DNA of 64,000 nt from Streptomyces buecherae (GTDB lineage: Bacteria; Actinomycetota; Actinomycetes; Streptomycetales; Streptomycetaceae), in NCBI RefSeq assembly GCF_014295035.1, contig NZ_CP060404.1:7852501-7916500 (forward strand), given 5' to 3'. Positions 1 to 64,000 of this stretch are shown piece after piece. A program made the translations under genes and the position numbers. Within the stretch, counting starts at the first letter, position 1. Each line of letters opens with the position of its first letter. The notes beneath the pieces are model-generated. The model saw only the letters and a list, made by a program, of their open reading frames with translations, was not told the origin of the DNA and searched no databases.

Positions 1-3000
1 TCGGCCAGCCGCCCGTAGGCCCCCTCAGCCTCGGCGAGCGCAACCCCCTGCCCCGGCCATGCCCCGTCCTGCGGCGCTCGCCCCTTCGCCGACACGACAC
101 CCACCGCGTGCTGCACCCACGCACCGTCATCCGCGCCCTCCGGTCGGGTGTGGATGGTGAGGGGGTGTTGTCCGGTGGTGTTGGGGGTGCCGATGTGTAT
201 TTGGAGGTGGTGGGGTTGGTGGTGGGTGAGGGTGAGTGGGGTGTGGAGGGTGAGTTCTTCGATGTGGTGGAGTCCGGTGTGGTGTGCGGTGTGGAGGGCG
301 AGTTCGAGGAGTGCGGTGCCGGGGAGGAGTGGGGTGTTCCAGAGTGCGTGGTCGGTGAGCCAGGGGTGGGTGTGGGTGGAGATGTGTCCGGTGTAGAGGG
401 TTTCTTGGCTGGTGGCGAGGGTGGTACGGGTGAGCAGGAAAGGGTGACCAGTTGAGTCATTGCCGCGACGGTGACTGGGTGAGGAAGCAGGGAGCCAGTA
501 GCGCTGGCGTTGGAAGGGGTAGGTGGGGAGGTTCGGGTGGTGGTGGGTTGGGTGGGGGAGAAGGGTGGTCCAGTTGATGGGTGTGTTGTGGGTGTGGAGG
601 TGGGCGGCGTGGGTGAGGAGTTGGGTCCAGGTGCCGTGGTCGCGGCGGAGGGTTGCGGTGATGGTGGCGGGGCGGTTGGTGTGGTCGGTGATGTCGTGGA
701 GTGGTGCGGTGAGGATGGGGTGGGGGCTGATCTCGATGAAGGTGGTGTGTCCGTTGTCTAGGGCGGTGGTGGTGGCATCGGTGAGGAGTACGGGTTGGCG
801 GAGGTTGGTGTACCAGTAGTCGGCCGTGAGGTGGGTGGTGTCGAGGGCTTCGCCTGTGGTGGTGGAGTAGAAGGGGATGTGGCTCGTGGTGGGCTTCAGG
901 TCTGTTAGCTGGTTGAGTAGTTGCTCGCGTACGGCTTCCACGGAGGGGCTGTGGGAGGCGTAGTCGACGTTGATGCGTCGGGCGTGGATGTTGTGTTGTT
1001 CGCAGTGTTGGAGTAGGTCTTCGATGGCGTTGGTGTTGCCGGCGATGACGGTGGTGTGGGGTCCGTTGTGGGCGGCGATGTGGAGGTGGGTGCCCCAGGC
1101 TCCGGGGAGTTGTTGGGTTGCTTCGGGTGTGAGGGTGAGGGAGGCCATGGTGCCGTGGCCGGTGAGGGTGGTGTGGATGGCTTGGCTGCGAAGAGCGGTG
1201 ACGCGGGCGCCGTCTTCGAGCGTCAGGGCGCCTGCGATGACGGCCGCGGGGATCTCGCCTTGGGAGTGGCCGATGACGGCGGTGGGTTGGACGCCAAGCG
1301 ACTGCCAGACGCGGGCCAGCGAGACCATGACAGCGAACAACGCGGGTTGGACCACATCCACGCGTTCGATGGGCTGCCCGTTGGTGAGCACTTCGGTCAA
1401 CGACCAGTCGACGTAAGGCGCCAGGGCGTTCTCGCAGTCGGCTATGGACTGTCGGAAGACCTCGGAGGTGCGCAGGAGGTCGGTGGCCATGCCGGTCCAC
1501 TGCGATCCCTGACCGGGGAAGACGAAGACGGGCTTGGTGTGGTTGGTGTTGCCCGTTACCACGTTGGGGTGTTCGTCACCGTTGGCGAGGGTGTGGAGTG
1601 CCTCTCGTAGGTGGTCGCGGTCATGGGTGAGGAGGACGGCGCGGTGTTCGAGGGTGGCTCGGCCGGTGAGGAGGGTGTGGGCGATGGCGTACGGGTCGGT
1701 CTCCGGGTGGTCTTCGACGTACGTGGCGAGTTGCGTGGCCTGGGCGCGGAGGGCTTGGGGAGTGCGGGCGGAGAGGACGATCGGTACGACGCCCGTCTCC
1801 ACCGGCGCACCCGCGTTCTCCGGAACAGGTTCGCTTTCCGGGGCCTCCTCCAGGACGACGTGGGCGTTGGTGCCGCTGATGCCGAACGAGGAGACCGCGG
1901 CCCGGCGTGGCCGGCCCGTCTCGGGCCACTGCTGCTGCTCGGTGAGCAGGCGTACGGCGCCGGACTCCCAGTCGACGTGGGGCGTGGGCTCATCCACGTG
2001 CAGCGTGCGGGGCAGTACGCCGTGGCGCATGGCTTGCACCATCTTGATGACGCCGGCGATGCCGGCGGCGGCCTGGGTGTGGCCGATGTTGGATTTGAGC
2101 GAGCCCAGCCACAGCGGCCGGTCGGCCGGCCGGTCCTGGCCGTAGGTGGCGAGCAGGGCCTGAGCCTCTATGGGGTCACCGAGGGTGGTGCCCGTACCGT
2201 GCGCCTCCACCGCGTCGACCTCGTGTGCGGACAGTCGCGCATCGGCCAGTGCCTGTCGAATGACCCGCTGTTGGGCTGGGCCGTTGGGTGCGGTGAGGCC
2301 GTTGGAGGCGCCGTCCTGGTTGGTGGCCGAGCCACGCAGTACGGCGAGCACAGGGTGGTTGTTGCGGCGCGCCTCGGAGAGGCGTTCCAGTAGCAGGAGG
2401 CCGACGCCCTCGCTCCATCCGGTGCCGTTGGCCGAGGCGGCGAAGGCTTTGCAGCGGCCGTCGGGGGAGAGGCCGCGTTGTCGGCTGAACTCGATGAACA
2501 TGCCGGGCGCGGCCATGACGGTGGCTCCGCCGGCCAGGGCCATGGTGGTCTCGCCGCGACGCAGCGACTGGGTGGCCAGGTGCAGGGCGACCAGTGAGGA
2601 GGAGCAGGCGGTGTCCACGGTGATCGCCGGGCCCTCAAGGCCGAGCACGTACGACAGCCGCCCGGACAGCACGCTGACGGTACTGCCGGTCAGCACATGG
2701 CCCTTGACCTCCTCGGATGCCAGGTGCATCCGCTCGCCGTAATCCTGCGTCATCGCGCCGATGAACACCCCGCTCGGGCTGCCGCGCAGGGTCGCCGGAT
2801 CGATGCCGGCGCGTTCGAGCGCCTCCCAGGCTGTCTCCAGGAGGAGCCGCTGTTGCGGGTCCATCGCCAGCGCCTCGCGTGGGCCGATGCCGAAGAAGCC
2901 CGCGTCGAACTGGTCGGCGTCGTGCAGGAAGCCGCCTTCGCTGACGTACGTCGTGCCGGGTTGGTCCGGGTCGGGGTCGTACAAGGCCGCCACGTCCCAC

Positions 3001-5603
3001 CCCCGGTTCACGGGGAACGGGGAGATGGCGTCCGCACCCTCGGTGACCAGCCGCCACAGGTTGTCCGGTGTGCTGACGCCACCGGGGAACCGGCAGCTCA
3101 TCGCGACGATGGCGATCGGCTCGTCGGCGTCAGCCGCGACCGGGGCGGTGTGCACGTCAACGGCCTCGGACCCCGGACGCAGCAGCGCGCCGTGCAGGTA
3201 CTCGACGACGGCCTCGATCGTCGCGTGGTCGAAGAGCAGGGTCATCGGCAACGGCAGCCCCGTCGCCGTCACCAGTCGGTTGCGTACCTCGACGGCGGCG
3301 ACCGAGTCGAGCCCGAGTTCCCTGAACGACCGTCGGGCATCGTTGGCGTCCAAGACAGAGACCCCGCGCACCGCGCTGACCTGGGAGTACACCAGCTCGG
3401 TCAGCCATGCGCGCTGTCCGTCGGCCGGTCGTGCGGCCAGCTTCCGCCGGAGCCGGTCGGCGGGGCCGCCATCACCGACCGTGGCCGACCCGGCCGCCGT
3501 ATCGGCCGCGTCCGCTCCGAACGGGTACGTGGGTAGCCGCATCCGCCGGGCACCCGAGCCCTGGAACACGGCGCTCCAGTCCACCGTGACCCCGCGCACA
3601 TGCAGCTCCGCCAGGGACCGCAGAAAGGTGGGCACGCCGGGTTGGTGTCGGCGCAGGGAACCCACCACGGTGGCGTGCGCGCTCAGCCCCTCGCCCTCCA
3701 GCGTCTCCTGGACCCCGGCGAGCAGCACGGGGTGCGGGCTGACCTCCACGAACGTCCGGTGGCCGGCGGCCAGCAGGGCCCGGGTGGCCTGCTCGAACCG
3801 GATCTCCCGGGTGATGTTGCGCTGCCAGTACGGGCCGTCAAGGCCGACGGTGTCCTGGCGGCCCCCGGTCAGGGAGGAGTAGAAGGGCACCGTCGACGTG
3901 CGCGGAGTGAGCCCGGCCAGGCCGCCGAGCAGGAGTTCGCCGTCGAGGCGCAGCGTGGGCGAGTGCGCCGGGAGGTCGTTGCTGAGCCGCTTGGCGCGTA
4001 CGCCGTCGGTGACCAGCTCGGCCAGCAGTTCGGTCACGGCCTCCCGGTCGCCACTGAACAGGACCGAGCGCGGGCCGTTGGAACCCGCGAGGTGCAGCCG
4101 GTCGCCGCCCCACCGACCCAGCCGTCGCTCGATCTCCGCGCGGGACGCCAGGGCGGAGGCCAGATCGCCGTCACCGGTCGCGCCGGCCTGTGCCTGGCTC
4201 CACAACGCGACCACCTGGGCGGCTTCCTCCAGCGTGAGCGCGCCGGCGACATGGGCCGCGGCGATCTCGCCCAGGCTGGCGCCCACCACCGCGGCCGGCT
4301 CCAGGCCGCAGGCGCGCCACAGCTCGGCGAGCGAGACCATGACGGCGAACAGGACGGGCTGGACGACGTCGACGGCCCGCATCGCGGGGGCGCCGGGCGC
4401 CTCCCGCAGCACCTCGTGCAGGTCCCAGGGGACGTGTGGCTCCAGCGCGTCCGCGCAAGCGCGCATGTGCCGGCGGAAGACCTCGGAGGATTCCAGCAGG
4501 TCCAGGGCCATCCCCTGCCACTGGGGGCCCTGCCCGGGGAAGACGAAGACCGGGCGCCGGTCCGCCCCGCCCTCGGGCTCCACGCCGCTGTCGCGGTCGG
4601 TGGCGCTGACGACCATGGCGTCGAAGGCGCCGTCGGCCACCGCGCGCAGTCCGCGCAGAGCTTCGGCGCGGCTGGCGGCCAGCACGACGGCGCGGCGCGC
4701 GAGGGTGGTCCGGGTGCTGACCAACGACAGGCCGAGGTCGGCGAGATCGAGTGCCGGGGAGCTCTCGACCAGCCGGTGCAGGGCTGTGGCGCCGGCTCGT
4801 AGGGCCGCGTCGCTGTGCCCGGAGAGCACGAGCGGGACCAGCGGCGCGGTCCGAAGCGTGACGCCGTCCGGGACCGCCGGGGCGGCGGCCGGCCGGGGCC
4901 AGTCGGGCGCCGGGAGCGCGCCGACCAGGGCGAGCGCCTCGTCCACGGTGCCCCGTGCACCGAACTCGGCGGCAGGGTGGGCTGCCGTGGTGCCTGGCGC
5001 CCCGGTCGCGGTGCGGCCCCGGGTCGCCGCAGCGCCCTGTGTCCCGCCCTGCGTGGGGGCGTCCTCGGCCGTGTCGTCAGCGGGCAGGACGCCGTACGCC
5101 CGGTCCCCGTCCCGGATCGCCTGTGAGCGCTGCTTGAGCACCAGGACGAGGCCGCCCGCCCCGTCGGCGTCAGACGGGATCGCACCGACGAGGGCCCGGT
5201 CGATGTCGCCCCGCCGCAGCCGGTCGGTCGCGTGCGTCAGGGCCGCACGGATGGCACGACAGTCCAGGGGCCCCGAGCCGGCCGAGCCCACCGTGGCCTG
5301 GAAACCGTCCAGGTGGAGCCCGTGGGCGACGAACTCCGCGAGCCCGTCCCCGGCCGCGACGAGGAACACCCCGGTCCGGCCGCCGGGGAGCGTACCGGGC
5401 ACGATCCCGCCGTCCTCCAGAGCGGCCCACGCGAGCCGCAGGGCCAGTGACCGGTCAGCGGTCAGCTCGGCCGTCGCCGGGAGGCCGAAGAACGCGCGGT
5501 CGTCGTCCCAGGTGAGCGGACCGCCGACACCCTGGTGGGTGGCGAGTCCGATGATGACGACGGGATCGGCTTGACGGCTTGTCTGGGGCACGGGCTTCCT
5601 CAT
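1..5603 (-). CDS. Modular type I polyketide synthase: loading module plus start of extension module 1 (partial, runs off the left edge)
   Basis: The 1867 visible residues are the N-terminus of an assembly-line PKS. Order: KS-like remnant (about residues 13-170), acyltransferase AT0 (350-640), ACP (phosphopantetheine Ser767 in GLDSV), full KS1 (826-1260, Cys1000 in DTACSSS, then EAHGTGT and KSNIGH), AT1 (1358-1650), and a dehydratase from about 1720 cut by the window edge. AT1 has GHSQGE (Ser1447), Arg1472 and YASH, the methylmalonyl-CoA signature. AT0 has GASLGE (Ser443) and Trp468 exactly 25 residues later, where extender ATs carry the carboxylate-binding Arg. A Trp there is known from loading ATs that take monocarboxylic starters. 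The start ATG (5603) is the first in-frame start before conserved sequence. The gene reads away from the SARP gene. The product is unknown, because later modules lie outside. Confidence 0.97.
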   Translation of the reverse strand, partial: MRKPVPQTSRQADPVVIIGLATHQGVGGPLTWDDDRAFFGLPATAELTADRSLALRLAWAALEDGGIVPGTLPGGRTGVFLVAAGDGLAEFVAHGLHLDGFQATVGSAGSGPLDCRAIRAALTHATDRLRRGDIDRALVGAIPSDADGAGGLVLVLKQRSQAIRDGDRAYGVLPADDTAEDAPTQGGTQGAAATRGRTATGAPGTTAAHPAAEFGARGTVDEALALVGALPAPDWPRPAAAPAVPDGVTLRTAPLVPLVLSGHSDAALRAGATALHRLVESSPALDLADLGLSLVSTRTTLARRAVVLAASRAEALRGLRAVADGAFDAMVVSATDRDSGVEPEGGADRRPVFVFPGQGPQWQGMALDLLESSEVFRRHMRACADALEPHVPWDLHEVLREAPGAPAMRAVDVVQPVLFAVMVSLAELWRACGLEPAAVVGASLGEIAAAHVAGALTLEEAAQVVALWSQAQAGATGDGDLASALASRAEIERRLGRWGGDRLHLAGSNGPRSVLFSGDREAVTELLAELVTDGVRAKRLSNDLPAHSPTLRLDGELLLGGLAGLTPRTSTVPFYSSLTGGRQDTVGLDGPYWQRNITREIRFEQATRALLAAGHRTFVEVSPHPVLLAGVQETLEGEGLSAHATVVGSLRRHQPGVPTFLRSLAELHVRGVTVDWSAVFQGSGARRMRLPTYPFGADAADTAAGSATVGDGGPADRLRRKLAARPADGQRAWLTELVYSQVSAVRGVSVLDANDARRSFRELGLDSVAAVEVRNRLVTATGLPLPMTLLFDHATIEAVVEYLHGALLRPGSEAVDVHTAPVAADADEPIAIVAMSCRFPGGVSTPDNLWRLVTEGADAISPFPVNRGWDVAALYDPDPDQPGTTYVSEGGFLHDADQFDAGFFGIGPREALAMDPQQRLLLETAWEALERAGIDPATLRGSPSGVFIGAMTQDYGERMHLASEEVKGHVLTGSTVSVLSGRLSYVLGLEGPAITVDTACSSSLVALHLATQSLRRGETTMALAGGATVMAAPGMFIEFSRQRGLSPDGRCKAFAASANGTGWSEGVGLLLLERLSEARRNNHPVLAVLRGSATNQDGASNGLTAPNGPAQQRVIRQALADARLSAHEVDAVEAHGTGTTLGDPIEAQALLATYGQDRPADRPLWLGSLKSNIGHTQAAAGIAGVIKMVQAMRHGVLPRTLHVDEPTPHVDWESGAVRLLTEQQQWPETGRPRRAAVSSFGISGTNAHVVLEEAPESEPVPENAGAPVETGVVPIVLSARTPQALRAQATQLATYVEDHPETDPYAIAHTLLTGRATLEHRAVLLTHDRDHLREALHTLANGDEHPNVVTGNTNHTKPVFVFPGQGSQWTGMATDLLRTSEVFRQSIADCENALAPYVDWSLTEVLTNGQPIERVDVVQPALFAVMVSLARVWQSLGVQPTAVIGHSQGEIPAAVIAGALTLEDGARVTALRSQAIHTTLTGHGTMASLTLTPEATQQLPGAWGTHLHIAAHNGPHTTVIAGNTNAIEDLLQHCEQHNIHARRINVDYASHSPSVEAVREQLLNQLTDLKPTTSHIPFYSTTTGEALDTTHLTADYWYTNLRQPVLLTDATTTALDNGHTTFIEISPHPILTAPLHDITDHTNRPATITATLRRDHGTWTQLLTHAAHLHTHNTPINWTTLLPHPTHHHPNLPTYPFQRQRYWLPASSPSHRRGNDSTGHPFLLTRTTLATSQETLYTGHISTHTHPWLTDHALWNTPLLPGTALLELALHTAHHTGLHHIEELTLHTPLTLTHHQPHHLQIHIGTPNTTGQHPLTIHTRPEGADDGAWVQHAVGVVSAKGRAPQDGAWPGQGVALAEAEGAYGRLA

Positions 5604-5897
5604 CGACTCGTCTCACCCATCCGGTGCACCGGGCAAGGTGCTGGCTCCTGAGCAATGGATTCCGTGGCGGGGCCCGGTGACGGGCCGGCCTGTCACCTGG
5701 CAGGTCATACGGCGCCAGCCGCGACCGCTGGGAGAAGTTCTGAGTCCTGGTCAGAAGCCCGATCCACGGGCCGTGCCCCGTCGCACGTCCACCCCCGTCG
5801 CCTGCGGCGATCACTCGCCTCGCGCGTGGGTGCCGACGGTGAGCTCATGGCTCCCCGGGCCGCTCCCAAGCGCTGAACCACACCCTGCCACGGCGCT

Positions 5898-5937
5898 CTT
5901 GGAGTGACCTTGGAACGAACTTGGAGCGATCTTGGGC
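5898..5937. promoter_or_regulatory. Probable SARP operator: four 11-bp-spaced hexamers
   Basis: CTTGGA begins at 5898, 5909 and 5920, and CTTGGG at 5931, so all four are exactly 11 bp apart. SARP activators are known to bind direct heptamer repeats at 11-bp periodicity next to a poor -10 box. The array lies about 295 bp before the PKS start and directly downstream of the SARP gene, so this SARP acting on the PKS promoter is the simplest reading. A CAGGGT on the minus strand about 10 bp beyond the last repeat could serve as the -10. The rest of 5604-6044 shows no gene. Confidence 0.75.
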
Positions 5938-6044
5938 CCGTCAAGCGCGAACGACACTGGCCCGCCCCGAGGGCCAGCCGTGAGGGGCGGGGCCGTGACG
6001 GGGCGGGCCAGCGTCGTTCGCGGCCCGCGTGGGGAGCGGAGGGG

Positions 6045-6881
6045 TTACCGAGTCGGGAACACGGAGACGTCCGAGGCCCGGGAGCCGAGGCCGGAGCTTC
6101 GGCGCTCGGACGTCGGCTCGCCGCACAGAACCCGTCGGAACAGCCGCTGCAACTCCTCACCGGGGTCGATGCCGTACTCGTCCGCCAACACCCGGCGCGC
6201 GCGGTGGTAGGTGTCGATCGCCTCGGCACGGCGACCCGCGCTGCACAGCGCGCTCATCAGCAACAGGTGAAAGCGCTCGCGGGTCGGGAACCGGGTGCTC
6301 AGGGCCGACAGCTCGGCCGCTATCACCGAGATGTCACCGGGCTCCGCCAACCGTGCCTCCCAATAACTCTCCAGGGCGAGCAACCACAACTCCTCGAACC
6401 GGGCCGCCACCTGCGCCCCGAGCGAGTAGTCGCTGACCTCCGGATGAGCGCACCCGCGCCGTAGGGCCAGGGCCCGTTCCAGCGTGCGGCACGCCTGCTG
6501 CGGCGTACCCGCCGTCAGCAGGCGCCGGCCCTCCCGCATCAACTGCTCGAAGCGCACCGCGTCGATGCTCTGTGGATCCGCCGCGAGGACATAGCCCGTC
6601 GCCTCGCGCCGTAGGACGTTGTCCCGGCTGCGGGGTGGTCGGTGCGGCTCCAACGTCCGCCGCAGGTTGGATACGTAACTGTGCAGGTTCGCCATGGCCG
6701 CGCTGGGTGCCCTGTGCGGCCAGACGGCCTCGGTGAGCTGTTCCGCCGTCATCGGATGGCCCGGAGTGAGGAGTAGGGCGGAGAGGACGGCTCGCTGCCG
6801 GGCCGAGCCGAGGTTTACCGGACTGTCGTGAACACTTACTCCGACCGGACCAAGGACGTGGAAATGCACTGGATAATCCAC
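6045..6881 (-). CDS. SARP-family transcriptional activator (winged helix plus BTAD)
   Basis: This 278-residue protein has the classic SARP layout. Residues 1-95 form an OmpR-type winged helix (HVLGPVGV, SARQRAVLSALLL, AEQLTEAVWP, LHSYVSNLRRTLE). Residues 100-245 form the bacterial transcriptional activation domain (ALALRRG, the RFEELWLLALE helix, a YHRARRVLADEYGIDPGEEL ending). The GTG at 6881 is chosen because it sits just before the conserved FHVLGPV strand, has GGGGG about 11 nt upstream and gives the usual small-SARP length. In-frame starts at 7031 and 7184 would add a non-conserved tail. SARPs are pathway-specific activators of antibiotic clusters. This one follows the PKS on the same strand and faces the 11-bp repeats at 5898-5937. 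No TTA codon was noticed. Confidence 0.93.
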   Translation of the reverse strand: MDYPVHFHVLGPVGVSVHDSPVNLGSARQRAVLSALLLTPGHPMTAEQLTEAVWPHRAPSAAMANLHSYVSNLRRTLEPHRPPRSRDNVLRREATGYVLAADPQSIDAVRFEQLMREGRRLLTAGTPQQACRTLERALALRRGCAHPEVSDYSLGAQVAARFEELWLLALESYWEARLAEPGDISVIAAELSALSTRFPTRERFHLLLMSALCSAGRRAEAIDTYHRARRVLADEYGIDPGEELQRLFRRVLCGEPTSERRSSGLGSRASDVSVFPTR

Positions 6882-8992
6882 GGTCGAAAAGACCCCCGAA
6901 TGTAGTCCATAGGAACCTGATAACGCGACGCGCAGACAGCGACGCCGTGACGTCTGGCCATGTGTTCTTCCCCAATGGCTGCCAGCGTACTGACGGGGAC
7001 GTGAAAGTGAAGGTCTGGAGTTGTCACTCATCTGCTGATATGGCGCGGCGCGCGGACTGTCGGTGGTCGCCCGAGCCGTATGCTCTCCCACCTTTCTGAC
7101 CTGCTGCTTCGCTGATCCGCTCGGGCGTCGGGGAGCGAGGCCGGAGCCGCCGCCGGGCTCGGTGAACGGCGTTTGCGCGATCAAACATCGATGTGCAGAA
7201 GAATTGTTTATTTGTTGGATCTGAGGCTCCCTGGCACCTCGCCGAACCGCGTTCGGGGAACTGTTCCGCTACGGCATCGGGCATACCGCTGGTAACGCCG
7301 GACGTGTTTACTCGGGAGTAACGCGTTGGCGGGGTGGGCCGCCCCCAGCTTGGCGCAAAAACGCCTTCTCTTCGTGCCCTCGCGGGCCCGCGTCCTGAGG
7401 GTCGGCGCGCGCCGCTCGGGCTGGGGCGCGCCGGGCTCGCCCATGCTCGGACGCCCGTGAGCGCCTGGTCTGGACCGCGGGTAAGGGCTGGTGAGTCGCG
7501 CCCGCCACCCGCCGCCTGTGGTCGTGCCCGGGGGTGGGGCGGCGGGTGCCCGGAGGATGGATGCCCGAAAGGGGTCGGGTGACAGCGGTAAGGCCCGCGT
7601 GGTGCGGTGCGCTTTCGGGACACTTGGGAAGTGCTGCTGGCATAGTGCATGGTTTCGCTTTTCCTTGCCCGATGTGGGCTCTGATTGCGCGGTGAAGAGA
7701 CGAGCTTCCTTTCCGGCGGAAGGCGGAGTAAACGAGTTCGCTGCTTTTCTCTCGTTGCGTACGAGATGCTGCTAGTGTCGAATGTTGCACTGTCCCGCTC
7801 CGGAAAAGCGGAGAAGAGGGAACCGTGTGAGTCGCGGGGAGAATTCTGGCGTGCGGATGAGGGCGGGGTGAAGGGAGGCTCTTCGGCGAGCGAGTCGATC
7901 GTATGGAGGAATCCGCATCCCGCCCTCGCTCATTTTCCTCGTGCGGGTTCGCCAGGGGGAGACGTGGCCTTCTCCTCCGCCGCGACGGCGCCGCCTCTCT
8001 TCCGCTGATCGCGACGAGGCTTCCACTTCGCGGCGGATCGGGATGCCGTGCCGGCCCTCCGTCGCGTGTGCTAGCGGCGGGGAGTCAGGCGCGCGACGCC
8101 GGCCGGTGCTGCTCGGCGGCCGTCGCGTCGGCTGGTGAGCGAGCTGCCTGGCGGCCTCGCGCGTGACGCGATGTTCACGGCTCGGCGTCCCAGCGGGTCG
8201 CGGGTTGGCCGGCGAACCCGAATGGAGACAATGCGACCATCTTGCCGCGCGGTTACCCAATTCGCGCGGATAGGGAGGCAGTTGCTCCTCGCCCGCACTT
8301 TATGTCTCCGACGTCAGCGGCAACGTCATCGGCCGCGCCCCCCGCCAGCGCAATGCCCGTTTCGGCCCCGTACGGCGCCCGAAATAACGCGGACTGTGCC
8401 CGAGCGTCACCTCGCGGGAAAAGGGTGTTCGGTCGCCAAGTCTGCGCAGTCACGGCACTTTCCGGGGCCGAAGCGACAGGATGGGCGGATGTGACCAACG
8501 TGACGGTTGTTACCAGTAGCGATATGCCGTGCCCCGTAACGCAGTCCCCATCGCCCGAACCCGTCGCCGCACAGAGCCACGTCCCGGCACCCGGCATTTA
8601 CTCCAAGCCTGACCACGTGCGCTGTACGAGAACAGCCGGGACCGCGCACCGAGTTCGCGGGGCGGTCAGGCACGGCTGCCCTCCCGCGCACCGCCCCGCC
8701 CGAGGGGTGACTCCGTACGGTCGCCGGGCCGAGGGCGGTCGAAGGTGGTCGAAGGAGCGCGATCGGCGCGCCACGGGAGTGGCGATCCGGCCAAGCCGCC
8801 AACCGTCACGCGGCTTCGGCGCGGCCCCGAAGGACGTCACGTACGCCCACGAACTCGCCTCGCCGGGCGGCGTCGTGACTGCTGTCCACACCTGCGCTTA
8901 TGAGCTGTGCCACTACGCGCCCTCCGGGGTAGGCGACCTGCCGACCAGGCCGAGTGGCGGTCGGTCCGGGCGGCAGGGCGACCAGGTTGATG
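6882..8992. other. About 2.1 kb with no recognisable gene
   Basis: No reading frame on either strand resembles a known protein. The long open frames are Arg/Pro/Ser-rich, as expected of open shadow frames in high-GC DNA. The segment holds A+T-richer pockets near 7190-7220 and 7600-7800 that could contain promoters, the latter followed by a small hairpin (CCGCT/AGCGG near 7795-7815). At 8491-8513 there is an imperfect inverted repeat (GTGACCAAC, then GTTGTTAC). It probably marks the boundary of the polyketide cluster. Confidence 0.5.
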
Positions 8993-9487
8993 TCAGTCCC
9001 ACGGGTGATCGCCGGTTGCTCCGTCGATGAGCTCGCGCACGATGTCCATGTGGCCGGCGTGGCGCACGGTGTCCTCGATCATGTGGATCAGCACCCAGCG
9101 CATGGACACGGTGGTGCCGTTCCAGGAGGTGCCCAGGGCGTCGAGTCGGAGTTCCTCGATCGCCGTGTCGGCGGCGGCCCGAGCACGGCCGTAGAACTCC
9201 ACGATGTCCGCCGTGGCCTCATTCGGTCCCACACTCATGTCATCCGTGGAGGGGTCGAACCAGAAGGGTTTGGTCTCGCATCCGAACGCCGTGCAGAACC
9301 ATCCGTACTCGACGGTCGCCAGGTGCTTCACCAGGCCCAACAAGGTGGTTCCCGACGGAGTCATCGGTCGCCGCAGGGCCTCGTCGTCGAGGCCGTCGAG
9401 CTTCCACAGGACCGCGTCGCGGTGGCGGTCGAGGCTGGCGCGCAGGCTTTCCTTCTCGCCACCGGTGTAGGGCACGATCTTCGTCAT
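8993..9487 (-). CDS. DinB-family protein (DUF664 type)
   Basis: The 164-residue protein has the four-helix-bundle pattern of the DinB/YfiT superfamily, metal-binding proteins many of which act as thiol-dependent transferases. Landmarks are the N-terminal helix with TLLGLVKHLATVEYGWF around residues 48-64, supplying the first metal His, and the C-terminal helix MRWVLIHMIEDTVRHAGHMDIVRELIDG around 129-156, with the His pair. Its length is normal for the family. It stands alone, with no operon partner, and its start (ATG 9487) gives the usual MTK-type N-terminus. The substrate cannot be read from the sequence. Confidence 0.88.
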   Translation of the reverse strand: MTKIVPYTGGEKESLRASLDRHRDAVLWKLDGLDDEALRRPMTPSGTTLLGLVKHLATVEYGWFCTAFGCETKPFWFDPSTDDMSVGPNEATADIVEFYGRARAAADTAIEELRLDALGTSWNGTTVSMRWVLIHMIEDTVRHAGHMDIVRELIDGATGDHPWD

Positions 9488-9606
9488 CCGTGGAACGTAG
9501 CAGCGAGCACTGACAGTCCCGGTTGGGGCGTGGCCGGCGTCGATTCCGGCGGCAACGCGACGGGGAGGGGGCGCTGACGATCCGATGCCGGGTGTGCCCG
9601 GAGCTG

Positions 9607-9855
9607 TCTCGGCGCGGGGTCGCCCGCGAGCTGAACGGTGCCGAGCTGCCCGTACACGGCGAGATCAGGAACAGGGAACGCACCGGCGTGCTGCGCGACC
9701 GCGCCCGGCACGCCGGTCGGTTCCGCTACCAGGTCACCCTGCCGCAGGACACCGACGTGGAGCACGTCACCGCCGACCTCACCGACGGTGTGCTCACCGC
9801 CAAGGTCTCCAAGGCGGGGCAGGCCAAGCCCCAATGCGTCGAGATCACCGGCTGA
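9607..9855 (+). pseudogene. Remnant of a small heat-shock protein (Hsp20) gene, 5' end lost
   Basis: The last ~80 codons read as the second half of an alpha-crystallin domain: VARELNGAELPVHGEI, then RERTGVLR, GRFRYQVTLPQDTDVEHVTADLTDGVLTAKVSK and a closing PQCVEIT. Actinobacterial Hsp20 proteins are about 140-150 residues. Upstream of this point the frame is Arg-rich and unlike Hsp20, so the N-terminal arm and the first half of the domain are missing. Several usually conserved residues (the FxR/L strand and the C-terminal IxI) are altered. A relic is more likely than a functional short protein. Confidence 0.7.
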
Positions 9856-9871
9856 CCCGGCCCCGCACGGG

Positions 9872-9913
9872 CCAACCGTCGAGCGCGCCCGCCCGGGCGC
9901 GCTCGACGGTTGG
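9872..9913. terminator. Perfect 20-bp-arm hairpin terminator after the Hsp20 relic
   Basis: The left arm 9872-9891 (CCAACCGTCGAGCGCGCCCG) is repeated as its exact reverse complement at 9894-9913, 16 bp after the Hsp20 stop codon. No mismatch is present although the gene itself has decayed. As it lies between the Hsp20 relic and the end of the leftward desaturase gene, it could stop transcription from both sides. Confidence 0.85.
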
Positions 9914-10125
9914 TGGCGGTGAGCCTGCGAGCCCACCAAAGCGGTAGCCAAGTGCCGTAGATACCGCCGGATGTTCCCGCCGCCACGCACGGTGGGCCGG
10001 TCTCACCGGTTCCTGGCCGTGGAACGTTATGCGACCCCGCGGAGGGCCGTTTCGTGCCTGCCGTTACAGACCGGAACCAGACCCCCGGGCACCGCCGGCC
10101 GCAAGGCCCGAACCCGTACCGGGAA

Positions 10126-11244
10126 TCAGGCCGCGACGAGCTCCCGTTCGCGGACCGGTGCCTTGAGCGTGGGCTTCCTGTTGGGCAGCGAGAGTCGGAA
10201 GACCTTGTGCCACGCGGAGAGCACCTGCTTGGGCAGCGGCCCGGTGACGTAGTCCAGCTCGTACTTCTCGAACAGCGCGCGCACCTTCACCGCGACCTCG
10301 GCGTACCGGTTGCTCGGCAGGTCCGGGAACAGGTGATGCTCGATCTGGTGCGACAGGTTGCCGGTCATGAAGTGCATGGCCTTGCTGCCGCTGATGTTCG
10401 CCGAGCCCATCATCTGGCGCAGGTACCACTGGCCGCGCGTCTCGCCCTTGATCGACCGGCGCTCGAAGACCTGCACGCCCTCGGGGAAGTGCCCGCACAT
10501 GATCACCGAGTGGGACCAGATGTTGCGGACCAGGTTCGCGGTGAACGTGGCGGCGAGCGTGGGGAGGAACGACGGGCCCGACAGCAGCGGGTGGATCACG
10601 TAGTCCTTCAGCACCTGCTTGCGGATCTTGCGGCCCACGGCCCTGGCCCGCGCGCGGAACTCCGGGTTCTTGCGGCGGCGCTTGCTCAGGTTCTTGCCGA
10701 GTTCCAGGTCGTACGCCGCGATGCCGTACTCGAAGAAGCAGGCGTTGACGAAGTTCCACAGCGGCTGGCCGAGGTACAACGGGTGCCACTTCTGGTCCTC
10801 GTCGACGCGCATGATGCCGTAGCCGAGGTCGTTGTCCTTGCCGATCACGTTGGTGTACGTGTGGTGCAGTTCGTTGTGCGAGTGCTTCCACTGGTCGGAC
10901 GGCGAGACGTGGTCCCACTCCCAGGTGGTGGAGTGGATCTTCGGGTCGCGCATCCAGTCCCACTGACCGTGCAGGACGTTGTGGCCGATCTCCATGTTGT
11001 CCATGATCTTGGCGACGGACAGACCAGCGGTACCGAGCAGCCACGCGGGCCGGTAGCGCGAGAACAGCAGCACGCCCCTGCTGGCCAGCTCGAGCTTGCG
11101 TTGCGCCGAGATGACCTTGCGGATGTAGGCGGCGTCTTTCTCGCCGCGGCTGGCGATCACCTCGTCGCGGATCGCGTCCAGCTCGCGCCCGAGCTCCTCG
11201 ATCTGCTCCGCGGTCAGGTGGGCGGTGGGGTCGATGGCGGTCAA
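10126..11244 (-). CDS. Membrane fatty acid desaturase (DesA3-like)
   Basis: The 372-residue di-iron membrane desaturase carries the three histidine boxes: GHNVLH (near residue 88), HNELHH (near 125) and QIEHHLF (near 310). Hydrophobic segments lie between them. Such enzymes introduce a double bond into long acyl chains (acyl-CoA or acyl-lipid) using O2 and electrons from a reductase. The start is the TTG at 11244, preceded by TAGGA at a good distance and giving LTAIDPTAHLTAEQ. It lies only 7 bp after the stop of the upstream oxidoreductase gene. Pairing with a ferredoxin-type reductase mirrors M. tuberculosis desA3 and Rv3230c, so the two probably form one stearoyl Delta-9 desaturase system. 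The exact substrate is inferred. Confidence 0.92.
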   Translation of the reverse strand: MTAIDPTAHLTAEQIEELGRELDAIRDEVIASRGEKDAAYIRKVISAQRKLELASRGVLLFSRYRPAWLLGTAGLSVAKIMDNMEIGHNVLHGQWDWMRDPKIHSTTWEWDHVSPSDQWKHSHNELHHTYTNVIGKDNDLGYGIMRVDEDQKWHPLYLGQPLWNFVNACFFEYGIAAYDLELGKNLSKRRRKNPEFRARARAVGRKIRKQVLKDYVIHPLLSGPSFLPTLAATFTANLVRNIWSHSVIMCGHFPEGVQVFERRSIKGETRGQWYLRQMMGSANISGSKAMHFMTGNLSHQIEHHLFPDLPSNRYAEVAVKVRALFEKYELDYVTGPLPKQVLSAWHKVFRLSLPNRKPTLKAPVRERELVAA

Positions 11245-11251
11245 GGTGTTC

Positions 11252-12307
11252 CTACCGTTCGATGTCGCAGGAGCCCGCCGCGGCGGACACGCAGGTCTGG
11301 ATGAGGACGCCCGGCTCGGCCTCGGTGATCTCGCCGGTACGCAGGTCGCGGACGGCGCCCGACCTGAGCGGCGTGACGCACCCGAAGCAGATGCCCATGC
11401 GGCACCCGGAGGGCATGAGCACACCGGCCTCCTCGCCGACGTCCAGCAACGGCGTGGCGCCGTCCGCGTTGACGGCCTTGCCGGTGGTGCTGAACGTGAC
11501 CTCGCCGCCGTCGCCGGCGGCGACGATGCTGGGGCGGAAGCGTTCGGTGTGCAGGCGCTCCGGGACGCCGTGCTCGGCCCAGTGCTTCTCGGCCGCGTCG
11601 AGCAGGCCGGCGGGCCCACACGCCCAGGTCTCGCGCTCGGCCCAGTCGGGGACGAGTGCGTCGAGACGGGCGATGTCGAGCATGCCGTCCGTGTCGGTGT
11701 GCACCTCGGTGAGCGCCAGCTTCCTGTCCGTGACCAGGTGGTGCAGTTCGTCGCGGAAGATCACGTCTCGCGGCTGAGGCGCGCAGTGGACCATGACGAC
11801 GTCGTCGAACTCGATGTCGCGCAGCATCCCCATCACGGGCGTGATGCCGCTGCCGGCCGTCAGGTAGAGCACCTTGGCGGGCTTGGCCCGCGGCAGCACG
11901 AAGTCACCGGTCGGCTGGTCGAGGTGGATCAGCGTGCCCGGCTTGGCCCTGCGGACCAGGTGGTTGCTGACCTTGCCGTCCGGGATCGCCTTCACGGTGA
12001 TCGTGACGCGGCCGTCCTGGCGGTTCGTCGGCGAGGTGATGGAGTAGGCACGCCACAGGCGTACCCCCTCGACATCGACCCCGAGCCGCACGTACTGACC
12101 GGCCACGTGGCCGCGCCAGCCCCGCCCCGGCCTGATCTCGATGGTCGCGGCGTCACGCGTCTCGGGGCGCACGGCCTCGATGCGCCCCCGCAGGTCGGCA
12201 CCCGCGCGCAGCGGGCTGACCAGGTCGAGGTAGTCCGATGGCACCAGTGGCGTCGTGACCATCTCCAGCAGTTTCCACGCCCTGCTGCGGAGGGCTGCAC
12301 TCGTCAT
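11252..12307 (-). CDS. Ferredoxin/flavin reductase, electron donor to the desaturase (Rv3230c-like)
   Basis: The 351 residues comprise a flavodoxin-reductase module (RAYSITSP flavin motif near residue 104; NAD(P)-binding YLTAGSGITPVMGMLRD near 160) followed by a plant-type [2Fe-2S] domain with CRMGICFGC near 308-316 and a fourth Cys near 339. The ATG at 12307 (MTSAALRSRAWK) is chosen because the region further upstream is non-conserved and overlaps the divergent regulator. The protein passes electrons from NAD(P)H to the desaturase 7 bp downstream. The pair is divergent from a PucR-type regulator, with 87 bp of shared promoter DNA. Confidence 0.92.
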   Translation of the reverse strand: MTSAALRSRAWKLLEMVTTPLVPSDYLDLVSPLRAGADLRGRIEAVRPETRDAATIEIRPGRGWRGHVAGQYVRLGVDVEGVRLWRAYSITSPTNRQDGRVTITVKAIPDGKVSNHLVRRAKPGTLIHLDQPTGDFVLPRAKPAKVLYLTAGSGITPVMGMLRDIEFDDVVMVHCAPQPRDVIFRDELHHLVTDRKLALTEVHTDTDGMLDIARLDALVPDWAERETWACGPAGLLDAAEKHWAEHGVPERLHTERFRPSIVAAGDGGEVTFSTTGKAVNADGATPLLDVGEEAGVLMPSGCRMGICFGCVTPLRSGAVRDLRTGEITEAEPGVLIQTCVSAAAGSCDIER

Positions 12308-12394
12308 CCCTCTAGCTTGCTGCGCCTCAGGGCGTAAAGTCCTGACCGTAGGACGTAAATCTGGTCGGCTGAATTGTTCGCAGGGAACAAAAAC

Positions 12395-13534
12395 ATGAGC
12401 CATGCACTCCGGAGGGCCAGCGAACTGGCCCTGGATGAGACGACGGTCACCGTACTTCGGGCCGCGCTGACGACCACCGCCGACGAGGTCGTCCAGGCAA
12501 TCATCGACGAGGTCCCTTCCTACGCCAACGCCCTTTCGGGGCACATGGGCAGCACCATCCGGGGAGCCGTCCGCACCGCCCTGGGACACTACCTGGACCT
12601 CGCGAGCGGGAACGCCACCGGCGGCGACGCCGGTGACGCGGCCTACGAGCTGGGCCGTGGCGAGGTGCGCGACGGCCGTTCGATGGACGCCCTCCTCAGC
12701 GCCTACCGCGTCGGCGCCCGGGTGGCCTGGCGATGCCTGGCGGCGGGTGCCGTACCCGCGGGCCTGCCCGCCGCCGAGGTCGCCAAGTTCGCCGAGCTGA
12801 CCTTCGCCTACATCGACGAGCTCTCCGCCGCGAGCGCGGCCGGCCACGCCGACGAACTGGCCGCCCAGGGCAGGGCCCACGAGCGCCACCTGGAACACCT
12901 GGCCCGCGGCCTCCTCGCCGGCGCGAGTCCGGACGCGCTGCTGGCCTCCGCGCAACGGGCCGGGTGGCAGCCTCCGGTCTCGCTGACCGCGGTCCTGCTG
13001 CCCGCCGCCCAGACCCGGCCCGCCTACCGCTCGCTCGACCCGAGCACCCTCGTCCTCGACGACCTGCCGGACGCCACCGGCGTGCTGCTCGTCCCCGACG
13101 CCGACCGCTCACGCCTCCTGCGGCAGCTCACCGAGCGCACCGCCGTGGTCGGCCCGACCCGGCCCTGGACCCGCGCGTCCGCCTCGTACGCGCGAGCCGC
13201 ACACGCGCGCTCCCTCTCCCCTGACATTCGCGACACCGAGGACCACCTGCCCGAGCTGGTGCTGAGCGCCGACGCGGACGCGTTCGCGGATCTGCGTGCC
13301 CGGGCCCTCGCACCGCTGCGGACCGTGCCCGTCGCGACCGCGCGGCGGCTGGAGGAGACGTTGCGGGAGTGGCTGCTGCACCAGGGCAGGCGGGACGAGG
13401 TGGCGGCGGCGTTGTTCGTCCATCCCCAGACAGTCCGGTACCGGATGGCGCAGCTGCGGGAGCTGTTTCCGGATCTCGCGTCGCCGCAGCGGGTCCTCGA
13501 ACTGACGCTGGCGGTCGGTCTCCGGGTCGACTGA
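12395..13534 (+). CDS. PucR/CdaR-type transcriptional regulator
   Basis: The 379-residue protein has the PucR C-terminal helix-turn-helix (LEETLREWLLHQGRRDEVAAALFVHPQTVRYRMAQLRELF, residues 318-360) that defines the family, after a long helical sensor region. ATG 12395 is preferred over a TTG 21 nt earlier because AGGGA sits 9-10 nt before it. Regulators of this type are often divergent from the enzymes they control, so the desaturase/reductase operon starting 88 bp away is the likely target. The ligand is unknown. The stop codon lies inside a perfect 18-bp tandem duplication. Confidence 0.9.
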   Translation: MSHALRRASELALDETTVTVLRAALTTTADEVVQAIIDEVPSYANALSGHMGSTIRGAVRTALGHYLDLASGNATGGDAGDAAYELGRGEVRDGRSMDALLSAYRVGARVAWRCLAAGAVPAGLPAAEVAKFAELTFAYIDELSAASAAGHADELAAQGRAHERHLEHLARGLLAGASPDALLASAQRAGWQPPVSLTAVLLPAAQTRPAYRSLDPSTLVLDDLPDATGVLLVPDADRSRLLRQLTERTAVVGPTRPWTRASASYARAAHARSLSPDIRDTEDHLPELVLSADADAFADLRARALAPLRTVPVATARRLEETLREWLLHQGRRDEVAAALFVHPQTVRYRMAQLRELFPDLASPQRVLELTLAVGLRVD

Positions 13535-13562
13535 CGCGTACTCCTCGACTGACGCGTACTCC
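13527..13562. repeat. Perfect 18-bp tandem duplication across the regulator stop codon
   Basis: TCGACTGACGCGTACTCC occurs twice head-to-tail (13527-13544 and 13545-13562). The first copy contains the PucR-type gene's TGA. It looks like a replication-slippage event at the 3' end. It does not alter the protein. Confidence 0.9.
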
Positions 13563-13706
13563 GATGGCTCACGGCCGCGTCCGGGAGCGGCCCGGGAACC
13601 GGGCTTCCCTGCCGGCAGGTCGACCGGACGACCGGCCGGGCCGGCCCGGCACGCCGGGCGAGGGATGATGGGGAGGGAATGCCGGAACGCGAGGTCAGGA
13701 GCTTCC

Positions 13707-14045
13707 ATGGCGAAGCGGGTCCACCGCCCCCGCGAGGACGCGGAGTTCGCTTTCATTCTCGGGATGAGCAGGGTCCCGGTCCTCGCGTACTTCACCGGGA
13801 CATGGCCCAAGGCCATCGAGCCCTGTCGGGAGATGGACCTGGTCGTGGGCGACATCGCCGACGCCCACACGGGTCGCCTGACGGTCGTCCGTGCCGACAT
13901 CGCGCGCTGTCCGGCCGCGACCCAGCGATACGGGATCACCGGCGCCCCGTCCTACGTCCTGCTGAAGGAGGGAGAGGCGGTGGCGCACGGCACGGGGCTG
14001 ATGACCCACGCCGAGGTGCGGGAGTTCCTGAACGGCCACCTCTGA
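13707..14045 (+). CDS. Thioredoxin-fold protein lacking the CxxC active site
   Basis: The 112-residue protein aligns with thioredoxin over its whole length. It has a beta strand PVLAYFTGTW where thioredoxins have VDFWAxWC, a central VVRADIA strand, the cis-proline loop GITGAPSYVLLKEGEAV and a C-terminal helix EVREFLNGHL. The WCGPCK motif is replaced by WPKAIEPC, leaving one Cys, so normal dithiol redox chemistry is not possible. AGGAG lies 6 nt before ATG 13707. It could be a monothiol or non-catalytic binding protein. No operon partner is evident. Confidence 0.82.
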   Translation: MAKRVHRPREDAEFAFILGMSRVPVLAYFTGTWPKAIEPCREMDLVVGDIADAHTGRLTVVRADIARCPAATQRYGITGAPSYVLLKEGEAVAHGTGLMTHAEVREFLNGHL

Positions 14046-14236
14046 GCGGGGCCGCTGCGGCACGCTGGCCGCGACGCCCGTCACGTCTCGCCCGTGGGAG
14101 CCGCGCCGCCTGAGACACCTTGGGGCTGCGACATCCCACAGGTCACATAGCCGCGTCGAGTGTCACCGTGACAGCTCGGGTCGTACTCGGACGTGGCGCG
14201 ATGACCGACGCGTCGCACAGCTCCAGCGCTGGCACG

Positions 14237-14635
14237 TCAGCGCGCCGCACGGGGGAGAAGGGCGCTGACGGTCTTGCCGCCGGACGCGGTGGGGGAGAGC
14301 GAGATGGCGCGGGCGAGGCGGTTGACCATGGGCCAGCCGAAGCCTCCGGTGCCGCCGTTCAGGTCGGGGACGCGCATGCGTGGCGCCCGCAGGCTGGGGT
14401 CGCGAACGGCCACCTCGATGCTGTCCGGGTGGGCGGTCAGCTCCAGGACGCAGGTGCCGCCGCCGTGGCGCAGGGCGTTGGTGACGAGTTCCGAGACGAC
14501 CAGGACCACGGCGTCGGCGTTCTCGGTCGCGACCGGGACCGTGAGCCCTGCGAGGAAGGCCCGGGCGCTCCGGCGTGCGCCGGCTATGAATGTCGCCGAG
14601 CGGACGGGTACGACGGTGACGCTCATCGTGTCCAT
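14237..14635 (-). CDS. Anti-sigma-type ATP-binding protein (RsbW-like HATPase)
   Basis: The 132-residue protein is a stand-alone GHKL ATPase domain of the sort common in Streptomyces. N box: VVLVVSELVTNALRHGGG (residues 43-60). G box: GGFGWPMVNRLA (98-109), ending in GGKTVSALL. These proteins act as anti-sigma or regulatory kinases of the RsbW/SpoIIAB type, phosphorylating STAS antagonists. No partner sigma factor or STAS protein is adjacent. ATG 14635 gives MDTMSVTV; the second ATG (14626) is equally possible. Confidence 0.88.
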   Translation of the reverse strand: MDTMSVTVVPVRSATFIAGARRSARAFLAGLTVPVATENADAVVLVVSELVTNALRHGGGTCVLELTAHPDSIEVAVRDPSLRAPRMRVPDLNGGTGGFGWPMVNRLARAISLSPTASGGKTVSALLPRAAR

Positions 14636-14867
14636 CAGGCCACCCCTGGTCTCTGCGTCGTCATGCCTGGTCGTTCCGCCTGAGCAGTTCTTGTGCCCGA
14701 CCTGAGGCCCGGCAACCCTGCCGCGTCACTACTCAAGACCGACACTTCCTCGCCACACTCAAGACCGACTTCCTCACCACCGAGCGCGCGAAAATCTATG
14801 CTGGCTGGAGTAGACATTGGCTTGTGGTGTGGTTATGGTTTTTCTCGTAGCCAAGGAAGTCAGCAGG

Positions 14868-14892
14868 GCCTGGCAGAGAAGAACTGCCAGGC
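14868..14892. ncRNA. Hairpin opening a structured, gene-free stretch (candidate RNA, about 14820-15460)
   Basis: Between the anti-sigma-type gene and the membrane protein gene (14636-15826) no convincing protein frame is seen. The stretch is rich in inverted repeats: GCCTGGCAG/CTGCCAGGC (14868-14892, 7-nt loop), GTTCCG/CGGAAC (14922-14947) and further G+C arms to about 15025. It ends with a terminator-like hairpin at 15428-15458. An A+T-richer segment at 14800-14850 could hold a promoter. A regulatory RNA or long 5' leader is a reasonable guess, with no family assignment. Confidence 0.35.
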
Positions 14893-15427
14893 GGTAGTTG
14901 GTAAGACGGTGCGGTGGCGGAGTTCCGAAGCCAGGGTTTCGCGGAACGGCGACGGGACTGGCGACCGCACCGGGTGGCCCGCGGTGATCAGGGGCCGCCA
15001 TGAGCAGTACCGCGGTATCCGAACAGTGCGGTTGGCAGTTCCCAGCAGTGAGTTCAGAGCAGCACCTCGGTGAAGGCGTCGGCTGCGGGCGCGCGCACCG
15101 GGAGGTTCGGCAGTGGGGTTCCAAGCCAGAGCAGACGCAGGACGGGCGACGGGGCTGGCTGTCGAAGGGTGGTGCTTTCACCGGCCACCGAGCAGTTGGC
15201 AGGAGCAGACACGCAGTTGATCACCGAGGGAAGAACGGAGGAGCCAGACGCCATCAGGATCGCCCGGGCGGAAGTCCTGGAGCCCGGGTACCGCAGGACA
15301 TCGATAGTGAGGTGGTCTCCGGTCAAGCAACTGCGATCCCCGCGCCCCCGACAGGTTTCCCGTCGGGTCAGCGGAAACAGAAGGCCGGTGCGGTATACGA
15401 GCCGGCAGATGGTGTAGCAGTTCCTTC

Positions 15428-15458
15428 GGGGCCCTGGTGTCACAGGCACCAGGGCCCC
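15428..15458 (+). terminator. Terminator-like hairpin, no annotated gene upstream
   Basis: GGGGCCCTGGTG (15428-15439) and its exact complement CACCAGGGCCCC (15447-15458) enclose a 7-nt loop. No recognisable gene ends here, so it implies an unannotated rightward transcript from the 14.8-15.4 kb stretch. Confidence 0.65.
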
Positions 15459-15826
15459 TCCACGCGTTCCACGGAGAGATGCGATGACGGCGGACGACAC
15501 CGTCAGCCGTCTCGACGACGATCTCCACCCCCGCCTACGCCATGGGTCGGACCGTGGGGACGCTCGGCGCGCTCGGCGGCCGATGTGTCGTGGGTGGGCA
15601 CGAGGGCTCTCCGCCGACCACACCTTTCCCCGTAGGTCCGGGTGCCCGGTCCAGCGTGCCGCGAGAGGCAAGGCTCGAAGCCCCGTGGTGGCAGCCGAGC
15701 CCGTGGCCAGTCGTGACGCGTGCCGGTGATGCGTCCTGGGGCGCACGGGTTGATCACCCGGCAGGGGGACAGGGGTCGTTCCGCGGGGTGACGCCGTGCC
15801 GCCATGGTCGCTGCGAGAGTCAACGC

Positions 15827-16879
15827 ATGGTCAGTGCGACAGTGACGACGAAGGCCCCTGGGCGCGGGTGGCGGCAGCGGTGGCCGCGCTGGGTGGGTCC
15901 GGCCGCCGCGCTCTGGGCAGCCGGATATACCGGCTTCGGCCTGGTCTGTGCGCTGAGGGGCACGCCACTGCTGTACCTGGGGCCGACTCCGGGGCCCTCC
16001 GCGCTGGGCTGGGTGGTCGCGGTGGTCGGGTCGGTCGCGGCGGCGACGTGCCACGCGGTGGGGCGGCTGGGAATGCGACCAGCGCTGCGGGTGGTGCTGT
16101 GGGCGACCTGCCTGCTAACCGGGGTCGCCGCGTTCGGCCTGCTGATGGACGTCATCACGCTGACGTTCGGCCAGGGGGTGGACAGCGCTGTGGCCGCGAC
16201 GCACCACGCGCTGGCGGCGGTGGGGGTCCCACTGCTCGCGGCCACGGCCCGATCCGCGCGCCGCCCGTCCGAAGTGACCGTCGCGCCCCCTCCTTCCGCC
16301 GCCTCCCGCCCGGTCCAACTCGTCTCCTGGGCCGGATCGCTCGCCTTCCTTCCGTACGCGGCGATGAAGCTGACCTGGACCACCGGCGGCACGTTCGCCG
16401 GGATGTCCGGCGAGGAGATGCTCGCCGTCTCCGAGCACAACGGTGCGTCGGGCATCTGGCTCACGCTGGAGTCCTGGGGCCTGGACGGCACCGTGCTGCT
16501 GGCCGCGCTCGGCGTCTTCCTGTTGTGGGGCCTGGTGCGTCCGTGGGGCCAGGTCTTCCCGCGCTGGACGTGGCGGCTGAGCGGTCGGCGCGTCCCGCGC
16601 TGGCTCCCCCTCGCCCCAGCCCTGGTCGGCGCCGCCACCCTGGCCCCGTACGGGGTACTCGGGGTCGGCTACGCGACCCTGGCCACGGCCGACGTGGTGA
16701 CGATGCCGCAAGGCGACTTCCACTCCCCGGGCGACGCGCTGCTGGTCGCCTGGATCGGCCTGGCCGCGTTCGCGGTGTACGGGGTGGCGCTGGCCATCGC
16801 CGCCCGCTCGTACTGGACGCGAACCCGCCCCCTGCCACGAGAGCACCCGGAAGCTTCACCTGTGCCGTCATCCGGATAG
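15827..16879 (+). CDS. Integral membrane protein of unknown function
   Basis: The 350-residue protein has about eight hydrophobic segments. They include one near residues 22-40 (PAAALWAAGYTGFGLVCAL), others near 58-75, 85-105 and 122-140, and a C-terminal group around 220-240, 265-285 and 305-330. A conserved-looking polar loop (AAMKLTWTTGGTFAGMSG, residues 180-197) lies between the halves. ATG 15827 is chosen because it begins MVSATVTT shortly before the first membrane segment and has GAGAG upstream. No enzymatic motif was recognised, and no partner gene overlaps it. Confidence 0.85.
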   Translation: MVSATVTTKAPGRGWRQRWPRWVGPAAALWAAGYTGFGLVCALRGTPLLYLGPTPGPSALGWVVAVVGSVAAATCHAVGRLGMRPALRVVLWATCLLTGVAAFGLLMDVITLTFGQGVDSAVAATHHALAAVGVPLLAATARSARRPSEVTVAPPPSAASRPVQLVSWAGSLAFLPYAAMKLTWTTGGTFAGMSGEEMLAVSEHNGASGIWLTLESWGLDGTVLLAALGVFLLWGLVRPWGQVFPRWTWRLSGRRVPRWLPLAPALVGAATLAPYGVLGVGYATLATADVVTMPQGDFHSPGDALLVAWIGLAAFAVYGVALAIAARSYWTRTRPLPREHPEASPVPSSG

Positions 16880-16934
16880 TGGGGCGGCGCGGCGACCCAC
16901 CAGGCGACACGTCGGCGAACAACGCCTGACTCCC

Positions 16935-17070
16935 ACCCGATGTCAGAGGTGGGGCACCAGCGGGAGATACCGGGAGCAGGACTCGCCGCCCAACGGCGCG
17001 CCCCGGAGGCGTCTGACGCGTGACCCCCCTGGTCAGACGTCCTTCTCCCGCCCCCAGAAGACCCCAGCGC
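16935..17070. repeat. Relic copy (left) of an integrase-end/ALDH-end sequence
   Basis: Starting with GTCAGAGGTGGG at 16940, this stretch resembles 38404-38545 for about 135 bp. In the right copy the sequence is the last codons of the integrase, a hairpin and the last codons of the aldehyde dehydrogenase. Here the first part still reads SEVGHQREIPGAG against SEVGYQWDISGVG. A hairpin of different sequence is kept (GGCGTCTGAC/GTCAGACGTCC), and CAGAAGACCCCAGCGCC matches the dehydrogenase end. The two copies are in direct orientation 21.5 kb apart. Otherwise 16880-17195 has no gene. Confidence 0.6.
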
Positions 17071-17195
17071 CAGGTGCCCGGCCGTCCCGACGCGTCCGGC
17101 CGCCCTCGACCGGCCGGATCGCGACGCGGGGTCGGTTCCCCGACAGAGAGGGACCGGCCGTTCACCGTCCCCCTGGTCGCTGGCCGCCGCGGACG

Positions 17196-17972
17196 CTACG
17201 GCCTGCGGCGGGGCTTGCCGCCCTTCGCGCCGCCGGAGCCGCGGCGCGCGTTCTTGGCGGACGGCTTGCCCGCCGTCCTGCCGGCGCCCCTGCCCCCGGG
17301 GGGCTGCTGCCGTCGCGTGGCGCCCTTCTCTGGGCGCTTGGCCTTCGGCTCGGGCTCGGTTCGGCGGCCCCGGGTGCTGTTGACGGTACGGCCGCGGACG
17401 ATGCCGATGAGGTCCTCCACCAGGTCCGTCGTGGCCTCCTGGGGCCAGGACAGCGCCACGCGGGAGGTGGGCACGTCCGTGATCGTGCGGTATGTGAGAT
17501 CCCTGCGGTGGTGCAGCCGGGCCAGGGACTGCGGGACGATCAGTACGCCGATGCCCGCCGCCACCAGTTCGACGGCGTCGGCGGTCGTGGCGGGGCGCCC
17601 GACAGCAGGGCGGCCCGGCGGCTGCTCCCAGGCCAGGGTGTCGTCCAGCGGGTGGAGCACCACTTCCTCGGCGAGGTCGGTCACGGCCACCTCGTCGGCC
17701 GCCGCGAAGAGGTGGTCCTTGGGGATGACGACCACCGTCGTCTCCTCGTAGAGGGGGATCGCGCTGAGGTCGTCCCCGTCCACCGGAAGTCGAACGAACC
17801 CCGCGTCGGCCTCGCCCCTCCGCAGGGCCTCGCAGACCTCGGCGGCCGGCACCTGGTTGAGGGTGAGGGGGATGTGCGGCAGCCGCTCGTTCCAGATGCG
17901 CACCCACTTCGAGGGCGTCACCCCGGGTACGTAGGCGAGCCGGAACGCGGGAGAGTCTTCCGAGCCTGTCAC
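17196..17972 (-). CDS. LysR-type effector-binding domain protein without a DNA-binding domain, basic C-terminal tail
   Basis: Residues 8-195 form a LysR substrate-binding fold: FRLAYVPGVTPSKWV, VPAAEVCEALRRGEADAGFVRLPV, LYEETTVVVIPKDHLFA, VELVAAGIGVLIVPQSLARL. The usual N-terminal winged helix is absent. In its place at the other end is a ~60-residue Lys/Arg/Gly/Pro tail that could bind nucleic acid. GTG 17972 starts right before the domain. Divergence from a DUF5997 gene 105 bp away is a conserved arrangement in actinobacteria as far as I know, so a functional pair is likely. The effector is unknown. Confidence 0.88.
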   Translation of the reverse strand: MTGSEDSPAFRLAYVPGVTPSKWVRIWNERLPHIPLTLNQVPAAEVCEALRRGEADAGFVRLPVDGDDLSAIPLYEETTVVVIPKDHLFAAADEVAVTDLAEEVVLHPLDDTLAWEQPPGRPAVGRPATTADAVELVAAGIGVLIVPQSLARLHHRRDLTYRTITDVPTSRVALSWPQEATTDLVEDLIGIVRGRTVNSTRGRRTEPEPKAKRPEKGATRRQQPPGGRGAGRTAGKPSAKNARRGSGGAKGGKPRRRP

Positions 17973-18077
17973 CTCGCCAGACTACCGGCCGTAGTCACCG
18001 ACCGACCCACCGGAGGGCAGGGCCGGCGCCGAGACCTCGTGGTCAACGCTGGCTCATTGGCTCGTTACCCTTAATCC

Positions 18078-18470
18078 ATGAGCCAGACCATGAAACCCGC
18101 CACCGCGGCGAAGAAGCTGGGTGTGTACCTCGAGGCCACCCCCGCCGAATTCCAGGAGGGCATGGTCTCGCGCACCGAGCTGAACGCCCTCCAGGCCGAC
18201 CCGCCCCCGTGGCTGAGCGACCTGCGCCAGAACGGCCCGCACCCGCGCCCCGTCGTCGCGGCCAAGCTGGGCGTCTCCGTGTCGGGCCTCGCCCGCGGCG
18301 GCGTCACCGAGCCCCTCACCACGCAGCAGATCGACGCGCTGAAGGAAGAGCGGCCCGAGTGGCTGGAGCGCGAGCGCGCCACGCAGGCCGAGGTCCGCAA
18401 CGAGGCCGTCCGCCTGAAGGCGAAGAAGGCGGAGCAGGCCGAGAAGGCGGCCCAGGCCGCACACGGCTGA
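18078..18470 (+). CDS. DUF5997 family protein
   Basis: The 130-residue soluble, charged protein begins MSQTMKPATAAKKLGVYLEATPAEFQEG and contains WLSDLRQNGPHPRPVVAAKLGVSVSGLARGG, which looks like a small helix-turn-helix, followed by a Lys/Glu/Ala helix (QAEVRNEAVRLKAKKAEQAEKAAQ) likely to be coiled coil. This matches the actinobacterial DUF5997 family, whose role is not established. It is divergent from the LysR-type effector domain gene, and its DNA-binding-like helix could complement that protein's missing DNA-binding domain (inference). A terminator follows 5 bp after the stop. Confidence 0.88.
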   Translation: MSQTMKPATAAKKLGVYLEATPAEFQEGMVSRTELNALQADPPPWLSDLRQNGPHPRPVVAAKLGVSVSGLARGGVTEPLTTQQIDALKEERPEWLERERATQAEVRNEAVRLKAKKAEQAEKAAQAAHG

Positions 18471-18475
18471 ACACG

Positions 18476-18497
18476 GGGAGGGCGCGCACGCCCTCCC
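18476..18497 (+). terminator. Terminator of the DUF5997 gene
   Basis: GGGAGGGCG (18476-18484) pairs perfectly with CGCCCTCCC (18489-18497) around a 4-nt loop directly after the stop codon. From here to 19199 no gene is recognisable. Confidence 0.8.
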
Positions 18498-19199
18498 TCG
18501 CCTGCCGCCTGCCGCCCGCCATCCGCCGCCTGTCGCTCGTCTTCTGAGGTCGGACGGGCCCCGGGCTGGCGCGCGCCGTGAGCTGATGCCCACCGAGCTC
18601 GGGCCAGGAGAAGCCCGCCAGGGCTCTCGTACCGCCTACCGCTGTGGTTCGCGTAACGGGGCCCGGCTCGCCTACGGGCGCAGCCGAGGTCGCGCGCACA
18701 GTCCGCGTGCGGGCGGCGGACCGCATCGACCGGGTGGGGTGAGTGTTGGCGAGCCCCGGCCGATGTACTACTCCAGCACTGGCTGACGAGATGCCGCGGG
18801 TTCTCCGCGCACCACGTTGGGGTGCTATTCGACTTCCCCGCGACGCTGTTGATGCTTCGTGTCGCCCGTGGTTGAGGGGTGGGCTTCATTACGGACCCAC
18901 CTGTCGTCGGCGCGGGCCCTCTCGCCGCCCTCGGGGGCAGTCGCCGGGTCGGCTCACGCCGGAGAGTGGGCCCTCCGCGAGGTGGTCTCCGTCCCGACGG
19001 CACCCGGCACCCGTTGTGCTCCAGGCAGTCGTGACCAGTGGTGATGCCCTGATCACGAGCCACGCACCCAGCGCCCCCCGTGGCCGGCACTCCACAGGGG
19101 GAATCCGTGGAATTCGCCCCTGATTCACCCGGTCGTTTCGTGACGCAGAAATCCTCCTCTTCACGCGAAATGTTCCTAGGCGATGGAGATCCGCACGTC

Positions 19200-20906
19200 A
19201 TGACCCACCCTGTGCCCGAATGGGCCGACCCCCAGGTGCCCTCGGAATCGCTCGACCCGCAGGGGCTCAGCCGTCGAGGGTTGATGCGTCGCGCCGGCCT
19301 GTTCGGAGCGGGGTTCGCCGCCGCCTCACTTCCCCTTCCCGCGCTGGCCGATGGGCACGGGCGCGGGCAGGGCGGGGGACACGATCATCACGGGCCCGGC
19401 CACGGTCACGGCGGGCACGGCCACGCCCCCGACCTGGTCTACCTGGTCGGGGACCACCACAACCACACCGTCTACAGTCACGACGCCAAGTACACGTTCT
19501 CCCAAATAGCCTCGGCGGGGCGGAAGTTCGGCCTTGACTGGATGGTCTTCACCGAGCACAGCAACATCGGCCACGCCGCGTTCGGTGCCGCGCGCGAGCA
19601 CCGCGAGATCCTGCGGGCCCGCGCCGAGAACAGGCGCATGCTGATCTTCCAGGGCCTTGAGTGGTACATCCCCGGTGCCGAACACTGCACTGTCTTCTCG
19701 CCGCCCGGCCGACACGAGGTCGACCTGCTCACCCGCTTCGAGGAAGCCTTCGACGGCAAGCTCCTCGGCTACACGGCCGGTGGCCCGAACCACCCCGACA
19801 CCCAACGCAACGAGGCGCACGCGATCAAGGCCCTCAAGTGGCTGGCCGAGCAGCGTCGCACCCGGTACGTGGACGACGTCCTGGTCCTCGCCAACCACCC
19901 CATGCGGCTCGGCATCGACTCCCCGCACGAGCTGCGCGGCTGGCGCGACGCCGCCCCTGACATCATGATCGGCATGGAGGGCGCTCCCGGCGCCCAGGCA
20001 GGCGCGATCCCCGGCTGGCACGCGGACACCAACGTCCGCGGCGAGTACACCAACTCGCCCTCCGCGGACTCCTGGCCCGGCTATCCGCGCGAGGCGTACG
20101 TCACGTACGGCGGCTTCGACTGGGCGACCGCGACCGTGGGCGGCATGTGGGACGCGATGCTGGCGGAGGGCAAGCTCTTCACCATCACCTCCAACTCCGA
20201 CGTCCACCGCGTCGCCCAGGACACCTGGGTCAACGGTGAATGGCAGCCCGGGCAGAACTTCGACAACACCGGCCGCCTCCCCGACCCGTACAACACCACC
20301 GAACCGCAGCCCGGCGGCGACTTCTGGCCCGGCCAGTTCAGCCGCACGCACGTGGGGGTCACCCGGTACGGCTACCGCCACGTGATGGAGGGGCTGCGTG
20401 CCGGGCGGGTCTGGGTCGACCACGGCCACCTCATCGACGGCATCGACGTCAAGGTACGCGGCGAGCGCGGCAACAGTGCCACCCTCGGCGGCCGGCTGCG
20501 AGCCCGGCGAGGCGAGCGGCTCACCCTCACCGTGACCGTGACCGCGGCATCCCGCCGCAACCCGTACGGTCTGCTGCCCCGTCTGCAACACGTCGACGTC
20601 ATTCGCGGCGCGGTCCGCGGACCGGCCGCCGACCGCGACGACTGGCGAGCCCCGGACACCCGGGTCGTCCACACCTCCGACGTACTGGGCCGCCGCGGCA
20701 CGTACACCCTGCGCATCCCGGTCGGGCGCGCTGACCACCCGTTCTACCTGCGGCTGCGCGGCAGCGACGGCAAGCGCCACGGCGCGGGCTTCCTCGGCGC
20801 GAGGATCGACCCCCACGGCCCGCTTCCCCACGAGCCCGGCAAGGGTGACCCGTGGCTCGACACGTGGTTCTACACCAACCCGATCTTCGTGGACGTCACA
20901 CGCTGA
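19200..20906 (+). CDS. Tat-exported PHP-domain metal-dependent phosphoesterase
   Basis: The 568-residue protein opens with a twin-arginine signal (SRRGLMRRAGLFGAGFAAASLPLPALA, about residues 23-49), then a linker of about 28 residues rich in His and Gly. The PHP fold follows: GDHHNHTVYSHDAKYTFSQI, with the HxH metal ligands; DWMVFTEHSN; FQGLEWYIPGAEHC; and a late SNSDVHR with the closing Asp-His. PHP proteins hydrolyse phosphoesters using two or three metal ions. The His-rich linker may capture metal outside the cell (inference). ATG 19200 (MTHPVPEW) has GGAGA upstream. A longer N-terminus from 19170 or 19080 is possible but would sit before an already complete Tat signal. There is no operon partner. 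Confidence 0.88.
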   Translation: MTHPVPEWADPQVPSESLDPQGLSRRGLMRRAGLFGAGFAAASLPLPALADGHGRGQGGGHDHHGPGHGHGGHGHAPDLVYLVGDHHNHTVYSHDAKYTFSQIASAGRKFGLDWMVFTEHSNIGHAAFGAAREHREILRARAENRRMLIFQGLEWYIPGAEHCTVFSPPGRHEVDLLTRFEEAFDGKLLGYTAGGPNHPDTQRNEAHAIKALKWLAEQRRTRYVDDVLVLANHPMRLGIDSPHELRGWRDAAPDIMIGMEGAPGAQAGAIPGWHADTNVRGEYTNSPSADSWPGYPREAYVTYGGFDWATATVGGMWDAMLAEGKLFTITSNSDVHRVAQDTWVNGEWQPGQNFDNTGRLPDPYNTTEPQPGGDFWPGQFSRTHVGVTRYGYRHVMEGLRAGRVWVDHGHLIDGIDVKVRGERGNSATLGGRLRARRGERLTLTVTVTAASRRNPYGLLPRLQHVDVIRGAVRGPAADRDDWRAPDTRVVHTSDVLGRRGTYTLRIPVGRADHPFYLRLRGSDGKRHGAGFLGARIDPHGPLPHEPGKGDPWLDTWFYTNPIFVDVTR

Positions 20907-21029
20907 CGGCCGTGATCCCCGGGGGCGGCAGGCGAGCGGAAGCCGGTCCGCCGCCCCCGGGCGCGTCGGTCGGGGTGGTGATGTGCGTCGCCATTGATCT
21001 CTGGCGTGCCTGGTGGCCTGCTGGTTTCT

Positions 21030-21310
21030 GCGTCATTCGGCAAGGACGAGGCTGTGCGGGCGGGCACGCACTTCGCGGTGGGGAGGCGGCTCGCGCCGGA
21101 TAGTTCCCCTGCCTCGCAGTCGTTGCGGTCGCCCGCCACTGGTTGGCCGACCGCGACGACGAGCCGGGTGTCGGTGTCGGTGTCGGTGTCGACCTGGTGG
21201 TTGGTGGAGTACGGGTGGTTCCTGGACTGCTCGGCGATGGTGTGGCTGCGGGTGGGAACGAGGGTGCCGTCCACGATGAGCACGGTGTCCTTGCGGAACC
21301 GCTTGCGCTG
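21030..21310 (-). pseudogene. Decayed IS5-type transposase fragment
   Basis: On the minus strand a frame reads RFRKDTVLIVDGTLVPT, then SRNHPYSTNHQV and RLVVAVGQPVAGDRNDC, the first DDE Asp region and its follow-up as seen in IS5-group transposases of Streptomyces. After ELSGA the frame breaks. A neighbouring frame resumes with HREVRARPHS and stops, so the segment with the third catalytic residue is deleted. A short TGTCGG repeat (21170-21190) codes for an added Thr-Asp run. No terminal inverted repeats or intact element remain. Flanking DNA (20907-21547) is otherwise gene-free, apart from an inverted repeat GCCAACTC/GAGTTGGC at 21440-21471. Confidence 0.7.
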
Positions 21311-21547
21311 CTGGTGCGCGAGCCCGAGTCCGTGGTGTTCGACGCCTCCCCGGTGGGCGGCGGCCCGCACGCGACACGAGCGCCCCTGACGCGAACCAGC
21401 GCCGTCGCGTTGCCTCGCTCGCGCACGTTTCACGTACCTGCCAACTCGCGCGATGGACAAGGTGAGTTGGCACATACTTCCCCTGCATGCACGGCATGCG
21501 AGGGACCTCTAGGGCCCTTCCCGTGAGCTGTCCTCATTGGGGGAAAG

Positions 21548-24500
21548 TTGCGTACAGGCAGACAGGCACTACGGGTCGCCGGTGTGGCCGTCACCGCGGC
21601 CACCGCGCTCGTGGCGGGGCTGACCACCCCGTCCGCCGCCAACCAGGAAACACGCACCGTCACGGCCGACACCCAACGCGTGGAGAACACCCACCGCACC
21701 GGAACCGCCCGCACCTGGGTCACCCTCGTCACCGGTGACCGGGTCGCGGTCGACGCCAAGGGCCGCCCGGCGACCTTCCAACCGGCCAAGGGGCGCGAGC
21801 ACATCCCCGTACAGGTGGAGCGGCGCGGCGGGCACGCGTACGTGATCCCGCTCGACGCGCGTCGCCTGATCGTCCGGGGCACGGTGGATCGGCGGTTGTT
21901 CGACGTGACGACGCTGAGCCGGCCGGAGTACGTGGCCAGCCAGCGCGCCGGGGTGCGGCTCATCGTGGCCTACCAGGGCGAGCGGCCCGCCGCTAAGGCG
22001 AAGCTTCGGGCCGCCGAGGGTACGAAGGTGCGGCGTTCGCTTCCGGTGCTGGGCGCCGACGCGGTGACGGCCTCGCCCGAGCACGCCACGGCCGCCTGGG
22101 AGGCGCTGACCGATGCGTCGCGGGGCGCCTCGCACCGCACCGCTGCCCCCGGGGTGGCGAAGGTGTGGCTGGACGGTATCCGCAAGGCCACGCTCGACAA
22201 GAGCGTGCCGCAGATCGGCGCGCCCGCGGCGTGGAAGGCCGGCTTCGACGGCAAGGGCACCAAGATCGCCGTCTTGGACACCGGGGTCGACCAGACGCAT
22301 CCGGACCTGGCTGGCCAGCAGGTCGCGGAGAAGAACTTCACGGACGCCGTCGACGCCAAGGACCGCATCGGTCACGGCACGCACGTGGCCTCCATCGCGG
22401 CGGGCACCGGCGCCAAGTCCGGCGGCAAGTATCGAGGCGTCGCCTCCGGTGCGAAGATCCTCGATGGCAAGGTCCTGAACGACGAGGGGTTCGGCGAGGA
22501 CTCCGGGATCGTCGCGGGCCTGGAGTGGGCGGCGGCCCAGAAGGCCGACGTGGTCAACCTCAGCCTCGGCGGGACCGACGCGCCCGGCCTCGACCCGCTG
22601 GAGACCGCGGTCAACAAGCTCTCGGCCGACCACGGCGTCCTCTTCGCCATCGCCGCGGGCAACGGGGGCGAGCTGGGTTCCAGCACCGTCAGCTCCCCGG
22701 GCAGCGCGGACGCTGCGTTGACCGTGGGCGCCGTGGACAAGGCGGACAAACTGGCCAACTTTTCCAGCAGGGGTCCCCGGGTGGGGGACGGCGCCGTCAA
22801 GCCCGACGTGACGGCGCCCGGTGTGGACATCGGCGCCGCGGCGGCGCCCGGCAGCGACATCGCGGGCGAAGGCGCCCCGGTCGCCGACGGTTACGTGGCC
22901 ATCTCAGGCACCTCCATGTCCACCCCGCACGCCGCCGGCGCCGCGGCGATCCTGGCCCAGCAGCACCCGGACTGGAGCGGTGAGCGGATCAAGGCCACGC
23001 TGGTCGCTTCCACGACTCCCGGCGCGTACGGCGCCTTCGAGCAGGGCACCGGCCGCATCGACCTGCGCCAGGCCATCACCCAGACGGTGATCGCCGAACC
23101 CCTCTCGCTCTCCCTCGGCCAGCAGCAGTGGCCGCACCACGACGACAAGCCGCGGAGCGGAAAGCTGACCTACCGTAACCTGGGCAGCACGCCGGTCACC
23201 GTGGACGTGGCGCTGACCGGTACGGGCCCTGACGGGAAGCCCGCCCCCGCCGGCTTCTTCACCGTGGCGGACCAGCGGCTCACCGTGCCGGCCCAGGGCA
23301 CGGCGAGCACGTCCGTCATCGCCGACACCCGGCTGGGCGGCACCGTTGACGGCGCGTACAGCGCGCGGGTGACCGCGACCGCCGGCCGGCAGACGGTGCA
23401 CACCGTCGCCACCGTGGATCGCGAGGTCGAGTCCTACGACGTCAACCTCCGGCACCTGGGCCGGGACGGCAAGCCCGCGCAGACCTTCCGTAGCGGCCTG
23501 GTCGGGACCAGCGGTCTCGCCGAGGGCTGGCGCGGCGAGACCCTCCAGGACGCCAAGCTGCGCCTTCCCAAGGGTCACTACGTGCTCAATGGCTCGATCG
23601 AGGGAGCCGACGGGAGCACCGACTGGATCGTCCAACCCAAGCTGGTCGTCGACAAGCAGGCCACGGTGACGCTCGACGCGCGCACCACGAAGTCGGTCGA
23701 CCTGACGGTCCCGGACCGCAAGGCCGCCTCGCTGGACGCCCACGCGGACCTCACCGTCGTCGCCGAGGGCTGGGACATCGGCGTCGGCTGGGTAGGGGAC
23801 TCCTTCAAGCGCCTCAGGACCGCACACCGGGGCCCCGCCGTCCCTGCTGGTGCACTGCTTCAACAGTTCACCAGCGCCTTCCGCCGAGGTGGCGGCGACA
23901 ACCCCTCGTACTACCTGAGCTACGGCGTTTCCCACACCAAGGTGACGACCGGGTTCGTCCGACACGCCAAGCCCGCCGACCTCGCCAGGATCAAGGTCAC
24001 GCTGGGTGCCTCGGCCCCGAAGAAGACCGGCATCCTGTCCGTGAGCCCCCTCTTCAACGACCTGAACCAAGGCGAGGTCGCTCCCATCGGCGGCAAGCTG
24101 CCGCACACCTCGACGCTGTACGTCAACGCCAAGGGCCCCCGCTGGCAGCTGTTTCTGCAACAGTTCGACGCCCAGGGCGAGGACGGCGCCTACTACGTGA
24201 CCGACGAACTGCGCCTGTCCCCGGGCAAGTCCTACGCCCAGCGCCTCAACATCGGCGTGTTCGGCCCGGGGTTGAGTGATACGGACGGCATCTTCCGCCA
24301 GGGTGACGACCTCTACGGCTCGCTCCCGCTCGTGGCGGACGGTGCGAACCACTACGGCACCTCGACGTTCGAGACCGTGCGGACCACCCTCTACCGCAAC
24401 GGCAAGAAGGTCGGCAGCAACACCGACCCGCTGACCGGTGGTGAGGCGTTCACGGTGCCGGCCGGGGCAGCCAACTACAAGCTCAGCACCTCGGTCAGCC

Positions 24501-24883
24501 GCAGCAAGGTCGCCAACGTCTCCACCAAGGTCACCGGTAGTTGGACCTTCTCCTCGAAGAAGACCACCGGCGAGGTGAAGCTGCCGACCTCGGTGGTGCG
24601 CTTCACTCCCACCCTGGCGCTGGACAGCACCGCCAAGGCGGGGGCGACGCTCAAGGTCCCGGTCACGGTGCAGGGATCGGCCGCCGGTAAGAACCTCAAG
24701 TCGCTTGCCGTGTACGTCAGTTACGACAAGGGCGCGCACTGGAAGAAGCTGGCCGTCAGCGGTGGCAAGGTGACTGTGAAGAACCCGGGCGCTGGCAAGA
24801 GCGTCTCGTTCAAGGCGAACGCCAGCGACAAGCAGGGCAACACGGTGAGCCAGACCATCCACGAGGCGTACCGCACGCGGTAA
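21548..24883 (+). CDS. Secreted subtilisin-family serine protease (S8), 1111 residues
   Basis: A Sec signal (residues 1-31, ending TPSAA) is followed by a propeptide to about 215 and a subtilase domain. The catalytic triad is Asp in AVLDTGVDQTHPDL (near 243), His in GHGTHVASIAAG (near 277) and Ser in SGTSMSTPHAAGAA (near 455). About 600 further residues of beta-rich sequence follow, with NLGSTPVTVDVAL and DKGAHWKKL resembling Ig-like or fibronectin-like modules. These large subtilases are secreted, extracellular proteases of Streptomyces. The start is TTG 21548 directly before the signal peptide, with GGGGGAAAG just upstream. A terminator follows 17 bp after the stop. Isolated gene. Confidence 0.94.
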   Translation: MRTGRQALRVAGVAVTAATALVAGLTTPSAANQETRTVTADTQRVENTHRTGTARTWVTLVTGDRVAVDAKGRPATFQPAKGREHIPVQVERRGGHAYVIPLDARRLIVRGTVDRRLFDVTTLSRPEYVASQRAGVRLIVAYQGERPAAKAKLRAAEGTKVRRSLPVLGADAVTASPEHATAAWEALTDASRGASHRTAAPGVAKVWLDGIRKATLDKSVPQIGAPAAWKAGFDGKGTKIAVLDTGVDQTHPDLAGQQVAEKNFTDAVDAKDRIGHGTHVASIAAGTGAKSGGKYRGVASGAKILDGKVLNDEGFGEDSGIVAGLEWAAAQKADVVNLSLGGTDAPGLDPLETAVNKLSADHGVLFAIAAGNGGELGSSTVSSPGSADAALTVGAVDKADKLANFSSRGPRVGDGAVKPDVTAPGVDIGAAAAPGSDIAGEGAPVADGYVAISGTSMSTPHAAGAAAILAQQHPDWSGERIKATLVASTTPGAYGAFEQGTGRIDLRQAITQTVIAEPLSLSLGQQQWPHHDDKPRSGKLTYRNLGSTPVTVDVALTGTGPDGKPAPAGFFTVADQRLTVPAQGTASTSVIADTRLGGTVDGAYSARVTATAGRQTVHTVATVDREVESYDVNLRHLGRDGKPAQTFRSGLVGTSGLAEGWRGETLQDAKLRLPKGHYVLNGSIEGADGSTDWIVQPKLVVDKQATVTLDARTTKSVDLTVPDRKAASLDAHADLTVVAEGWDIGVGWVGDSFKRLRTAHRGPAVPAGALLQQFTSAFRRGGGDNPSYYLSYGVSHTKVTTGFVRHAKPADLARIKVTLGASAPKKTGILSVSPLFNDLNQGEVAPIGGKLPHTSTLYVNAKGPRWQLFLQQFDAQGEDGAYYVTDELRLSPGKSYAQRLNIGVFGPGLSDTDGIFRQGDDLYGSLPLVADGANHYGTSTFETVRTTLYRNGKKVGSNTDPLTGGEAFTVPAGAANYKLSTSVSRSKVANVSTKVTGSWTFSSKKTTGEVKLPTSVVRFTPTLALDSTAKAGATLKVPVTVQGSAAGKNLKSLAVYVSYDKGAHWKKLAVSGGKVTVKNPGAGKSVSFKANASDKQGNTVSQTIHEAYRTR

Positions 24884-24899
24884 CCCCCTCCGCACACGA

Positions 24900-24936
24900 G
24901 ACGGCCCGCCGGTCAGCGTCACCCCGGCGGGCCGTC
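24900..24936 (+). terminator. Terminator of the S8 protease gene
   Basis: Arms GACGGCCCGCCGG (24900-24912) and CCGGCGGGCCGTC (24924-24936) pair perfectly around an 11-nt loop. The following 24937-25419 has no recognisable gene. Confidence 0.88.
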
Positions 24937-25419
24937 GCCGTACGCCCGCTCACGCCGCCGACACGGGCGAGGGCGCAGCACCCCGCGAGTGCGCGGATGG
25001 GCCCGCGCTCGATGCGCGAGGGGTGCGCCGCCACTGGGGCTGCGCTTACCGTGCGTCACGGCTCGGTGACGCACGACGCCTCCGGGTGGGCGCGGCGAGC
25101 GGCGTGTGAGGCGGGCGAAGGGCCGACGGCACACCCGGCCGCTCGCCCCGCCCCGTCGCGGCCGGCGGGCGGCGAGACCGGCCGGCTCCCGGGCCGCGGG
25201 AGGGAGTCGTCGCGCACGCGCGGTCGTACGTCGCCGTCGGGGGCGCCGGTGCCGCCAGGCTGTCGCTGGCGGATCCCTCTCGCGCCCGCGGAAATGGGGG
25301 CCTCGGGCATGACGGGGCATCGGCACCGGCCGGGCGGGGCCGGACGCGGAAGGAGCAACCGTCGGTGTCGTCCCGCCCCTGACGCCCATCGGTGCCTGCC
25401 AAGGAGCGAGGGTGGAGAC

Positions 25420-26172
25420 ATGGAACAGGAGACACTGGGCGGGATCTTCACCCGGAGGTTCGGACCGCCGCCGCGCGCGGGCGCCCCCGCCACGCTGCTG
25501 GTGCACGGGTTGGGGCTCTCGGGGCGCTACTTCGTGCCGCTCGCGGAGCGGCTGGCCGCGCACGGGAGGACGGTGCTCGTACCGGACCTGCCGGGCAACG
25601 CGCGGTCGCGGGCCGCCGCGCGCGGTGCCTCCAGTCCGGGTCGGGCCGCCGCTGACCTGGCGCGCTGGCACCGGCGCCTGGCCCTGGGCCCGAGCCTGGT
25701 GGTGGCCAACTCGGTCGGCTGTCAGGTGGCCGCGGCCCTCGCCGCCCGCGCGCCCGGCCTGGTGCGCCGCCTGGTACTGACCGGCCCCGCGCTCGAACCG
25801 GGGACGTCCGGCTGGCGGCTGTGCGGCCGACTGCTCGCCGACGCGCCACGGGAGCCCCTCTCGCTCCTCGCCGTGGCCACGAGCGACTACCTGGTCACCG
25901 GCCCGCTGCGGATCGCCGGCTCCTTCCGGTACGCGCTGCGGGACGCCGCCGCCTCCTTCGAGGCCAATCTGTGCCGCGTCAGCGCGCCGACCCTCGTCCT
26001 GCGGGGCACGGGAGACACCATCGCCTCGGGCCCCTGGGTGCGGCACGTGGCCCGCACCGTGGTGGACGGTCGCGCGGTGGAGGTCCCGGGAGCCGCGCAC
26101 GCGGCCCACTACAGCGCTCCGGACGCCGTCGCCGAGCGGATCGAATCCTTCACCACGGAGGTACACGCGTGA
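25420..26172 (+). CDS. Alpha/beta hydrolase
   Basis: The 250-residue alpha/beta hydrolase fold shows the oxyanion-hole strand LLVHGLGLSGRYF (26-38), DLPGNARS (55-62) and nucleophile elbow VVANSVGCQVAAAL (94-107), where Ser98 sits in ANSVG, a variant of GxSxG. The acid is Asp in LRGTGDTI, and the base is one of the His residues in PGAAHAAHYS. ATG 25420 is preceded by GGTGGAG. The GTG of the next gene overlaps its stop (GTGA), so the hydrolase and the small membrane protein are translated together. The substrate is unknown; esterase or lipase-like activity is the default expectation. Confidence 0.88.
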   Translation: MEQETLGGIFTRRFGPPPRAGAPATLLVHGLGLSGRYFVPLAERLAAHGRTVLVPDLPGNARSRAAARGASSPGRAAADLARWHRRLALGPSLVVANSVGCQVAAALAARAPGLVRRLVLTGPALEPGTSGWRLCGRLLADAPREPLSLLAVATSDYLVTGPLRIAGSFRYALRDAAASFEANLCRVSAPTLVLRGTGDTIASGPWVRHVARTVVDGRAVEVPGAAHAAHYSAPDAVAERIESFTTEVHA

Positions 26173-26639
26173 AACCGTCGCGGGCGCCCGGCCCGTCGCC
26201 CTGGCTGCGGCTGCTGCCCGGCATCTCCTCCGAGCGTCGCGGGTTCGTCCTGGCCTGGTGGGGCTTCGCCCTCACGTTCGGCGGAATGCGCCTGCTGACC
26301 TGGCTCATCCACATCGAGGTGGCCGGGCTCGGTGACGTACAGACCGGCGGGGTGCACATCCACCACTACGTGTGGGGCATCCTGCTGCTCGCGGTGGTGG
26401 GGGCCGCCGGCCTCGTCGCACGCTCGGCGCGGGCGCGCGCCTGGATGGGGCTCGCCTACGGGGTCGGGCTGGCCCTCGTCGTGGACGAGGCGGCGCTGCT
26501 GCTCAGCCTGGAGGACGTGTACTGGGACACCACGGGCGGGATCAGCATCGCCCTGGCCATCGCCGTGATCGCCGTCGCGGGCAGCGTCCTCGCGGCGACG
26601 CGCGAGGACTCCGACGCGGACGAGCCGGACGGCGGGTGA
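26169..26639 (+). CDS. Small integral membrane protein coupled to the hydrolase
   Basis: The 156-residue protein has four to five hydrophobic segments (near residues 25-42, 62-80, 90-105, 125-142). It carries a His-containing loop, GGVHIHHYVWGI (residues 59-70), and conserved acids in VVDEAALLLSLEDVYW. HIHHY followed by acidic residues in membrane helices could bind a metal, but no known family was identified. It starts at GTG 26169, overlapping the hydrolase stop by 4 bp, so the two proteins probably act together. Confidence 0.85.
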   Translation: MKPSRAPGPSPWLRLLPGISSERRGFVLAWWGFALTFGGMRLLTWLIHIEVAGLGDVQTGGVHIHHYVWGILLLAVVGAAGLVARSARARAWMGLAYGVGLALVVDEAALLLSLEDVYWDTTGGISIALAIAVIAVAGSVLAATREDSDADEPDGG

Positions 26640-26671
26640 GCGAGCCGCGCGGGGGCCGCCCGCGGCAACCC

Positions 26672-27661
26672 TCAGGCGCGGCGGTGGTAGCGGGCGAACA
26701 CCTTCTCGGGCTTCGCGAGGTAGTGGTGCCAGGGCCAACCGGTGTACGCGCCGTCGAGCGTGCGGAAGACGCGGCGCACCGTGTGGTTCTCCTCGGCCAT
26801 GGCCAGGGCCATGGCGAAGAGGTTGAAGTCGTACTGCCAGCCCGGGGCGAACGCGTACGCGGGGTCGAGGATGCTGTGGTCGGCCGCCGCGCGCAACTCG
26901 GCGCGGATCTCGGGTGTTTCGAGACAGTCCGCACGGTCCGCGTCGGCCCAGACGTTGACGTACGCCATGGCGATCACGCAACCGAGACGGTGCCCTCGCG
27001 GAGCGCGGGCCAACGCGGCGCGGGCGAAGGGCAGGGCTTCGCCGGGGGCACCGCCCCACCGAGGCAGCAGGTGCGAGAGCCACTCGAGATGGGCCTCCAG
27101 GTCCAACGGGTCGCGGCTCAGGGCGCCTTCCAGCCACGCCTCGTTGACGTCGGTGCCCAACGACATGCCCCGCCCCAGGGTGAGCAGGCGGACCCACGGC
27201 GTGACCCATTCCAGCCGTAACTCGATGGCCTCCAGCAACTGCTCCTCGGCGATGCGGAGCCGGTCGTGGAAGACCCGCCACTGCTCCGGCGAGACGTCCA
27301 CGGCGAGCTTGGTGGTGCGTGCCTGCCAACCCCAGACGATATGGCGCGCTCCGGAAATCAGCAGGGCCGTCGCCCGGTCCTCCTCGTCCTCGTCGACGGC
27401 CCGGCCGATCCAGTCCTGCACGCCGTCCACGTTGGCCAGTTCCCGCAGGACGTGGTGGTCACGGCCGATGTCGAAGGGCGCCAGCGCGGCCTTGACCGCC
27501 GGCCAGTCACCCGCCCCGGCCGCCTCCAACAGGGCCAGCACCCGGGTGTCTCCGAGCGCGTGCAGCGGGTACGTGCCGTTCCTCCGCCTGCGCGGGGCGG
27601 GAAGGGCGTGCGGGGCGACCTCCGGTCTCTCCGTACTCCCACCGAACAGCTTGCCGAACAT
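26672..27661 (-). CDS. Conserved hypothetical protein, helical-repeat type
   Basis: The 329-residue soluble protein begins MFGKLFGGSTERPEV and contains repeated helical pairs of TPR-like spacing (LALLEAAGAGDWPAVKAALAPF; LDLEAHLEWLSHLLPRWGGAPGEALPFARAAL). Aromatic, charged segments at the C-terminus include GWPWHHYLAKPEKVFARYHRRA. It resembles a group of Streptomyces hypothetical proteins that appear to work as scaffolds. No catalytic motif was found. The gene converges on the hydrolase/membrane pair with a 32-bp gap, and its ATG start is the first available. Confidence 0.82.
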   Translation of the reverse strand: MFGKLFGGSTERPEVAPHALPAPRRRRNGTYPLHALGDTRVLALLEAAGAGDWPAVKAALAPFDIGRDHHVLRELANVDGVQDWIGRAVDEDEEDRATALLISGARHIVWGWQARTTKLAVDVSPEQWRVFHDRLRIAEEQLLEAIELRLEWVTPWVRLLTLGRGMSLGTDVNEAWLEGALSRDPLDLEAHLEWLSHLLPRWGGAPGEALPFARAALARAPRGHRLGCVIAMAYVNVWADADRADCLETPEIRAELRAAADHSILDPAYAFAPGWQYDFNLFAMALAMAEENHTVRRVFRTLDGAYTGWPWHHYLAKPEKVFARYHRRA

Positions 27662-27984
27662 GACGCGCCCTCCCCTGGCCTCGCGTGATCACCCGACGCA
27701 GCATAAGCGGCTCCGGGCACGAGGTTTCCACGAGGTTCTCACCGGAGCTTCACGGGGCTCCGGCCCACCCCGATGGGACCTGGGAACCGTGCGGCGGAGG
27801 CCGGGAGGCAGGCGGCCCTTTCGCGCGCGGGGGCGACCTTGGACGCGGGCGGCGTGTGCGCCCGGGACAAGAGGAAGAGCGTCCCGGCCTTAATGCGTGT
27901 GATGAGTATCCGTTTGCTCCGACACGCGAAGGTTGTGCTCAGCCGCAGTACGAGACGAAAGCCGTTGAGGAAAGCTAATCCGCC

Positions 27985-28116
27985 ATGCCGCTGTCTGAGA
28001 GTGACAGCAGTGCGGCGAGGTCGATTCTCGGTCAGTTCCTGACCGAAAATCGAACCGTGGACGGCAGGCATGAAGACGGGGGAGCGACAGGCGTCTTCCT
28101 CGTGAAGATCAACTGA
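27985..28116 (+). CDS. Small protein of 43 residues, unknown function
   Basis: ATG 27985 opens a 43-codon frame ending in TGA at 28114-28116. A TAA at 27976 rules out a longer start, and GAGGAAAG lies 10-14 nt upstream. The peptide begins MPLSESDSSAARSILGQFL, is acidic and polar in the middle (NRTVDGRHEDGG) and ends with a hydrophobic ATGVFLVKIN. It has no Cys and no membrane helix. A strong terminator starts 5 nt after the stop, and an A+T-richer promoter-like stretch precedes it, which supports a real transcription unit. It could be a small regulator, a leader peptide or a precursor peptide, but no modification enzyme is adjacent. From 27662 to 27984 nothing else was recognised. Confidence 0.5.
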   Translation: MPLSESDSSAARSILGQFLTENRTVDGRHEDGGATGVFLVKIN

Positions 28117-28120
28117 AGCT

Positions 28121-28157
28121 TGAGAGGGCTGGGTCGTTTTGCAACCCAGCCCTCTCA
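28121..28157. terminator. Bidirectional terminator between the 43-codon gene and a converging gene
   Basis: TGAGAGGGCTGGGT (28121-28134) and its perfect complement (28144-28157) enclose the loop CGTTTTGCA. Its right arm includes the stop codon of the leftward gene (28155-28157), and its left arm begins 5 nt after the rightward 43-codon gene. Confidence 0.9.
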
Positions 28158-28619
28158 GCCCACCGGCCAGAAATGGGCGAGGTATCGCTCGTCCCCTTGA
28201 GGAACTCCCACATCAGTCAACCGCGCTACCTCTTCGCGGCCCACGCTGTACATCCGAAGCCTCCACGTCGCCTGAGTACGCCCCAGCGCGATGCTCTCCT
28301 CCTGAGGGCCGGCGACCACCCAGATCGAGAGTCGCCCAGTAGGAGACGTGATCGTCGCCTCACCTCGCTCCTCCCAGTCTTCAGACTCATCGATCGGTGG
28401 CTCGCCACTCCAAATCTCCACCGCCAACAGAGCATCATGCGTATGACCGGCGCTTTCCACATCCACCCGCATGGAATGCGAGGAAAGAAAAGAAGTGCCC
28501 AACTCGACCCGTCCTTCGGGGTACACAACGGGAACCTGCGTATCATCCTCTTCTTGCAGCGCGAACCCGCTGTAATCCACCAGAATCTCAATGCTCTGCC
28601 GGCATACGACGCTAACCAC
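28155..28619 (-). CDS. Conserved hypothetical protein (acidic, 154 residues)
   Basis: The frame starts at GTG 28619 with GGAG five nt before it and ends inside a terminator. The protein is acidic and beta-rich: VDYSGFALQEEDD, VELGTSFLSSHSMRVDVESAG, LLAVEIWSGEPPID, GEATITSPTGRLSIWVVAG, WRLRMYSVGREEVARL, YLAHFWPV. This type of small acidic protein is scattered in Streptomyces genomes, and some relatives sit beside toxins as immunity-like proteins, but none is recognisable here. Codon usage is less G+C-biased than in flanking genes, consistent with acquired DNA. Function not known. Confidence 0.75.
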   Translation of the reverse strand: MVSVVCRQSIEILVDYSGFALQEEDDTQVPVVYPEGRVELGTSFLSSHSMRVDVESAGHTHDALLAVEIWSGEPPIDESEDWEERGEATITSPTGRLSIWVVAGPQEESIALGRTQATWRLRMYSVGREEVARLTDVGVPQGDERYLAHFWPVG

Positions 28620-28890
28620 CAGCGCTCCAATTCCCGACTCCTGGGCTTGCGCAGAGCATATCTACCGCGACGACATCGCCCCGCTCGAACCAACGACGCG
28701 ACCACTGCCGAGCAGGCCGCCGGGCCGGGATGAAAGTCGCCGGTGTCGCTGCGCTGTCCAACTGGTGGAGCCAGGCGAGGTGCACTCGGCCACCCGGCGC
28801 GGGACAGGCCGTTTCCGGTGCTCACCGCGGGCTCCGTCAAACGAATCGAGGAACTGATCGCCCACACCTTTTTGGCGCCCGTCCGATGCT

Positions 28891-28982
28891 CAGCAGCCAG
28901 CAGCCAGCAGCCAGCAGCCAGCAGCCAGCAGCCAGCAGCCAGCAGCCAGCAGCCAGCAGCCAGCAGCCAGCAGCCAGCAGCC
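28891..28982. repeat. 7-bp tandem repeat, 13 perfect copies
   Basis: CAGCAGC is repeated 13 times without a mismatch (28891-28981, plus one base). Because 7 is not a multiple of 3, every frame reads a 7-residue repeat (QPAASSQ on the plus strand, LLAAGCW on the minus). No real gene could be shown to cross it, and 28620-29493 has no other recognisable feature. Such perfect repeats are prone to slippage and rare in Streptomyces. Confidence 0.95.
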
Positions 28983-29493
28983 CGAGGGCGTAGCGTCCGG
29001 AGAAGCGGGAGGCGTGCGGGGGTGGGGGCACGGCGCCACACTGCCTGGGCAGCGTTCCCGCTGGCCGCCCTGCCTACCCACCGGGTGCTCCACGCCGCAC
29101 GACCACCAGCGAGAGCGTTGTCCCCGCTCGTCTTGAGGGGCGCGCCTGTCCGGGGGCGGTGCGCCGGCGTGGGCGCCGGGCGTAAACGGGTTCCGTCGAT
29201 TCTGGTCGTGTCCGGCGCCTGCGACCGTGAGCAACGGCAGGACAAGGGGGCAGCCGTGAGCGACGGCCCCGGGCAGCAGCCCCAGCCAGCACCGATGACC
29301 AGGCCACGTACCGAGTGCCCTTCGATGCCTGGGACGCCCCGAAGCTCGCGCCGAAACCGACGGTCTCGTACCCGATCCGCCGTCAGATCCGATGGCCCGC
29401 AGCGGCGCCCGGCGCGTTACCAGTCATGCCCTCTTGTCGGGACCGGGCAGGACTTTCACACTGCGGATCACGGCGTAGGAGGGTGGGGGAGCT

Positions 29494-30180
29494 GTGGCAG
29501 CACGACGACGGCGCGGACGGATGAGGAAGCGCACGCGCAGGCAGGTGCAAGGATGGGGCGCTGCGGCGGCGCTTATCGCTGTGGTCTGGGTTGCTGGGAA
29601 CTGGGCGGCGGTGTGGCCCGTCCTGGTGATCGTGCTCGCTGTCTGTGGTGTGAGTGGCGCCGGTTGGGGGCTCCTGCGTGCGCACCGGCGCACGGTCGGC
29701 CAAGACCGGCAGTGGCGGACGCAGGAGGAAGCGAGGGCACGGGAGCTGTCCATGATGGAGGTCGACGCGCTCACCTGGCAGGAGTTCGAGCACTACGTCG
29801 CCGACCTGTGCCGTCGGGACGGATGCACGAAGGTCGTCGTCAGCGGCAAGCGTGGCGACCTGGGCGCCGACGTGATCGGCTATCTCGCCGACGGTCGCAA
29901 ACTGGTCATTCAGTGCAAGAAGTACGCCCCCGAGCGCAGCGTGTCCTCGCAGGACATGCAGAAGTTCGTCGGCACGGCCCGTCTTGAGCACGGCGCGGAC
30001 GTGGCCCTGTTCGTCACCACGTGCCGCTCGTTCACCAAGGCGGCCCTCGGGCTGGCGATGCGCCAGGACATCGTGGCCCTGCACCGCGATCTGCTGGGCT
30101 CTTGGGTCAAGGGTGCCCACCTGGAAACGCTGATCCCCCTGAACGGAAGCGGCGGAGGCACACGTCGCCAACCCGCATAG
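29494..30180 (+). CDS. Membrane-anchored Mrr-type restriction endonuclease
   Basis: The 228-residue protein has an Arg-rich N-terminus, two hydrophobic segments (about 22-38 and 40-58) and a linker. An Mrr-type nuclease domain follows (92-215): TWQEFEHYVADLCRRDG; the catalytic Asp in GKRGDLGADVIG (near 123-130); and QCKKYA (near 143-148), the (D/E)xK-type end of a PD-(D/E)xK core. Then FVGTARLEHGADVALFVTT. Mrr proteins cut methylated or otherwise modified DNA. Fusion to membrane helices is seen in related actinobacterial proteins and could relate to incoming DNA (inference). The GTG start has GGGGGAG just before it; ATG 29521 is an alternative. No methylase lies nearby. Confidence 0.87.
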   Translation: MAARRRRGRMRKRTRRQVQGWGAAAALIAVVWVAGNWAAVWPVLVIVLAVCGVSGAGWGLLRAHRRTVGQDRQWRTQEEARARELSMMEVDALTWQEFEHYVADLCRRDGCTKVVVSGKRGDLGADVIGYLADGRKLVIQCKKYAPERSVSSQDMQKFVGTARLEHGADVALFVTTCRSFTKAALGLAMRQDIVALHRDLLGSWVKGAHLETLIPLNGSGGGTRRQPA

Positions 30181-30524
30181 CGGGGCCGCAGCCTCTGTCC
30201 GGTGAAGCCCATGGCCCTGATACATCCGTAGCGTCAACGGGTCGCTGGTGTGGAGGAGTTGATGCGTACCGGACTACGCATCGCCCCGACTCCACGCAGG
30301 GCAGGCCCGCGAGGCGTTGGACCGTGCCCCGCGGCTCCTGGAGGATGAACCGCCCGTACGCACTCGATCGCGCACGCGACGCCCCCCAGCCTGCCGCGCG
30401 CCGTGCCCCTACCCGTGGCGGGCGTCGAACCGCCTCGCATGCCGGCGCGACATGGAGGCACAGACCTGCGGGCAGCCGACCTGCACCCCGGTCCGCGCCG
30501 GTCACATCGATGTGAGGGTCAACC

Positions 30525-30850
30525 GTGTGGATGCGGATCGCAGAGCTGGCGGGGCGGACCGGCGTCAACCTGCTGAGGCCGTGCTGTCCCGTCCGGCGGA
30601 TGCCGAGTACCCGAACCCGCGGGTCTGGCCGGCTGCCGATGTGTTGGCGACCTTCCGTTTTCATGCCGACGATGAAGTCGACGTCAACCCGCGAGAGTTG
30701 CGGGGCCAGGATCGACGTGATGTGTTCTGCGGTTTCCTTTGTGAGATCGGGCGGCGGTTGGGCAGGTCGAACGCAGACCGCGATCGCCGGTTAGCCAAAC
30801 CGGCGATCGTGGCGACCAACGAGGTGTCCTCCGCTTCGCGGCGGTCGTGA
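30525..30850 (+). pseudogene. Broken coding remnants (MerR-like start; unknown fragment)
   Basis: In the gap 30181-30931 a frame at 30528 reads MRIAELAGRTGVN, the exact style of a MerR-family start, but turns to unrelated Arg/Pro/Cys-rich sequence at once. A second frame then reads NPRVWPAADVLATFRFH, DEVDVNPRELRGQDRR and FLCEIGRRLGRS, which looks like the middle of a real protein, and then degenerates. Both look like debris of genes interrupted by recombination. Neither has a plausible complete frame. Confidence 0.4.
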
Positions 30851-30931
30851 TCCGGTTCCTGAGAGCGCGGCTCGATGTCGGTGCCCTTGACCGCCCTGGC
30901 GAACTCGGCGTCGGATCGCTCCCGGCCGGCC

Positions 30932-31594
30932 TCAGGCCGGGTGGATGAGGCGGCTTTCGTAAGCGAAGATCACGGCCTGTATCCGGTCGCGGAGTTCGAG
31001 CTTTTGCAGGATTCGCCCCAGATGGGACTTCACGGTCGCCTCCGCCAGGTACAGGGTGGCTGCGATCTCGGTGTTGGACAGGCCGCAGCCCACCTTGATG
31101 AGCACCTCGCGCTCGCGGGCGCTGAGCCGGCTCAGCCGTTCGTCGCGGTCGGCACTGCCGCCGTCGGGAATGTGTGGGCGGAGGTTTTCCAGCAGGCGGC
31201 GGGTGATCCGGGGGGAGACCACCGCGTCGCCCGCTGCCACGCTGCGTATCGCGGTGAGCAGTTCCTCGGGCCTGGTGTTCTTCAGCAGGAAGCCCGAGGC
31301 TCCGGCTTTGAGTGCGGCGAAGGCGTATTCGTCGAGGTCGAAGGTGGTGAGAATCAGTACTCTGCTCTGCGGGGAGGTTCGGATGACCTGTCGGGTCGCC
31401 TCGATCCCGTCGGTCCCGGGCATCCGGACGTCCATGAGGACGACGTCGGGGCGCAGGTCCCGGGCGAGGCGTATGGCCTGGATGCCGTCTGCGGCTTCGC
31501 CGACCGGTGCCATGTCGGGCTGGGTCTCCAGGACCGTGCTGAAGGCCATACGGAGCAGCGCTTCGTCGTCGGCGACCAGAATGCGGATCGTCAT
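30932..31594 (-). CDS. NarL/LuxR-type two-component response regulator
   Basis: The 220-residue protein has a receiver domain (acid pocket ADDEALL; phosphoacceptor Asp in VVLMDVRMPGTDG, about residue 54; LTTFDLDEYAFAALKAGASGFLLKN) and a C-terminal LuxR helix-turn-helix (LSAREREVLIKVGCGLSNTEIAATLYLAEATVKSHLGRILQKL). Its ATG overlaps the stop of the kinase gene (ATGA), so the two are translationally coupled partners. The divergent membrane hydrolase gene beyond the kinase is a likely target. Confidence 0.96.
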   Translation of the reverse strand: MTIRILVADDEALLRMAFSTVLETQPDMAPVGEAADGIQAIRLARDLRPDVVLMDVRMPGTDGIEATRQVIRTSPQSRVLILTTFDLDEYAFAALKAGASGFLLKNTRPEELLTAIRSVAAGDAVVSPRITRRLLENLRPHIPDGGSADRDERLSRLSAREREVLIKVGCGLSNTEIAATLYLAEATVKSHLGRILQKLELRDRIQAVIFAYESRLIHPA

Positions 31595-32907
31595 GCGGAC
31601 GCCGCTCCGCTGCTACCGAGGTCGAGGCGGGTGCGGACTCGCCAGCCGCCACCCGGGAGCGGTTCGGCCTGCAAGGTTCCCCCGTAGGAGGCTGCGCGCT
31701 CGCGCATGCCAGGGATGCCGTGGCCGGACGGTGTGGCGCCGGGCAGTGGCGGGTGCGGGCCGCTGTCGGTGACTTCCACTGTGACGGTCTCGGCTGAGCA
31801 CAGCACCCGGACCCGCGCGTGTGTGCCAATGGGTGTGTGTTTGAGGGTGTTGGTCAAGGCTTCCTGTACCAGGCGGTAGACGGTCAGTTGTGCGGTGGCG
31901 GGTATGTGGGTGTGGCCGCCCTGAACCTCGACGCGGGTCGACAGCCCGGCGGCGCACATCTGGTCGGCCAGGGCCGCCAGTTGCGCAATGCCGGGAAGTG
32001 GGTGGCGCTCCGCGTCGGGCTCGTCGGTCCGCAGGATGCCCAAGGAGCGTCGCATGTCGGTCAGGGCCTGTCGGCCCGTCTCGGAGATCTGGAGCATCGC
32101 GGTGGTGGCCTTGGCGGGGGACCGGTGCTGTGCGTAGACGGCGGCGTCGGTGAGGGCGACCATGACGGACAGGTTGTGGGTGACGATGTCGTGCATCTCC
32201 CGGGTGATACGTGTCCTTTCCTCGGCGACGGCCAGCCGCGCCTGCTGGTCCTGTTGTTGCTCCAGGCGTGCGGCGCGTTCCTCCAAGGCCGCGAGGTAGG
32301 CCCGTGTGGTCCGCACGTTCGCCCCGAGGACGGCGGCGGCGACGACCATCGCGGTCACCGCGACGAAGGGGGTCAGGAACGCGCCTTCCGTCGCCCAGCG
32401 CAGACAGGCCAGCAGGGCCCCGCTCTCCACGATGGCACCGGCGACAAGCGTGCCGCGCCGGCCCGAGTGCGCGGCCACCGTGTAGAGGGCCACCAACAAG
32501 GCGATGTCCGCCGGCAGTTGGACGTCCATCAGCCACTGGACGAAGGCCGCGGCGGCCACGGCGCCGAACGTCGTGAGCGGGGCTCGGCGCCGCCACACCA
32601 AGGGCAGCGCGATGGCGGCGGTGAGGGTCAGGGCCACCGGGAGCTCCTGCGGGGCGTGCGTGGTCATGATGTGGAGCAGGAGCAGCGCCGGCAACAGCGA
32701 GTCCCACACCACGGGCGGCAACCGGTGGCCCCAGCGCCGGGCGGCCCTCATCGGCCGCGCTGCTCGTGCGGAGACCAGGTCGGCGTACCTCGTCAGCCAT
32801 ACGGCTGTCCCAGCCCGTGGCATCCGGTCCCGGTAGCGCGACGGGTGGGCACTGCCGGTTTCCGTAGCCGCCTCGGTCATCACACGTCCCTGTCGATTCA
32901 GCGTCAT
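31591..32907 (-). CDS. Two-component sensor histidine kinase (HisKA_3 type)
   Basis: The 438-residue protein has about five hydrophobic segments between residues 55 and 190, a coiled linker (EERAARLEQQQDQQARLAVAEERT), and the dimerisation/phosphoacceptor box ITREMHDIVTHNLSVMVALT, where the His of EMHD is phosphorylated. A HATPase domain follows (LTVYRLVQEALTNTLKHT as N box; GHGIPGMRERAASYGG as G box). It pairs with the coupled response regulator downstream. ATG 32907 has GAGG at 5 nt; ATG 32880 (MTEAAT) with AGGGA is also credible. The signal is unknown. A divergent promoter region of about 330 bp separates it from the hydrolase gene. Confidence 0.93.
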   Translation of the reverse strand: MTLNRQGRVMTEAATETGSAHPSRYRDRMPRAGTAVWLTRYADLVSARAARPMRAARRWGHRLPPVVWDSLLPALLLLHIMTTHAPQELPVALTLTAAIALPLVWRRRAPLTTFGAVAAAAFVQWLMDVQLPADIALLVALYTVAAHSGRRGTLVAGAIVESGALLACLRWATEGAFLTPFVAVTAMVVAAAVLGANVRTTRAYLAALEERAARLEQQQDQQARLAVAEERTRITREMHDIVTHNLSVMVALTDAAVYAQHRSPAKATTAMLQISETGRQALTDMRRSLGILRTDEPDAERHPLPGIAQLAALADQMCAAGLSTRVEVQGGHTHIPATAQLTVYRLVQEALTNTLKHTPIGTHARVRVLCSAETVTVEVTDSGPHPPLPGATPSGHGIPGMRERAASYGGTLQAEPLPGGGWRVRTRLDLGSSGAASA

Positions 32908-33235
32908 GGTGGCCTCTGCCGGGGCGACTCTCGCGTACAACCGGAGCCGGGTCGGGCATGGGGGCGTAGAACCCGCGCTGCCCGCACGTGCCGCGACGGC
33001 CCTGTCACGGTAGGCCGCGATCCAGCGGCACGCATGAGTCCACCGTCGGAGGAAATCGCGCGCAAGTACGACCACAGGAGGAGCCCGGCCACCCCCCTCG
33101 GTCGCAAGGCCGCTCACATGGGCATGCCTTGGGTTGCGACCCCCGGCTGTACGCGATGGCGACCCGAGGGCGATGTGGCAGCGCGTGTCCCGCGCCGAGC
33201 ATGGCCTGGTGACCGAGAACCTCATGGGGCTGCAC

Positions 33236-34663
33236 ATGTCCCTTCTGGAAGTCCCTGTCCTGCTGGGTGCCGTCGCGCTGGTGGTGGTGCGCTGGCTTCC
33301 GCCTGCCGTCCGCCCGCGCGTCACGATCGCGGCGGTGGCAGTGTTCGTGCTGTCCGCGATCGTGCTGAGCGTGGTGGGGACCCGTTGGCAGATGCTGCCG
33401 GTACTGGCCGGCGCCGCCCTCGCGCTGCCGTTCGCTCTCTCTCCTCTGCTACGACGCCGCACTGGCCGGCCGGCGTGGCGTGCCCAGTGGTGGCTGGCCT
33501 TGCCCGGATCGGTGGCCTGCGCCGGCCTGATCGCCACGGGTCCGGTGGCCGCCTGGGCCTTTCCCGTACCTGCGTTCCCCGAGCCGTCGGGCCGTTTCGC
33601 GGTCGGCACCCGTGTGATGCAGTGGACCGACCCACGCCGCCCCGAGATCTTCACCGTCGTTCCGCACGACCGGCGCACGGTCGTGGTCCAGCTCTGGTAC
33701 CCCGCGCAGAAGGCCCCCGCAGGCGCGCGGCGGGCCCAGTACCTCGGACGCACGGAGCACGAGGCTCGCACCGTCGCCGACGCCCTCGCCCGCCAGGTCG
33801 GGCTGCCCGGCTTCCTGATCGACGGCACCCCACGCGCCCGCACCCGTTCGGTCTTCAACGCTCCGGTGGCCGGTGGGGGCGGACGCTTCCCGGTCGTGTT
33901 GTTCTCTCCCGGATCCGGCGGAGTGCGCACCCAGAACACCGCCTGGGCGGAGGAACTGGCCAGCCACGGCTATCTGGTCGCCGCCCTCGACCACCCGTAC
34001 GACTCCGCCGCCGTCGTCCTCACCGACGGCCGAACGCTTCACACCAAGACCACCTCTACCGGCGACCGGGACAAGGACGACAAGCTGGCGGCCGACTGGA
34101 CGGCTGTTCGGAGTGCCGACCTCAGCTTCGTCCTCACGCAACTGGACCGTCTGGGCCGAGGCGAGATCGCCGGTCCGCTGACCGGACGCCTGGATACCAG
34201 CCGGGCCGCGGTCACCGGCCATTCCATGGGTGGTGCCGCCGCCCTGCAGGCAGCCCGGCAGGACCACCGGTTCGACGCCGTCATCGATCTGGACGGCTAC
34301 CCCCACGGCCCCGTCTCGCCCTCCCTCCGCCAGCCGACGCTCGCGCTCACCCAGGCCATCACCCCCGCAACCGACCCGCGGTACATGCCCCGCCTCACCA
34401 GGGCTCTCAAGCGCAACACCGCGACGAGCTACCGGCTCACCATCCCCGGCGCCGCCCACCTCACCTTCATGGACGGCCCCCTGTACCTGCCGCCCGTGCC
34501 CTCGATAGTCGGCTCCCTGGGCCGCACCGAGAGCCCCCGCGTCGTCGCCGCGACCGCTCTCGCCTTCCTGGACACCACCCTGCGGCACAAACCCGGCGAC
34601 CTGCCCGGCGTTCTCTCGGCCTACGGCGACCTCAGCGTCTACCACCCGAGCAACAGCCGCTGA
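33236..34663 (+). CDS. Membrane-anchored alpha/beta hydrolase, PAF-acetylhydrolase-like
   Basis: The first 120 residues contain four hydrophobic helices. The C-terminal ~350 residues are an alpha/beta hydrolase of the platelet-activating-factor acetylhydrolase type: VVVQLWYPA, FPVVLFSPGSGG, LASHGYLVAALDHPYDS, nucleophile GHSMGGAAAL (AAVTGHSMGG), Asp in DLDGYP, and His in PGAAHLTFMD. The predicted topology puts the catalytic part on one side of the membrane. ATG 33236 (MSLLEVPV) is chosen because GGGG sits 6 nt upstream and the helix begins at once; 33224 and earlier are possible. It is divergent from the two-component system, so its control by that system is a fair inference. Phospholipid or ester substrates are likely but unproven. 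Confidence 0.87.
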   Translation: MSLLEVPVLLGAVALVVVRWLPPAVRPRVTIAAVAVFVLSAIVLSVVGTRWQMLPVLAGAALALPFALSPLLRRRTGRPAWRAQWWLALPGSVACAGLIATGPVAAWAFPVPAFPEPSGRFAVGTRVMQWTDPRRPEIFTVVPHDRRTVVVQLWYPAQKAPAGARRAQYLGRTEHEARTVADALARQVGLPGFLIDGTPRARTRSVFNAPVAGGGGRFPVVLFSPGSGGVRTQNTAWAEELASHGYLVAALDHPYDSAAVVLTDGRTLHTKTTSTGDRDKDDKLAADWTAVRSADLSFVLTQLDRLGRGEIAGPLTGRLDTSRAAVTGHSMGGAAALQAARQDHRFDAVIDLDGYPHGPVSPSLRQPTLALTQAITPATDPRYMPRLTRALKRNTATSYRLTIPGAAHLTFMDGPLYLPPVPSIVGSLGRTESPRVVAATALAFLDTTLRHKPGDLPGVLSAYGDLSVYHPSNSR

Positions 34664-34787
34664 TCAGCTGTGTGATGACAGCCGGCGGCATGACCGTTCC
34701 CCTTTCCAGCCGGAGTGCAACCCGCGGTGCCGGCCCTGTCGATCTGCTGCCTGATCGAGGGCTGTGCTCGGCGAGGTTGGTCCGGCT

Positions 34788-34933
34788 ATGACGACCGGAG
34801 GGGGCGGGGTGCGGCAGGAGTGGGAGCCGGAGGACCTGATCGAGGTCTGGACGCTGCTGGAGGAGCACCAGGAGCGGCTGCGGAACAAGTCGGGGGCCGA
34901 CCGGTCGGGTTCGCGTTGTTGCTGAAGTTCTTT
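34788..34933 (+). pseudogene. Frameshifted N-terminal remnant of a Tn3-type transposase
   Basis: From ATG 34788 the frame reads RQEWEPEDLIEVWTLL, EEHQERLRNKSGADR, the start of a Tn3-family (DUF4158-type) transposase. It then shifts by one base so that GFALLLKFF continues in another frame. Sequence after 34933 no longer matches. The remaining gap 34664-35295 contains only further short fragments, including a possible helix-turn-helix start on the minus strand near 35059. Confidence 0.6.
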
Positions 34934-35295
34934 AGCGGTCGTGCGGTCCTGTTCGCCTTCGGCCCGCCGGCGGCGAACCCACTCGTGTGCCGTGACGCGC
35001 GGGATGCCCCGCGATTGGACGGCCTGCGCGGACACGCTCGGTGAGAAGTCGCCTGCCATGAACGGTCAGCCGGGAATTGCGGTGGGACGTGAAGACCTCC
35101 GTGCGGTGCAGTCCTAGACAGCTCCACCACGCCGGAGGTCTACGCCACGATCAACCCTGCCCAGCGTTGCCAACGCTCGTGATCGATACAACTAGCCGCA
35201 GCGGTGAGGCTGTCGGCGACGGCAGACACGCCGACCGCGACAAGGCCACTGCCGTGCGGCGACCGCGCACGTCGTCACCGGCGTGTCCGACTGAG

Positions 35296-35913
35296 CTAAC
35301 CGGGATCGGGTTCGTCGTGGATGGTCAACGCTCCGGCGAGGTCGAGGTCGGCGTTGGTGCCGTGTGCCCCGGCGCGGACGAGCAGCACTGCGCCGAGCGC
35401 GGTGCTCCAGAACGTCCTGGCCTCCACGCTGAGTGGTCGACGGGCCCTCCAGCCGCGACTGTCTAGGAGCTGACTCGCGAAGCGCTCGGATTGCCGGAAC
35501 AGCAACCGGAGGTGCTGGTCGACCACGGGGGTGAGTTCGGGCTTGGAGATCCCGGAAGCCAGTGCTCGCGCGACCGACGGGAGCGAGGGCATGGCCAGTA
35601 CGGCGCGGGCGATGTTGCGCCGAAAAGTCGCCGCATCGGGGGCTTGGCGGCCGATGCGCTCAACCCGTCGAGCGTCGTGCAGCAAGCCGAGAAAGGCGGC
35701 GTGCACGAGCAGCGAGTCCTTGGAGCCGAAGTAGTAGGTGACCTGATTGGGGAAGACGCCTGCCGCGTTGGCGATCTCCGCGACGCTCACCTCGGCGCCG
35801 GGCCGCTCCTTGCAGAGCCGGGCAGTTGCCTCAATCAGCCGGTGCCTCGTCGCGCGACCGCGGTCACGCGGTCGAGTCGACGTCGACTGAGCTTCGGTTC
35901 GCTTCTTCTCCAC
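35296..35913 (-). CDS. TetR-family repressor, divergent from FabF
   Basis: The 205-residue TetR protein has its helix-turn-helix at residues 25-68 (RGRATRHRLIEATARL, VSVAEIANAAGVFPNQVTYYFGSKDSLLVHAAF) and an all-helical ligand domain. GTG 35913 lies only 8 bp from the first of two perfect palindromic operators, which occupy the 65-bp divergent promoter shared with the ketosynthase gene. This is the classic arrangement of an autoregulated TetR repressor controlling its neighbour. The ligand may be an acyl compound or a ketosynthase inhibitor (inference). Confidence 0.93.
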   Translation of the reverse strand: MEKKRTEAQSTSTRPRDRGRATRHRLIEATARLCKERPGAEVSVAEIANAAGVFPNQVTYYFGSKDSLLVHAAFLGLLHDARRVERIGRQAPDAATFRRNIARAVLAMPSLPSVARALASGISKPELTPVVDQHLRLLFRQSERFASQLLDSRGWRARRPLSVEARTFWSTALGAVLLVRAGAHGTNADLDLAGALTIHDEPDPG

Positions 35914-35920
35914 ATCCGAA

Positions 35921-35963
35921 TTGTATGTGATACAACAAGGGCGTTCACTTGTATCGCATACAA
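35921..35963. promoter_or_regulatory. Two perfect palindromic TetR operators
   Basis: TTGTATGTGATACAA (35921-35935) and TTGTATCGCATACAA (35949-35963) share perfect TTGTAT/ATACAA arms, with centres 28 bp apart. They fill the divergent promoter between the TetR and FabF genes. Such a pair is what a TetR dimer, or two dimers, would need to repress both promoters. Confidence 0.9.
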
Positions 35964-35978
35964 GAAAGGTTGAGGGGC

Positions 35979-37241
35979 ATGCACCGAACTGAGGTCGTCG
36001 TGACCGGACTCGGCGCGATCACACCACTCGGGGCAGACGTGGCGTCCACCTGGAAAGCGCTGCTTGCCGGCGAGTCCGGCATCCGCGGCGGCGTCCTACC
36101 CGGCCATGAGGACGCTGGCCTTCCCGTGACCGTCGCGGGGACGATGGCGATCGACCCCGCCGAGTTGCTGCCGCCGGTGCGGGCCAGACGGCTCGACCGC
36201 TCGCAGCAGGCGGCCTTCGCCGCGGCGGCCGAAGCCTGGGCCGATGCCGGTGCCCCGGAGGTGGACCCGGGCCGGCTCGCATCTGCGATCGGCACGGGCA
36301 TCGGGGGCGTACGGACGCTGCTGAAGGAAGACGACGCGCTGGAGGCGGCCGGGACGCGGCGCGTCTCGCCACGTACGGTGCCGATGCTCATGCCCAATGC
36401 GGCGGCGGCGCTGATCAGTATCGAATACGGTGCACGAGCCGGGGTCTACACGCCCGTCTCGGCGTGCTCTTCCGGCGCCGAGGCGATCGCCCTGGGAGCC
36501 AGGCTCATCCGTGCCGGCGAGGCGGACGCGGTGATCGCGGGCGGGACCGAGGCCGCGATCACCCCGATCACCATTGCCGGCTTCGCTCAGGCACAAGCAC
36601 TGTCGCGCCATACCGCCGAACCCGCTTCAGCTTCCCGGCCGTTCGCAGCGGACCGCAGCGGATTCGTCCTCAGTGAAGGCGCTGCTGTCGTGGTGCTCGA
36701 AAGCGCCGAGCATGCCGGCGCCCGAGGCGCGCGCGTCCACGCGGTGCTCGCGGGTGCCGGCATCGCCGCCGACGCTCACCACATCACGGCGCCCGCTCCC
36801 GACGGCTCCGGTCAGATCTCAGCCATGTGGAAGGCCCTCGCGCAAGCCGGTTTGGCTCCCGAGCAGATCAGCCACATCAACGCCCATGCCACCGGAACTC
36901 CGGTCGGCGATGTTGCCGAGGCACGCGCGATCGGGGAGGTTTTCGGCCGCGCCACCGTGACGGCCCCCAAGGCGGCGCTCGGTCATCCCTTTGGCGCCGC
37001 CGGCGCGATCGAAGCGCTCATCGCCGTCCTCAGTGTGAAGCACGGCGTCATCCCGCCGACCCGCAACATCACCGCGGCCGGCGTCGGTCCCGACATCACT
37101 CTCGATGTCGTCGCAGAGCGACGAGACATCCCCCAGGAAGCCGTGCTCAGCAATTCCTTCGGCTTCGGTGGGCAGAACGTCTCGCTCATCGTCACCAGTG
37201 CACGACACCACGCGTCCCGTACGACCTCGACGACACCATGA
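35979..37241 (+). CDS. Stand-alone beta-ketoacyl-ACP synthase II (FabF type)
   Basis: The 420-residue ketosynthase condenses malonyl-ACP with acyl-ACP in fatty acid elongation. It has the Cys-His-His triad: Cys in VSACSSGAEA (near 165), His in NAHATGTPVGD (near 305) and His in ALGHPFGAAGA (near 340), closing with NSFGFGGQNVSL. ATG 35979 follows AAAGG. It is not part of a fatty-acid or polyketide operon. Instead it has its own TetR repressor and two operators. An inducible extra FabF could change chain length or temperature response, or replace an inhibited housekeeping enzyme. About 13 extra residues after the usual C-terminus run into the transposase fragment whose ATG overlaps the stop (ATGA). 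Confidence 0.94.
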   Translation: MHRTEVVVTGLGAITPLGADVASTWKALLAGESGIRGGVLPGHEDAGLPVTVAGTMAIDPAELLPPVRARRLDRSQQAAFAAAAEAWADAGAPEVDPGRLASAIGTGIGGVRTLLKEDDALEAAGTRRVSPRTVPMLMPNAAAALISIEYGARAGVYTPVSACSSGAEAIALGARLIRAGEADAVIAGGTEAAITPITIAGFAQAQALSRHTAEPASASRPFAADRSGFVLSEGAAVVVLESAEHAGARGARVHAVLAGAGIAADAHHITAPAPDGSGQISAMWKALAQAGLAPEQISHINAHATGTPVGDVAEARAIGEVFGRATVTAPKAALGHPFGAAGAIEALIAVLSVKHGVIPPTRNITAAGVGPDITLDVVAERRDIPQEAVLSNSFGFGGQNVSLIVTSARHHASRTTSTTP

Positions 37242-38500
37242 CCCGCGCGAACGCACCGTTGTCCGTGGAGGGGCGCCGCCGTCTGATCGAGCGTCGCAAG
37301 ACTCACCCGATCGCGCGTGTCGTCGCAGAGATGGGGATTTCCCGAGCAACGGCGTCGAATTGGGCTGAACCGACACCGGCGACACGGCGAACTCGGGTTA
37401 TGACGGCCCTCAGCAGCCCTCCCCGGCCGACTGGTCGGACGCGAACGACGTCGAACAGCACGCCTGTCCCAGGTTGGAGGAACCCGACGCGCTGCGCCGG
37501 GGGGCTCGACGCGCTGTGCCGCAAGCTCGATGGAACGGCCGCTGCCGCGAAGACGGTGAAGCGCAAGAGGGCCGCCGTCAACGAAGTCTTTGGGATGGCG
37601 GTCGAACGCGGGTGCTTCAACCAGAACCCGCTGAACGGGTTTCGTTGGTCCGCGCCTGAGGTCGCCGACGAAGTCGATCCCGACCGCGTGCCGAACCCGG
37701 CTCAGGTCGCACGGCTACTGACCGCCGCGAAGACCCTCCCCGGCCGTGGTCCGCACCTGTACGCCTTTCTCGGCTGTATGTACTACGCCGCCATGCGCCC
37801 GGCTGAGGTCATACATCCGCAGAAGTCCCAATGCCGCCTACCGGCGAGCGGTTGGGGGCTGCTCAACCTGAAGGGGGGCGTCGTGATGGCTAGCAAGGAG
37901 TGGACCGATCACGGCGCTGTCCATGAGATCCACTCGCTCAAGCGACGAGCGGCGAAGGCCACGCGACCGGTACCCATCCCGCCCGTGCTCGTCCGTATGC
38001 CGCGCGAACACATAGAACGCTTCGGAGTCGCCCCCGATGGACGCCTCTTCCGTAACGTGGCGGGGAACTATGTCGACGCCGCGGCGTACGGCTTCACGTG
38101 GAGACGGGTGCGTGAGGCCGCCCTCACCCTCGACGAACATGCCCTCGAACTGGCCAAGCGCCCCTACGGCCTGCGTCACGCAGGCATCTCGTTCTGGCTT
38201 GCCTCCGGCGCCGACCCGGCGGAGTGCGCCCGCCGAGCCGGCCAGAGCATCCACGTCCTCTTCCGCTACTACGCCAAGTTCCTGGCCGAGGCACGGAACC
38301 ACGCCAACGATTTGATCGAGGAGTCGATGCGCCGATGGGAGGCGCCGGCGGACGACACGGATGGAGCCCAACCATGCCTTGGCCCGGAAATGCCCCGGAA
38401 CAGCTGGTCAGAGGTGGGATACCAGTGGGATATATCGGGAGTAGGAGAGCATTTCGACTCGCCGCCTAGCTGTCCGCCCCGAAGGGCGCCTCACGGGTAA
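37238..38500 (+). pseudogene. Chimeric frame: transposase N-terminus joined to a truncated tyrosine integrase
   Basis: Residues 1-43 (MTRANAPLSVEGRRRLIERR, then HPIARVVAEMGISRATASNW) are the N-terminus of an IS481-type transposase. After a low-complexity junction, from about residue 85 the frame becomes an actinobacterial phage integrase: RKLDGTAAAAKTVKRKRAAVNEVF, catalytic Arg in YYAAMRPAEVI, YGLRHAGISFWLASG, and the nucleophile region GQSIHVLFRYYAKFL with Tyr. The integrase's N-terminal arm-binding domain is missing, so site-specific recombination is doubtful. The frame stays open to a hairpin shared with the aldehyde dehydrogenase gene. Together with the relic at 16.9 kb it suggests past integration at this locus. 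Confidence 0.75.
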
Positions 38501-38529
38501 AGGCCCAGTCCAGGCGCCCTTCCCCCGCT

Positions 38530-38545
<16 letters not shown>
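38404..38545. repeat. Right copy of the integrase-end/ALDH-end sequence
   Basis: This is the partner of 16935-17070, in the same orientation. It spans the integrase C-terminal codons, the terminator hairpin and the last codons of the aldehyde dehydrogenase (CTAGAAGAACCCCAGCGCC). Confidence 0.6.
38481..38522. terminator. Bidirectional terminator between integrase and aldehyde dehydrogenase
   Basis: GAAGGGCGCCT (38481-38491) and AGGCGCCCTTC (38512-38522) pair perfectly. The loop holds the stop of the integrase frame (38498-38500), and the dehydrogenase stop is 8 bp beyond. Confidence 0.8.
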
Positions 38546-40053
<1,508 letters not shown>

Positions 40054-40199
40054 GGCGCGACCTCCCGATCACATGCGGCCCGCTCCCGTCGCGGGCAGCG
40101 CTGGGCGGAGGCTAGGCACCGACACGTTGCGCGGACGTTGCCGGCCACGGCGCGGTCACCCCTGTCGCCTCTCGCCCCCCACACCATCCCGCCGCCCGC

Positions 40200-41513
40200 T
40201 CATCCCGCCAGGTCGCCGTCCGGCAGGCCGTACGCCAGGCGCAGCCGCTGCGCGCCACGGGCCACCGACGCGCGGTCGGGGCTGTGTGCGGGCAGCGCCG
40301 CGAGCAGGGCCTCGCGCACCTCCAGGTCGCCCTCGCCCCACGGTGCCTCCGCCCAGCGGCGCAGGAGTTCGGCGTCCCGGCTGGCGAGCACGGCGCGTCG
40401 TAATCGGTCGTCCAGGACCGCCCGCAGCCGACGGATGCCCGGCGCCTCCGACAGCGGGAGCAGTGGGCCCTGGTAGGTGCGGAGCGCGGTGTGGGGACAG
40501 CCGGCGGTCAACTGGTCGGCCGCCGTCAGCACGTCGCACCGCACCGGGGCGCACAGCCGGTACGGGCGCGAGCCGAGCAGCGGGCCCACGCGCCGGCGCA
40601 GCCGGGACAGCTCGGCCCGCAGCGTCACCGGGTCCACCGTCCGCTCCCCGTACAGCAGCGTCGCCAGGCGGTCGCCGGTCAGGCCGTCGGGGTGGCAGGC
40701 CAGGAGCACCACGATCTCGCTGTGCCGGCGGCTCAGGCGCAGCCGTCGCCCGTGCGTGACCAGCAGCGCCTCGTCCCGCCCCAGCGCGCTCACGGACACG
40801 TCGGGACCCGCGTCGGCACTGGCCGTGGAGCGATCGAGGGTGGCGAGTTGCGCCTCGGCGGCCCGCGCCGTGGCCTGCACCAGGGCCAGGCTGTGCGGGG
40901 CGGCCAGATGGTCGCCGCCGGTGATGTCGATGGCGCCGAGCAGCCGGCCGGTGTACGGATCGCGCACCGGCGCCGCCGCGCAGGTCCACGGTTGCACCAG
41001 GCGGCTGAAGTGCTCGGTCGAGAAGATCTGCACCGGGTGGCCGACGGTCAGCGCCGTGCCCGGCGCGTTGGTGCCCGCGTGCCGCTCGTCCCAGCGGGCG
41101 CCCGCCACGAAGTTCATGCGCTCGGCCCGCCGCAGCTCGCCGCGGTGGCCCTCGACCCAGAGCATGCGGCCCAACTCGTCGCACACCGCGAACAGGTGGG
41201 CGCCGTCGTGCGCGACGGCGCCCAGCAGCTCACGGAACAGCGGCAGCACCCGGGCCAGCGGGTGTTCGCCGCGGTACGCCTCCAGGTCGCCCGCCTCCAG
41301 GGCGATCGGCGCGACCCCGTCCCTGGCCACCCGCGCGTCGGCGGACCGCCGCCACGACTCCGCCACCACCGGCCGCACCGACGGGGTGACGGCGCCGTGG
41401 GCGAGGAACTGCTCCCAGCCGGCGTGCACCGCCCGGGATCTGTCGGCGGGGTCGGTTCCGGGCGTCATCGCCAGCCATGGGTTGACGGACGCGTTGAGCG
41501 ACGGGTTGACCAC
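40200..41513 (-). CDS. GAF-domain transcriptional regulator, probable activator of the aldehyde dehydrogenase
   Basis: The 437-residue protein has an N-terminal sensor like AcoR-type activators: VRPVVAESWRRSADARV; a GAF core with FAVCDELGRMLWVEG, NFVAGARWDERHAGTNAPGTAL, STEHFSRLVQPWTCAAAPVRDP and AIDITGGD. The C-terminal region contains LLVTHGRRLRLSRRHSEIVVLLACHPDGLTGDRLATLLYGE, then ELSRLRRRVGPLL, which looks like a winged helix. The sigma-54 ATPase domain of true AcoR proteins is absent, as is normal in Streptomyces. GTG 41513 (VVNPSLNASVNPW) is chosen for a perfect AGGAGG 8 nt upstream; ATG 41468 would lose that. It is 146 bp upstream of the dehydrogenase gene. Confidence 0.9.
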   Translation of the reverse strand: MVNPSLNASVNPWLAMTPGTDPADRSRAVHAGWEQFLAHGAVTPSVRPVVAESWRRSADARVARDGVAPIALEAGDLEAYRGEHPLARVLPLFRELLGAVAHDGAHLFAVCDELGRMLWVEGHRGELRRAERMNFVAGARWDERHAGTNAPGTALTVGHPVQIFSTEHFSRLVQPWTCAAAPVRDPYTGRLLGAIDITGGDHLAAPHSLALVQATARAAEAQLATLDRSTASADAGPDVSVSALGRDEALLVTHGRRLRLSRRHSEIVVLLACHPDGLTGDRLATLLYGERTVDPVTLRAELSRLRRRVGPLLGSRPYRLCAPVRCDVLTAADQLTAGCPHTALRTYQGPLLPLSEAPGIRRLRAVLDDRLRRAVLASRDAELLRRWAEAPWGEGDLEVREALLAALPAHSPDRASVARGAQRLRLAYGLPDGDLAG

Positions 41514-41545
41514 GGGGCCTGCCTCCTGCACTCGCACCGGACGAT

Positions 41546-41707
41546 CTACGGTGGAGAGGCGTATCCGCACGTGTGGCAGATCTTCCAGCCGTCCTGGTTG
41601 ACGGCCAGCTGACCCCCGCAGTTCGGGCACTGCTCGGCTCGCGGGGCCGTGGGGGACGGCCGTCGGCCGTCCGTCGTGTCGGGCACTACGCCACTCTTCG
41701 TTCTCAT
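41546..41707 (-). CDS. Small zinc-ribbon protein
   Basis: The 53-residue protein has CPNCGG (residues 27-32) and CHTCGY (45-50), two CxxC knuckles that form a zinc ribbon, after a flexible Pro/Arg-rich start. AGGA lies just before ATG 41707. It lies 32 bp upstream of the GAF regulator on the same strand, so it is likely part of the same transcript. Similar tiny zinc ribbons occur beside these regulators in Streptomyces as far as I recall, but the role is unknown. Confidence 0.75.
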   Translation of the reverse strand: MRTKSGVVPDTTDGRRPSPTAPRAEQCPNCGGQLAVNQDGWKICHTCGYASPP

Positions 41708-42264
41708 GTTCCTCGTCCGTTCTGCGGTACCCAATGCCCCCTGCCAGGTGAATGCCCCGGATGCGGAGGAACACGCCCGCGAACGGCGTCCGCCGCCCCC
41801 CGCGTTCACACGGGGTGTGCGCGGCGCACCCATCATCGCGGCGCGCACACGCTGCCACCAGTCGCCCGAAGGCAGTTGACTGGCGGAAGGCGAGTCGGGG
41901 CGACCCGGCGCGTGGCGGCCACCACGGCGCGGCGACGCGCGCGGCCAGTGCGCGAGAACCGCCGCCGGTACGCGCCAGTATGGGGCGTTATGAACGGCCG
42001 AAAACGCGGTCACGGCGCCCTCAGGGGCGTGCGCCGACCGTGCGTGCGCTATGGCTCCCGCGGCGCGTGGCGCCCCCGGGGGTCGAGCGGAACCAGGACA
42101 GCGACAGCGCGACGGACCAGGCCGCGGCTCCTCCCCCCGAGCCGGCGGCCCTCCACCGCCCCGTACCCACGGGCCGAGGTGCGGGGCGGCGCTTCGCGCC
42201 CTCCTCGATGATTCACGCCCCCGCACATCACCGCTCTGACCGCGGGTGCAACGATGTGTGCGTC
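41708..42264. other. Divergent intergenic region, no gene seen
   Basis: These 557 bp lie between the leftward zinc-ribbon/GAF/ALDH transcript and the rightward His-rich membrane gene. They must hold both promoters. No frame on either strand looks like a protein, and no clear inverted repeat was found. Confidence 0.5.
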
Positions 42265-43047
42265 ATGGAAGCGGGGCACGTTCTACGGGGGCTGCGAGCA
42301 GCGGTGTTCGCGGCGGTCTGCGTGCTGCTCGCCGCCGCCGGGCACGTCGTCATGTCCGCCACCCCCATTCCGCTCTGGGCCGTCGGCGTCGCTCTGCTCG
42401 GCACGGGCGGCGCGGCCTGGTGCGCGGCCGGCCGGGAGCGCGGGCCGCTGCTGATCATGTCGCTCACGGCCGGGGCCCAGATGGCGCTGCACACGCTGTT
42501 CAGCGTCGCGCAGACCGGCGTCGGCGGGCACGGCGCGGGGCACGGGCAGCACGCCCACGCCGCACCGTCCGGGGCCGGGGCCGGGGCCTCCGACGCTCTC
42601 CGCGAGCGCATCGCGGCCGGCGAGGCCGTGTTGCCGCCCAGTTGCGGCCTGCCCAACCCGCTGGTCAGCGGCGAGGGCTCGGCGGCCGGCGGCGACGGCC
42701 TCGGGCAGCACGTCGCCGGGCTTGGCCAGGACGTGCTCTCCTCCGCGCACACCATGGCCCTGCACGACGGGCACGGCGGACTCGGCATGTGGTCCGCCCA
42801 CCTGCTGGTCGCGCTGGTCTGCGGGGTCTGGTTGTGCGGCGGCGAGCAGGCGGCCTTCCGCGTCGGGCGGGCGCTGGCCGTGCGGCTGTTCGCGCCGCTG
42901 TACGTGCTCTTCGGCGACACCGCGCCCGGCCCGCAGCCCGAACACGGCCGCTCCCGCGGATCCCACGAGGCCCGCCGTCCGCGGCTCCTGCTGCTCGTTC
43001 ACGTCATCGCCACCCGTGGTCCGCCACCGGGGATCGCCGTCGCCTGA
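42265..43047 (+). CDS. His-rich integral membrane protein of the copper locus
   Basis: The 260-residue protein has about four membrane segments (residues 8-30, 36-56, 66-82, 173-193). It has a loop with GGHGAGHGQHAHAAPSG (about 92-108) and a second with SAHTMALHDGHGG, both suited to binding Cu or another soft metal. No family name could be assigned. Its position beside an ECF sigma factor, a PCu(A)C-like chaperone and CopA argues for a role in copper uptake or sensing. ATG 42265 is preferred; GTG 42257 is an in-phase alternative only if a longer N-terminus exists. Confidence 0.8.
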   Translation: MEAGHVLRGLRAAVFAAVCVLLAAAGHVVMSATPIPLWAVGVALLGTGGAAWCAAGRERGPLLIMSLTAGAQMALHTLFSVAQTGVGGHGAGHGQHAHAAPSGAGAGASDALRERIAAGEAVLPPSCGLPNPLVSGEGSAAGGDGLGQHVAGLGQDVLSSAHTMALHDGHGGLGMWSAHLLVALVCGVWLCGGEQAAFRVGRALAVRLFAPLYVLFGDTAPGPQPEHGRSRGSHEARRPRLLLLVHVIATRGPPPGIAVA

Positions 43048-43140
43048 CGGCACCTCCCGTTGGCAGATCACCTCCCGGCCCGCCCCTCGGCGGCCGGGGC
43101 CGGCGCGCCCCCGCGACGCGCCGGAACCCAGGAAGGACAT

Positions 43141-43626
43141 ATGGCGATGAATCCTGCCCTCTTCCGGGCAGCAACGGCCCGGCGCGTGGCGCCGCGCCCC
43201 GCCCCCGAGGCCGGCGGCAGCCGGCCCTACCACCCCACCCGCCCCCGGCCGACGGCCCACGCCACGGCCCAGCCACCCGCCACCGCACTCTCCCGTATCT
43301 GGACGCCGCCCGTCGCGGCCGGTCACGCGGCACCCGGCGTCCAGGCCGTGCGGTACGCGCGTGCGGTCGAGGCCCTGCCCCGTACGGCCGCCCGCCGATC
43401 GGCTGGTTCGGCCGCCGGCCGTGCCGCGACGGCCCCGGTGCCCCCGTACGTCCGCGCCGCCGCGTCCGTGACGTCGCGGTGCTCGACGCGCGCGTGCGCC
43501 GCGACCCGCACCGCGACCCACGGCACGGCCCGTACGAGCCCGCCGCGTCGAGCGCGCCGAACGCCGCCGGTCAGCGCGTGGCGGTGGGGTGGCGGCGCGC
43601 CCGCCGTCGCGGCCGGCCGCGCGCGG
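43141..43626 (+). CDS. Doubtful coding region with a good ribosome site
   Basis: AGGAAGGA sits just before ATG 43141 (MAMNPALFRAATARR), so translation may start here. The frame is low in complexity (Ala/Arg/Pro/Thr) and stays open past 43626 over the antisense zinc anti-sigma gene. A neighbouring frame reads somewhat more protein-like after about 43450 (DVAVLDARVRRDPHRDPRHGPYEP). A frameshifted or degenerating small gene is possible. The end given here is only where the opposite gene begins. Confidence 0.3.
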
Positions 43627-43809
43627 CTAGGGCGCCGAGCCGCCGATGCGGGTGGTCCACTCGCGCAGGGCCAGCACGCGACGCTCCCAGAGCCTGCAGT
43701 CGGCGCAGCCGTGCAGATGGGCGTCGAGTACCGGCCCGGTGACACCGGGCGGCAGCGCCTCACCGTCGACCCTGGCGGAGAGCGCGGTACGGGAATCGGA
43801 ACAGTGCAC
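43627..43809 (-). CDS. Short zinc-binding anti-sigma factor (zf-HC2/ZAS type)
   Basis: The 60-residue protein starts at GTG 43809 with VHCSDSRTALSARVDGEA and contains DAHLHGCADCRLWE, the HxxxCxxC zinc motif of anti-sigma factors of the RsrA/ZAS class, closing in WTTRIGGSAP. It has no membrane helix, unlike most ZAS proteins, so it should be soluble. It is divergent from the ECF sigma gene 109 bp away, whereas such pairs are usually in one operon. It probably binds that sigma factor and releases it on a metal or thiol signal (inference from family). Confidence 0.8.
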   Translation of the reverse strand: MHCSDSRTALSARVDGEALPPGVTGPVLDAHLHGCADCRLWERRVLALREWTTRIGGSAP

Positions 43810-43918
43810 CCGGCCATGGTCCCCGCTGCCGCGCCCGGGCCGCGCAGCGCCCCCCGCGCCCGCGGCTCGCGGGCCGGTGCCGTGCGTGCCCTGGGGCAGT
43901 GCGACGCGGAGCACGGTG

Positions 43919-44752
43919 GTGCCCGTGTATGAGCGCGACGACGAGGCGGTGACCGCGTGGGCGCTGGCGGCACGCGGCGGCGACGCCGAGGCGGTGGACC
44001 AGTTCATCCGGGCCACCCAACGCGACGTGTGGCGGTACGTCTCGCGGCTGAGCAACGACCCGCAGTCGGCCGACGACCTCGTCCAGGAGACGTACCTGCG
44101 GGCGCTGCGCAGCCTGCCCCGCTTCGAGGGCAGGTCGTCGGCCCGTACCTGGCTGCTGTCGATCGCCCGTTACACGGTCGTGGACCGGCTGCGCTGGAAC
44201 GCGGCCCGGCCACGCCTGTCCGACACCGACGACTGGCAGACCGCGGCCGAGTTGGCGCAGTCCCGCGAGTTGCCGGGGTTCGACGAGGGGGTGGCCCTGT
44301 CCCAACTCCTGGGGCAGCTTCCCTACGAGCGGCGCGAGGCGTTCGTGCTCACCCAGCTCCTCGGGCTGCCGTACGCGCAGGCCGCGCTCGTGGCCAACTG
44401 CCCGGTGGGTACCGTGCGCTCGCGCGTCGCACGGGCCCGCGAGGCGCTGATCGAGCAACTGGCGAGCGCGGAGCGGGCCGGCCACGGGTCGGCGCCGGAC
44501 GTGGCGCGGGCCGGCGCCGAAGCGGCGGCGGCCCCGGCGGCGCCGGCCCGCAGGGCGGCGGCGGACCGGGGCGCGCGGGCAGCCGCCCGCCCGGGCGGCC
44601 TGCCGGCGCGGGCTGCCGCGCCCAGGGCCACGCGCTCCGGCCCCGGCGTGGGTTCCGGCCCCGGCGTCGGCTCCGGGCGCCCGGTGGTGGGTGCCGGGCC
44701 GGGCGTCGGCGGGACGCGGGCGCGCGTTCCGGAACTGGCCGGAGCCCGCTGA
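43919..44752 (+). CDS. ECF sigma factor with a long low-complexity C-terminal tail
   Basis: Residues 1-170 are an ECF sigma factor. Region 2: DQFIRATQRDVWRYVSRL, QSADDLVQETYLRALRSLPRFEG, RTWLLSIARYTVVDRLRW. Region 4: LSQLLGQLPYERREAFVLTQLLG, YAQAALVANCPVGTVRSRVARAREALI. About 100 further residues are Ala/Pro/Gly/Arg with repeated GSGPGVG, not found in typical ECF proteins. GTG 43919 has GGAG at 7 nt. With the divergent zinc anti-sigma and the copper genes nearby, a metal or envelope stress role is likely. Confidence 0.92.
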   Translation: MPVYERDDEAVTAWALAARGGDAEAVDQFIRATQRDVWRYVSRLSNDPQSADDLVQETYLRALRSLPRFEGRSSARTWLLSIARYTVVDRLRWNAARPRLSDTDDWQTAAELAQSRELPGFDEGVALSQLLGQLPYERREAFVLTQLLGLPYAQAALVANCPVGTVRSRVARAREALIEQLASAERAGHGSAPDVARAGAEAAAAPAAPARRAAADRGARAAARPGGLPARAAAPRATRSGPGVGSGPGVGSGRPVVGAGPGVGGTRARVPELAGAR

Positions 44753-44807
44753 GGTAGGCCGACTGGGCGGGGGCTCGCGGGGCGACTCGCGGACCCCCGC
44801 CCGACGC

Positions 44808-44950
44808 GTGCGGTCGCCCGACGCCTACGGCAAGTCCGTACGGTCGCCGGATGCGTACGGCACGCCCGTACGGTCGCCTGCCGCTTCCGACGCCCGTATG
44901 GTCACCTGCCGCCTACGACCCCCGTACGATCGCCTGCCGCTCACGACACG
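44808..44950. repeat. Five degenerate 28-30 bp tandem repeats
   Basis: Units open with GTGCGGTCGCC or GTACGGTCGCC-like sequence at 44808, 44838, 44868, 44896 and 44924 (spacings 30, 30, 28, 28). They lie between the end of the ECF gene and its terminator. Their function is unknown. With 44753-45100 otherwise empty, they could be a regulatory array or spacer debris. Confidence 0.75.
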
Positions 44951-44991
44951 GCCGGCCCGCCAGTCCCCGAGGCCCGGCCGTGGACGCCAGT

Positions 44992-45020
44992 GGGCCCCGC
45001 CACGAGTCGTGGCGGGGCCC
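44992..45020. terminator. Bidirectional terminator between ECF sigma and PCu(A)C genes
   Basis: GGGCCCCGCCACGA (44992-45005) and TCGTGGCGGGGCCC (45007-45020) form a perfect stem with a one-base centre, so the true loop opens a few pairs. It lies between converging genes. Confidence 0.85.
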
Positions 45021-45100
45021 TTGGGGCGCGCGCGGCGGAGGGGGAGTCGCCCGGAGCCGCTGCCCCCGTTCGCCGAGGGGCAGCGGATGCGCGCCGTGCT

Positions 45101-45703
45101 CTAGCTGCCCGGACGCACCACCAGGGCGTTGACCCGCATCGGCTCGCTGTCGCGGAAGTGCAGGACGAACGGCACGCGTTCGCCCAGCCGCATCGGCGGC
45201 GGGTTCTCGACCATGACGTCGAGCCCGGTCGCCGACATCTCCAGCTTGCCCCCGGCGGGCAGCGAGGCCGCGGAGACCATCTGCATGGTGCCCACGCCGT
45301 TCTCGTGCACGTTGCGGCTGAGCATCACCCGGCCGGCCTTCGTCGGCGTCGAGACGCGCACCAGCGCGTCGTCGGCGCCACCCTCGTTGGTCAGGTTGAA
45401 CAGCGCGGCCGTCGCCTCCGGGTTGGACGGGAGCATGATGCGCGCGTCGACCAGGGTGGGTTCGGCCGGGCTGCCCGCCGCGCCGGACGCCGTCCACGCG
45501 GTGAGCGCGCCGAGCGTCACGGCGCAGGCGATGACCGGCGCGAGGACGGCGGTCAGCGCGCCCTTGTTGAGCGCGAGGCGCGACTTCCGGGGGGCGGGGC
45601 TCCTCGCGCCGGCGCCGGTCGCGCCCGTGGTCGGGTCAGCCGCGCTGGGCGCGCTGGGCTCGGGTACGGCGTCGGTCGCCTGGGACACGGACTTTTCGCT
45701 CAT
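45101..45703 (-). CDS. PCu(A)C-type copper chaperone, membrane-anchored
   Basis: The 200-residue protein has a cytoplasmic Ser/Ala/Pro tail, one membrane segment (residues 49-70, ALTAVLAPVIACAVTLGALTAW) and an external PCu(A)C domain: AALFNLTNEGGADDALVRVST, VHENGVGTMQMVSAASLPAG, and LGERVPFVLHFRDSEPMRVNALV. The His and Met residues of HENG and TMQM match the copper-binding face of the family, which delivers Cu(I) to cytochrome oxidase or holds periplasmic copper. Its ATG overlaps the CopA stop (ATGA), so the two are made together. Confidence 0.88.
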   Translation of the reverse strand: MSEKSVSQATDAVPEPSAPSAADPTTGATGAGARSPAPRKSRLALNKGALTAVLAPVIACAVTLGALTAWTASGAAGSPAEPTLVDARIMLPSNPEATAALFNLTNEGGADDALVRVSTPTKAGRVMLSRNVHENGVGTMQMVSAASLPAGGKLEMSATGLDVMVENPPPMRLGERVPFVLHFRDSEPMRVNALVVRPGS

Positions 45704-48591
45704 GACTGCTCCGATGCGGCCGTGGCACGCGCGCGCGACCTGCTGGGACGGTTGCCCGCCGGCCGACCCCCGCCCGGCCTGGGATTGCTGGGCCGGGGGC
45801 GCCCCGGCGCTCCGGTGGACGAGGTGGGTTGCCAGCCGCGCAGCCGCAGGCTGTTGCCGACCACGATCACCGAGCTGGCGGACATCGCCGCGGCGGCCAC
45901 CATCGGGTTGAGCCAGCCGACGGCCGCCAGCGGCAGGGTGACCGCGTTGTAGCCGAACGCCCAGGCCAGGTTGGAGCGCACCATGCCGAGCGTGCGCCGG
46001 GCCAGCCGTACGGCGTCCGGCAGCGCGCCCATGTCCTCGCGTACCAGCGTCACGTCGGCCGCGCCGATCGCGGCGTCCGTGCCGCCGCCCATGGCGATGC
46101 CCAGGTCGGCGTTGGCCAGCGCCGCCGCGTCGTTGACGCCGTCGCCGATGACCGCGACCCGGTGGCCGTGCTCGCGCAGCGAGCGCACCAGCTCGGCCTT
46201 GCCCTCGGGGGTGGCCCGGGCGTGCACCTCGGTGATGCCGAGCCGTTCGGCGACGGCCCGCGCGGTCGCCTCGCTGTCGCCGGTCGCCAGCACCGTGCGC
46301 AGGCCGAGGCGGCGGAGGTGGTCCACCGCGCGGAAGGCGCCCGGGCGCAGGCTGTCGCCCAGCGCGAGGACGGCCTCCGGCGCGCCGTTCACGCGTACCA
46401 GCACCGCCGTGTGCCCGGTGCTCTCCGCCGCGCGCACGGCGTCGGCCAACTCCGCGGGCAGCGCGGCCTGGTCGCCCTGGGTGGCGTCGTCGGCGGGCTC
46501 GGCGTCCGGACGGGAGACCGTCACCTGGTGTCCGTCCACGCGTCCGCTGACGCCGTGCCCCGCGGTCGCGGCGAAGCCGATGACCGCCGGCAGCCCGTCG
46601 CCCTCCGCGGCACCGCGCCGCGCGTGGCTCACCACGGCGCGCCCGACCGGGTGCTCCGAGCCCTGTTCGACCGCGCCCGCCAGGCGTACGACGGTCGCCT
46701 CGTCCAACCCCTCCGTACGGCAGGTGACCTGCGTGACGCCCATCTCGCCGATGGTCAGCGTGCCGGTCTTGTCCAGCACGACGGTGTCCACCCGGCGCAG
46801 CCCCTCCAGGGCCTGCGGGCCCTTGACGAGGATGCCGAGTTGGGCGCCGCGCCCGGTGGCGGCGAGCAGGGCGGTGGGGGTGGCGAGGCCGAGGGCGCAC
46901 GGGCAGGCGACGACCAGGACCGCCACGGCGACGGTCACCGCCGCCTGCGGGTCGGCGCCGGCGCCTAGCCAGAAACCCAGGACCGTGACGGCGATGGCCA
47001 GCACGACCGGCACGAAGATGCCGGCCACCGCGTCGGCCAGGCGCTGCGCCTTGGCCTTGCCGGCCTGCGCGTCCTCCACCAGGCGGGTGATGCGCGCCAG
47101 TTGGGTGTCGGCGCCCACGGCCTCGGCCCGTACCTCGAGCAGCCCGCCCGAGTTGACGGCGCCGCCCACGACCGCGGAGCCGGGACTGACCTCGACCGGC
47201 GCGCTCTCGCCCGTCACCAGCGACATGTCCAGGGCGGAGCCGCCCTCGGTGACCACGCCGTCGGTGGCGACGCGCTCGCCCGGCCGTACGACGAACAGGT
47301 CGCCGACCCGCAACTGCTCGATGGGGATGCGCCGTTCGGCGCCGTCCACCCTTATGACCACGTCCTTGGCGGCCAGGTTGGCGAGCGCGCGCAGCGCGGA
47401 GCCGGTGCCATGCCGGGCCCGCGCCTCCAGCCACCGCCCGGTCAGTACGAACAGCGGTACGGCGACCGCCGCCTCCAGGTACACGTGCGGCGTGTCGCCC
47501 GAGGCGGAGGGCAGCAGCGTGAACGGCATCTCCATGCCCGGCTCGCCCGCGCCGCCGAAGAAGAGCGCGTACGTGGACCAGGAGAAGGCGGCGATGACGC
47601 CGAGCGAGACCAGCGTGTCCATGGTGGCCGCGCCGTGGCGCAGCCCGCGGGCCGCCCGTGCGTGGAAGGGCCACGAGCCCCAGGCGGCGACTGGCGTGGA
47701 GAGCACGAAGCACACCCACTGCCAGTTGCGGAACTGGAGGGCCGGGACCATCGAGATGACCAGCACCGGGATCGACAGCAGGGCCGTGATCAGCAGCCGG
47801 TCCCGCTCCTCGCGGGCGATGGCGGCCTTCTTCTTCTCCCGCTGGTCCTGCTGGTCCTGCGCGCCGTCGGCGTCCGGCTCCGCGCCGTCGTCGCCCGTGG
47901 CGCCGCGCCCGGCCGAGGTCGGCACCGGCTCGGCGGTGTAGCCGGCCTTCTCGACGGTGGCCGTCAGCTCGGCCACGGAGACGCTCGCCGGGTGGGTGAT
48001 GTGGGCACGTTCGGTGGCGAGGTTGACGGTGGCGGTGACGCCTTCGAGGCGGCCGAGGCGCTTTTCGACGCGGCCGACGCAGGCGGCGCAGGTCATGCCG
48101 CCGATGGTCAGCTCGGTGGTGTGGGTGGCGACGGGCCGCGGCGGGGGCGGCGGCTCGGCGGTGTAGCCGGCTCGTTCGACGGTGGCCGTCAGCTCGGCCA
48201 CGGAGACGCTCGCCGGGTGGGTGATGTGGGCGCGTTCGGTGGCGAGGTTGACGGTGGCGGTGACGCCTTCGAGGCGGCCGAGGCGCTTTTCGACGCGGCC
48301 GACGCAGGCGGCGCAGGTCATGCCGCCGATGGTCAGCTCGGTGGTGTGGGTGGCGACGGGCCGCGGCGGGGGCGGCGGCTCGGCGGTGTAGCCGGCTCGT
48401 TCGACGGTGGCGATCAGCTCGGCGGTGGACAGGGTCGCGGGGTGGGTGATGTGGGCGCGTTCGGTGGCGAGGTTGACGGTGGCGGTGACGCCTTCGAGGC
48501 GGCCGAGGCGCTTTTCGACGCGGCCGACGCAGGCGGCGCAGGTCATGCCGCCGATCGTGAGCTCGGTGGTGACCGGGGCTGGCGTGGTCAC
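45700..48591 (-). CDS. copA: Copper-exporting P1B-type ATPase with three N-terminal HMA domains
   Basis: The 963-residue ATPase pumps Cu(I) out of the cytoplasm. Its N-terminus has three heavy-metal-associated domains, each with GMTCAAC, spaced 75 residues apart, then a charged spacer. The pump core follows: A-domain VTGESAPVEV, ion-binding CPC in VVACPCALGLATP, phosphorylated Asp in DKTGTLT, SEHPVGRAVV nucleotide site and GDGVNDAAAL hinge. GTG 48591 has GGAGG 6 nt upstream. It is coupled by overlapping start/stop codons to the small Met-rich protein before it and the PCu(A)C gene after it. The three HMA units are near-identical in DNA, a sign of recent duplication. Confidence 0.96.
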   Translation of the reverse strand: MTTPAPVTTELTIGGMTCAACVGRVEKRLGRLEGVTATVNLATERAHITHPATLSTAELIATVERAGYTAEPPPPPRPVATHTTELTIGGMTCAACVGRVEKRLGRLEGVTATVNLATERAHITHPASVSVAELTATVERAGYTAEPPPPPRPVATHTTELTIGGMTCAACVGRVEKRLGRLEGVTATVNLATERAHITHPASVSVAELTATVEKAGYTAEPVPTSAGRGATGDDGAEPDADGAQDQQDQREKKKAAIAREERDRLLITALLSIPVLVISMVPALQFRNWQWVCFVLSTPVAAWGSWPFHARAARGLRHGAATMDTLVSLGVIAAFSWSTYALFFGGAGEPGMEMPFTLLPSASGDTPHVYLEAAVAVPLFVLTGRWLEARARHGTGSALRALANLAAKDVVIRVDGAERRIPIEQLRVGDLFVVRPGERVATDGVVTEGGSALDMSLVTGESAPVEVSPGSAVVGGAVNSGGLLEVRAEAVGADTQLARITRLVEDAQAGKAKAQRLADAVAGIFVPVVLAIAVTVLGFWLGAGADPQAAVTVAVAVLVVACPCALGLATPTALLAATGRGAQLGILVKGPQALEGLRRVDTVVLDKTGTLTIGEMGVTQVTCRTEGLDEATVVRLAGAVEQGSEHPVGRAVVSHARRGAAEGDGLPAVIGFAATAGHGVSGRVDGHQVTVSRPDAEPADDATQGDQAALPAELADAVRAAESTGHTAVLVRVNGAPEAVLALGDSLRPGAFRAVDHLRRLGLRTVLATGDSEATARAVAERLGITEVHARATPEGKAELVRSLREHGHRVAVIGDGVNDAAALANADLGIAMGGGTDAAIGAADVTLVREDMGALPDAVRLARRTLGMVRSNLAWAFGYNAVTLPLAAVGWLNPMVAAAAMSASSVIVVGNSLRLRGWQPTSSTGAPGRPRPSNPRPGGGRPAGNRPSRSRARATAASEQS
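47930..48570. repeat. 225-bp tandem repeats coding for the CopA HMA domains
   Basis: Three units of 225 bp (75 codons): about 48570-48346, 48345-48121 and 48120-47930 (the last shorter). The second and third differ at only a base or two over about 200 bp; the first differs mainly around ATLSTAELIA. The phase is preserved, so domain number can change by slippage without a frameshift. Confidence 0.92.
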
Positions 48592-48836
48592 TGGGCGCCT
48601 CCGACCACGGCCGGCACCCCGCCGACGGGCGCCGGCGAGACGACGCCCATCCCGTGGTTGTTCATCCCGCCCATGTCGCCCATGTCGCCGCCGGAACCTC
48701 CGTCGTCGGACCGGTGCAGGCCGGGGGCGACCGGGCCGGCCGCCGAGCCGACGGCGTACGCGATGCCGAACATGGCACCGAGCAACAGGACGAAGCCGGT
48801 GAGCATGAGCGCTGGACTGTACTGACGTGAGGTCAT
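48588..48836 (-). CDS. Met/His-rich single-pass membrane peptide heading the copper operon
   Basis: The 82-residue protein has one membrane helix (residues 8-31, PALMLTGFVLLLGAMFGIAYAVG) and an external tail with SGGDMGDMGGMNNHGMG, a cluster of Met and His suited to Cu(I). ATG 48836 is the first start. Its stop overlaps the CopA GTG (GTGA), so it is translated with the pump. It may pass copper to CopA or to the PCu(A)C protein (inference). No named family was identified. Confidence 0.82.
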   Translation of the reverse strand: MTSRQYSPALMLTGFVLLLGAMFGIAYAVGSAAGPVAPGLHRSDDGGSGGDMGDMGGMNNHGMGVVSPAPVGGVPAVVGGAQ

Positions 48837-49346
48837 CGCCGCTCCAAGACGGACGAAGGCGGACAGGTGGGAAGTGGCACGCGCGCACCAGCGCGGAGCG
48901 GGCCGGGCGGCGTGCGGAGCCGGGTTGGCGGGGTGGCACGGGCGCGAGGCGAGTCGGACGGGGGCGGACGGACGACGGGCGCCGGAGGCCGGGTACGGGA
49001 CCCGGGGCGGCCGGCGGTGGTGCTGGACGGACGGATGCGGCGGAGGGCACGGGTGGGTGGTAGGGGACGTCGGATGCGGTACGACAGTGGTGACGTCATC
49101 GTGACGCGGCATCATCGTGACACGGGTCCAGCCCATCTCGGCCCTGTTGATCCGGCCGCACGGCACGTGAGGTTTCTCCCGGCACGCGCCGGGAACTGGC
49201 GCCCGCGCGGAGCCGACTTCATAGGGATGACGGGGTCGGTACACGCCGCCGACGCGCTGTCGGCGTGCGGCGCGCGCCGGGCCGTGGTCGCCGCCCTGAC
49301 CTGGTCTGAACCAATGCCGGCGGGGCGCGGGCCGCGCGGCCGGCCG
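48837..49346. other. Intergenic region upstream of the copper operon
   Basis: No gene is apparent in these 510 bp. They must contain the copper operon promoter (leftward). No clear CsoR- or CueR-type palindrome was recognised by eye. Confidence 0.5.
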
Positions 49347-50516
49347 TCAGTCGCGGGCCGCCTCCAGCGCCCGCTGATCGGGCATCGCCAGCCGCTCCAT
49401 GATCAACGCGGCGGCGTCGTCCTGCAGTTGGCCACCGGTGTGCGCGTCCAAATCCGCACGCAACCGACTCAGCAACTCGGAGGTCGGCAGCGCCGCCCAC
49501 CGGTGCAGCCGGGCCGCCAGCGGATAGAACGAGCCATCCGCGCCGCGCGCCTCGGTCACCCCGTCGGTGCAGGCGAGCAGCCGGCACCCGGGCGGCAGCA
49601 CGACCCGCTGGACGGCCCGCGGGTGGTCGGCCAGCTCGCCGAGGCCCAGCGGCAACCCCGGCTCGGCCAGCTCGACCTCCCGTACGGCGTTGTCGGGCCC
49701 GATCACGTACGGCGCGACGTGGCCGCAGTCCACGACGAGCAGTGACATCGGCTCCTCCCGCGCCGCCGCCTCCGCAGGGGCTCCGGCGCCGCCGTCCGTG
49801 CCGAGGACCAGGGCCGTCACGAACCGCTCCTGCGCCTCCAGCGGCTCCCGCCCCTCACGGGAGGCGTTGTAGCGGGCCAGGCCCTGCTCCATGGCGAGCA
49901 CGCCGCTGGTGAGGTTGCGGCGGTGGTAGGCGGCCTCGCGGAAGGCGGTCAGCACGGCCGCGCCCGCGCCCAGCGTGCTCAGCCCCTTGCCGCGCACGTC
50001 GCCGATGAGCACGCGGGTGCCGTACGGGGTCTGCACCGCCTCGTACAGGTCGCCGCCCACCAGGGCGTCCCGCTGCGAGGAGACGTAGAAGCCGTCGACG
50101 ACGACGTCCTGGGTCCGCAGGGGGAGCTGGCGCAGGAGGGCCCGTTGCGCGGCCTCGCCGGTGGCGCGCTCGCGCTCCAGGAGTTCCTCGCGGTCGCGCA
50201 GCAGCCTGGCCACCGCGATGCTCGCGCCGACCATCAGCGCGTTGCTGAGGATCGCGCCGGCCCGGGCGACCGTCGGCACGCTGGAGGGCAGCACGCCGTA
50301 GATGACGGTCATGGCGACGAAGTCCAGGGCCCCGATGACGACCGCGTGGCGGTAGGCACACAGCGCGGCGGCGACCATCGGGGCCACCGCCGCGTACACG
50401 TCCAGGCGCAGGTAGCGCGAGGTCAGCTCGTCGATGACGACGATCGCCACCAGGTACCCGAGCAGCAGGACGAAGAGGCCGTTGGTGAACCTCGGGGTTC
50501 GCAGTCGCCACGGCAC
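49347..50516 (-). CDS. Membrane PP2C/SpoIIE-type serine phosphatase
   Basis: The 389-residue protein has about five membrane helices in residues 12-135, a short helical linker (LLRDREELLERERATGEAAQRALLRQL) and a SpoIIE phosphatase domain. Metal-binding Asp residues are in ALVGGDLYEAV, VLIGDVRGKGL and LLACTDGVTEARG, followed by LQDDAAALIMERL. Such phosphatases dephosphorylate STAS anti-anti-sigma proteins and so control sigma factor release. No STAS gene adjoins; the target may be elsewhere. GTG 50516 has GGGAGG 10 nt upstream. Confidence 0.9.
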   Translation of the reverse strand: MPWRLRTPRFTNGLFVLLLGYLVAIVVIDELTSRYLRLDVYAAVAPMVAAALCAYRHAVVIGALDFVAMTVIYGVLPSSVPTVARAGAILSNALMVGASIAVARLLRDREELLERERATGEAAQRALLRQLPLRTQDVVVDGFYVSSQRDALVGGDLYEAVQTPYGTRVLIGDVRGKGLSTLGAGAAVLTAFREAAYHRRNLTSGVLAMEQGLARYNASREGREPLEAQERFVTALVLGTDGGAGAPAEAAAREEPMSLLVVDCGHVAPYVIGPDNAVREVELAEPGLPLGLGELADHPRAVQRVVLPPGCRLLACTDGVTEARGADGSFYPLAARLHRWAALPTSELLSRLRADLDAHTGGQLQDDAAALIMERLAMPDQRALEAARD

Positions 50517-50647
50517 TGTGGTGAGACCTCCCGGTGGGGCTGCGGATGGTCTCAGGCTGGCACGGACCCGTGCCACCGGCCACCGCACCGGGGCACCGGG
50601 GTGCGCCGCCGTGCCGCCCGGGTCGGGCGTGCCCCGCCGGGCGCGTC

Positions 50648-52150
50648 TCAGGCGTGTGGGGTCAGGGTCAGCCCGTCGGTGGTGATCGAGTCGGCGGTCA
50701 CGAGCGCCTGGTCGGCCTCGACATCGGTGAGGAAGATCAGCGGCGGCACGAGCGGCGGCACCGGCAGCCGGTCCGGGGTGAAGGTCAGGCACAGCAGGCC
50801 CTCGACGCAGCCCTTGAACCGACTGAGGTAGAGCGTCACGTGGCCGGACAGCTCCAGCGAGTCGGCCCCCAGGTCCAGCTCGGGCGAGCCGTCGCGGGTC
50901 CGCATCCGGTAGTCGGTGAGCGAGGCGGCCCGCATCTTAAGCACCATCACCTTCAGCGGCCCGCGAGCGGTGGGCAGCTCGGTCACGCCGGCCACGAGGA
51001 AGCCGTGCGGGGTGAACCGGGTGGTGGTGATGGTCGCGGGGGTGGCCGCCACCGGGAAGCCGGGCCCGTCGGCCGCCGGCGCGCGCTCCCCGGGGCCGGC
51101 CGCCGGCGCGACCGGCGCGGCCTCCGTGACCGGCGCGGCGGCGCCCTGCCGCGGCGCCGGCGCCAGCGTGGCGGACAGCTCGCGCGGCGCCCGGGCCCCC
51201 GCGGCCCCGGGCGGGTCGGCCCCGTCCTCGGCCGTGTCCGCGCCCGTCGCGGCGAGCGGGGCCGGGACAGCGCCGCCGGGCAGCGGCGCGCCGCGCGCGG
51301 GTACCCCCACGGCGGCCAGCAGCGCGACGGCCGGCACCAGCGGCGCGAGCGCCCGCAGCGCCCCGCCACCGCGCCGGCGCCGGGCGGACCTCGGTGCGCC
51401 GGCCGGGCCCGGGTCGGGCCCCTCCGCCCCGCCCGCGTCCGCCACCGCCCTGCCGCCGGCCCCCTCCGGTGGCGTCGGCGACCTCGGGCCTCCCGCCGCG
51501 CCACGGGAGCCGACGCCGTCGGCCGGGGCGTCGTCGCCCGGGGCATCGCGTCCAGCGCCCGGGCCACCGTACGGAGGGCCGGGGGCCGCCGCGTCGCCCG
51601 ACGGGCCGCCCGGACCCGGTTCGTCGGGCTGCCCGGAGGGTGGCCCGGGTGACGGGCCGGCCGGTGCCTGGGGCGCCTCGCGCGGCGTCCAGCCGAAGCC
51701 CATGACGCTGCCGACGATGCCCAGCACCATGCCGATCAGGAAGCCGCCGAGGTTGGTGGCGGCGAAGGAGAGTACGGAGAGCAGCAGCGCGTTGATGCTC
51801 ACGTAGTGCCGGGCGCGGGGCGCGAACCACAGGAACAGGCCCGCGACGATCAGCGCGATGCCGATGCCGATCGCCGCGATCCCGCCGAGGCCGAGGCTGA
51901 CGAGTACGGTCAGCGGCGACAGCGGGATGGCCATGAGTTCGAGCCCGCCGAGCACCAGCAGCAGGCCCGCCCAGAACGGCCGGGTGCGCCGCCAGCCACG
52001 GAAGGCCGCGCGCTGGCGGGGCAGCGGCAGCCCCTGGAGCGCGGCCCGGCACCGCGCGCGCGGGCCCGACGGGGCGGGCCGGGCCCCGACGGCGGCGCCG
52101 GTCGGCGCCCCGCGTCGCGCCTCGCGCGTCCGGCCCCGGCTCAGAAGCAC
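50648..52150 (-). CDS. DUF6114-domain membrane protein
   Basis: The 500-residue protein has an N-terminal membrane part with four hydrophobic helices (FWAGLLLVLGGLELMAIPL, VLVSLGLGGIAAIGIGIALIVAGLFLWF, INALLLSVLSFAATNLGGFLIGMVLGIVG). A long Pro/Gly/Ala/Asp linker follows, then a second hydrophobic stretch and a C-terminal beta-rich domain (RFTPHGFLVAGVTELP, LELSGHVTLYLSRFKGC, LTADSITTDGLTL-like end) that resembles the DUF6230 partner. The start is GTG 52150, overlapping the DUF6230 stop by 10 bp. The two are a known Streptomyces gene pair of unknown role, probably at the cell envelope. Confidence 0.85.
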   Translation of the reverse strand: MLLSRGRTREARRGAPTGAAVGARPAPSGPRARCRAALQGLPLPRQRAAFRGWRRTRPFWAGLLLVLGGLELMAIPLSPLTVLVSLGLGGIAAIGIGIALIVAGLFLWFAPRARHYVSINALLLSVLSFAATNLGGFLIGMVLGIVGSVMGFGWTPREAPQAPAGPSPGPPSGQPDEPGPGGPSGDAAAPGPPYGGPGAGRDAPGDDAPADGVGSRGAAGGPRSPTPPEGAGGRAVADAGGAEGPDPGPAGAPRSARRRRGGGALRALAPLVPAVALLAAVGVPARGAPLPGGAVPAPLAATGADTAEDGADPPGAAGARAPRELSATLAPAPRQGAAAPVTEAAPVAPAAGPGERAPAADGPGFPVAATPATITTTRFTPHGFLVAGVTELPTARGPLKVMVLKMRAASLTDYRMRTRDGSPELDLGADSLELSGHVTLYLSRFKGCVEGLLCLTFTPDRLPVPPLVPPLIFLTDVEADQALVTADSITTDGLTLTPHA

Positions 52151-52755
52151 TTGTCGCCGCCCAGGCTGACGCCGAGCTTCAACCCCTTGAGCCGGAAGTT
52201 GCCGCCGGTGGCGGACCAGGCGTGCGACTTCACGTCGGCCACCTCGATGTTCCCGGCCTGGAGCCCGAACTTTCCCTTCTCCCCTCGGATGCCGGGCGTC
52301 TCGTCGAGGGTGGAGGCGTCGCGGCCGAGCTCGACCGTGCCGAAGCGGGCGTCGCCGGCCAGGTCCTCCGCGTCGATGATCAGGTTGCTGGCGGTGACCT
52401 TGCCGGCGTCGCCGCCCGCCGTCAGCTTGAAGGTCACCGTGCCGAGCGGCGTCTTGACCTCGGCGGCCTGGCAGATGTCGTTGAGGGTGGCCTGGTCGAG
52501 CCCCAGCAGCGAGACCGGGTGCCCCTTGCCGTCCAGGGAGCGGTCGGTCTCCACGTACGAGGCGAGCCCGTCGCTGGTCAGCTTGGACGAGGCGACCTGG
52601 AAGCTCGTGCCGGAGACGGCGAAGGACGCGGCCAGCACGCCCTGCGCCATCATGGCCGCCATCGCGCCGACCGCGAGCACCGCGGGCAACCCCACCACGG
52701 CCGTCCGCTTCCACGCTGTCCTGCCTTCCGGCAGCCGTTCCTGAGATGCCTTCAC
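52141..52755 (-). CDS. DUF6230 family secreted or membrane-anchored protein
   Basis: The 204-residue protein has one membrane helix or uncleaved signal (residues 17-42, TAVVGLPAVLAVGAMAAMMAQGVLA) and an external beta-rich domain (FAVSGTSFQVASSKLTSDGLASYVE, VTASNLIIDAEDLAG, ATGGNFRLKGLKLGVSLGGDKCF). GTG 52755 has GGAGGG 6 nt upstream. It overlaps the DUF6114 gene, so the pair is translated together. A divergent TetR gene 238 bp away may regulate it. No biochemical role is known. Confidence 0.88.
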   Translation of the reverse strand: MKASQERLPEGRTAWKRTAVVGLPAVLAVGAMAAMMAQGVLAASFAVSGTSFQVASSKLTSDGLASYVETDRSLDGKGHPVSLLGLDQATLNDICQAAEVKTPLGTVTFKLTAGGDAGKVTASNLIIDAEDLAGDARFGTVELGRDASTLDETPGIRGEKGKFGLQAGNIEVADVKSHAWSATGGNFRLKGLKLGVSLGGDKCF

Positions 52756-52993
52756 GGCGCCCTCCACAAGGAATGAGCCTCCCCGCGGGCAGCGGGGGAG
52801 GGGCGGCACGCGGTCGCGGGAGCGGTCGCGCGTCGGTACGGAGGCACTGCACTGCGGTCGGCGGCGAGCGGGTGCCCATGGCGGGGGCGTCTCCGAACGC
52901 GGCACGACGCAGCCGTGGTGAGAGCGATCCGCCATCCGGCGTCCCTCTGCCATACTGCGGAAGTCTCACGGCAGTTGGAGAGTAGGCGCGATT

Positions 52994-53650
52994 TTGAATA
53001 ATAGTCAACGGGTCGGACGTGGGGCTTCCGAGACCGAGGGCGGCTCCGAACGCTCCCAGGCGCGGCGGGCCGAACTCATCGCGACCGGGCGCAGGTTGTT
53101 CGCCGACACCTCGTACGACGCCCTGTCGATGGACGACATCGCGCGCCACGCGGGGGTCGCCAAGGGGCTCATCTACTACTACTTCAAGAGCAAGCGCGGC
53201 TACTACCTCGCGATCATCGAGGAGTCCGTCGCCGAACTCGTCGCCCGCGCCGAGCGCACCCGGGACCTGCCGCCCGGCGAGCGGGTGCGCCAGACCATCG
53301 ACGGCTACCTGCGCTACGCCCAGCACCACCAGGCCGCCTACCGGGCGATCGTCACCGGCGGCGTCGGCTTCGACTCCCAGGTGCTCGCCATCCGCGACGC
53401 GGTGCGGGAGCGACTCATCGCGACCATCGGCGAGCTGGCGTGGGGCCTGAGCGAGCCGCCGGCGGTGGCCAGGCTCGCGCTGATCGGGTGGATGGCCGGC
53501 GTCGAGGGCGTCACCCTCGACTGGCTGCAGCGCCCGGAGTTGGCCCGGGAGGAGGTGCGGGCGCTGTTGGAGCGCGGGCTGCGGGACACCCTGTGCGCCA
53601 TCGAGGCGTTCGCGCCCCAGTGCCCGGCCCCGACGGCGCCACCGCGGTAG
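52994..53650 (+). CDS. TetR-family regulator, divergent from the DUF6230/DUF6114 pair
   Basis: The 218-residue protein has a TetR helix-turn-helix (QARRAELIATGRRLFADTSYDALSMDDIARHAGVAKGLIYYYFKSKRGYYLAIIEESV, residues 22-79) and a helical ligand domain. TTG 52994 follows GGAGAG at some distance, and no better start was seen. It shares a 238-bp divergent promoter with the DUF6230 gene, which is the likely target besides itself. A strong terminator follows. Confidence 0.92.
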   Translation: MNNSQRVGRGASETEGGSERSQARRAELIATGRRLFADTSYDALSMDDIARHAGVAKGLIYYYFKSKRGYYLAIIEESVAELVARAERTRDLPPGERVRQTIDGYLRYAQHHQAAYRAIVTGGVGFDSQVLAIRDAVRERLIATIGELAWGLSEPPAVARLALIGWMAGVEGVTLDWLQRPELAREEVRALLERGLRDTLCAIEAFAPQCPAPTAPPR

Positions 53651-53681
53651 GGGCGCGCCCGGGGCGCGCGAGCACGACGAG

Positions 53682-53715
53682 AGGGCGGGAAGCCGGTGAT
53701 CCGGCTTCCCGCCCT
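53682..53715. terminator. Bidirectional terminator between TetR and chitinase genes
   Basis: AGGGCGGGAAGCCGG (53682-53696), loop TGAT, and the perfect complement CCGGCTTCCCGCCCT (53701-53715). It serves the rightward TetR gene and the leftward chitinase gene. Confidence 0.92.
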
Positions 53716-53757
53716 GTGTCGTGGAGGCCGCGGCGCGCCGCGGTCACCCGACGGTGG

Positions 53758-55083
<1,326 letters not shown>

Positions 55084-55183
55084 GGAGTCTCCTCGGTGGG
55101 GGAGAGGTGGGGGGATCAGTGCGAAGGACTACGAAGAACGCAGATTTGACATGAACGCGTTCTCTTCTGCGGGGAAACCGTAG

Positions 55184-55198
55184 AAGGACTAGACCACT
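55184..55198 (-). promoter_or_regulatory. DasR-responsive element (dre-like) before the chitinase gene
   Basis: On the minus strand this reads AGTGGTCTAGTCCTT, close to the dre consensus AGTGGTCTAGACCACT. It lies about 100 bp before the chitinase start, amid further TGGTC/GACCA half-sites to about 55230. DasR represses chitinase genes in Streptomyces until N-acetylglucosamine is sensed. Confidence 0.65.
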
Positions 55199-55423
55199 GT
55201 GGTCAATGGTTCGGACCATTTCCCGCGTGACGGAACCTGATCGTCGACCGGTGACGTGGAGCCGCTGATCGGGCATACTCCAACCCGCTACAGCCGCAGG
55301 TCATCCCGGTTCGTAACCCGGCGAGGGAAGATCGGTTGAGCCGCAGATCGTGGTGGAGCCGCCGTACCCGAGCGTCCTCGCCGCCGCGCCGATGAGCACC
55401 CCAACAGGGAGGAGAGCGCCGCC

Positions 55424-56596
55424 ATGACCCATCCCGGCCCGCAGCCGGTGGAGCGACAGTTGCCCACCGAGGAGGCCCGTGACCTGCTTGCGCTGGTACG
55501 CGATCTGGCCGACCGCGAAATCCGGCCACAGGCGGCGGAAGACGAGGACGCCGGGCACTTCCCGCGCGAGGTCTTCGCCCTGCTCTCCACCTCCGGCCTG
55601 CTCGGCCTCCCCTACCCGGAGGAGTACGGCGGCGGCAGCCAGCCCTACGAGGTCTACCTCCAGGTCCTGGAGGAGCTCGCGGCGGCCCGGCTCACCGTCG
55701 GCCTCGGGGTCAGCGTGCACACCCTGGCCTGCCACGCGCTCGCCGAGTTCGGCAGCAAGCAGCAGCGCACCGAGCACCTGCCCGTGATGCTCGGCGGCGG
55801 CGTGCTCGGCGCGTACTGCCTCTCCGAGCCGGCCTCCGGCTCCGACGCGGCCTCGCTGGTCACCCGCGCCGCGCGGACGGGCGACGACTGGACCATCGAG
55901 GGCACCAAGGCGTGGATCACGCACGGCGGCGTCGCCGACTTCTACTCCGTCCTCGCCCGCACCGGCGACCAGGGCCCGCGCGGCATCACCGCCTTCCTGG
56001 TCCCCGGCGACACCGAGGGACTCTCGGCCGCGGCGCCCGAGCGCAAGATGGGCATGAAGGGCTCGCCCACCGCCCAGGTCCACTTCGACGGCGTGCGGGT
56101 GGGCGACGAGCGGCGCATCGGCGACGAGGGGCAGGGCTTCTCGATCGCCCTCGCCGCGCTGGACGCCGGCCGCCTCGGCATCGCCGCCTGCGCCATCGGC
56201 GTCGCCCAGGCCGCCCTCGACGAGGGCCTGCGCTACACCGCCGAGCGCCAGCAGTTCGGCCGCCCGATCGCCGACTTCCAGGGCCTGCGCTTCATGCTGG
56301 CCGACATGGCCACCCAGATCGAGGCGGGCCGCTCGCTGTACCTGACGGCCGCCCGGCTGCGCGACGCGGGCCGGCCGTTCTCCAAGGAGGCGGCGATGGC
56401 CAAGCTGTTCTGCACGGACACCGCGATGCGCGTGACCACCGACGCGGTGCAACTCCTCGGCGGTTACGGCTACACGCTCGACTTCCCCGTCGAGCGCTAC
56501 ATGCGCGAGTCCAAGGTGCTCCAGATCGTCGAGGGCACCAACCAGATCCAACGCATGGTCATCGCCCGCCAGATCGCGGGCCGCGAGTCCCGCTGA
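55424..56596 (+). CDS. Acyl-CoA dehydrogenase
   Basis: The 390-residue flavoenzyme introduces a trans double bond into acyl-CoA. Landmarks: GLLGLPYPEEYGGGS, AYCLSEPASGSDAAS (FAD loop), ITHGGVADFYSVLART, KMGMKGSPTAQVHFDGVRV, and a C-terminal QLLGGYGYTLDFPVERYMRESKV, then IVEGTNQIQRMVIAR, where Glu of EGTNQ is the catalytic base. ATG 55424 starts MTHPGPQPVERQ. It is not adjacent to other beta-oxidation genes, so the chain-length preference is not evident. A terminator follows at 56657-56688. Confidence 0.95.
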   Translation: MTHPGPQPVERQLPTEEARDLLALVRDLADREIRPQAAEDEDAGHFPREVFALLSTSGLLGLPYPEEYGGGSQPYEVYLQVLEELAAARLTVGLGVSVHTLACHALAEFGSKQQRTEHLPVMLGGGVLGAYCLSEPASGSDAASLVTRAARTGDDWTIEGTKAWITHGGVADFYSVLARTGDQGPRGITAFLVPGDTEGLSAAAPERKMGMKGSPTAQVHFDGVRVGDERRIGDEGQGFSIALAALDAGRLGIAACAIGVAQAALDEGLRYTAERQQFGRPIADFQGLRFMLADMATQIEAGRSLYLTAARLRDAGRPFSKEAAMAKLFCTDTAMRVTTDAVQLLGGYGYTLDFPVERYMRESKVLQIVEGTNQIQRMVIARQIAGRESR

Positions 56597-56656
56597 CCCG
56601 CCCGCGTCAGCGCTCGCGGCCACCAGCGGCGGCGACCGCCCGCGGCGCACCGTCTC

Positions 56657-56688
56657 GGCGCGGCACCCCGGACGCGGGGTGTCGCGCC
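56657..56688 (+). terminator. Terminator of the acyl-CoA dehydrogenase gene
   Basis: GGCGCGGCACCCC (56657-56669) pairs with GGGGTGTCGCGCC (56676-56688) with one G-T pair, around a 6-nt loop. The rest of 56597-56933 has no gene. Confidence 0.75.
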
Positions 56689-56933
56689 GTTCGCCGTTCA
56701 GCGGGCCGTGGGGCGCCCGTGCGCCCCCTCCCGGACCCGCGCCGCGCCAACGCGGTCGTGGCCGTCCGCGCGGGGCGTGCGGGGGCGCGTGGCGGCGTAC
56801 CCCGGGGGAGTCACCGGCCGTTCGCGCCCTCGGTGTCCACATGCCACGCGCGGCACACCGGTCGCCCGCACACTTCGCTGTGCCCAGGCCGCGCCTGGCC
56901 AGGTGTGCGTAGCAATCGACCACTGGAGCAACC

Positions 56934-57932
56934 ATGACCGATTCCCCCGCCGTCGCCCCCACCGCACCGACCACCCCCGCCGCACCGACCACCCCCGCCG
57001 AGACGACCGGATTCAGCCGCCGCGACGGAATGCGCGCGGCGGCAGCCGCCGCCCTGGCCCTCCCCCTGACCGCCGGCGTCGCCCACGCCGCCGCCCCGTC
57101 GGCCTCCGCCGCCCCGGCGACGGCCGCGGCCCCGGCAGCCCCCGGCGGCAGCGCCAGCCAGCTGCGCGCCATGACGTTCAACCTGCGCTACGCCTCGGAC
57201 GCCCGCCCCAACTCCTGGGCCGAACGCCGCCCCGTCATGCGCACGCTGCTACGCCGCGAGCGCCCGCACCTGCTCGGCACCCAGGAGGGTGTGTACTCCC
57301 AAATCCGTGACATCGCACAGGACTTGGGGCCGCACTACGACTGGATCGGCACCGGCCGTGAGGGTGGCAGCCGGGGCGAGTTCATGGCCGTCTTCTACGA
57401 CACCCAGCGGCTGGCCCCGCTGGAGTACGACCACTTCTGGCTGTCCGGCACGCCGTACGTGATCGGCTCCAACACCTGGGGCAACGCGGTCGTGCGCATG
57501 GCCACCTGGGTGCGCTTTCGCGATCTGCGCGGCGGCGGCCAGTTCTACGCCCTCAACACCCACTTCGACCACCGCAACCAGAGCGCGCGCGAGCGCTCCG
57601 CCGACCTGATCGCCGAGCGGCTGCGCGGCCTCGACCCGGCCGTGCCGCGCATCGTCACCGGCGACTTCAACGTGCCGGCGCACCAGAACCCGGTCTACGA
57701 CACGCTGCTGGGCTCGGGCGGCCTCGTGGACACCTGGGACCGCGCCGAGGAGCGCGGGAAGCTGTACGCGACCTTCCACGGCTACCGGCCGCTGGTCCCG
57801 GACGGCGAGCGCATCGACTGGATCCTCACCTCGCCGGGCATCCACACCAGCTACGCCTCGATCAACACCTTCTCGCTCGGCGGACAGTTCCCGAGCGACC
57901 ACCTGCCGGTGCAGGCCCAGCTCGAGCTGTGA
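56934..57932 (+). CDS. Tat-exported endonuclease/exonuclease/phosphatase-family protein
   Basis: The 332-residue protein has a twin-arginine signal (SRRDGMRAAAAAALALPLTAGVAHA, residues 23-49) and an EEP fold: MTFNLRYASD, HLLGTQEG (metal Glu), GGGQFYALNTHFDH, RIVTGDFNVPAHQNPVY, RIDWILTSPGI, and GGQFPSDHLPVQAQL. These Asp, Asn and His residues form the Mg-dependent phosphodiesterase site. Exported relatives cleave phospholipids, nucleotides or other phosphodiesters. ATG 56934 has GGAG at 6 nt. There is no operon partner. Confidence 0.92.
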   Translation: MTDSPAVAPTAPTTPAAPTTPAETTGFSRRDGMRAAAAAALALPLTAGVAHAAAPSASAAPATAAAPAAPGGSASQLRAMTFNLRYASDARPNSWAERRPVMRTLLRRERPHLLGTQEGVYSQIRDIAQDLGPHYDWIGTGREGGSRGEFMAVFYDTQRLAPLEYDHFWLSGTPYVIGSNTWGNAVVRMATWVRFRDLRGGGQFYALNTHFDHRNQSARERSADLIAERLRGLDPAVPRIVTGDFNVPAHQNPVYDTLLGSGGLVDTWDRAEERGKLYATFHGYRPLVPDGERIDWILTSPGIHTSYASINTFSLGGQFPSDHLPVQAQLEL

Positions 57933-58103
57933 CGGCCCGTCAGGCGCGGTCGCCGGACGGCGGCTGACCGATCGTGACCGGGGCTGAGGGGGCCGGCCGG
58001 GGCGATGGGCCGCGGGCGGCCCACCGCCGTTCGTCGCGGGCCCCGGGCCAGGGGTGAGGTCGGGCGCTGACGGGGCGGACCCCCGGGGCGCCCGACCGAG
58101 GCG

Positions 58104-58469
58104 CTAGTGTCCGGGCGTCGGCTGGCGCGGCACCTGCACCGGACGGGAGACGTGGCCGCCGATGTGCGAGAACGGCTGCGTCCGCCAGTCCAGGCTCTCC
58201 GGAAGGGTCAGGAGCAGCGCCGCGTCCTGCTCCTGGGAACCCGAGGCGTCGTCGGCGGGGACCGCGTCGGCGACGCCCCGCCCGGTGCCCGGGCAGACCG
58301 TGAGCCCGAACGGGTTCCACGGGGACGGGCACAGCGCGTGCTCGGGCAGCACGTCCTCGTCGGCGAGCAGGGCAATGGGGCGTGCGCAGTCCGGGCACGT
58401 CACCCGGAACATCTCGTACGTCTCGTAGACGTCGCTCTCGCCACTGTCCAGGCGTTCAAGACCGGGCAT
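58104..58469 (-). CDS. Conserved Cys-containing hypothetical protein (121 residues)
   Basis: The protein has CPDCARPI (residues 25-32) and further single Cys residues in ALCPSPWNPFG and LTVCPGTGRGV, so it may form a zinc site. It ends with a Pro/Gln/His-rich tail. ATG 58469 (MPGLERLDSGE) follows GGGGGAGAAACACC. Similar proteins occur across Streptomyces, but their function is unknown. It is divergent from the Lrp-type regulator, and the 57933-58103 gap after it has no gene. Confidence 0.78.
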   Translation of the reverse strand: MPGLERLDSGESDVYETYEMFRVTCPDCARPIALLADEDVLPEHALCPSPWNPFGLTVCPGTGRGVADAVPADDASGSQEQDAALLLTLPESLDWRTQPFSHIGGHVSRPVQVPRQPTPGH

Positions 58470-58680
58470 GGTGTTTCTCCCCCTCGGGTCAGGTCGAAAA
58501 GGCGACAAGGCAGCCTCGACCACAGCAAGCATTTCCCGTCCGGCGGTGGCGGTAATCGCCGGCGCGCCCATGCCCCCGCCCCTTGGCTGTGGCATTCGTC
58601 ACATGCCCCGTGCAGGTGCGGCGCGCGCCCGGGGGCTCGTCGGCTGTGCCGCGACGCCCGCTACCCCATAGGGTGACGGG

Positions 58681-59121
58681 GTGGAGGAGTTGGACAGACA
58701 GATCGTGGAACTGCTCGTCAATGACGGGCGCATGAGCTACACCGACCTGGGCAAGGCCACCGGCCTGTCCACCTCGGCGGTGCACCAGCGGGTCCGACGC
58801 CTGGAACAGCGCGGTGTCATCCGTGGCTACGCCGCCGTCGTGGACCCCGAGGCCGTCGGGCTGCCGCTGACGGCCTTCATCTCGGTCAAACCCTTCGACC
58901 CCAGCGCGCCCGACGACATCGCCGACCGGCTCGCCGAGGTGCCGCAGATCGAGGCGTGTCACAGCGTGGCGGGCGACGAGAACTACATCCTCAAGGTGCG
59001 CGTCGAGACCCCGCTCGAACTGGAGCACCTCCTGACCCGCATCCGCTCGCTGGCCGGCGTCTCCACCCGCACCACGGTCGTGCTGTCCACGCCGTACGAG
59101 GCCCGCCCGCCCCGCATCTGA
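58681..59121 (+). CDS. Lrp/AsnC-family transcriptional regulator
   Basis: The 146-residue protein has an N-terminal helix-turn-helix (LDRQIVELLVNDGRMSYTDLGKATGLSTSAVHQRVRRLEQRGVI) and an AsnC effector domain (AFISVKPFDPSAPDDIADRLAEVPQIEACHSVAGDENYILKVRVET). GTG 58681 begins the family's usual VEELDRQI. Lrp-type regulators respond to amino acids. The amidohydrolase gene 266 bp downstream on the same strand is a possible target, with no direct evidence. Confidence 0.95.
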   Translation: MEELDRQIVELLVNDGRMSYTDLGKATGLSTSAVHQRVRRLEQRGVIRGYAAVVDPEAVGLPLTAFISVKPFDPSAPDDIADRLAEVPQIEACHSVAGDENYILKVRVETPLELEHLLTRIRSLAGVSTRTTVVLSTPYEARPPRI

Positions 59122-59387
59122 CCCGCCGGCCGCGCGAGCGCCCGGCGGCTCCCCGGGCCCGGCCGGGCCGAGCGCCCCACCAGCCGACCCGGCGTGCGCG
59201 CCGCGGGCGCCGGATGCGCGTCCGCGCGCCGCGGCGCACCCCGGTGCCCCGGCGCGCGGCCCACCCCCGGCGCGGGAGCCGAACCGGGTCCGGCGACACT
59301 GACACCCTGGCGCCGGCTCGCGGGGGAGTGACCTCCCCGGCGTGCCACCGCCGTCCACCCGACGAACGACACCGCGAGGCGAACCCC

Positions 59388-61055
59388 GTGAGCGACCTCA
59401 TCCCCGCCGCAGGCCCCAGCGCCGGCATCCCGCCGACCGAGGGCGGCACCGTGCTGTTGCGCGGCGGCACCGTGCACAGCCCCGCCGATCCCTTCGCGAC
59501 GGCGATGGTGATCGAGCGCGGCAGCGTCGCCTGGGTCGGCTCCGAGGGCGCGGCCGACTCCTTCGCCGACGGCGTGGACGAGGTCATCGACCTCGCCGGC
59601 GCGCTCGTCACGCCCGCGTTCACGGACGCACACGTGCACACCACCGCCACCGGGCTCGCCCGCACCGGCCTCGACCTCACCGCGGCCTCGACCCTGATCG
59701 AGGCGCTCGATCTGGTGCGCGCCCACGCCGCGGCGCACCCCGGCGACGCGGTACTGCTCGGCCACGGCTGGGACTCCTCCCGTTGGCCCGAAGGACGCGC
59801 CCCCTCCCGTACGGAGCTGGACCAGGCCACCGACGGCCGGCCGCTCTACCTCACCCGCGTGGACGTGCACTCCGCCGTCGCGACCACCGCCCTGCTCGAC
59901 CGCGTCGGCGACCTGACCGGGCGCGCCGGCTACCAGGGCGACGCGCCGCTGACCGCCGACGCCCACCACGCGGTCCGCGCGGCGGCGTTCGCGAACGTGA
60001 CCGACTCCCAGCGGGCCGACGCACAGCGCGCCGCGCTCCGGCGGGCCGCCGCGCTCGGCATCGGCACCCTCCACGAGTGCGCGGGCCCCGACATCTCCAG
60101 CGAGGCCGACCTGACCGGCCTGTTGGGCATCGCCGCCCAGACGGCGGGCCCCCGCGTCATCGGCTACTGGGCCGAGGCCGCGAGCAGCGCCCGCGACCTG
60201 GAGAAGGTGCGCGAGCTGGGCGCCGTCGGCGCCGCCGGCGACCTCTTCGTGGACGGCGCGCTCGGCTCCCACACGGCCTGCCTGCACGCGCCGTACGCCG
60301 ACGCCCCGCCCAGCACCGGGACCCAGTACCTGGACCCGACCGCCATCGCCACGCACGTCGCGCTGTGCACCGAGGCCGGGTTGCAGGCCGGCTTCCACGC
60401 CATCGGCGACGCCGCGCTCTCGGCCGTCGTCGCCGGGGTGCGCACCGCCGCGGAGAAGGTCGGGCTCGCCCGTGTCCGCGCCGCCAGGCACCGGGTCGAG
60501 CACGCCGAGATGCTCACGCCCGAGACCATCGCCGCGTTCGCCGAACTCGGCCTGACCGCCTCCGTCCAGCCCGCCTTCGACGCCGCCTGGGGCGGCGAGG
60601 ACGGCATGTACGCCCAGCGGCTCGGCGTCGAGCGGGCCCGCACGCTCAACCCGTACGCGGCCCTGCTGCGCGCCGGAGTGCCGCTGGCCCTCGGCTCGGA
60701 CAGCCCCGTCACGCCGCTCGACCCGTGGGGCACCGTGCGCGCCGCGGCCTTCCACCGGACGCCCGAGCACCGGGTCTCGGTACGGGCCGCGTTCACCGCC
60801 CACACCCGGGGCGGCTGGCGGGCCGCCCGCCGCGACGACGCGGGCGTCCTGGTCCCCGGCGCACCGGCCGACCTGGCCGTCTGGCAGCACGGCGAACTCG
60901 TCGTGCAGGTCCCCGACGAGCGGGTCGCCAACTGGTCCACCGACCCCCGCTCCGGTACCCCGGGTCTGCCCGACCTCACGCCGGGGCTGCCGCTGCCGGT
61001 GTGCGTGCGCACGATGGTCGGCGGGCGCACCGTCTACGAGCGGCCGAACGAGTGA
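59388..61055 (+). CDS. Amidohydrolase of the Amidohydro_3 (YtcJ-like) group
   Basis: The 555-residue metal-dependent hydrolase has VLLRGGTVHSP, then VTPAFTDAHVHTTATGL (metal HxH), LGHGWDSSRWPEGRAPSRTELD (typical of the YtcJ-like group), LTRVDVHSAVATTALLDR, LFVDGALGSHTACL, GLQAGFHAIGDAALSAVV (metal His), RHRVEHAEML and LALGSDSPVTPLDPWGTVRAA (metal Asp). Members hydrolyse C-N bonds in amide-like compounds, with real substrates mostly unknown. GTG 59388 has GAGG 8 nt upstream. It follows the Lrp-type regulator. Confidence 0.92.
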   Translation: MSDLIPAAGPSAGIPPTEGGTVLLRGGTVHSPADPFATAMVIERGSVAWVGSEGAADSFADGVDEVIDLAGALVTPAFTDAHVHTTATGLARTGLDLTAASTLIEALDLVRAHAAAHPGDAVLLGHGWDSSRWPEGRAPSRTELDQATDGRPLYLTRVDVHSAVATTALLDRVGDLTGRAGYQGDAPLTADAHHAVRAAAFANVTDSQRADAQRAALRRAAALGIGTLHECAGPDISSEADLTGLLGIAAQTAGPRVIGYWAEAASSARDLEKVRELGAVGAAGDLFVDGALGSHTACLHAPYADAPPSTGTQYLDPTAIATHVALCTEAGLQAGFHAIGDAALSAVVAGVRTAAEKVGLARVRAARHRVEHAEMLTPETIAAFAELGLTASVQPAFDAAWGGEDGMYAQRLGVERARTLNPYAALLRAGVPLALGSDSPVTPLDPWGTVRAAAFHRTPEHRVSVRAAFTAHTRGGWRAARRDDAGVLVPGAPADLAVWQHGELVVQVPDERVANWSTDPRSGTPGLPDLTPGLPLPVCVRTMVGGRTVYERPNE

Positions 61056-61818
61056 CGCGGTCGCGCCGCGTACCGCCGAACGATGTGCCATCGGCCTGTC
61101 GACCAACTCCGGCACCCTCCGTACTGACCTGCTGATTTGGCGCAACGCCGCAGGTGGCACGGCTGTTGACAGAAAGCGGGAGCCGGCGGGTAGTTTCGGC
61201 CGGGTCCACCACAGGACGTCCGGCCGGGGATGGGTTCTCCACGCAGTCGTCGAGCGCCGCTGGGCCATGGGGTGGCGAGCCGCACCGGTTCGTCGCCCAT
61301 GGGAGCCAGGTCCAGCGCACGGGGGCGGGGGAGGCACTCATCGGGCCGGCAGGTGCGACCCGGGTGGGGCCCGGACGCTCAGTAGACAACGGCTCTCGGT
61401 CGACCCGCAGCCAGCGGGCCCCAGGTCGGCCCGAAGGGCGACGGGCCCCTATCCGCACCCCGCGCACCACTCCCTGGCCCCTGACGCCCGCCTCGGGCCG
61501 CCCCGGCATCTCAGTCCCGCGCAGCACTCCCTGGCGCCCGCCTCGGGCCACCCCAGCGCCCCAGCCCCGCTCGCCGGCCCGCGCGCCCGTGCCCGCACCC
61601 CGGTCGCCTCCTCGCCGGCCGCCAGGCCCGCGCGCGGCCCGTACCGCCCCGCCAGCGCCCCGCACCGCCGCCCGCCTCCCGCCACCGCTCCGCCGGGCCG
61701 TGGTGGGGTCCGGGCACGCCGGACGTCGCACACCCGTTACGCACCCAGCGGGCCGCTCGTGGTGGCTCGCGGTATACCGTCACTTCACCACAGCTCGACC
61801 TGCAGGAAGGCCGCGACG
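61056..61818. other. Gene-free stretch with a short imperfect direct repeat
   Basis: No protein frame is convincing in these 763 bp, although Pro/Arg-rich open frames run through it. GCGCACCACTCCCTGG (about 61461) recurs as GCGCAGCACTCCCTGG (about 61519), followed in both by CGCCCGCCTCGGGCC, a 57-bp period. The region must carry the lnt-ppm promoter. Confidence 0.5.
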
Positions 61819-63690
61819 TTGCACCCCGGTTCCGACACCTCCGCTGGTGCCACCGCCAGCGGCGAGGCAGCCGACGCGCCGGTCAGTAGACCAGCCGAGC
61901 CGCCGACAGCCGCCCCCGAGCCCGCCGCGGCGCCGAGCGCCGAGCCCGTCGTCCGGGCCACCCGCCGCCAACGCGTGGCGCGATGGTGCCGCCGTGAGGC
62001 GCGGCGCACCGCGCTGGCCGCGGTCAGCGGGCTCGCCCTCGGCTTCGCCTTCCCGCCGTACGACCTGTGGCCCCTCTCGCTCATCGCCGTCGCGGCCCTC
62101 GCGCTGCTCACCCGGGGCAGGACGGCCCGCCAGGGGGCGTGGACCGGGTTCGCCTTCGGGCTCCCGTTCTTCGTGCTGCTGCTGAAGTGGCTGGACGTCG
62201 TCGGCTGGGACGCGGTCATCGGCCTCTCGCTGGCCGAGTCGCTGTTCTTCGTCGCGCTCGGCGCTGGCCTGGCCCTGACCTCCAGGCTGCCCGGCTGGCC
62301 GCTGTGGGCGGCCTGCCTGTGGGTGGCCGAGGAGTGGGCCAGGGACCGGCTGCCGTTCGGCGGCTTCCCCTGGGGGCGGCTGGCGTTCGCGAACACCGGA
62401 TCGCCGTTCACGCCGCTGGCCGCGCTCGGTGGCGCGCCGCTGGTGACCTTCGGCGTCGCCCTGGCCAGCACGCTGCTCGCGGCCGCCGTCGTCGCCCTGT
62501 GGCGGGTGTACGCGCTCGCCGGCGGCCGTGCCGCGACCGCCCCCGGGACCACGCCGAGCGCCGCGGCCGACGCCCCGCTGGGCGCCGCTCCCGCCGCGCC
62601 GGCGGACGCCGCCGGGAGCGAGGCGGACGAGGACGCCGGGGCGGGCCCCGAGCCCGCGCCGGCCGCGCGGCCCAGCGGCCCCCGGCTGCTACGCGGCGCG
62701 CTGCCGGCCGTCGAGGCCATCGCCCTGGCCGGCGCGGTGACGCTGGCCGGGTTCCTGGTGCCGGTGCCCACCGACGCCGACGACACCGTGAACATCGCGG
62801 TCGTGCAGGGCAACGTGCAACAGCCGGGGATGGACTTCCTCGGCCGCCCGATGAAGATCCTCAACAACCACGTCGAGGCGACCCTGCGGCTGGCCGAGGA
62901 CGTCAAGGCGGGCCGCAAGCCCCAGCCGGACCTCGTGATCTGGCCGGAGAACGCCTCCGACCTCGACCCGTACAAGTACCGCGAGGCGTACGCGCGCATC
63001 GACCTGGCGGTGAAGTCGATCGGCGTCCCCGTCCTGGTCGGGGCCCTGGTGGACCACCCGACCAAGAAGGGTTACGTCGAGAACCAGGGCATCGTCTGGG
63101 ACCCGAGGACCGGCCCCGGCGCCTCGTACACCAAGCAGCACCCGGTGCCGTTCGGTGAGTACGTGCCCTTCCGCGACCAGCTCAGCAAGGTCATCTCGCG
63201 ACTCGACCGCGTTCCCCGGGACTTCTACCCGGGCGACCACTCCGGGGTCATGCAGGTCGGCCCGGCCAAGCTGGGCGACGTGATCTGCTTCGAGGTCGCC
63301 TACGACGAGATCGTGCGCGACACGGTCAACGCCGGGGCCCGGGCGCTGGTGATCCAGACGAACAACGCCACGTACGGCCGCAGCGGCCAGCCCGAGCAGC
63401 AACTCGTGATGTCCCGGCTGCGCGCCATCGAGCACGGTCGGGCCGTGGTCACCGCGGCGCCGAGCGGAATTAGCGCCGTGGTCGCCCCCGATGGGACTAT
63501 TGAGCAGCGCACCAAGGAATTCACCCAGGACGTGCTCAGCGCTCGGATTCCCCTGCGCGACGACATCACCGTCGCCGATCGGATCGGCGCGGTGCCCGAG
63601 TGGGTGCTCGCTATGGTGGGCGTTCTGTCCTGCGCCGCCGCGATCATGGTGAGCCGGCGAGGACGTACGGACGAGAAGGGGATGCAGTGA
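61819..63690 (+). CDS. lnt: Apolipoprotein N-acyltransferase
   Basis: The 623-residue protein has an acidic/Pro cytoplasmic start and about seven membrane helices ([34 protein letters not shown]; then [16 protein letters not shown]). It also has a ~50-residue Ala/Pro-rich insertion (about 240-290) and the nitrilase-like catalytic domain: [19 protein letters not shown] (Glu), [17 protein letters not shown] (Lys) and [11 protein letters not shown] (Cys). It N-acylates lipoproteins at the outer face of the membrane. TTG 61819 has AGGAAGG 9-10 nt upstream. Its stop overlaps the start of the mannosyltransferase gene (GTGA), matching the fused Lnt-Ppm1 protein of M. tuberculosis. Confidence 0.94.
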
Positions 63691-64000
63691 ACGACGGCGT
63701 TGAGGTTGTGCGTGGCGAGACTCAGGAGAGGAAGTACGGTCCGCTCGGCACGACCTTGGTGATCATTCCGACCTACAACGAGGCGGAGAACATCAAGCCG
63801 ATCGTGGAACGGGTGCGCAAGGCCGTCCCCGACGCACACGTGCTCGTCGCCGACGACAACAGCCCCGACGGCACCGGCAAGATCGCCGACGAGATCGCCG
63901 GCCAGGACGAGCAGGTCCACGTCCTGCACCGCAAGGGCAAGGAAGGTCTCGGCGCCGCCTACCTGGCGGGCTTCCGCTGGGGGATCGAGCACGACTACGG
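63687..64000 (+). CDS. ppm1: Polyprenol-monophosphomannose synthase (Ppm1/DPMS type), partial
   Basis: The 104 visible residues (GTG 63687, AAGGGG upstream) are the start of a GT2 glycosyltransferase: [35 protein letters not shown] (DxD-type nucleotide-sugar site) and [19 protein letters not shown]. The signature matches dolichol/polyprenol-phosphate mannose synthases, which make the mannose donor for protein O-mannosylation and lipoglycans. It is coupled to lnt by a 4-bp overlap. The rest lies beyond the window. Confidence 0.95.

Follow-up and report, generated by a model that had tools for sequence, protein, structure and literature searches.

A window of 64,000 nucleotides from Streptomyces buecherae (the whole stretch of DNA analysed; contig NZ_CP060404.1, positions 7,852,501 to 7,916,500) contains four similar hexamers in regular order between the gene of a SARP activator and a PKS gene. 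The question raised by this locus is whether the array is the operator through which the SARP acts on the PKS gene. Analysis of the locus and of its relatives indicates that the array is very probably the operator of the adjacent small PieR-like SARP, located in a SARP-dependent promoter.

The SARP gene, the PKS gene and the array between them

The SARP gene is located at positions 6045–6881 of the minus strand and encodes a protein of 278 aa; its GTG start was picked by similarity, and the open frame extends further upstream. Pfam domains BTAD (E 2.8e-34) and Trans_reg_C (E 1.6e-9) were found in the 309-aa frame, which bears out the identification of the array's neighbour as a SARP in the first-pass annotation. 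The Trans_reg_C winged helix precedes BTAD and the protein is shorter than about 300 aa, as is typical for small SARPs. Homology to AfsR, which has been solved in promoter complexes, was detected with E-values from 5.5e-28 to 1e-26, and the protein aligns better with EmbR than with AfsR.

The predicted target is the first PKS gene, which is pieA1-like. It is a modular PKS gene on the strand of the SARP gene, with its start at position 5603. The 5′ part of this open reading frame inside the window (positions 3–5603, minus strand) encodes KS, AT, DH and ACP domains, and the whole gene (G000:C1:7850082–7858103) encodes 2673 aa. The piericidin cluster is represented in the table of PMC9112059 by R, PKS genes A1–A6 and genes of O-methyltransferase, polyketide cyclase, amidotransferase, O-methyltransferase and FAD hydroxylase. 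ORFs in this order, all on the minus strand, were found here: A3 is located between A2 and A4, A6 follows A5, and past A6 the Pfam matches are, in order, methyltransferase, Polyketide_cyc2, Asn_synthase, methyltransferase and FAD_binding_3. The size comparison was limited to genes with clear boundaries, namely, A1, A2, A4, A5, B1 and D; their frames of 2673, 3464, 2210, 1942, 229 and 613 aa correspond to published piericidin sizes of 2743, 3468, 2201, 1923, 230 and 616 aa, respectively (PMC9112059).

The PKS domain content of A2, A3 and A5 fits the table in PMC9112059; for A1, the domains are those of its 5′ part. The A6 frame encodes two KS, two AT and one TE; no KR was detected in it at E 1e-10, versus one KR in that table, and the frame extends to at most 2699 aa, versus 2982 aa in the same paper. 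Gene order and near-equal sizes, with A6 as an imperfect fit, suggest a cluster of the piericidin type, and the SARP is therefore called PieR-like. A match to the Rfam family ASpks, which comprises antisense RNAs and takes its name from TB pks, was found at window positions 2094–2168, opposite the PKS strand and within coding sequence.

On the plus strand, the hexamer CTTGGA starts at 5898, 5909 and 5920, and CTTGGG starts at 5931, so that the positions and the exact 11-bp spacing given in the first-pass annotation are correct. The placement of the array between the SARP and PKS genes also stands, but its reading strand was corrected: the array is to be read on the minus strand, as TCCAAG, because both the SARP gene and the PKS gene are encoded there. 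In this sense it is CCCAAG-n5-TCCAAG-n5-TCCAAG-n5-TCCAAG, with 11-bp steps; SARP operators are represented by direct repeats at 11 or 22 bp, and four units at 11 bp are present here. As minus-strand heptamers, the units are GCCCAAG (5931–5937), the most promoter-distal one, CTCCAAG (5920–5926), TTCCAAG (5909–5915), for which overlap with the −35 region is expected by analogy with the AfsR box (PMC10936776), and CTCCAAG (5898–5904). The weak −10-like hexamer CAGGGT, reported earlier on the PKS side, is indeed present at 5882–5887 of the minus strand, 10 nt past the last CCAAG. Positions 5603–5875, from the predicted start site to pieA1, would make up a leader of about 270 nt, conserved stretches of which were found in the loci L012, L067 and L013.

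After the SARP gene, a hairpin with 24-nt arms, 96% complementary, is encoded at 5946–6022 of the minus strand. The fold of the region 5935–6035 has an energy of −76.8 kcal/mol (z −7.7), and none of 200 shuffles was equally stable. The hairpin is probably a terminator that splits SARP transcription from PKS transcription. A scan for T-run terminators and a promoter scan of positions 5560–7700 gave no calls, and the Rfam search gave no match at the array.

The array is the sole match in the window to the three-unit pattern with at most two mismatches (0/100 shuffles match) and the sole perfect match in the whole genome of 8,416,829 bases. With two mismatches, two other places in the genome match, versus one for the reversed control pattern. 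The exact pattern CCAAG-n6-CCAAG-n11-AnnnT occurs in the genome once, in the array, while the two-repeat pattern with the −10 element and at most one mismatch gave four matches, two of them inside the array, versus 10 for the control. No CCAAG arrays were found in 183.3 kb of non-SARP DNA of the same genome. A second four-copy CCAAG array with 11-bp steps is located at G000:C1:1230379–1230417 (L071) and is conserved at G153:C1:1169500–1169538 (L072). Both copies lie in apparently non-coding DNA (no frame with a clear coding pattern) and have no −10 element at offset 10; a frame with a LuxR-type helix-turn-helix is located about 0.5 kb downstream of the array in L071.

Recurrence of the array in loci with PieR-type SARPs

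SARP homologs were collected from named contigs and from 392 genomes of the genus, 394 of the family and 394 of the class; these are overlapping draws, and their counts are not additive. The set comprises 19 distinct loci in which the identity of the SARP to that of the window is about 53% or higher (52.5–100%). L015 is the same as L087 in sequence and L085 the same as L014, and each pair was counted once; L088 was kept in the set although its SARP match contains one TAG. Arrays were scanned for as CCAAG at 11-bp steps in three units, with at most one mismatch in each and two in total; the −10 element was excluded from the pattern.

A CCAAG array of three to six units was found in 18 of the 19 loci, which are related, fall by eye into eight or nine groups and are not 19 independent events. 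The number of arrays is also 19, with two in L070; a further array of L069, at 4109 on the minus strand, lacks a −10 element and was excluded from this number. No array was found in the 7 kb searched in L017, the SARP gene of which is located at a contig end. A hexamer xAnnnT (A in position 2, T in position 6) starts 10 nt past the last CCAAG in all 19 arrays, whereas at every other offset from 0 to 39 it occurs in at most one array. Accordingly, copy number varies among the arrays, and the phase and the distance to the −10 element are constant. This recurrence, with both the 11-bp phase and the −10 distance kept, supports the interpretation as a SARP operator put forward in the first-pass annotation.

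A target-like gene on the strand of the array is present in all 18 loci, a PKS gene in 14 and an AurF-type gene in four. The start of the PKS is pieA1-like in the 14 loci, of which L014, L086, L087 and L092 match only from about residue 236–319. In L016, L070, L093 and L094, the array is followed by a gene for an AurF-type N-oxygenase-like protein, 78–79% identical to that of L070 in the others, and is located 1.8–4.3 kb away from the SARP gene rather than adjacent to it. The SARP gene is on the same strand as the array in 14 of the 18 loci and divergent in four. In L013, the SARP of which is 81% identical, the segment made up of the last repeat, the −10 element and the DNA between them differs at 2 of 23 positions, and the flanks are less alike by eye.

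The motif had also been proposed as a finder of further targets. This use failed in the cluster of the window, where a scan of 184 kb for TCCAAG arrays revealed no second array, and succeeded in the sister cluster L070 with its two arrays. The two CCAAG promoters of L070 (8040 and 19235) belong to one AurF-containing cluster; the gene after the second array had no Pfam match in the 166 aa scanned.

Among the 392 Streptomyces genomes, the four-repeat pattern with at most three mismatches was found in 10, and these include each of the five genomes whose SARP reaches 55% identity or more. The hypergeometric chance of such an overlap is about 3e-9, or 1e-7 without the genome of the window (hand calculation, uncorrected for relatedness). 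The −10 element is absent at the offset from all seven remaining arrays (0/7), namely, those of the other five genomes and those at the second place in G000 and G153.

The recognition helix [HQ]SY[VL]S[NH]LRR is encoded in all 19 loci, versus 1 of 25 more distant SARPs. The SARP of L051 (39% identical) has the helix HSYVSHLRR, yet no array was found in its flanks; judging by these sequences, the helix is not exclusive to array-bearing loci.

Autoregulation of the window's SARP through an array of this type was considered and rejected, since the 700 nt upstream of its gene contain no two CAAG spaced 11 or 22 bp apart. In L086, L087 and L089, a CAAG pair is located upstream of the SARP gene, with no −10 element seen by eye at the expected offset.

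Comparison with known SARP operators and with other readings of the array

The array is similar to the AfsR box at the afsS promoter of S. coelicolor, where 11-bp direct repeats cover the −35 element and the spacer and the −10 element is weak (PMC10936776). The AfsR complex contains two SARP protomers, arranged side by side on 11-bp repeats that span −40 to −30 and −29 to −19; of either repeat, the first 8 bp are contacted, and the protomers dock sigma region 4 above a −35 element that is poor (PMC10936776). With CAGGGT set at −12 to −7 (our arithmetic), the last heptamer of the array occupies −29 to −23, inside the downstream AfsR repeat, and the next one −40 to −34. The quoted rule for SARPs places the 3′ repeat 8 bp from the −10 element (PMC10936776); in the window, 10 nt separate the end of CCAAG from it, and the distance comes to 8 or to 10 according to the end chosen for the repeat. 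Unlike the array, the AfsR box is represented by two repeats of CGTT(T/C)ATCGNN (PMC10972967). At the position of R92, by which AfsR contacts a base, the SARP of the window has N, and at that of T88 it has S (our count along the alignment; roles from PMC10936776), in line with a different box.

By gene context, the four loci with an array before an AurF-type gene resemble the aureothin cluster with its regulator AurD, which has been co-expressed as an activator of the nor cluster (PMC6718629). Likeness was also found to the operator of PimR at pimM of S. natalensis and to those of SanG and PolR, which consist of heptamers with 4-bp spacers and 3′ CAAG; the PimR heptamer CGGCAAG and CTCCAAG of the window have this 3′ part in common (PMC5930380). 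PimR binds cooperatively, as at least two monomers, and one monomer per heptamer is supported (PMC5930380). On account of the geometry of the AfsR complex and the work on PimR heptamers, the array is read as a putative PieR operator of four units, from which pieA1 and the genes after it would be driven. It would be a SARP operator of the textbook type, new in its details.

The binding repeats in the PieR study of S. piomogeues are said to be CCGGA. At positions 5590–7700 of the window, no two CCGGA of the same strand were found within 25 nt of each other. In L068 (9300–10120, minus sense), where the SARP and PKS genes are divergent, three CCGGA with 10-bp steps come shortly after the CCAAG array and its −10 element, and only part of this series is kept in the related L091. 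As a lead only, a footprint in a region like that of L068 could cover both the CCGGA and the CCAAG elements. PieR of S. piomogeues is an activator, and its regulator type and cluster type are the same as in the window (PMC10972967). A review places its site, consisting of two heptamers, upstream of pieR, unlike the array of the window, which is upstream of the pieA1-like PKS gene (PMC10972967). Literature searches gave, by title, no paper on Streptomyces for CTCCAAG with SARP and, for PieR with footprinting, piericidin A1 only in a SARP review, both among the matches listed; for CCGGA with SARP, none on PieR was found by title.

Arrays of at least three units, all with the −10 element at 10 nt, were also found in the flanks (about 1.5 kb) of 3 of 25 SARPs of 38–44% identity, namely, L055, L057 and L064, and four more of these 25 have two units only. 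Because of the arrays with the same offset beside the three distant SARPs, the CCAAG box is, at the sequence level, common to a wider SARP set and not exclusive to PieR. The main user of the operator could then be another SARP or a regulator of the AfsR/OmpR type, with PieR acting elsewhere, for example, at its own promoter. The position of the published site upstream of pieR (PMC10972967) and the 36 first-look candidates for the SARP query in the genome are also consistent with another user. Nevertheless, this reading is improbable, as the array tracks PieR-type SARPs across differing gene orders, in 18 of 19 loci and with all five best homologs of the 392 genomes.

Another SARP subfamily, 60–72% identical to the SARP of L057, is located beside CCAAG arrays with 0 or 1 mismatch in L103, L106, L111 and L122, of which L106 is the L057 locus itself. 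In the genus-wide scan with three repeats, the −10 element and at most one mismatch, 47 matches were found in 37 of 392 genomes, versus 67 for the reversed control (hand count). At this stringency, the bare pattern is not specific genus-wide. Ten of 30 loci from the scan have a SARP match within the 2.0–3.0 kb searched at each, including one 68-residue piece and three PieR loci already counted.

Tandem CCAAG 11-mers are present elsewhere, for example, as seven copies without a −10 element in L029, and the array could in principle be a chance or minisatellite repeat with no regulatory function. Against this, the spacers differ from unit to unit and all 19 arrays have the same −10 offset, copy number being the only one of the three properties (number, phase, −10 distance) that varies; such an origin is very unlikely. 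A role of the array in a terminator or attenuator that acts at the RNA level between the SARP and PKS genes, as the very stable adjoining hairpin might suggest, is hardly credible. In four loci the SARP gene is divergent, so that its transcripts should not pass through the array, and nevertheless the array and the same −10 offset are present.

Proposed mechanism and its meaning for PieR-type clusters

From the repeats, their phase, the −10 distance, their conservation and the gene context, we infer binding, activation, a start site and an operon for the PieR-like SARP as follows. SARP monomers would bind one per 11-bp unit on a single face of the DNA. In the AfsR box, the counterpart of the unit 5898–5904 would be the downstream repeat and that of the unit 5909–5915 the upstream one, and these two units of the array, nearest to the PKS gene, would cover the spacer between the −10 and −35 elements and the −35 region. 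The bound pair would keep sigma region 4, along with RNA polymerase, on a promoter whose −35 element is poor and whose −10 element, CAGGGT, is weak, and the two further units (5920–5926 and 5931–5937) would add cooperative binding. Transcription would start about 7 nt past the −10 element, at about position 5875, and the transcript, with a leader of about 270 nt, would run into pieA1 and the following pie genes of the same strand. The strong hairpin would insulate the pieA1 promoter from SARP transcription.

A broader proposal is put forward tentatively, as a possibility more doubtful than probable. PieR-type SARPs may share one operator code across piericidin-type and AurF-type (aureothin-like) clusters, namely, CCAAG units repeated every 11 bp, the last of which ends exactly 10 nt before xAnnnT. 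In some members, up to six in-phase units may nucleate a side-by-side array longer than the two-protomer AfsR complex, so that repeat number would set promoter strength. The PieR site described in print would then be another element or one that was misassigned.

With the array, a precise candidate operator is available for the activator in a cluster of the piericidin type and for its relatives. It also suggests a rule for recognizing controlled promoters in silent clusters, namely, CCAAG units at 11 bp, located 10 nt from the −10 element and near a PieR-type SARP. The natural series of three, four and six repeats could show how repeat number tunes a SARP promoter.
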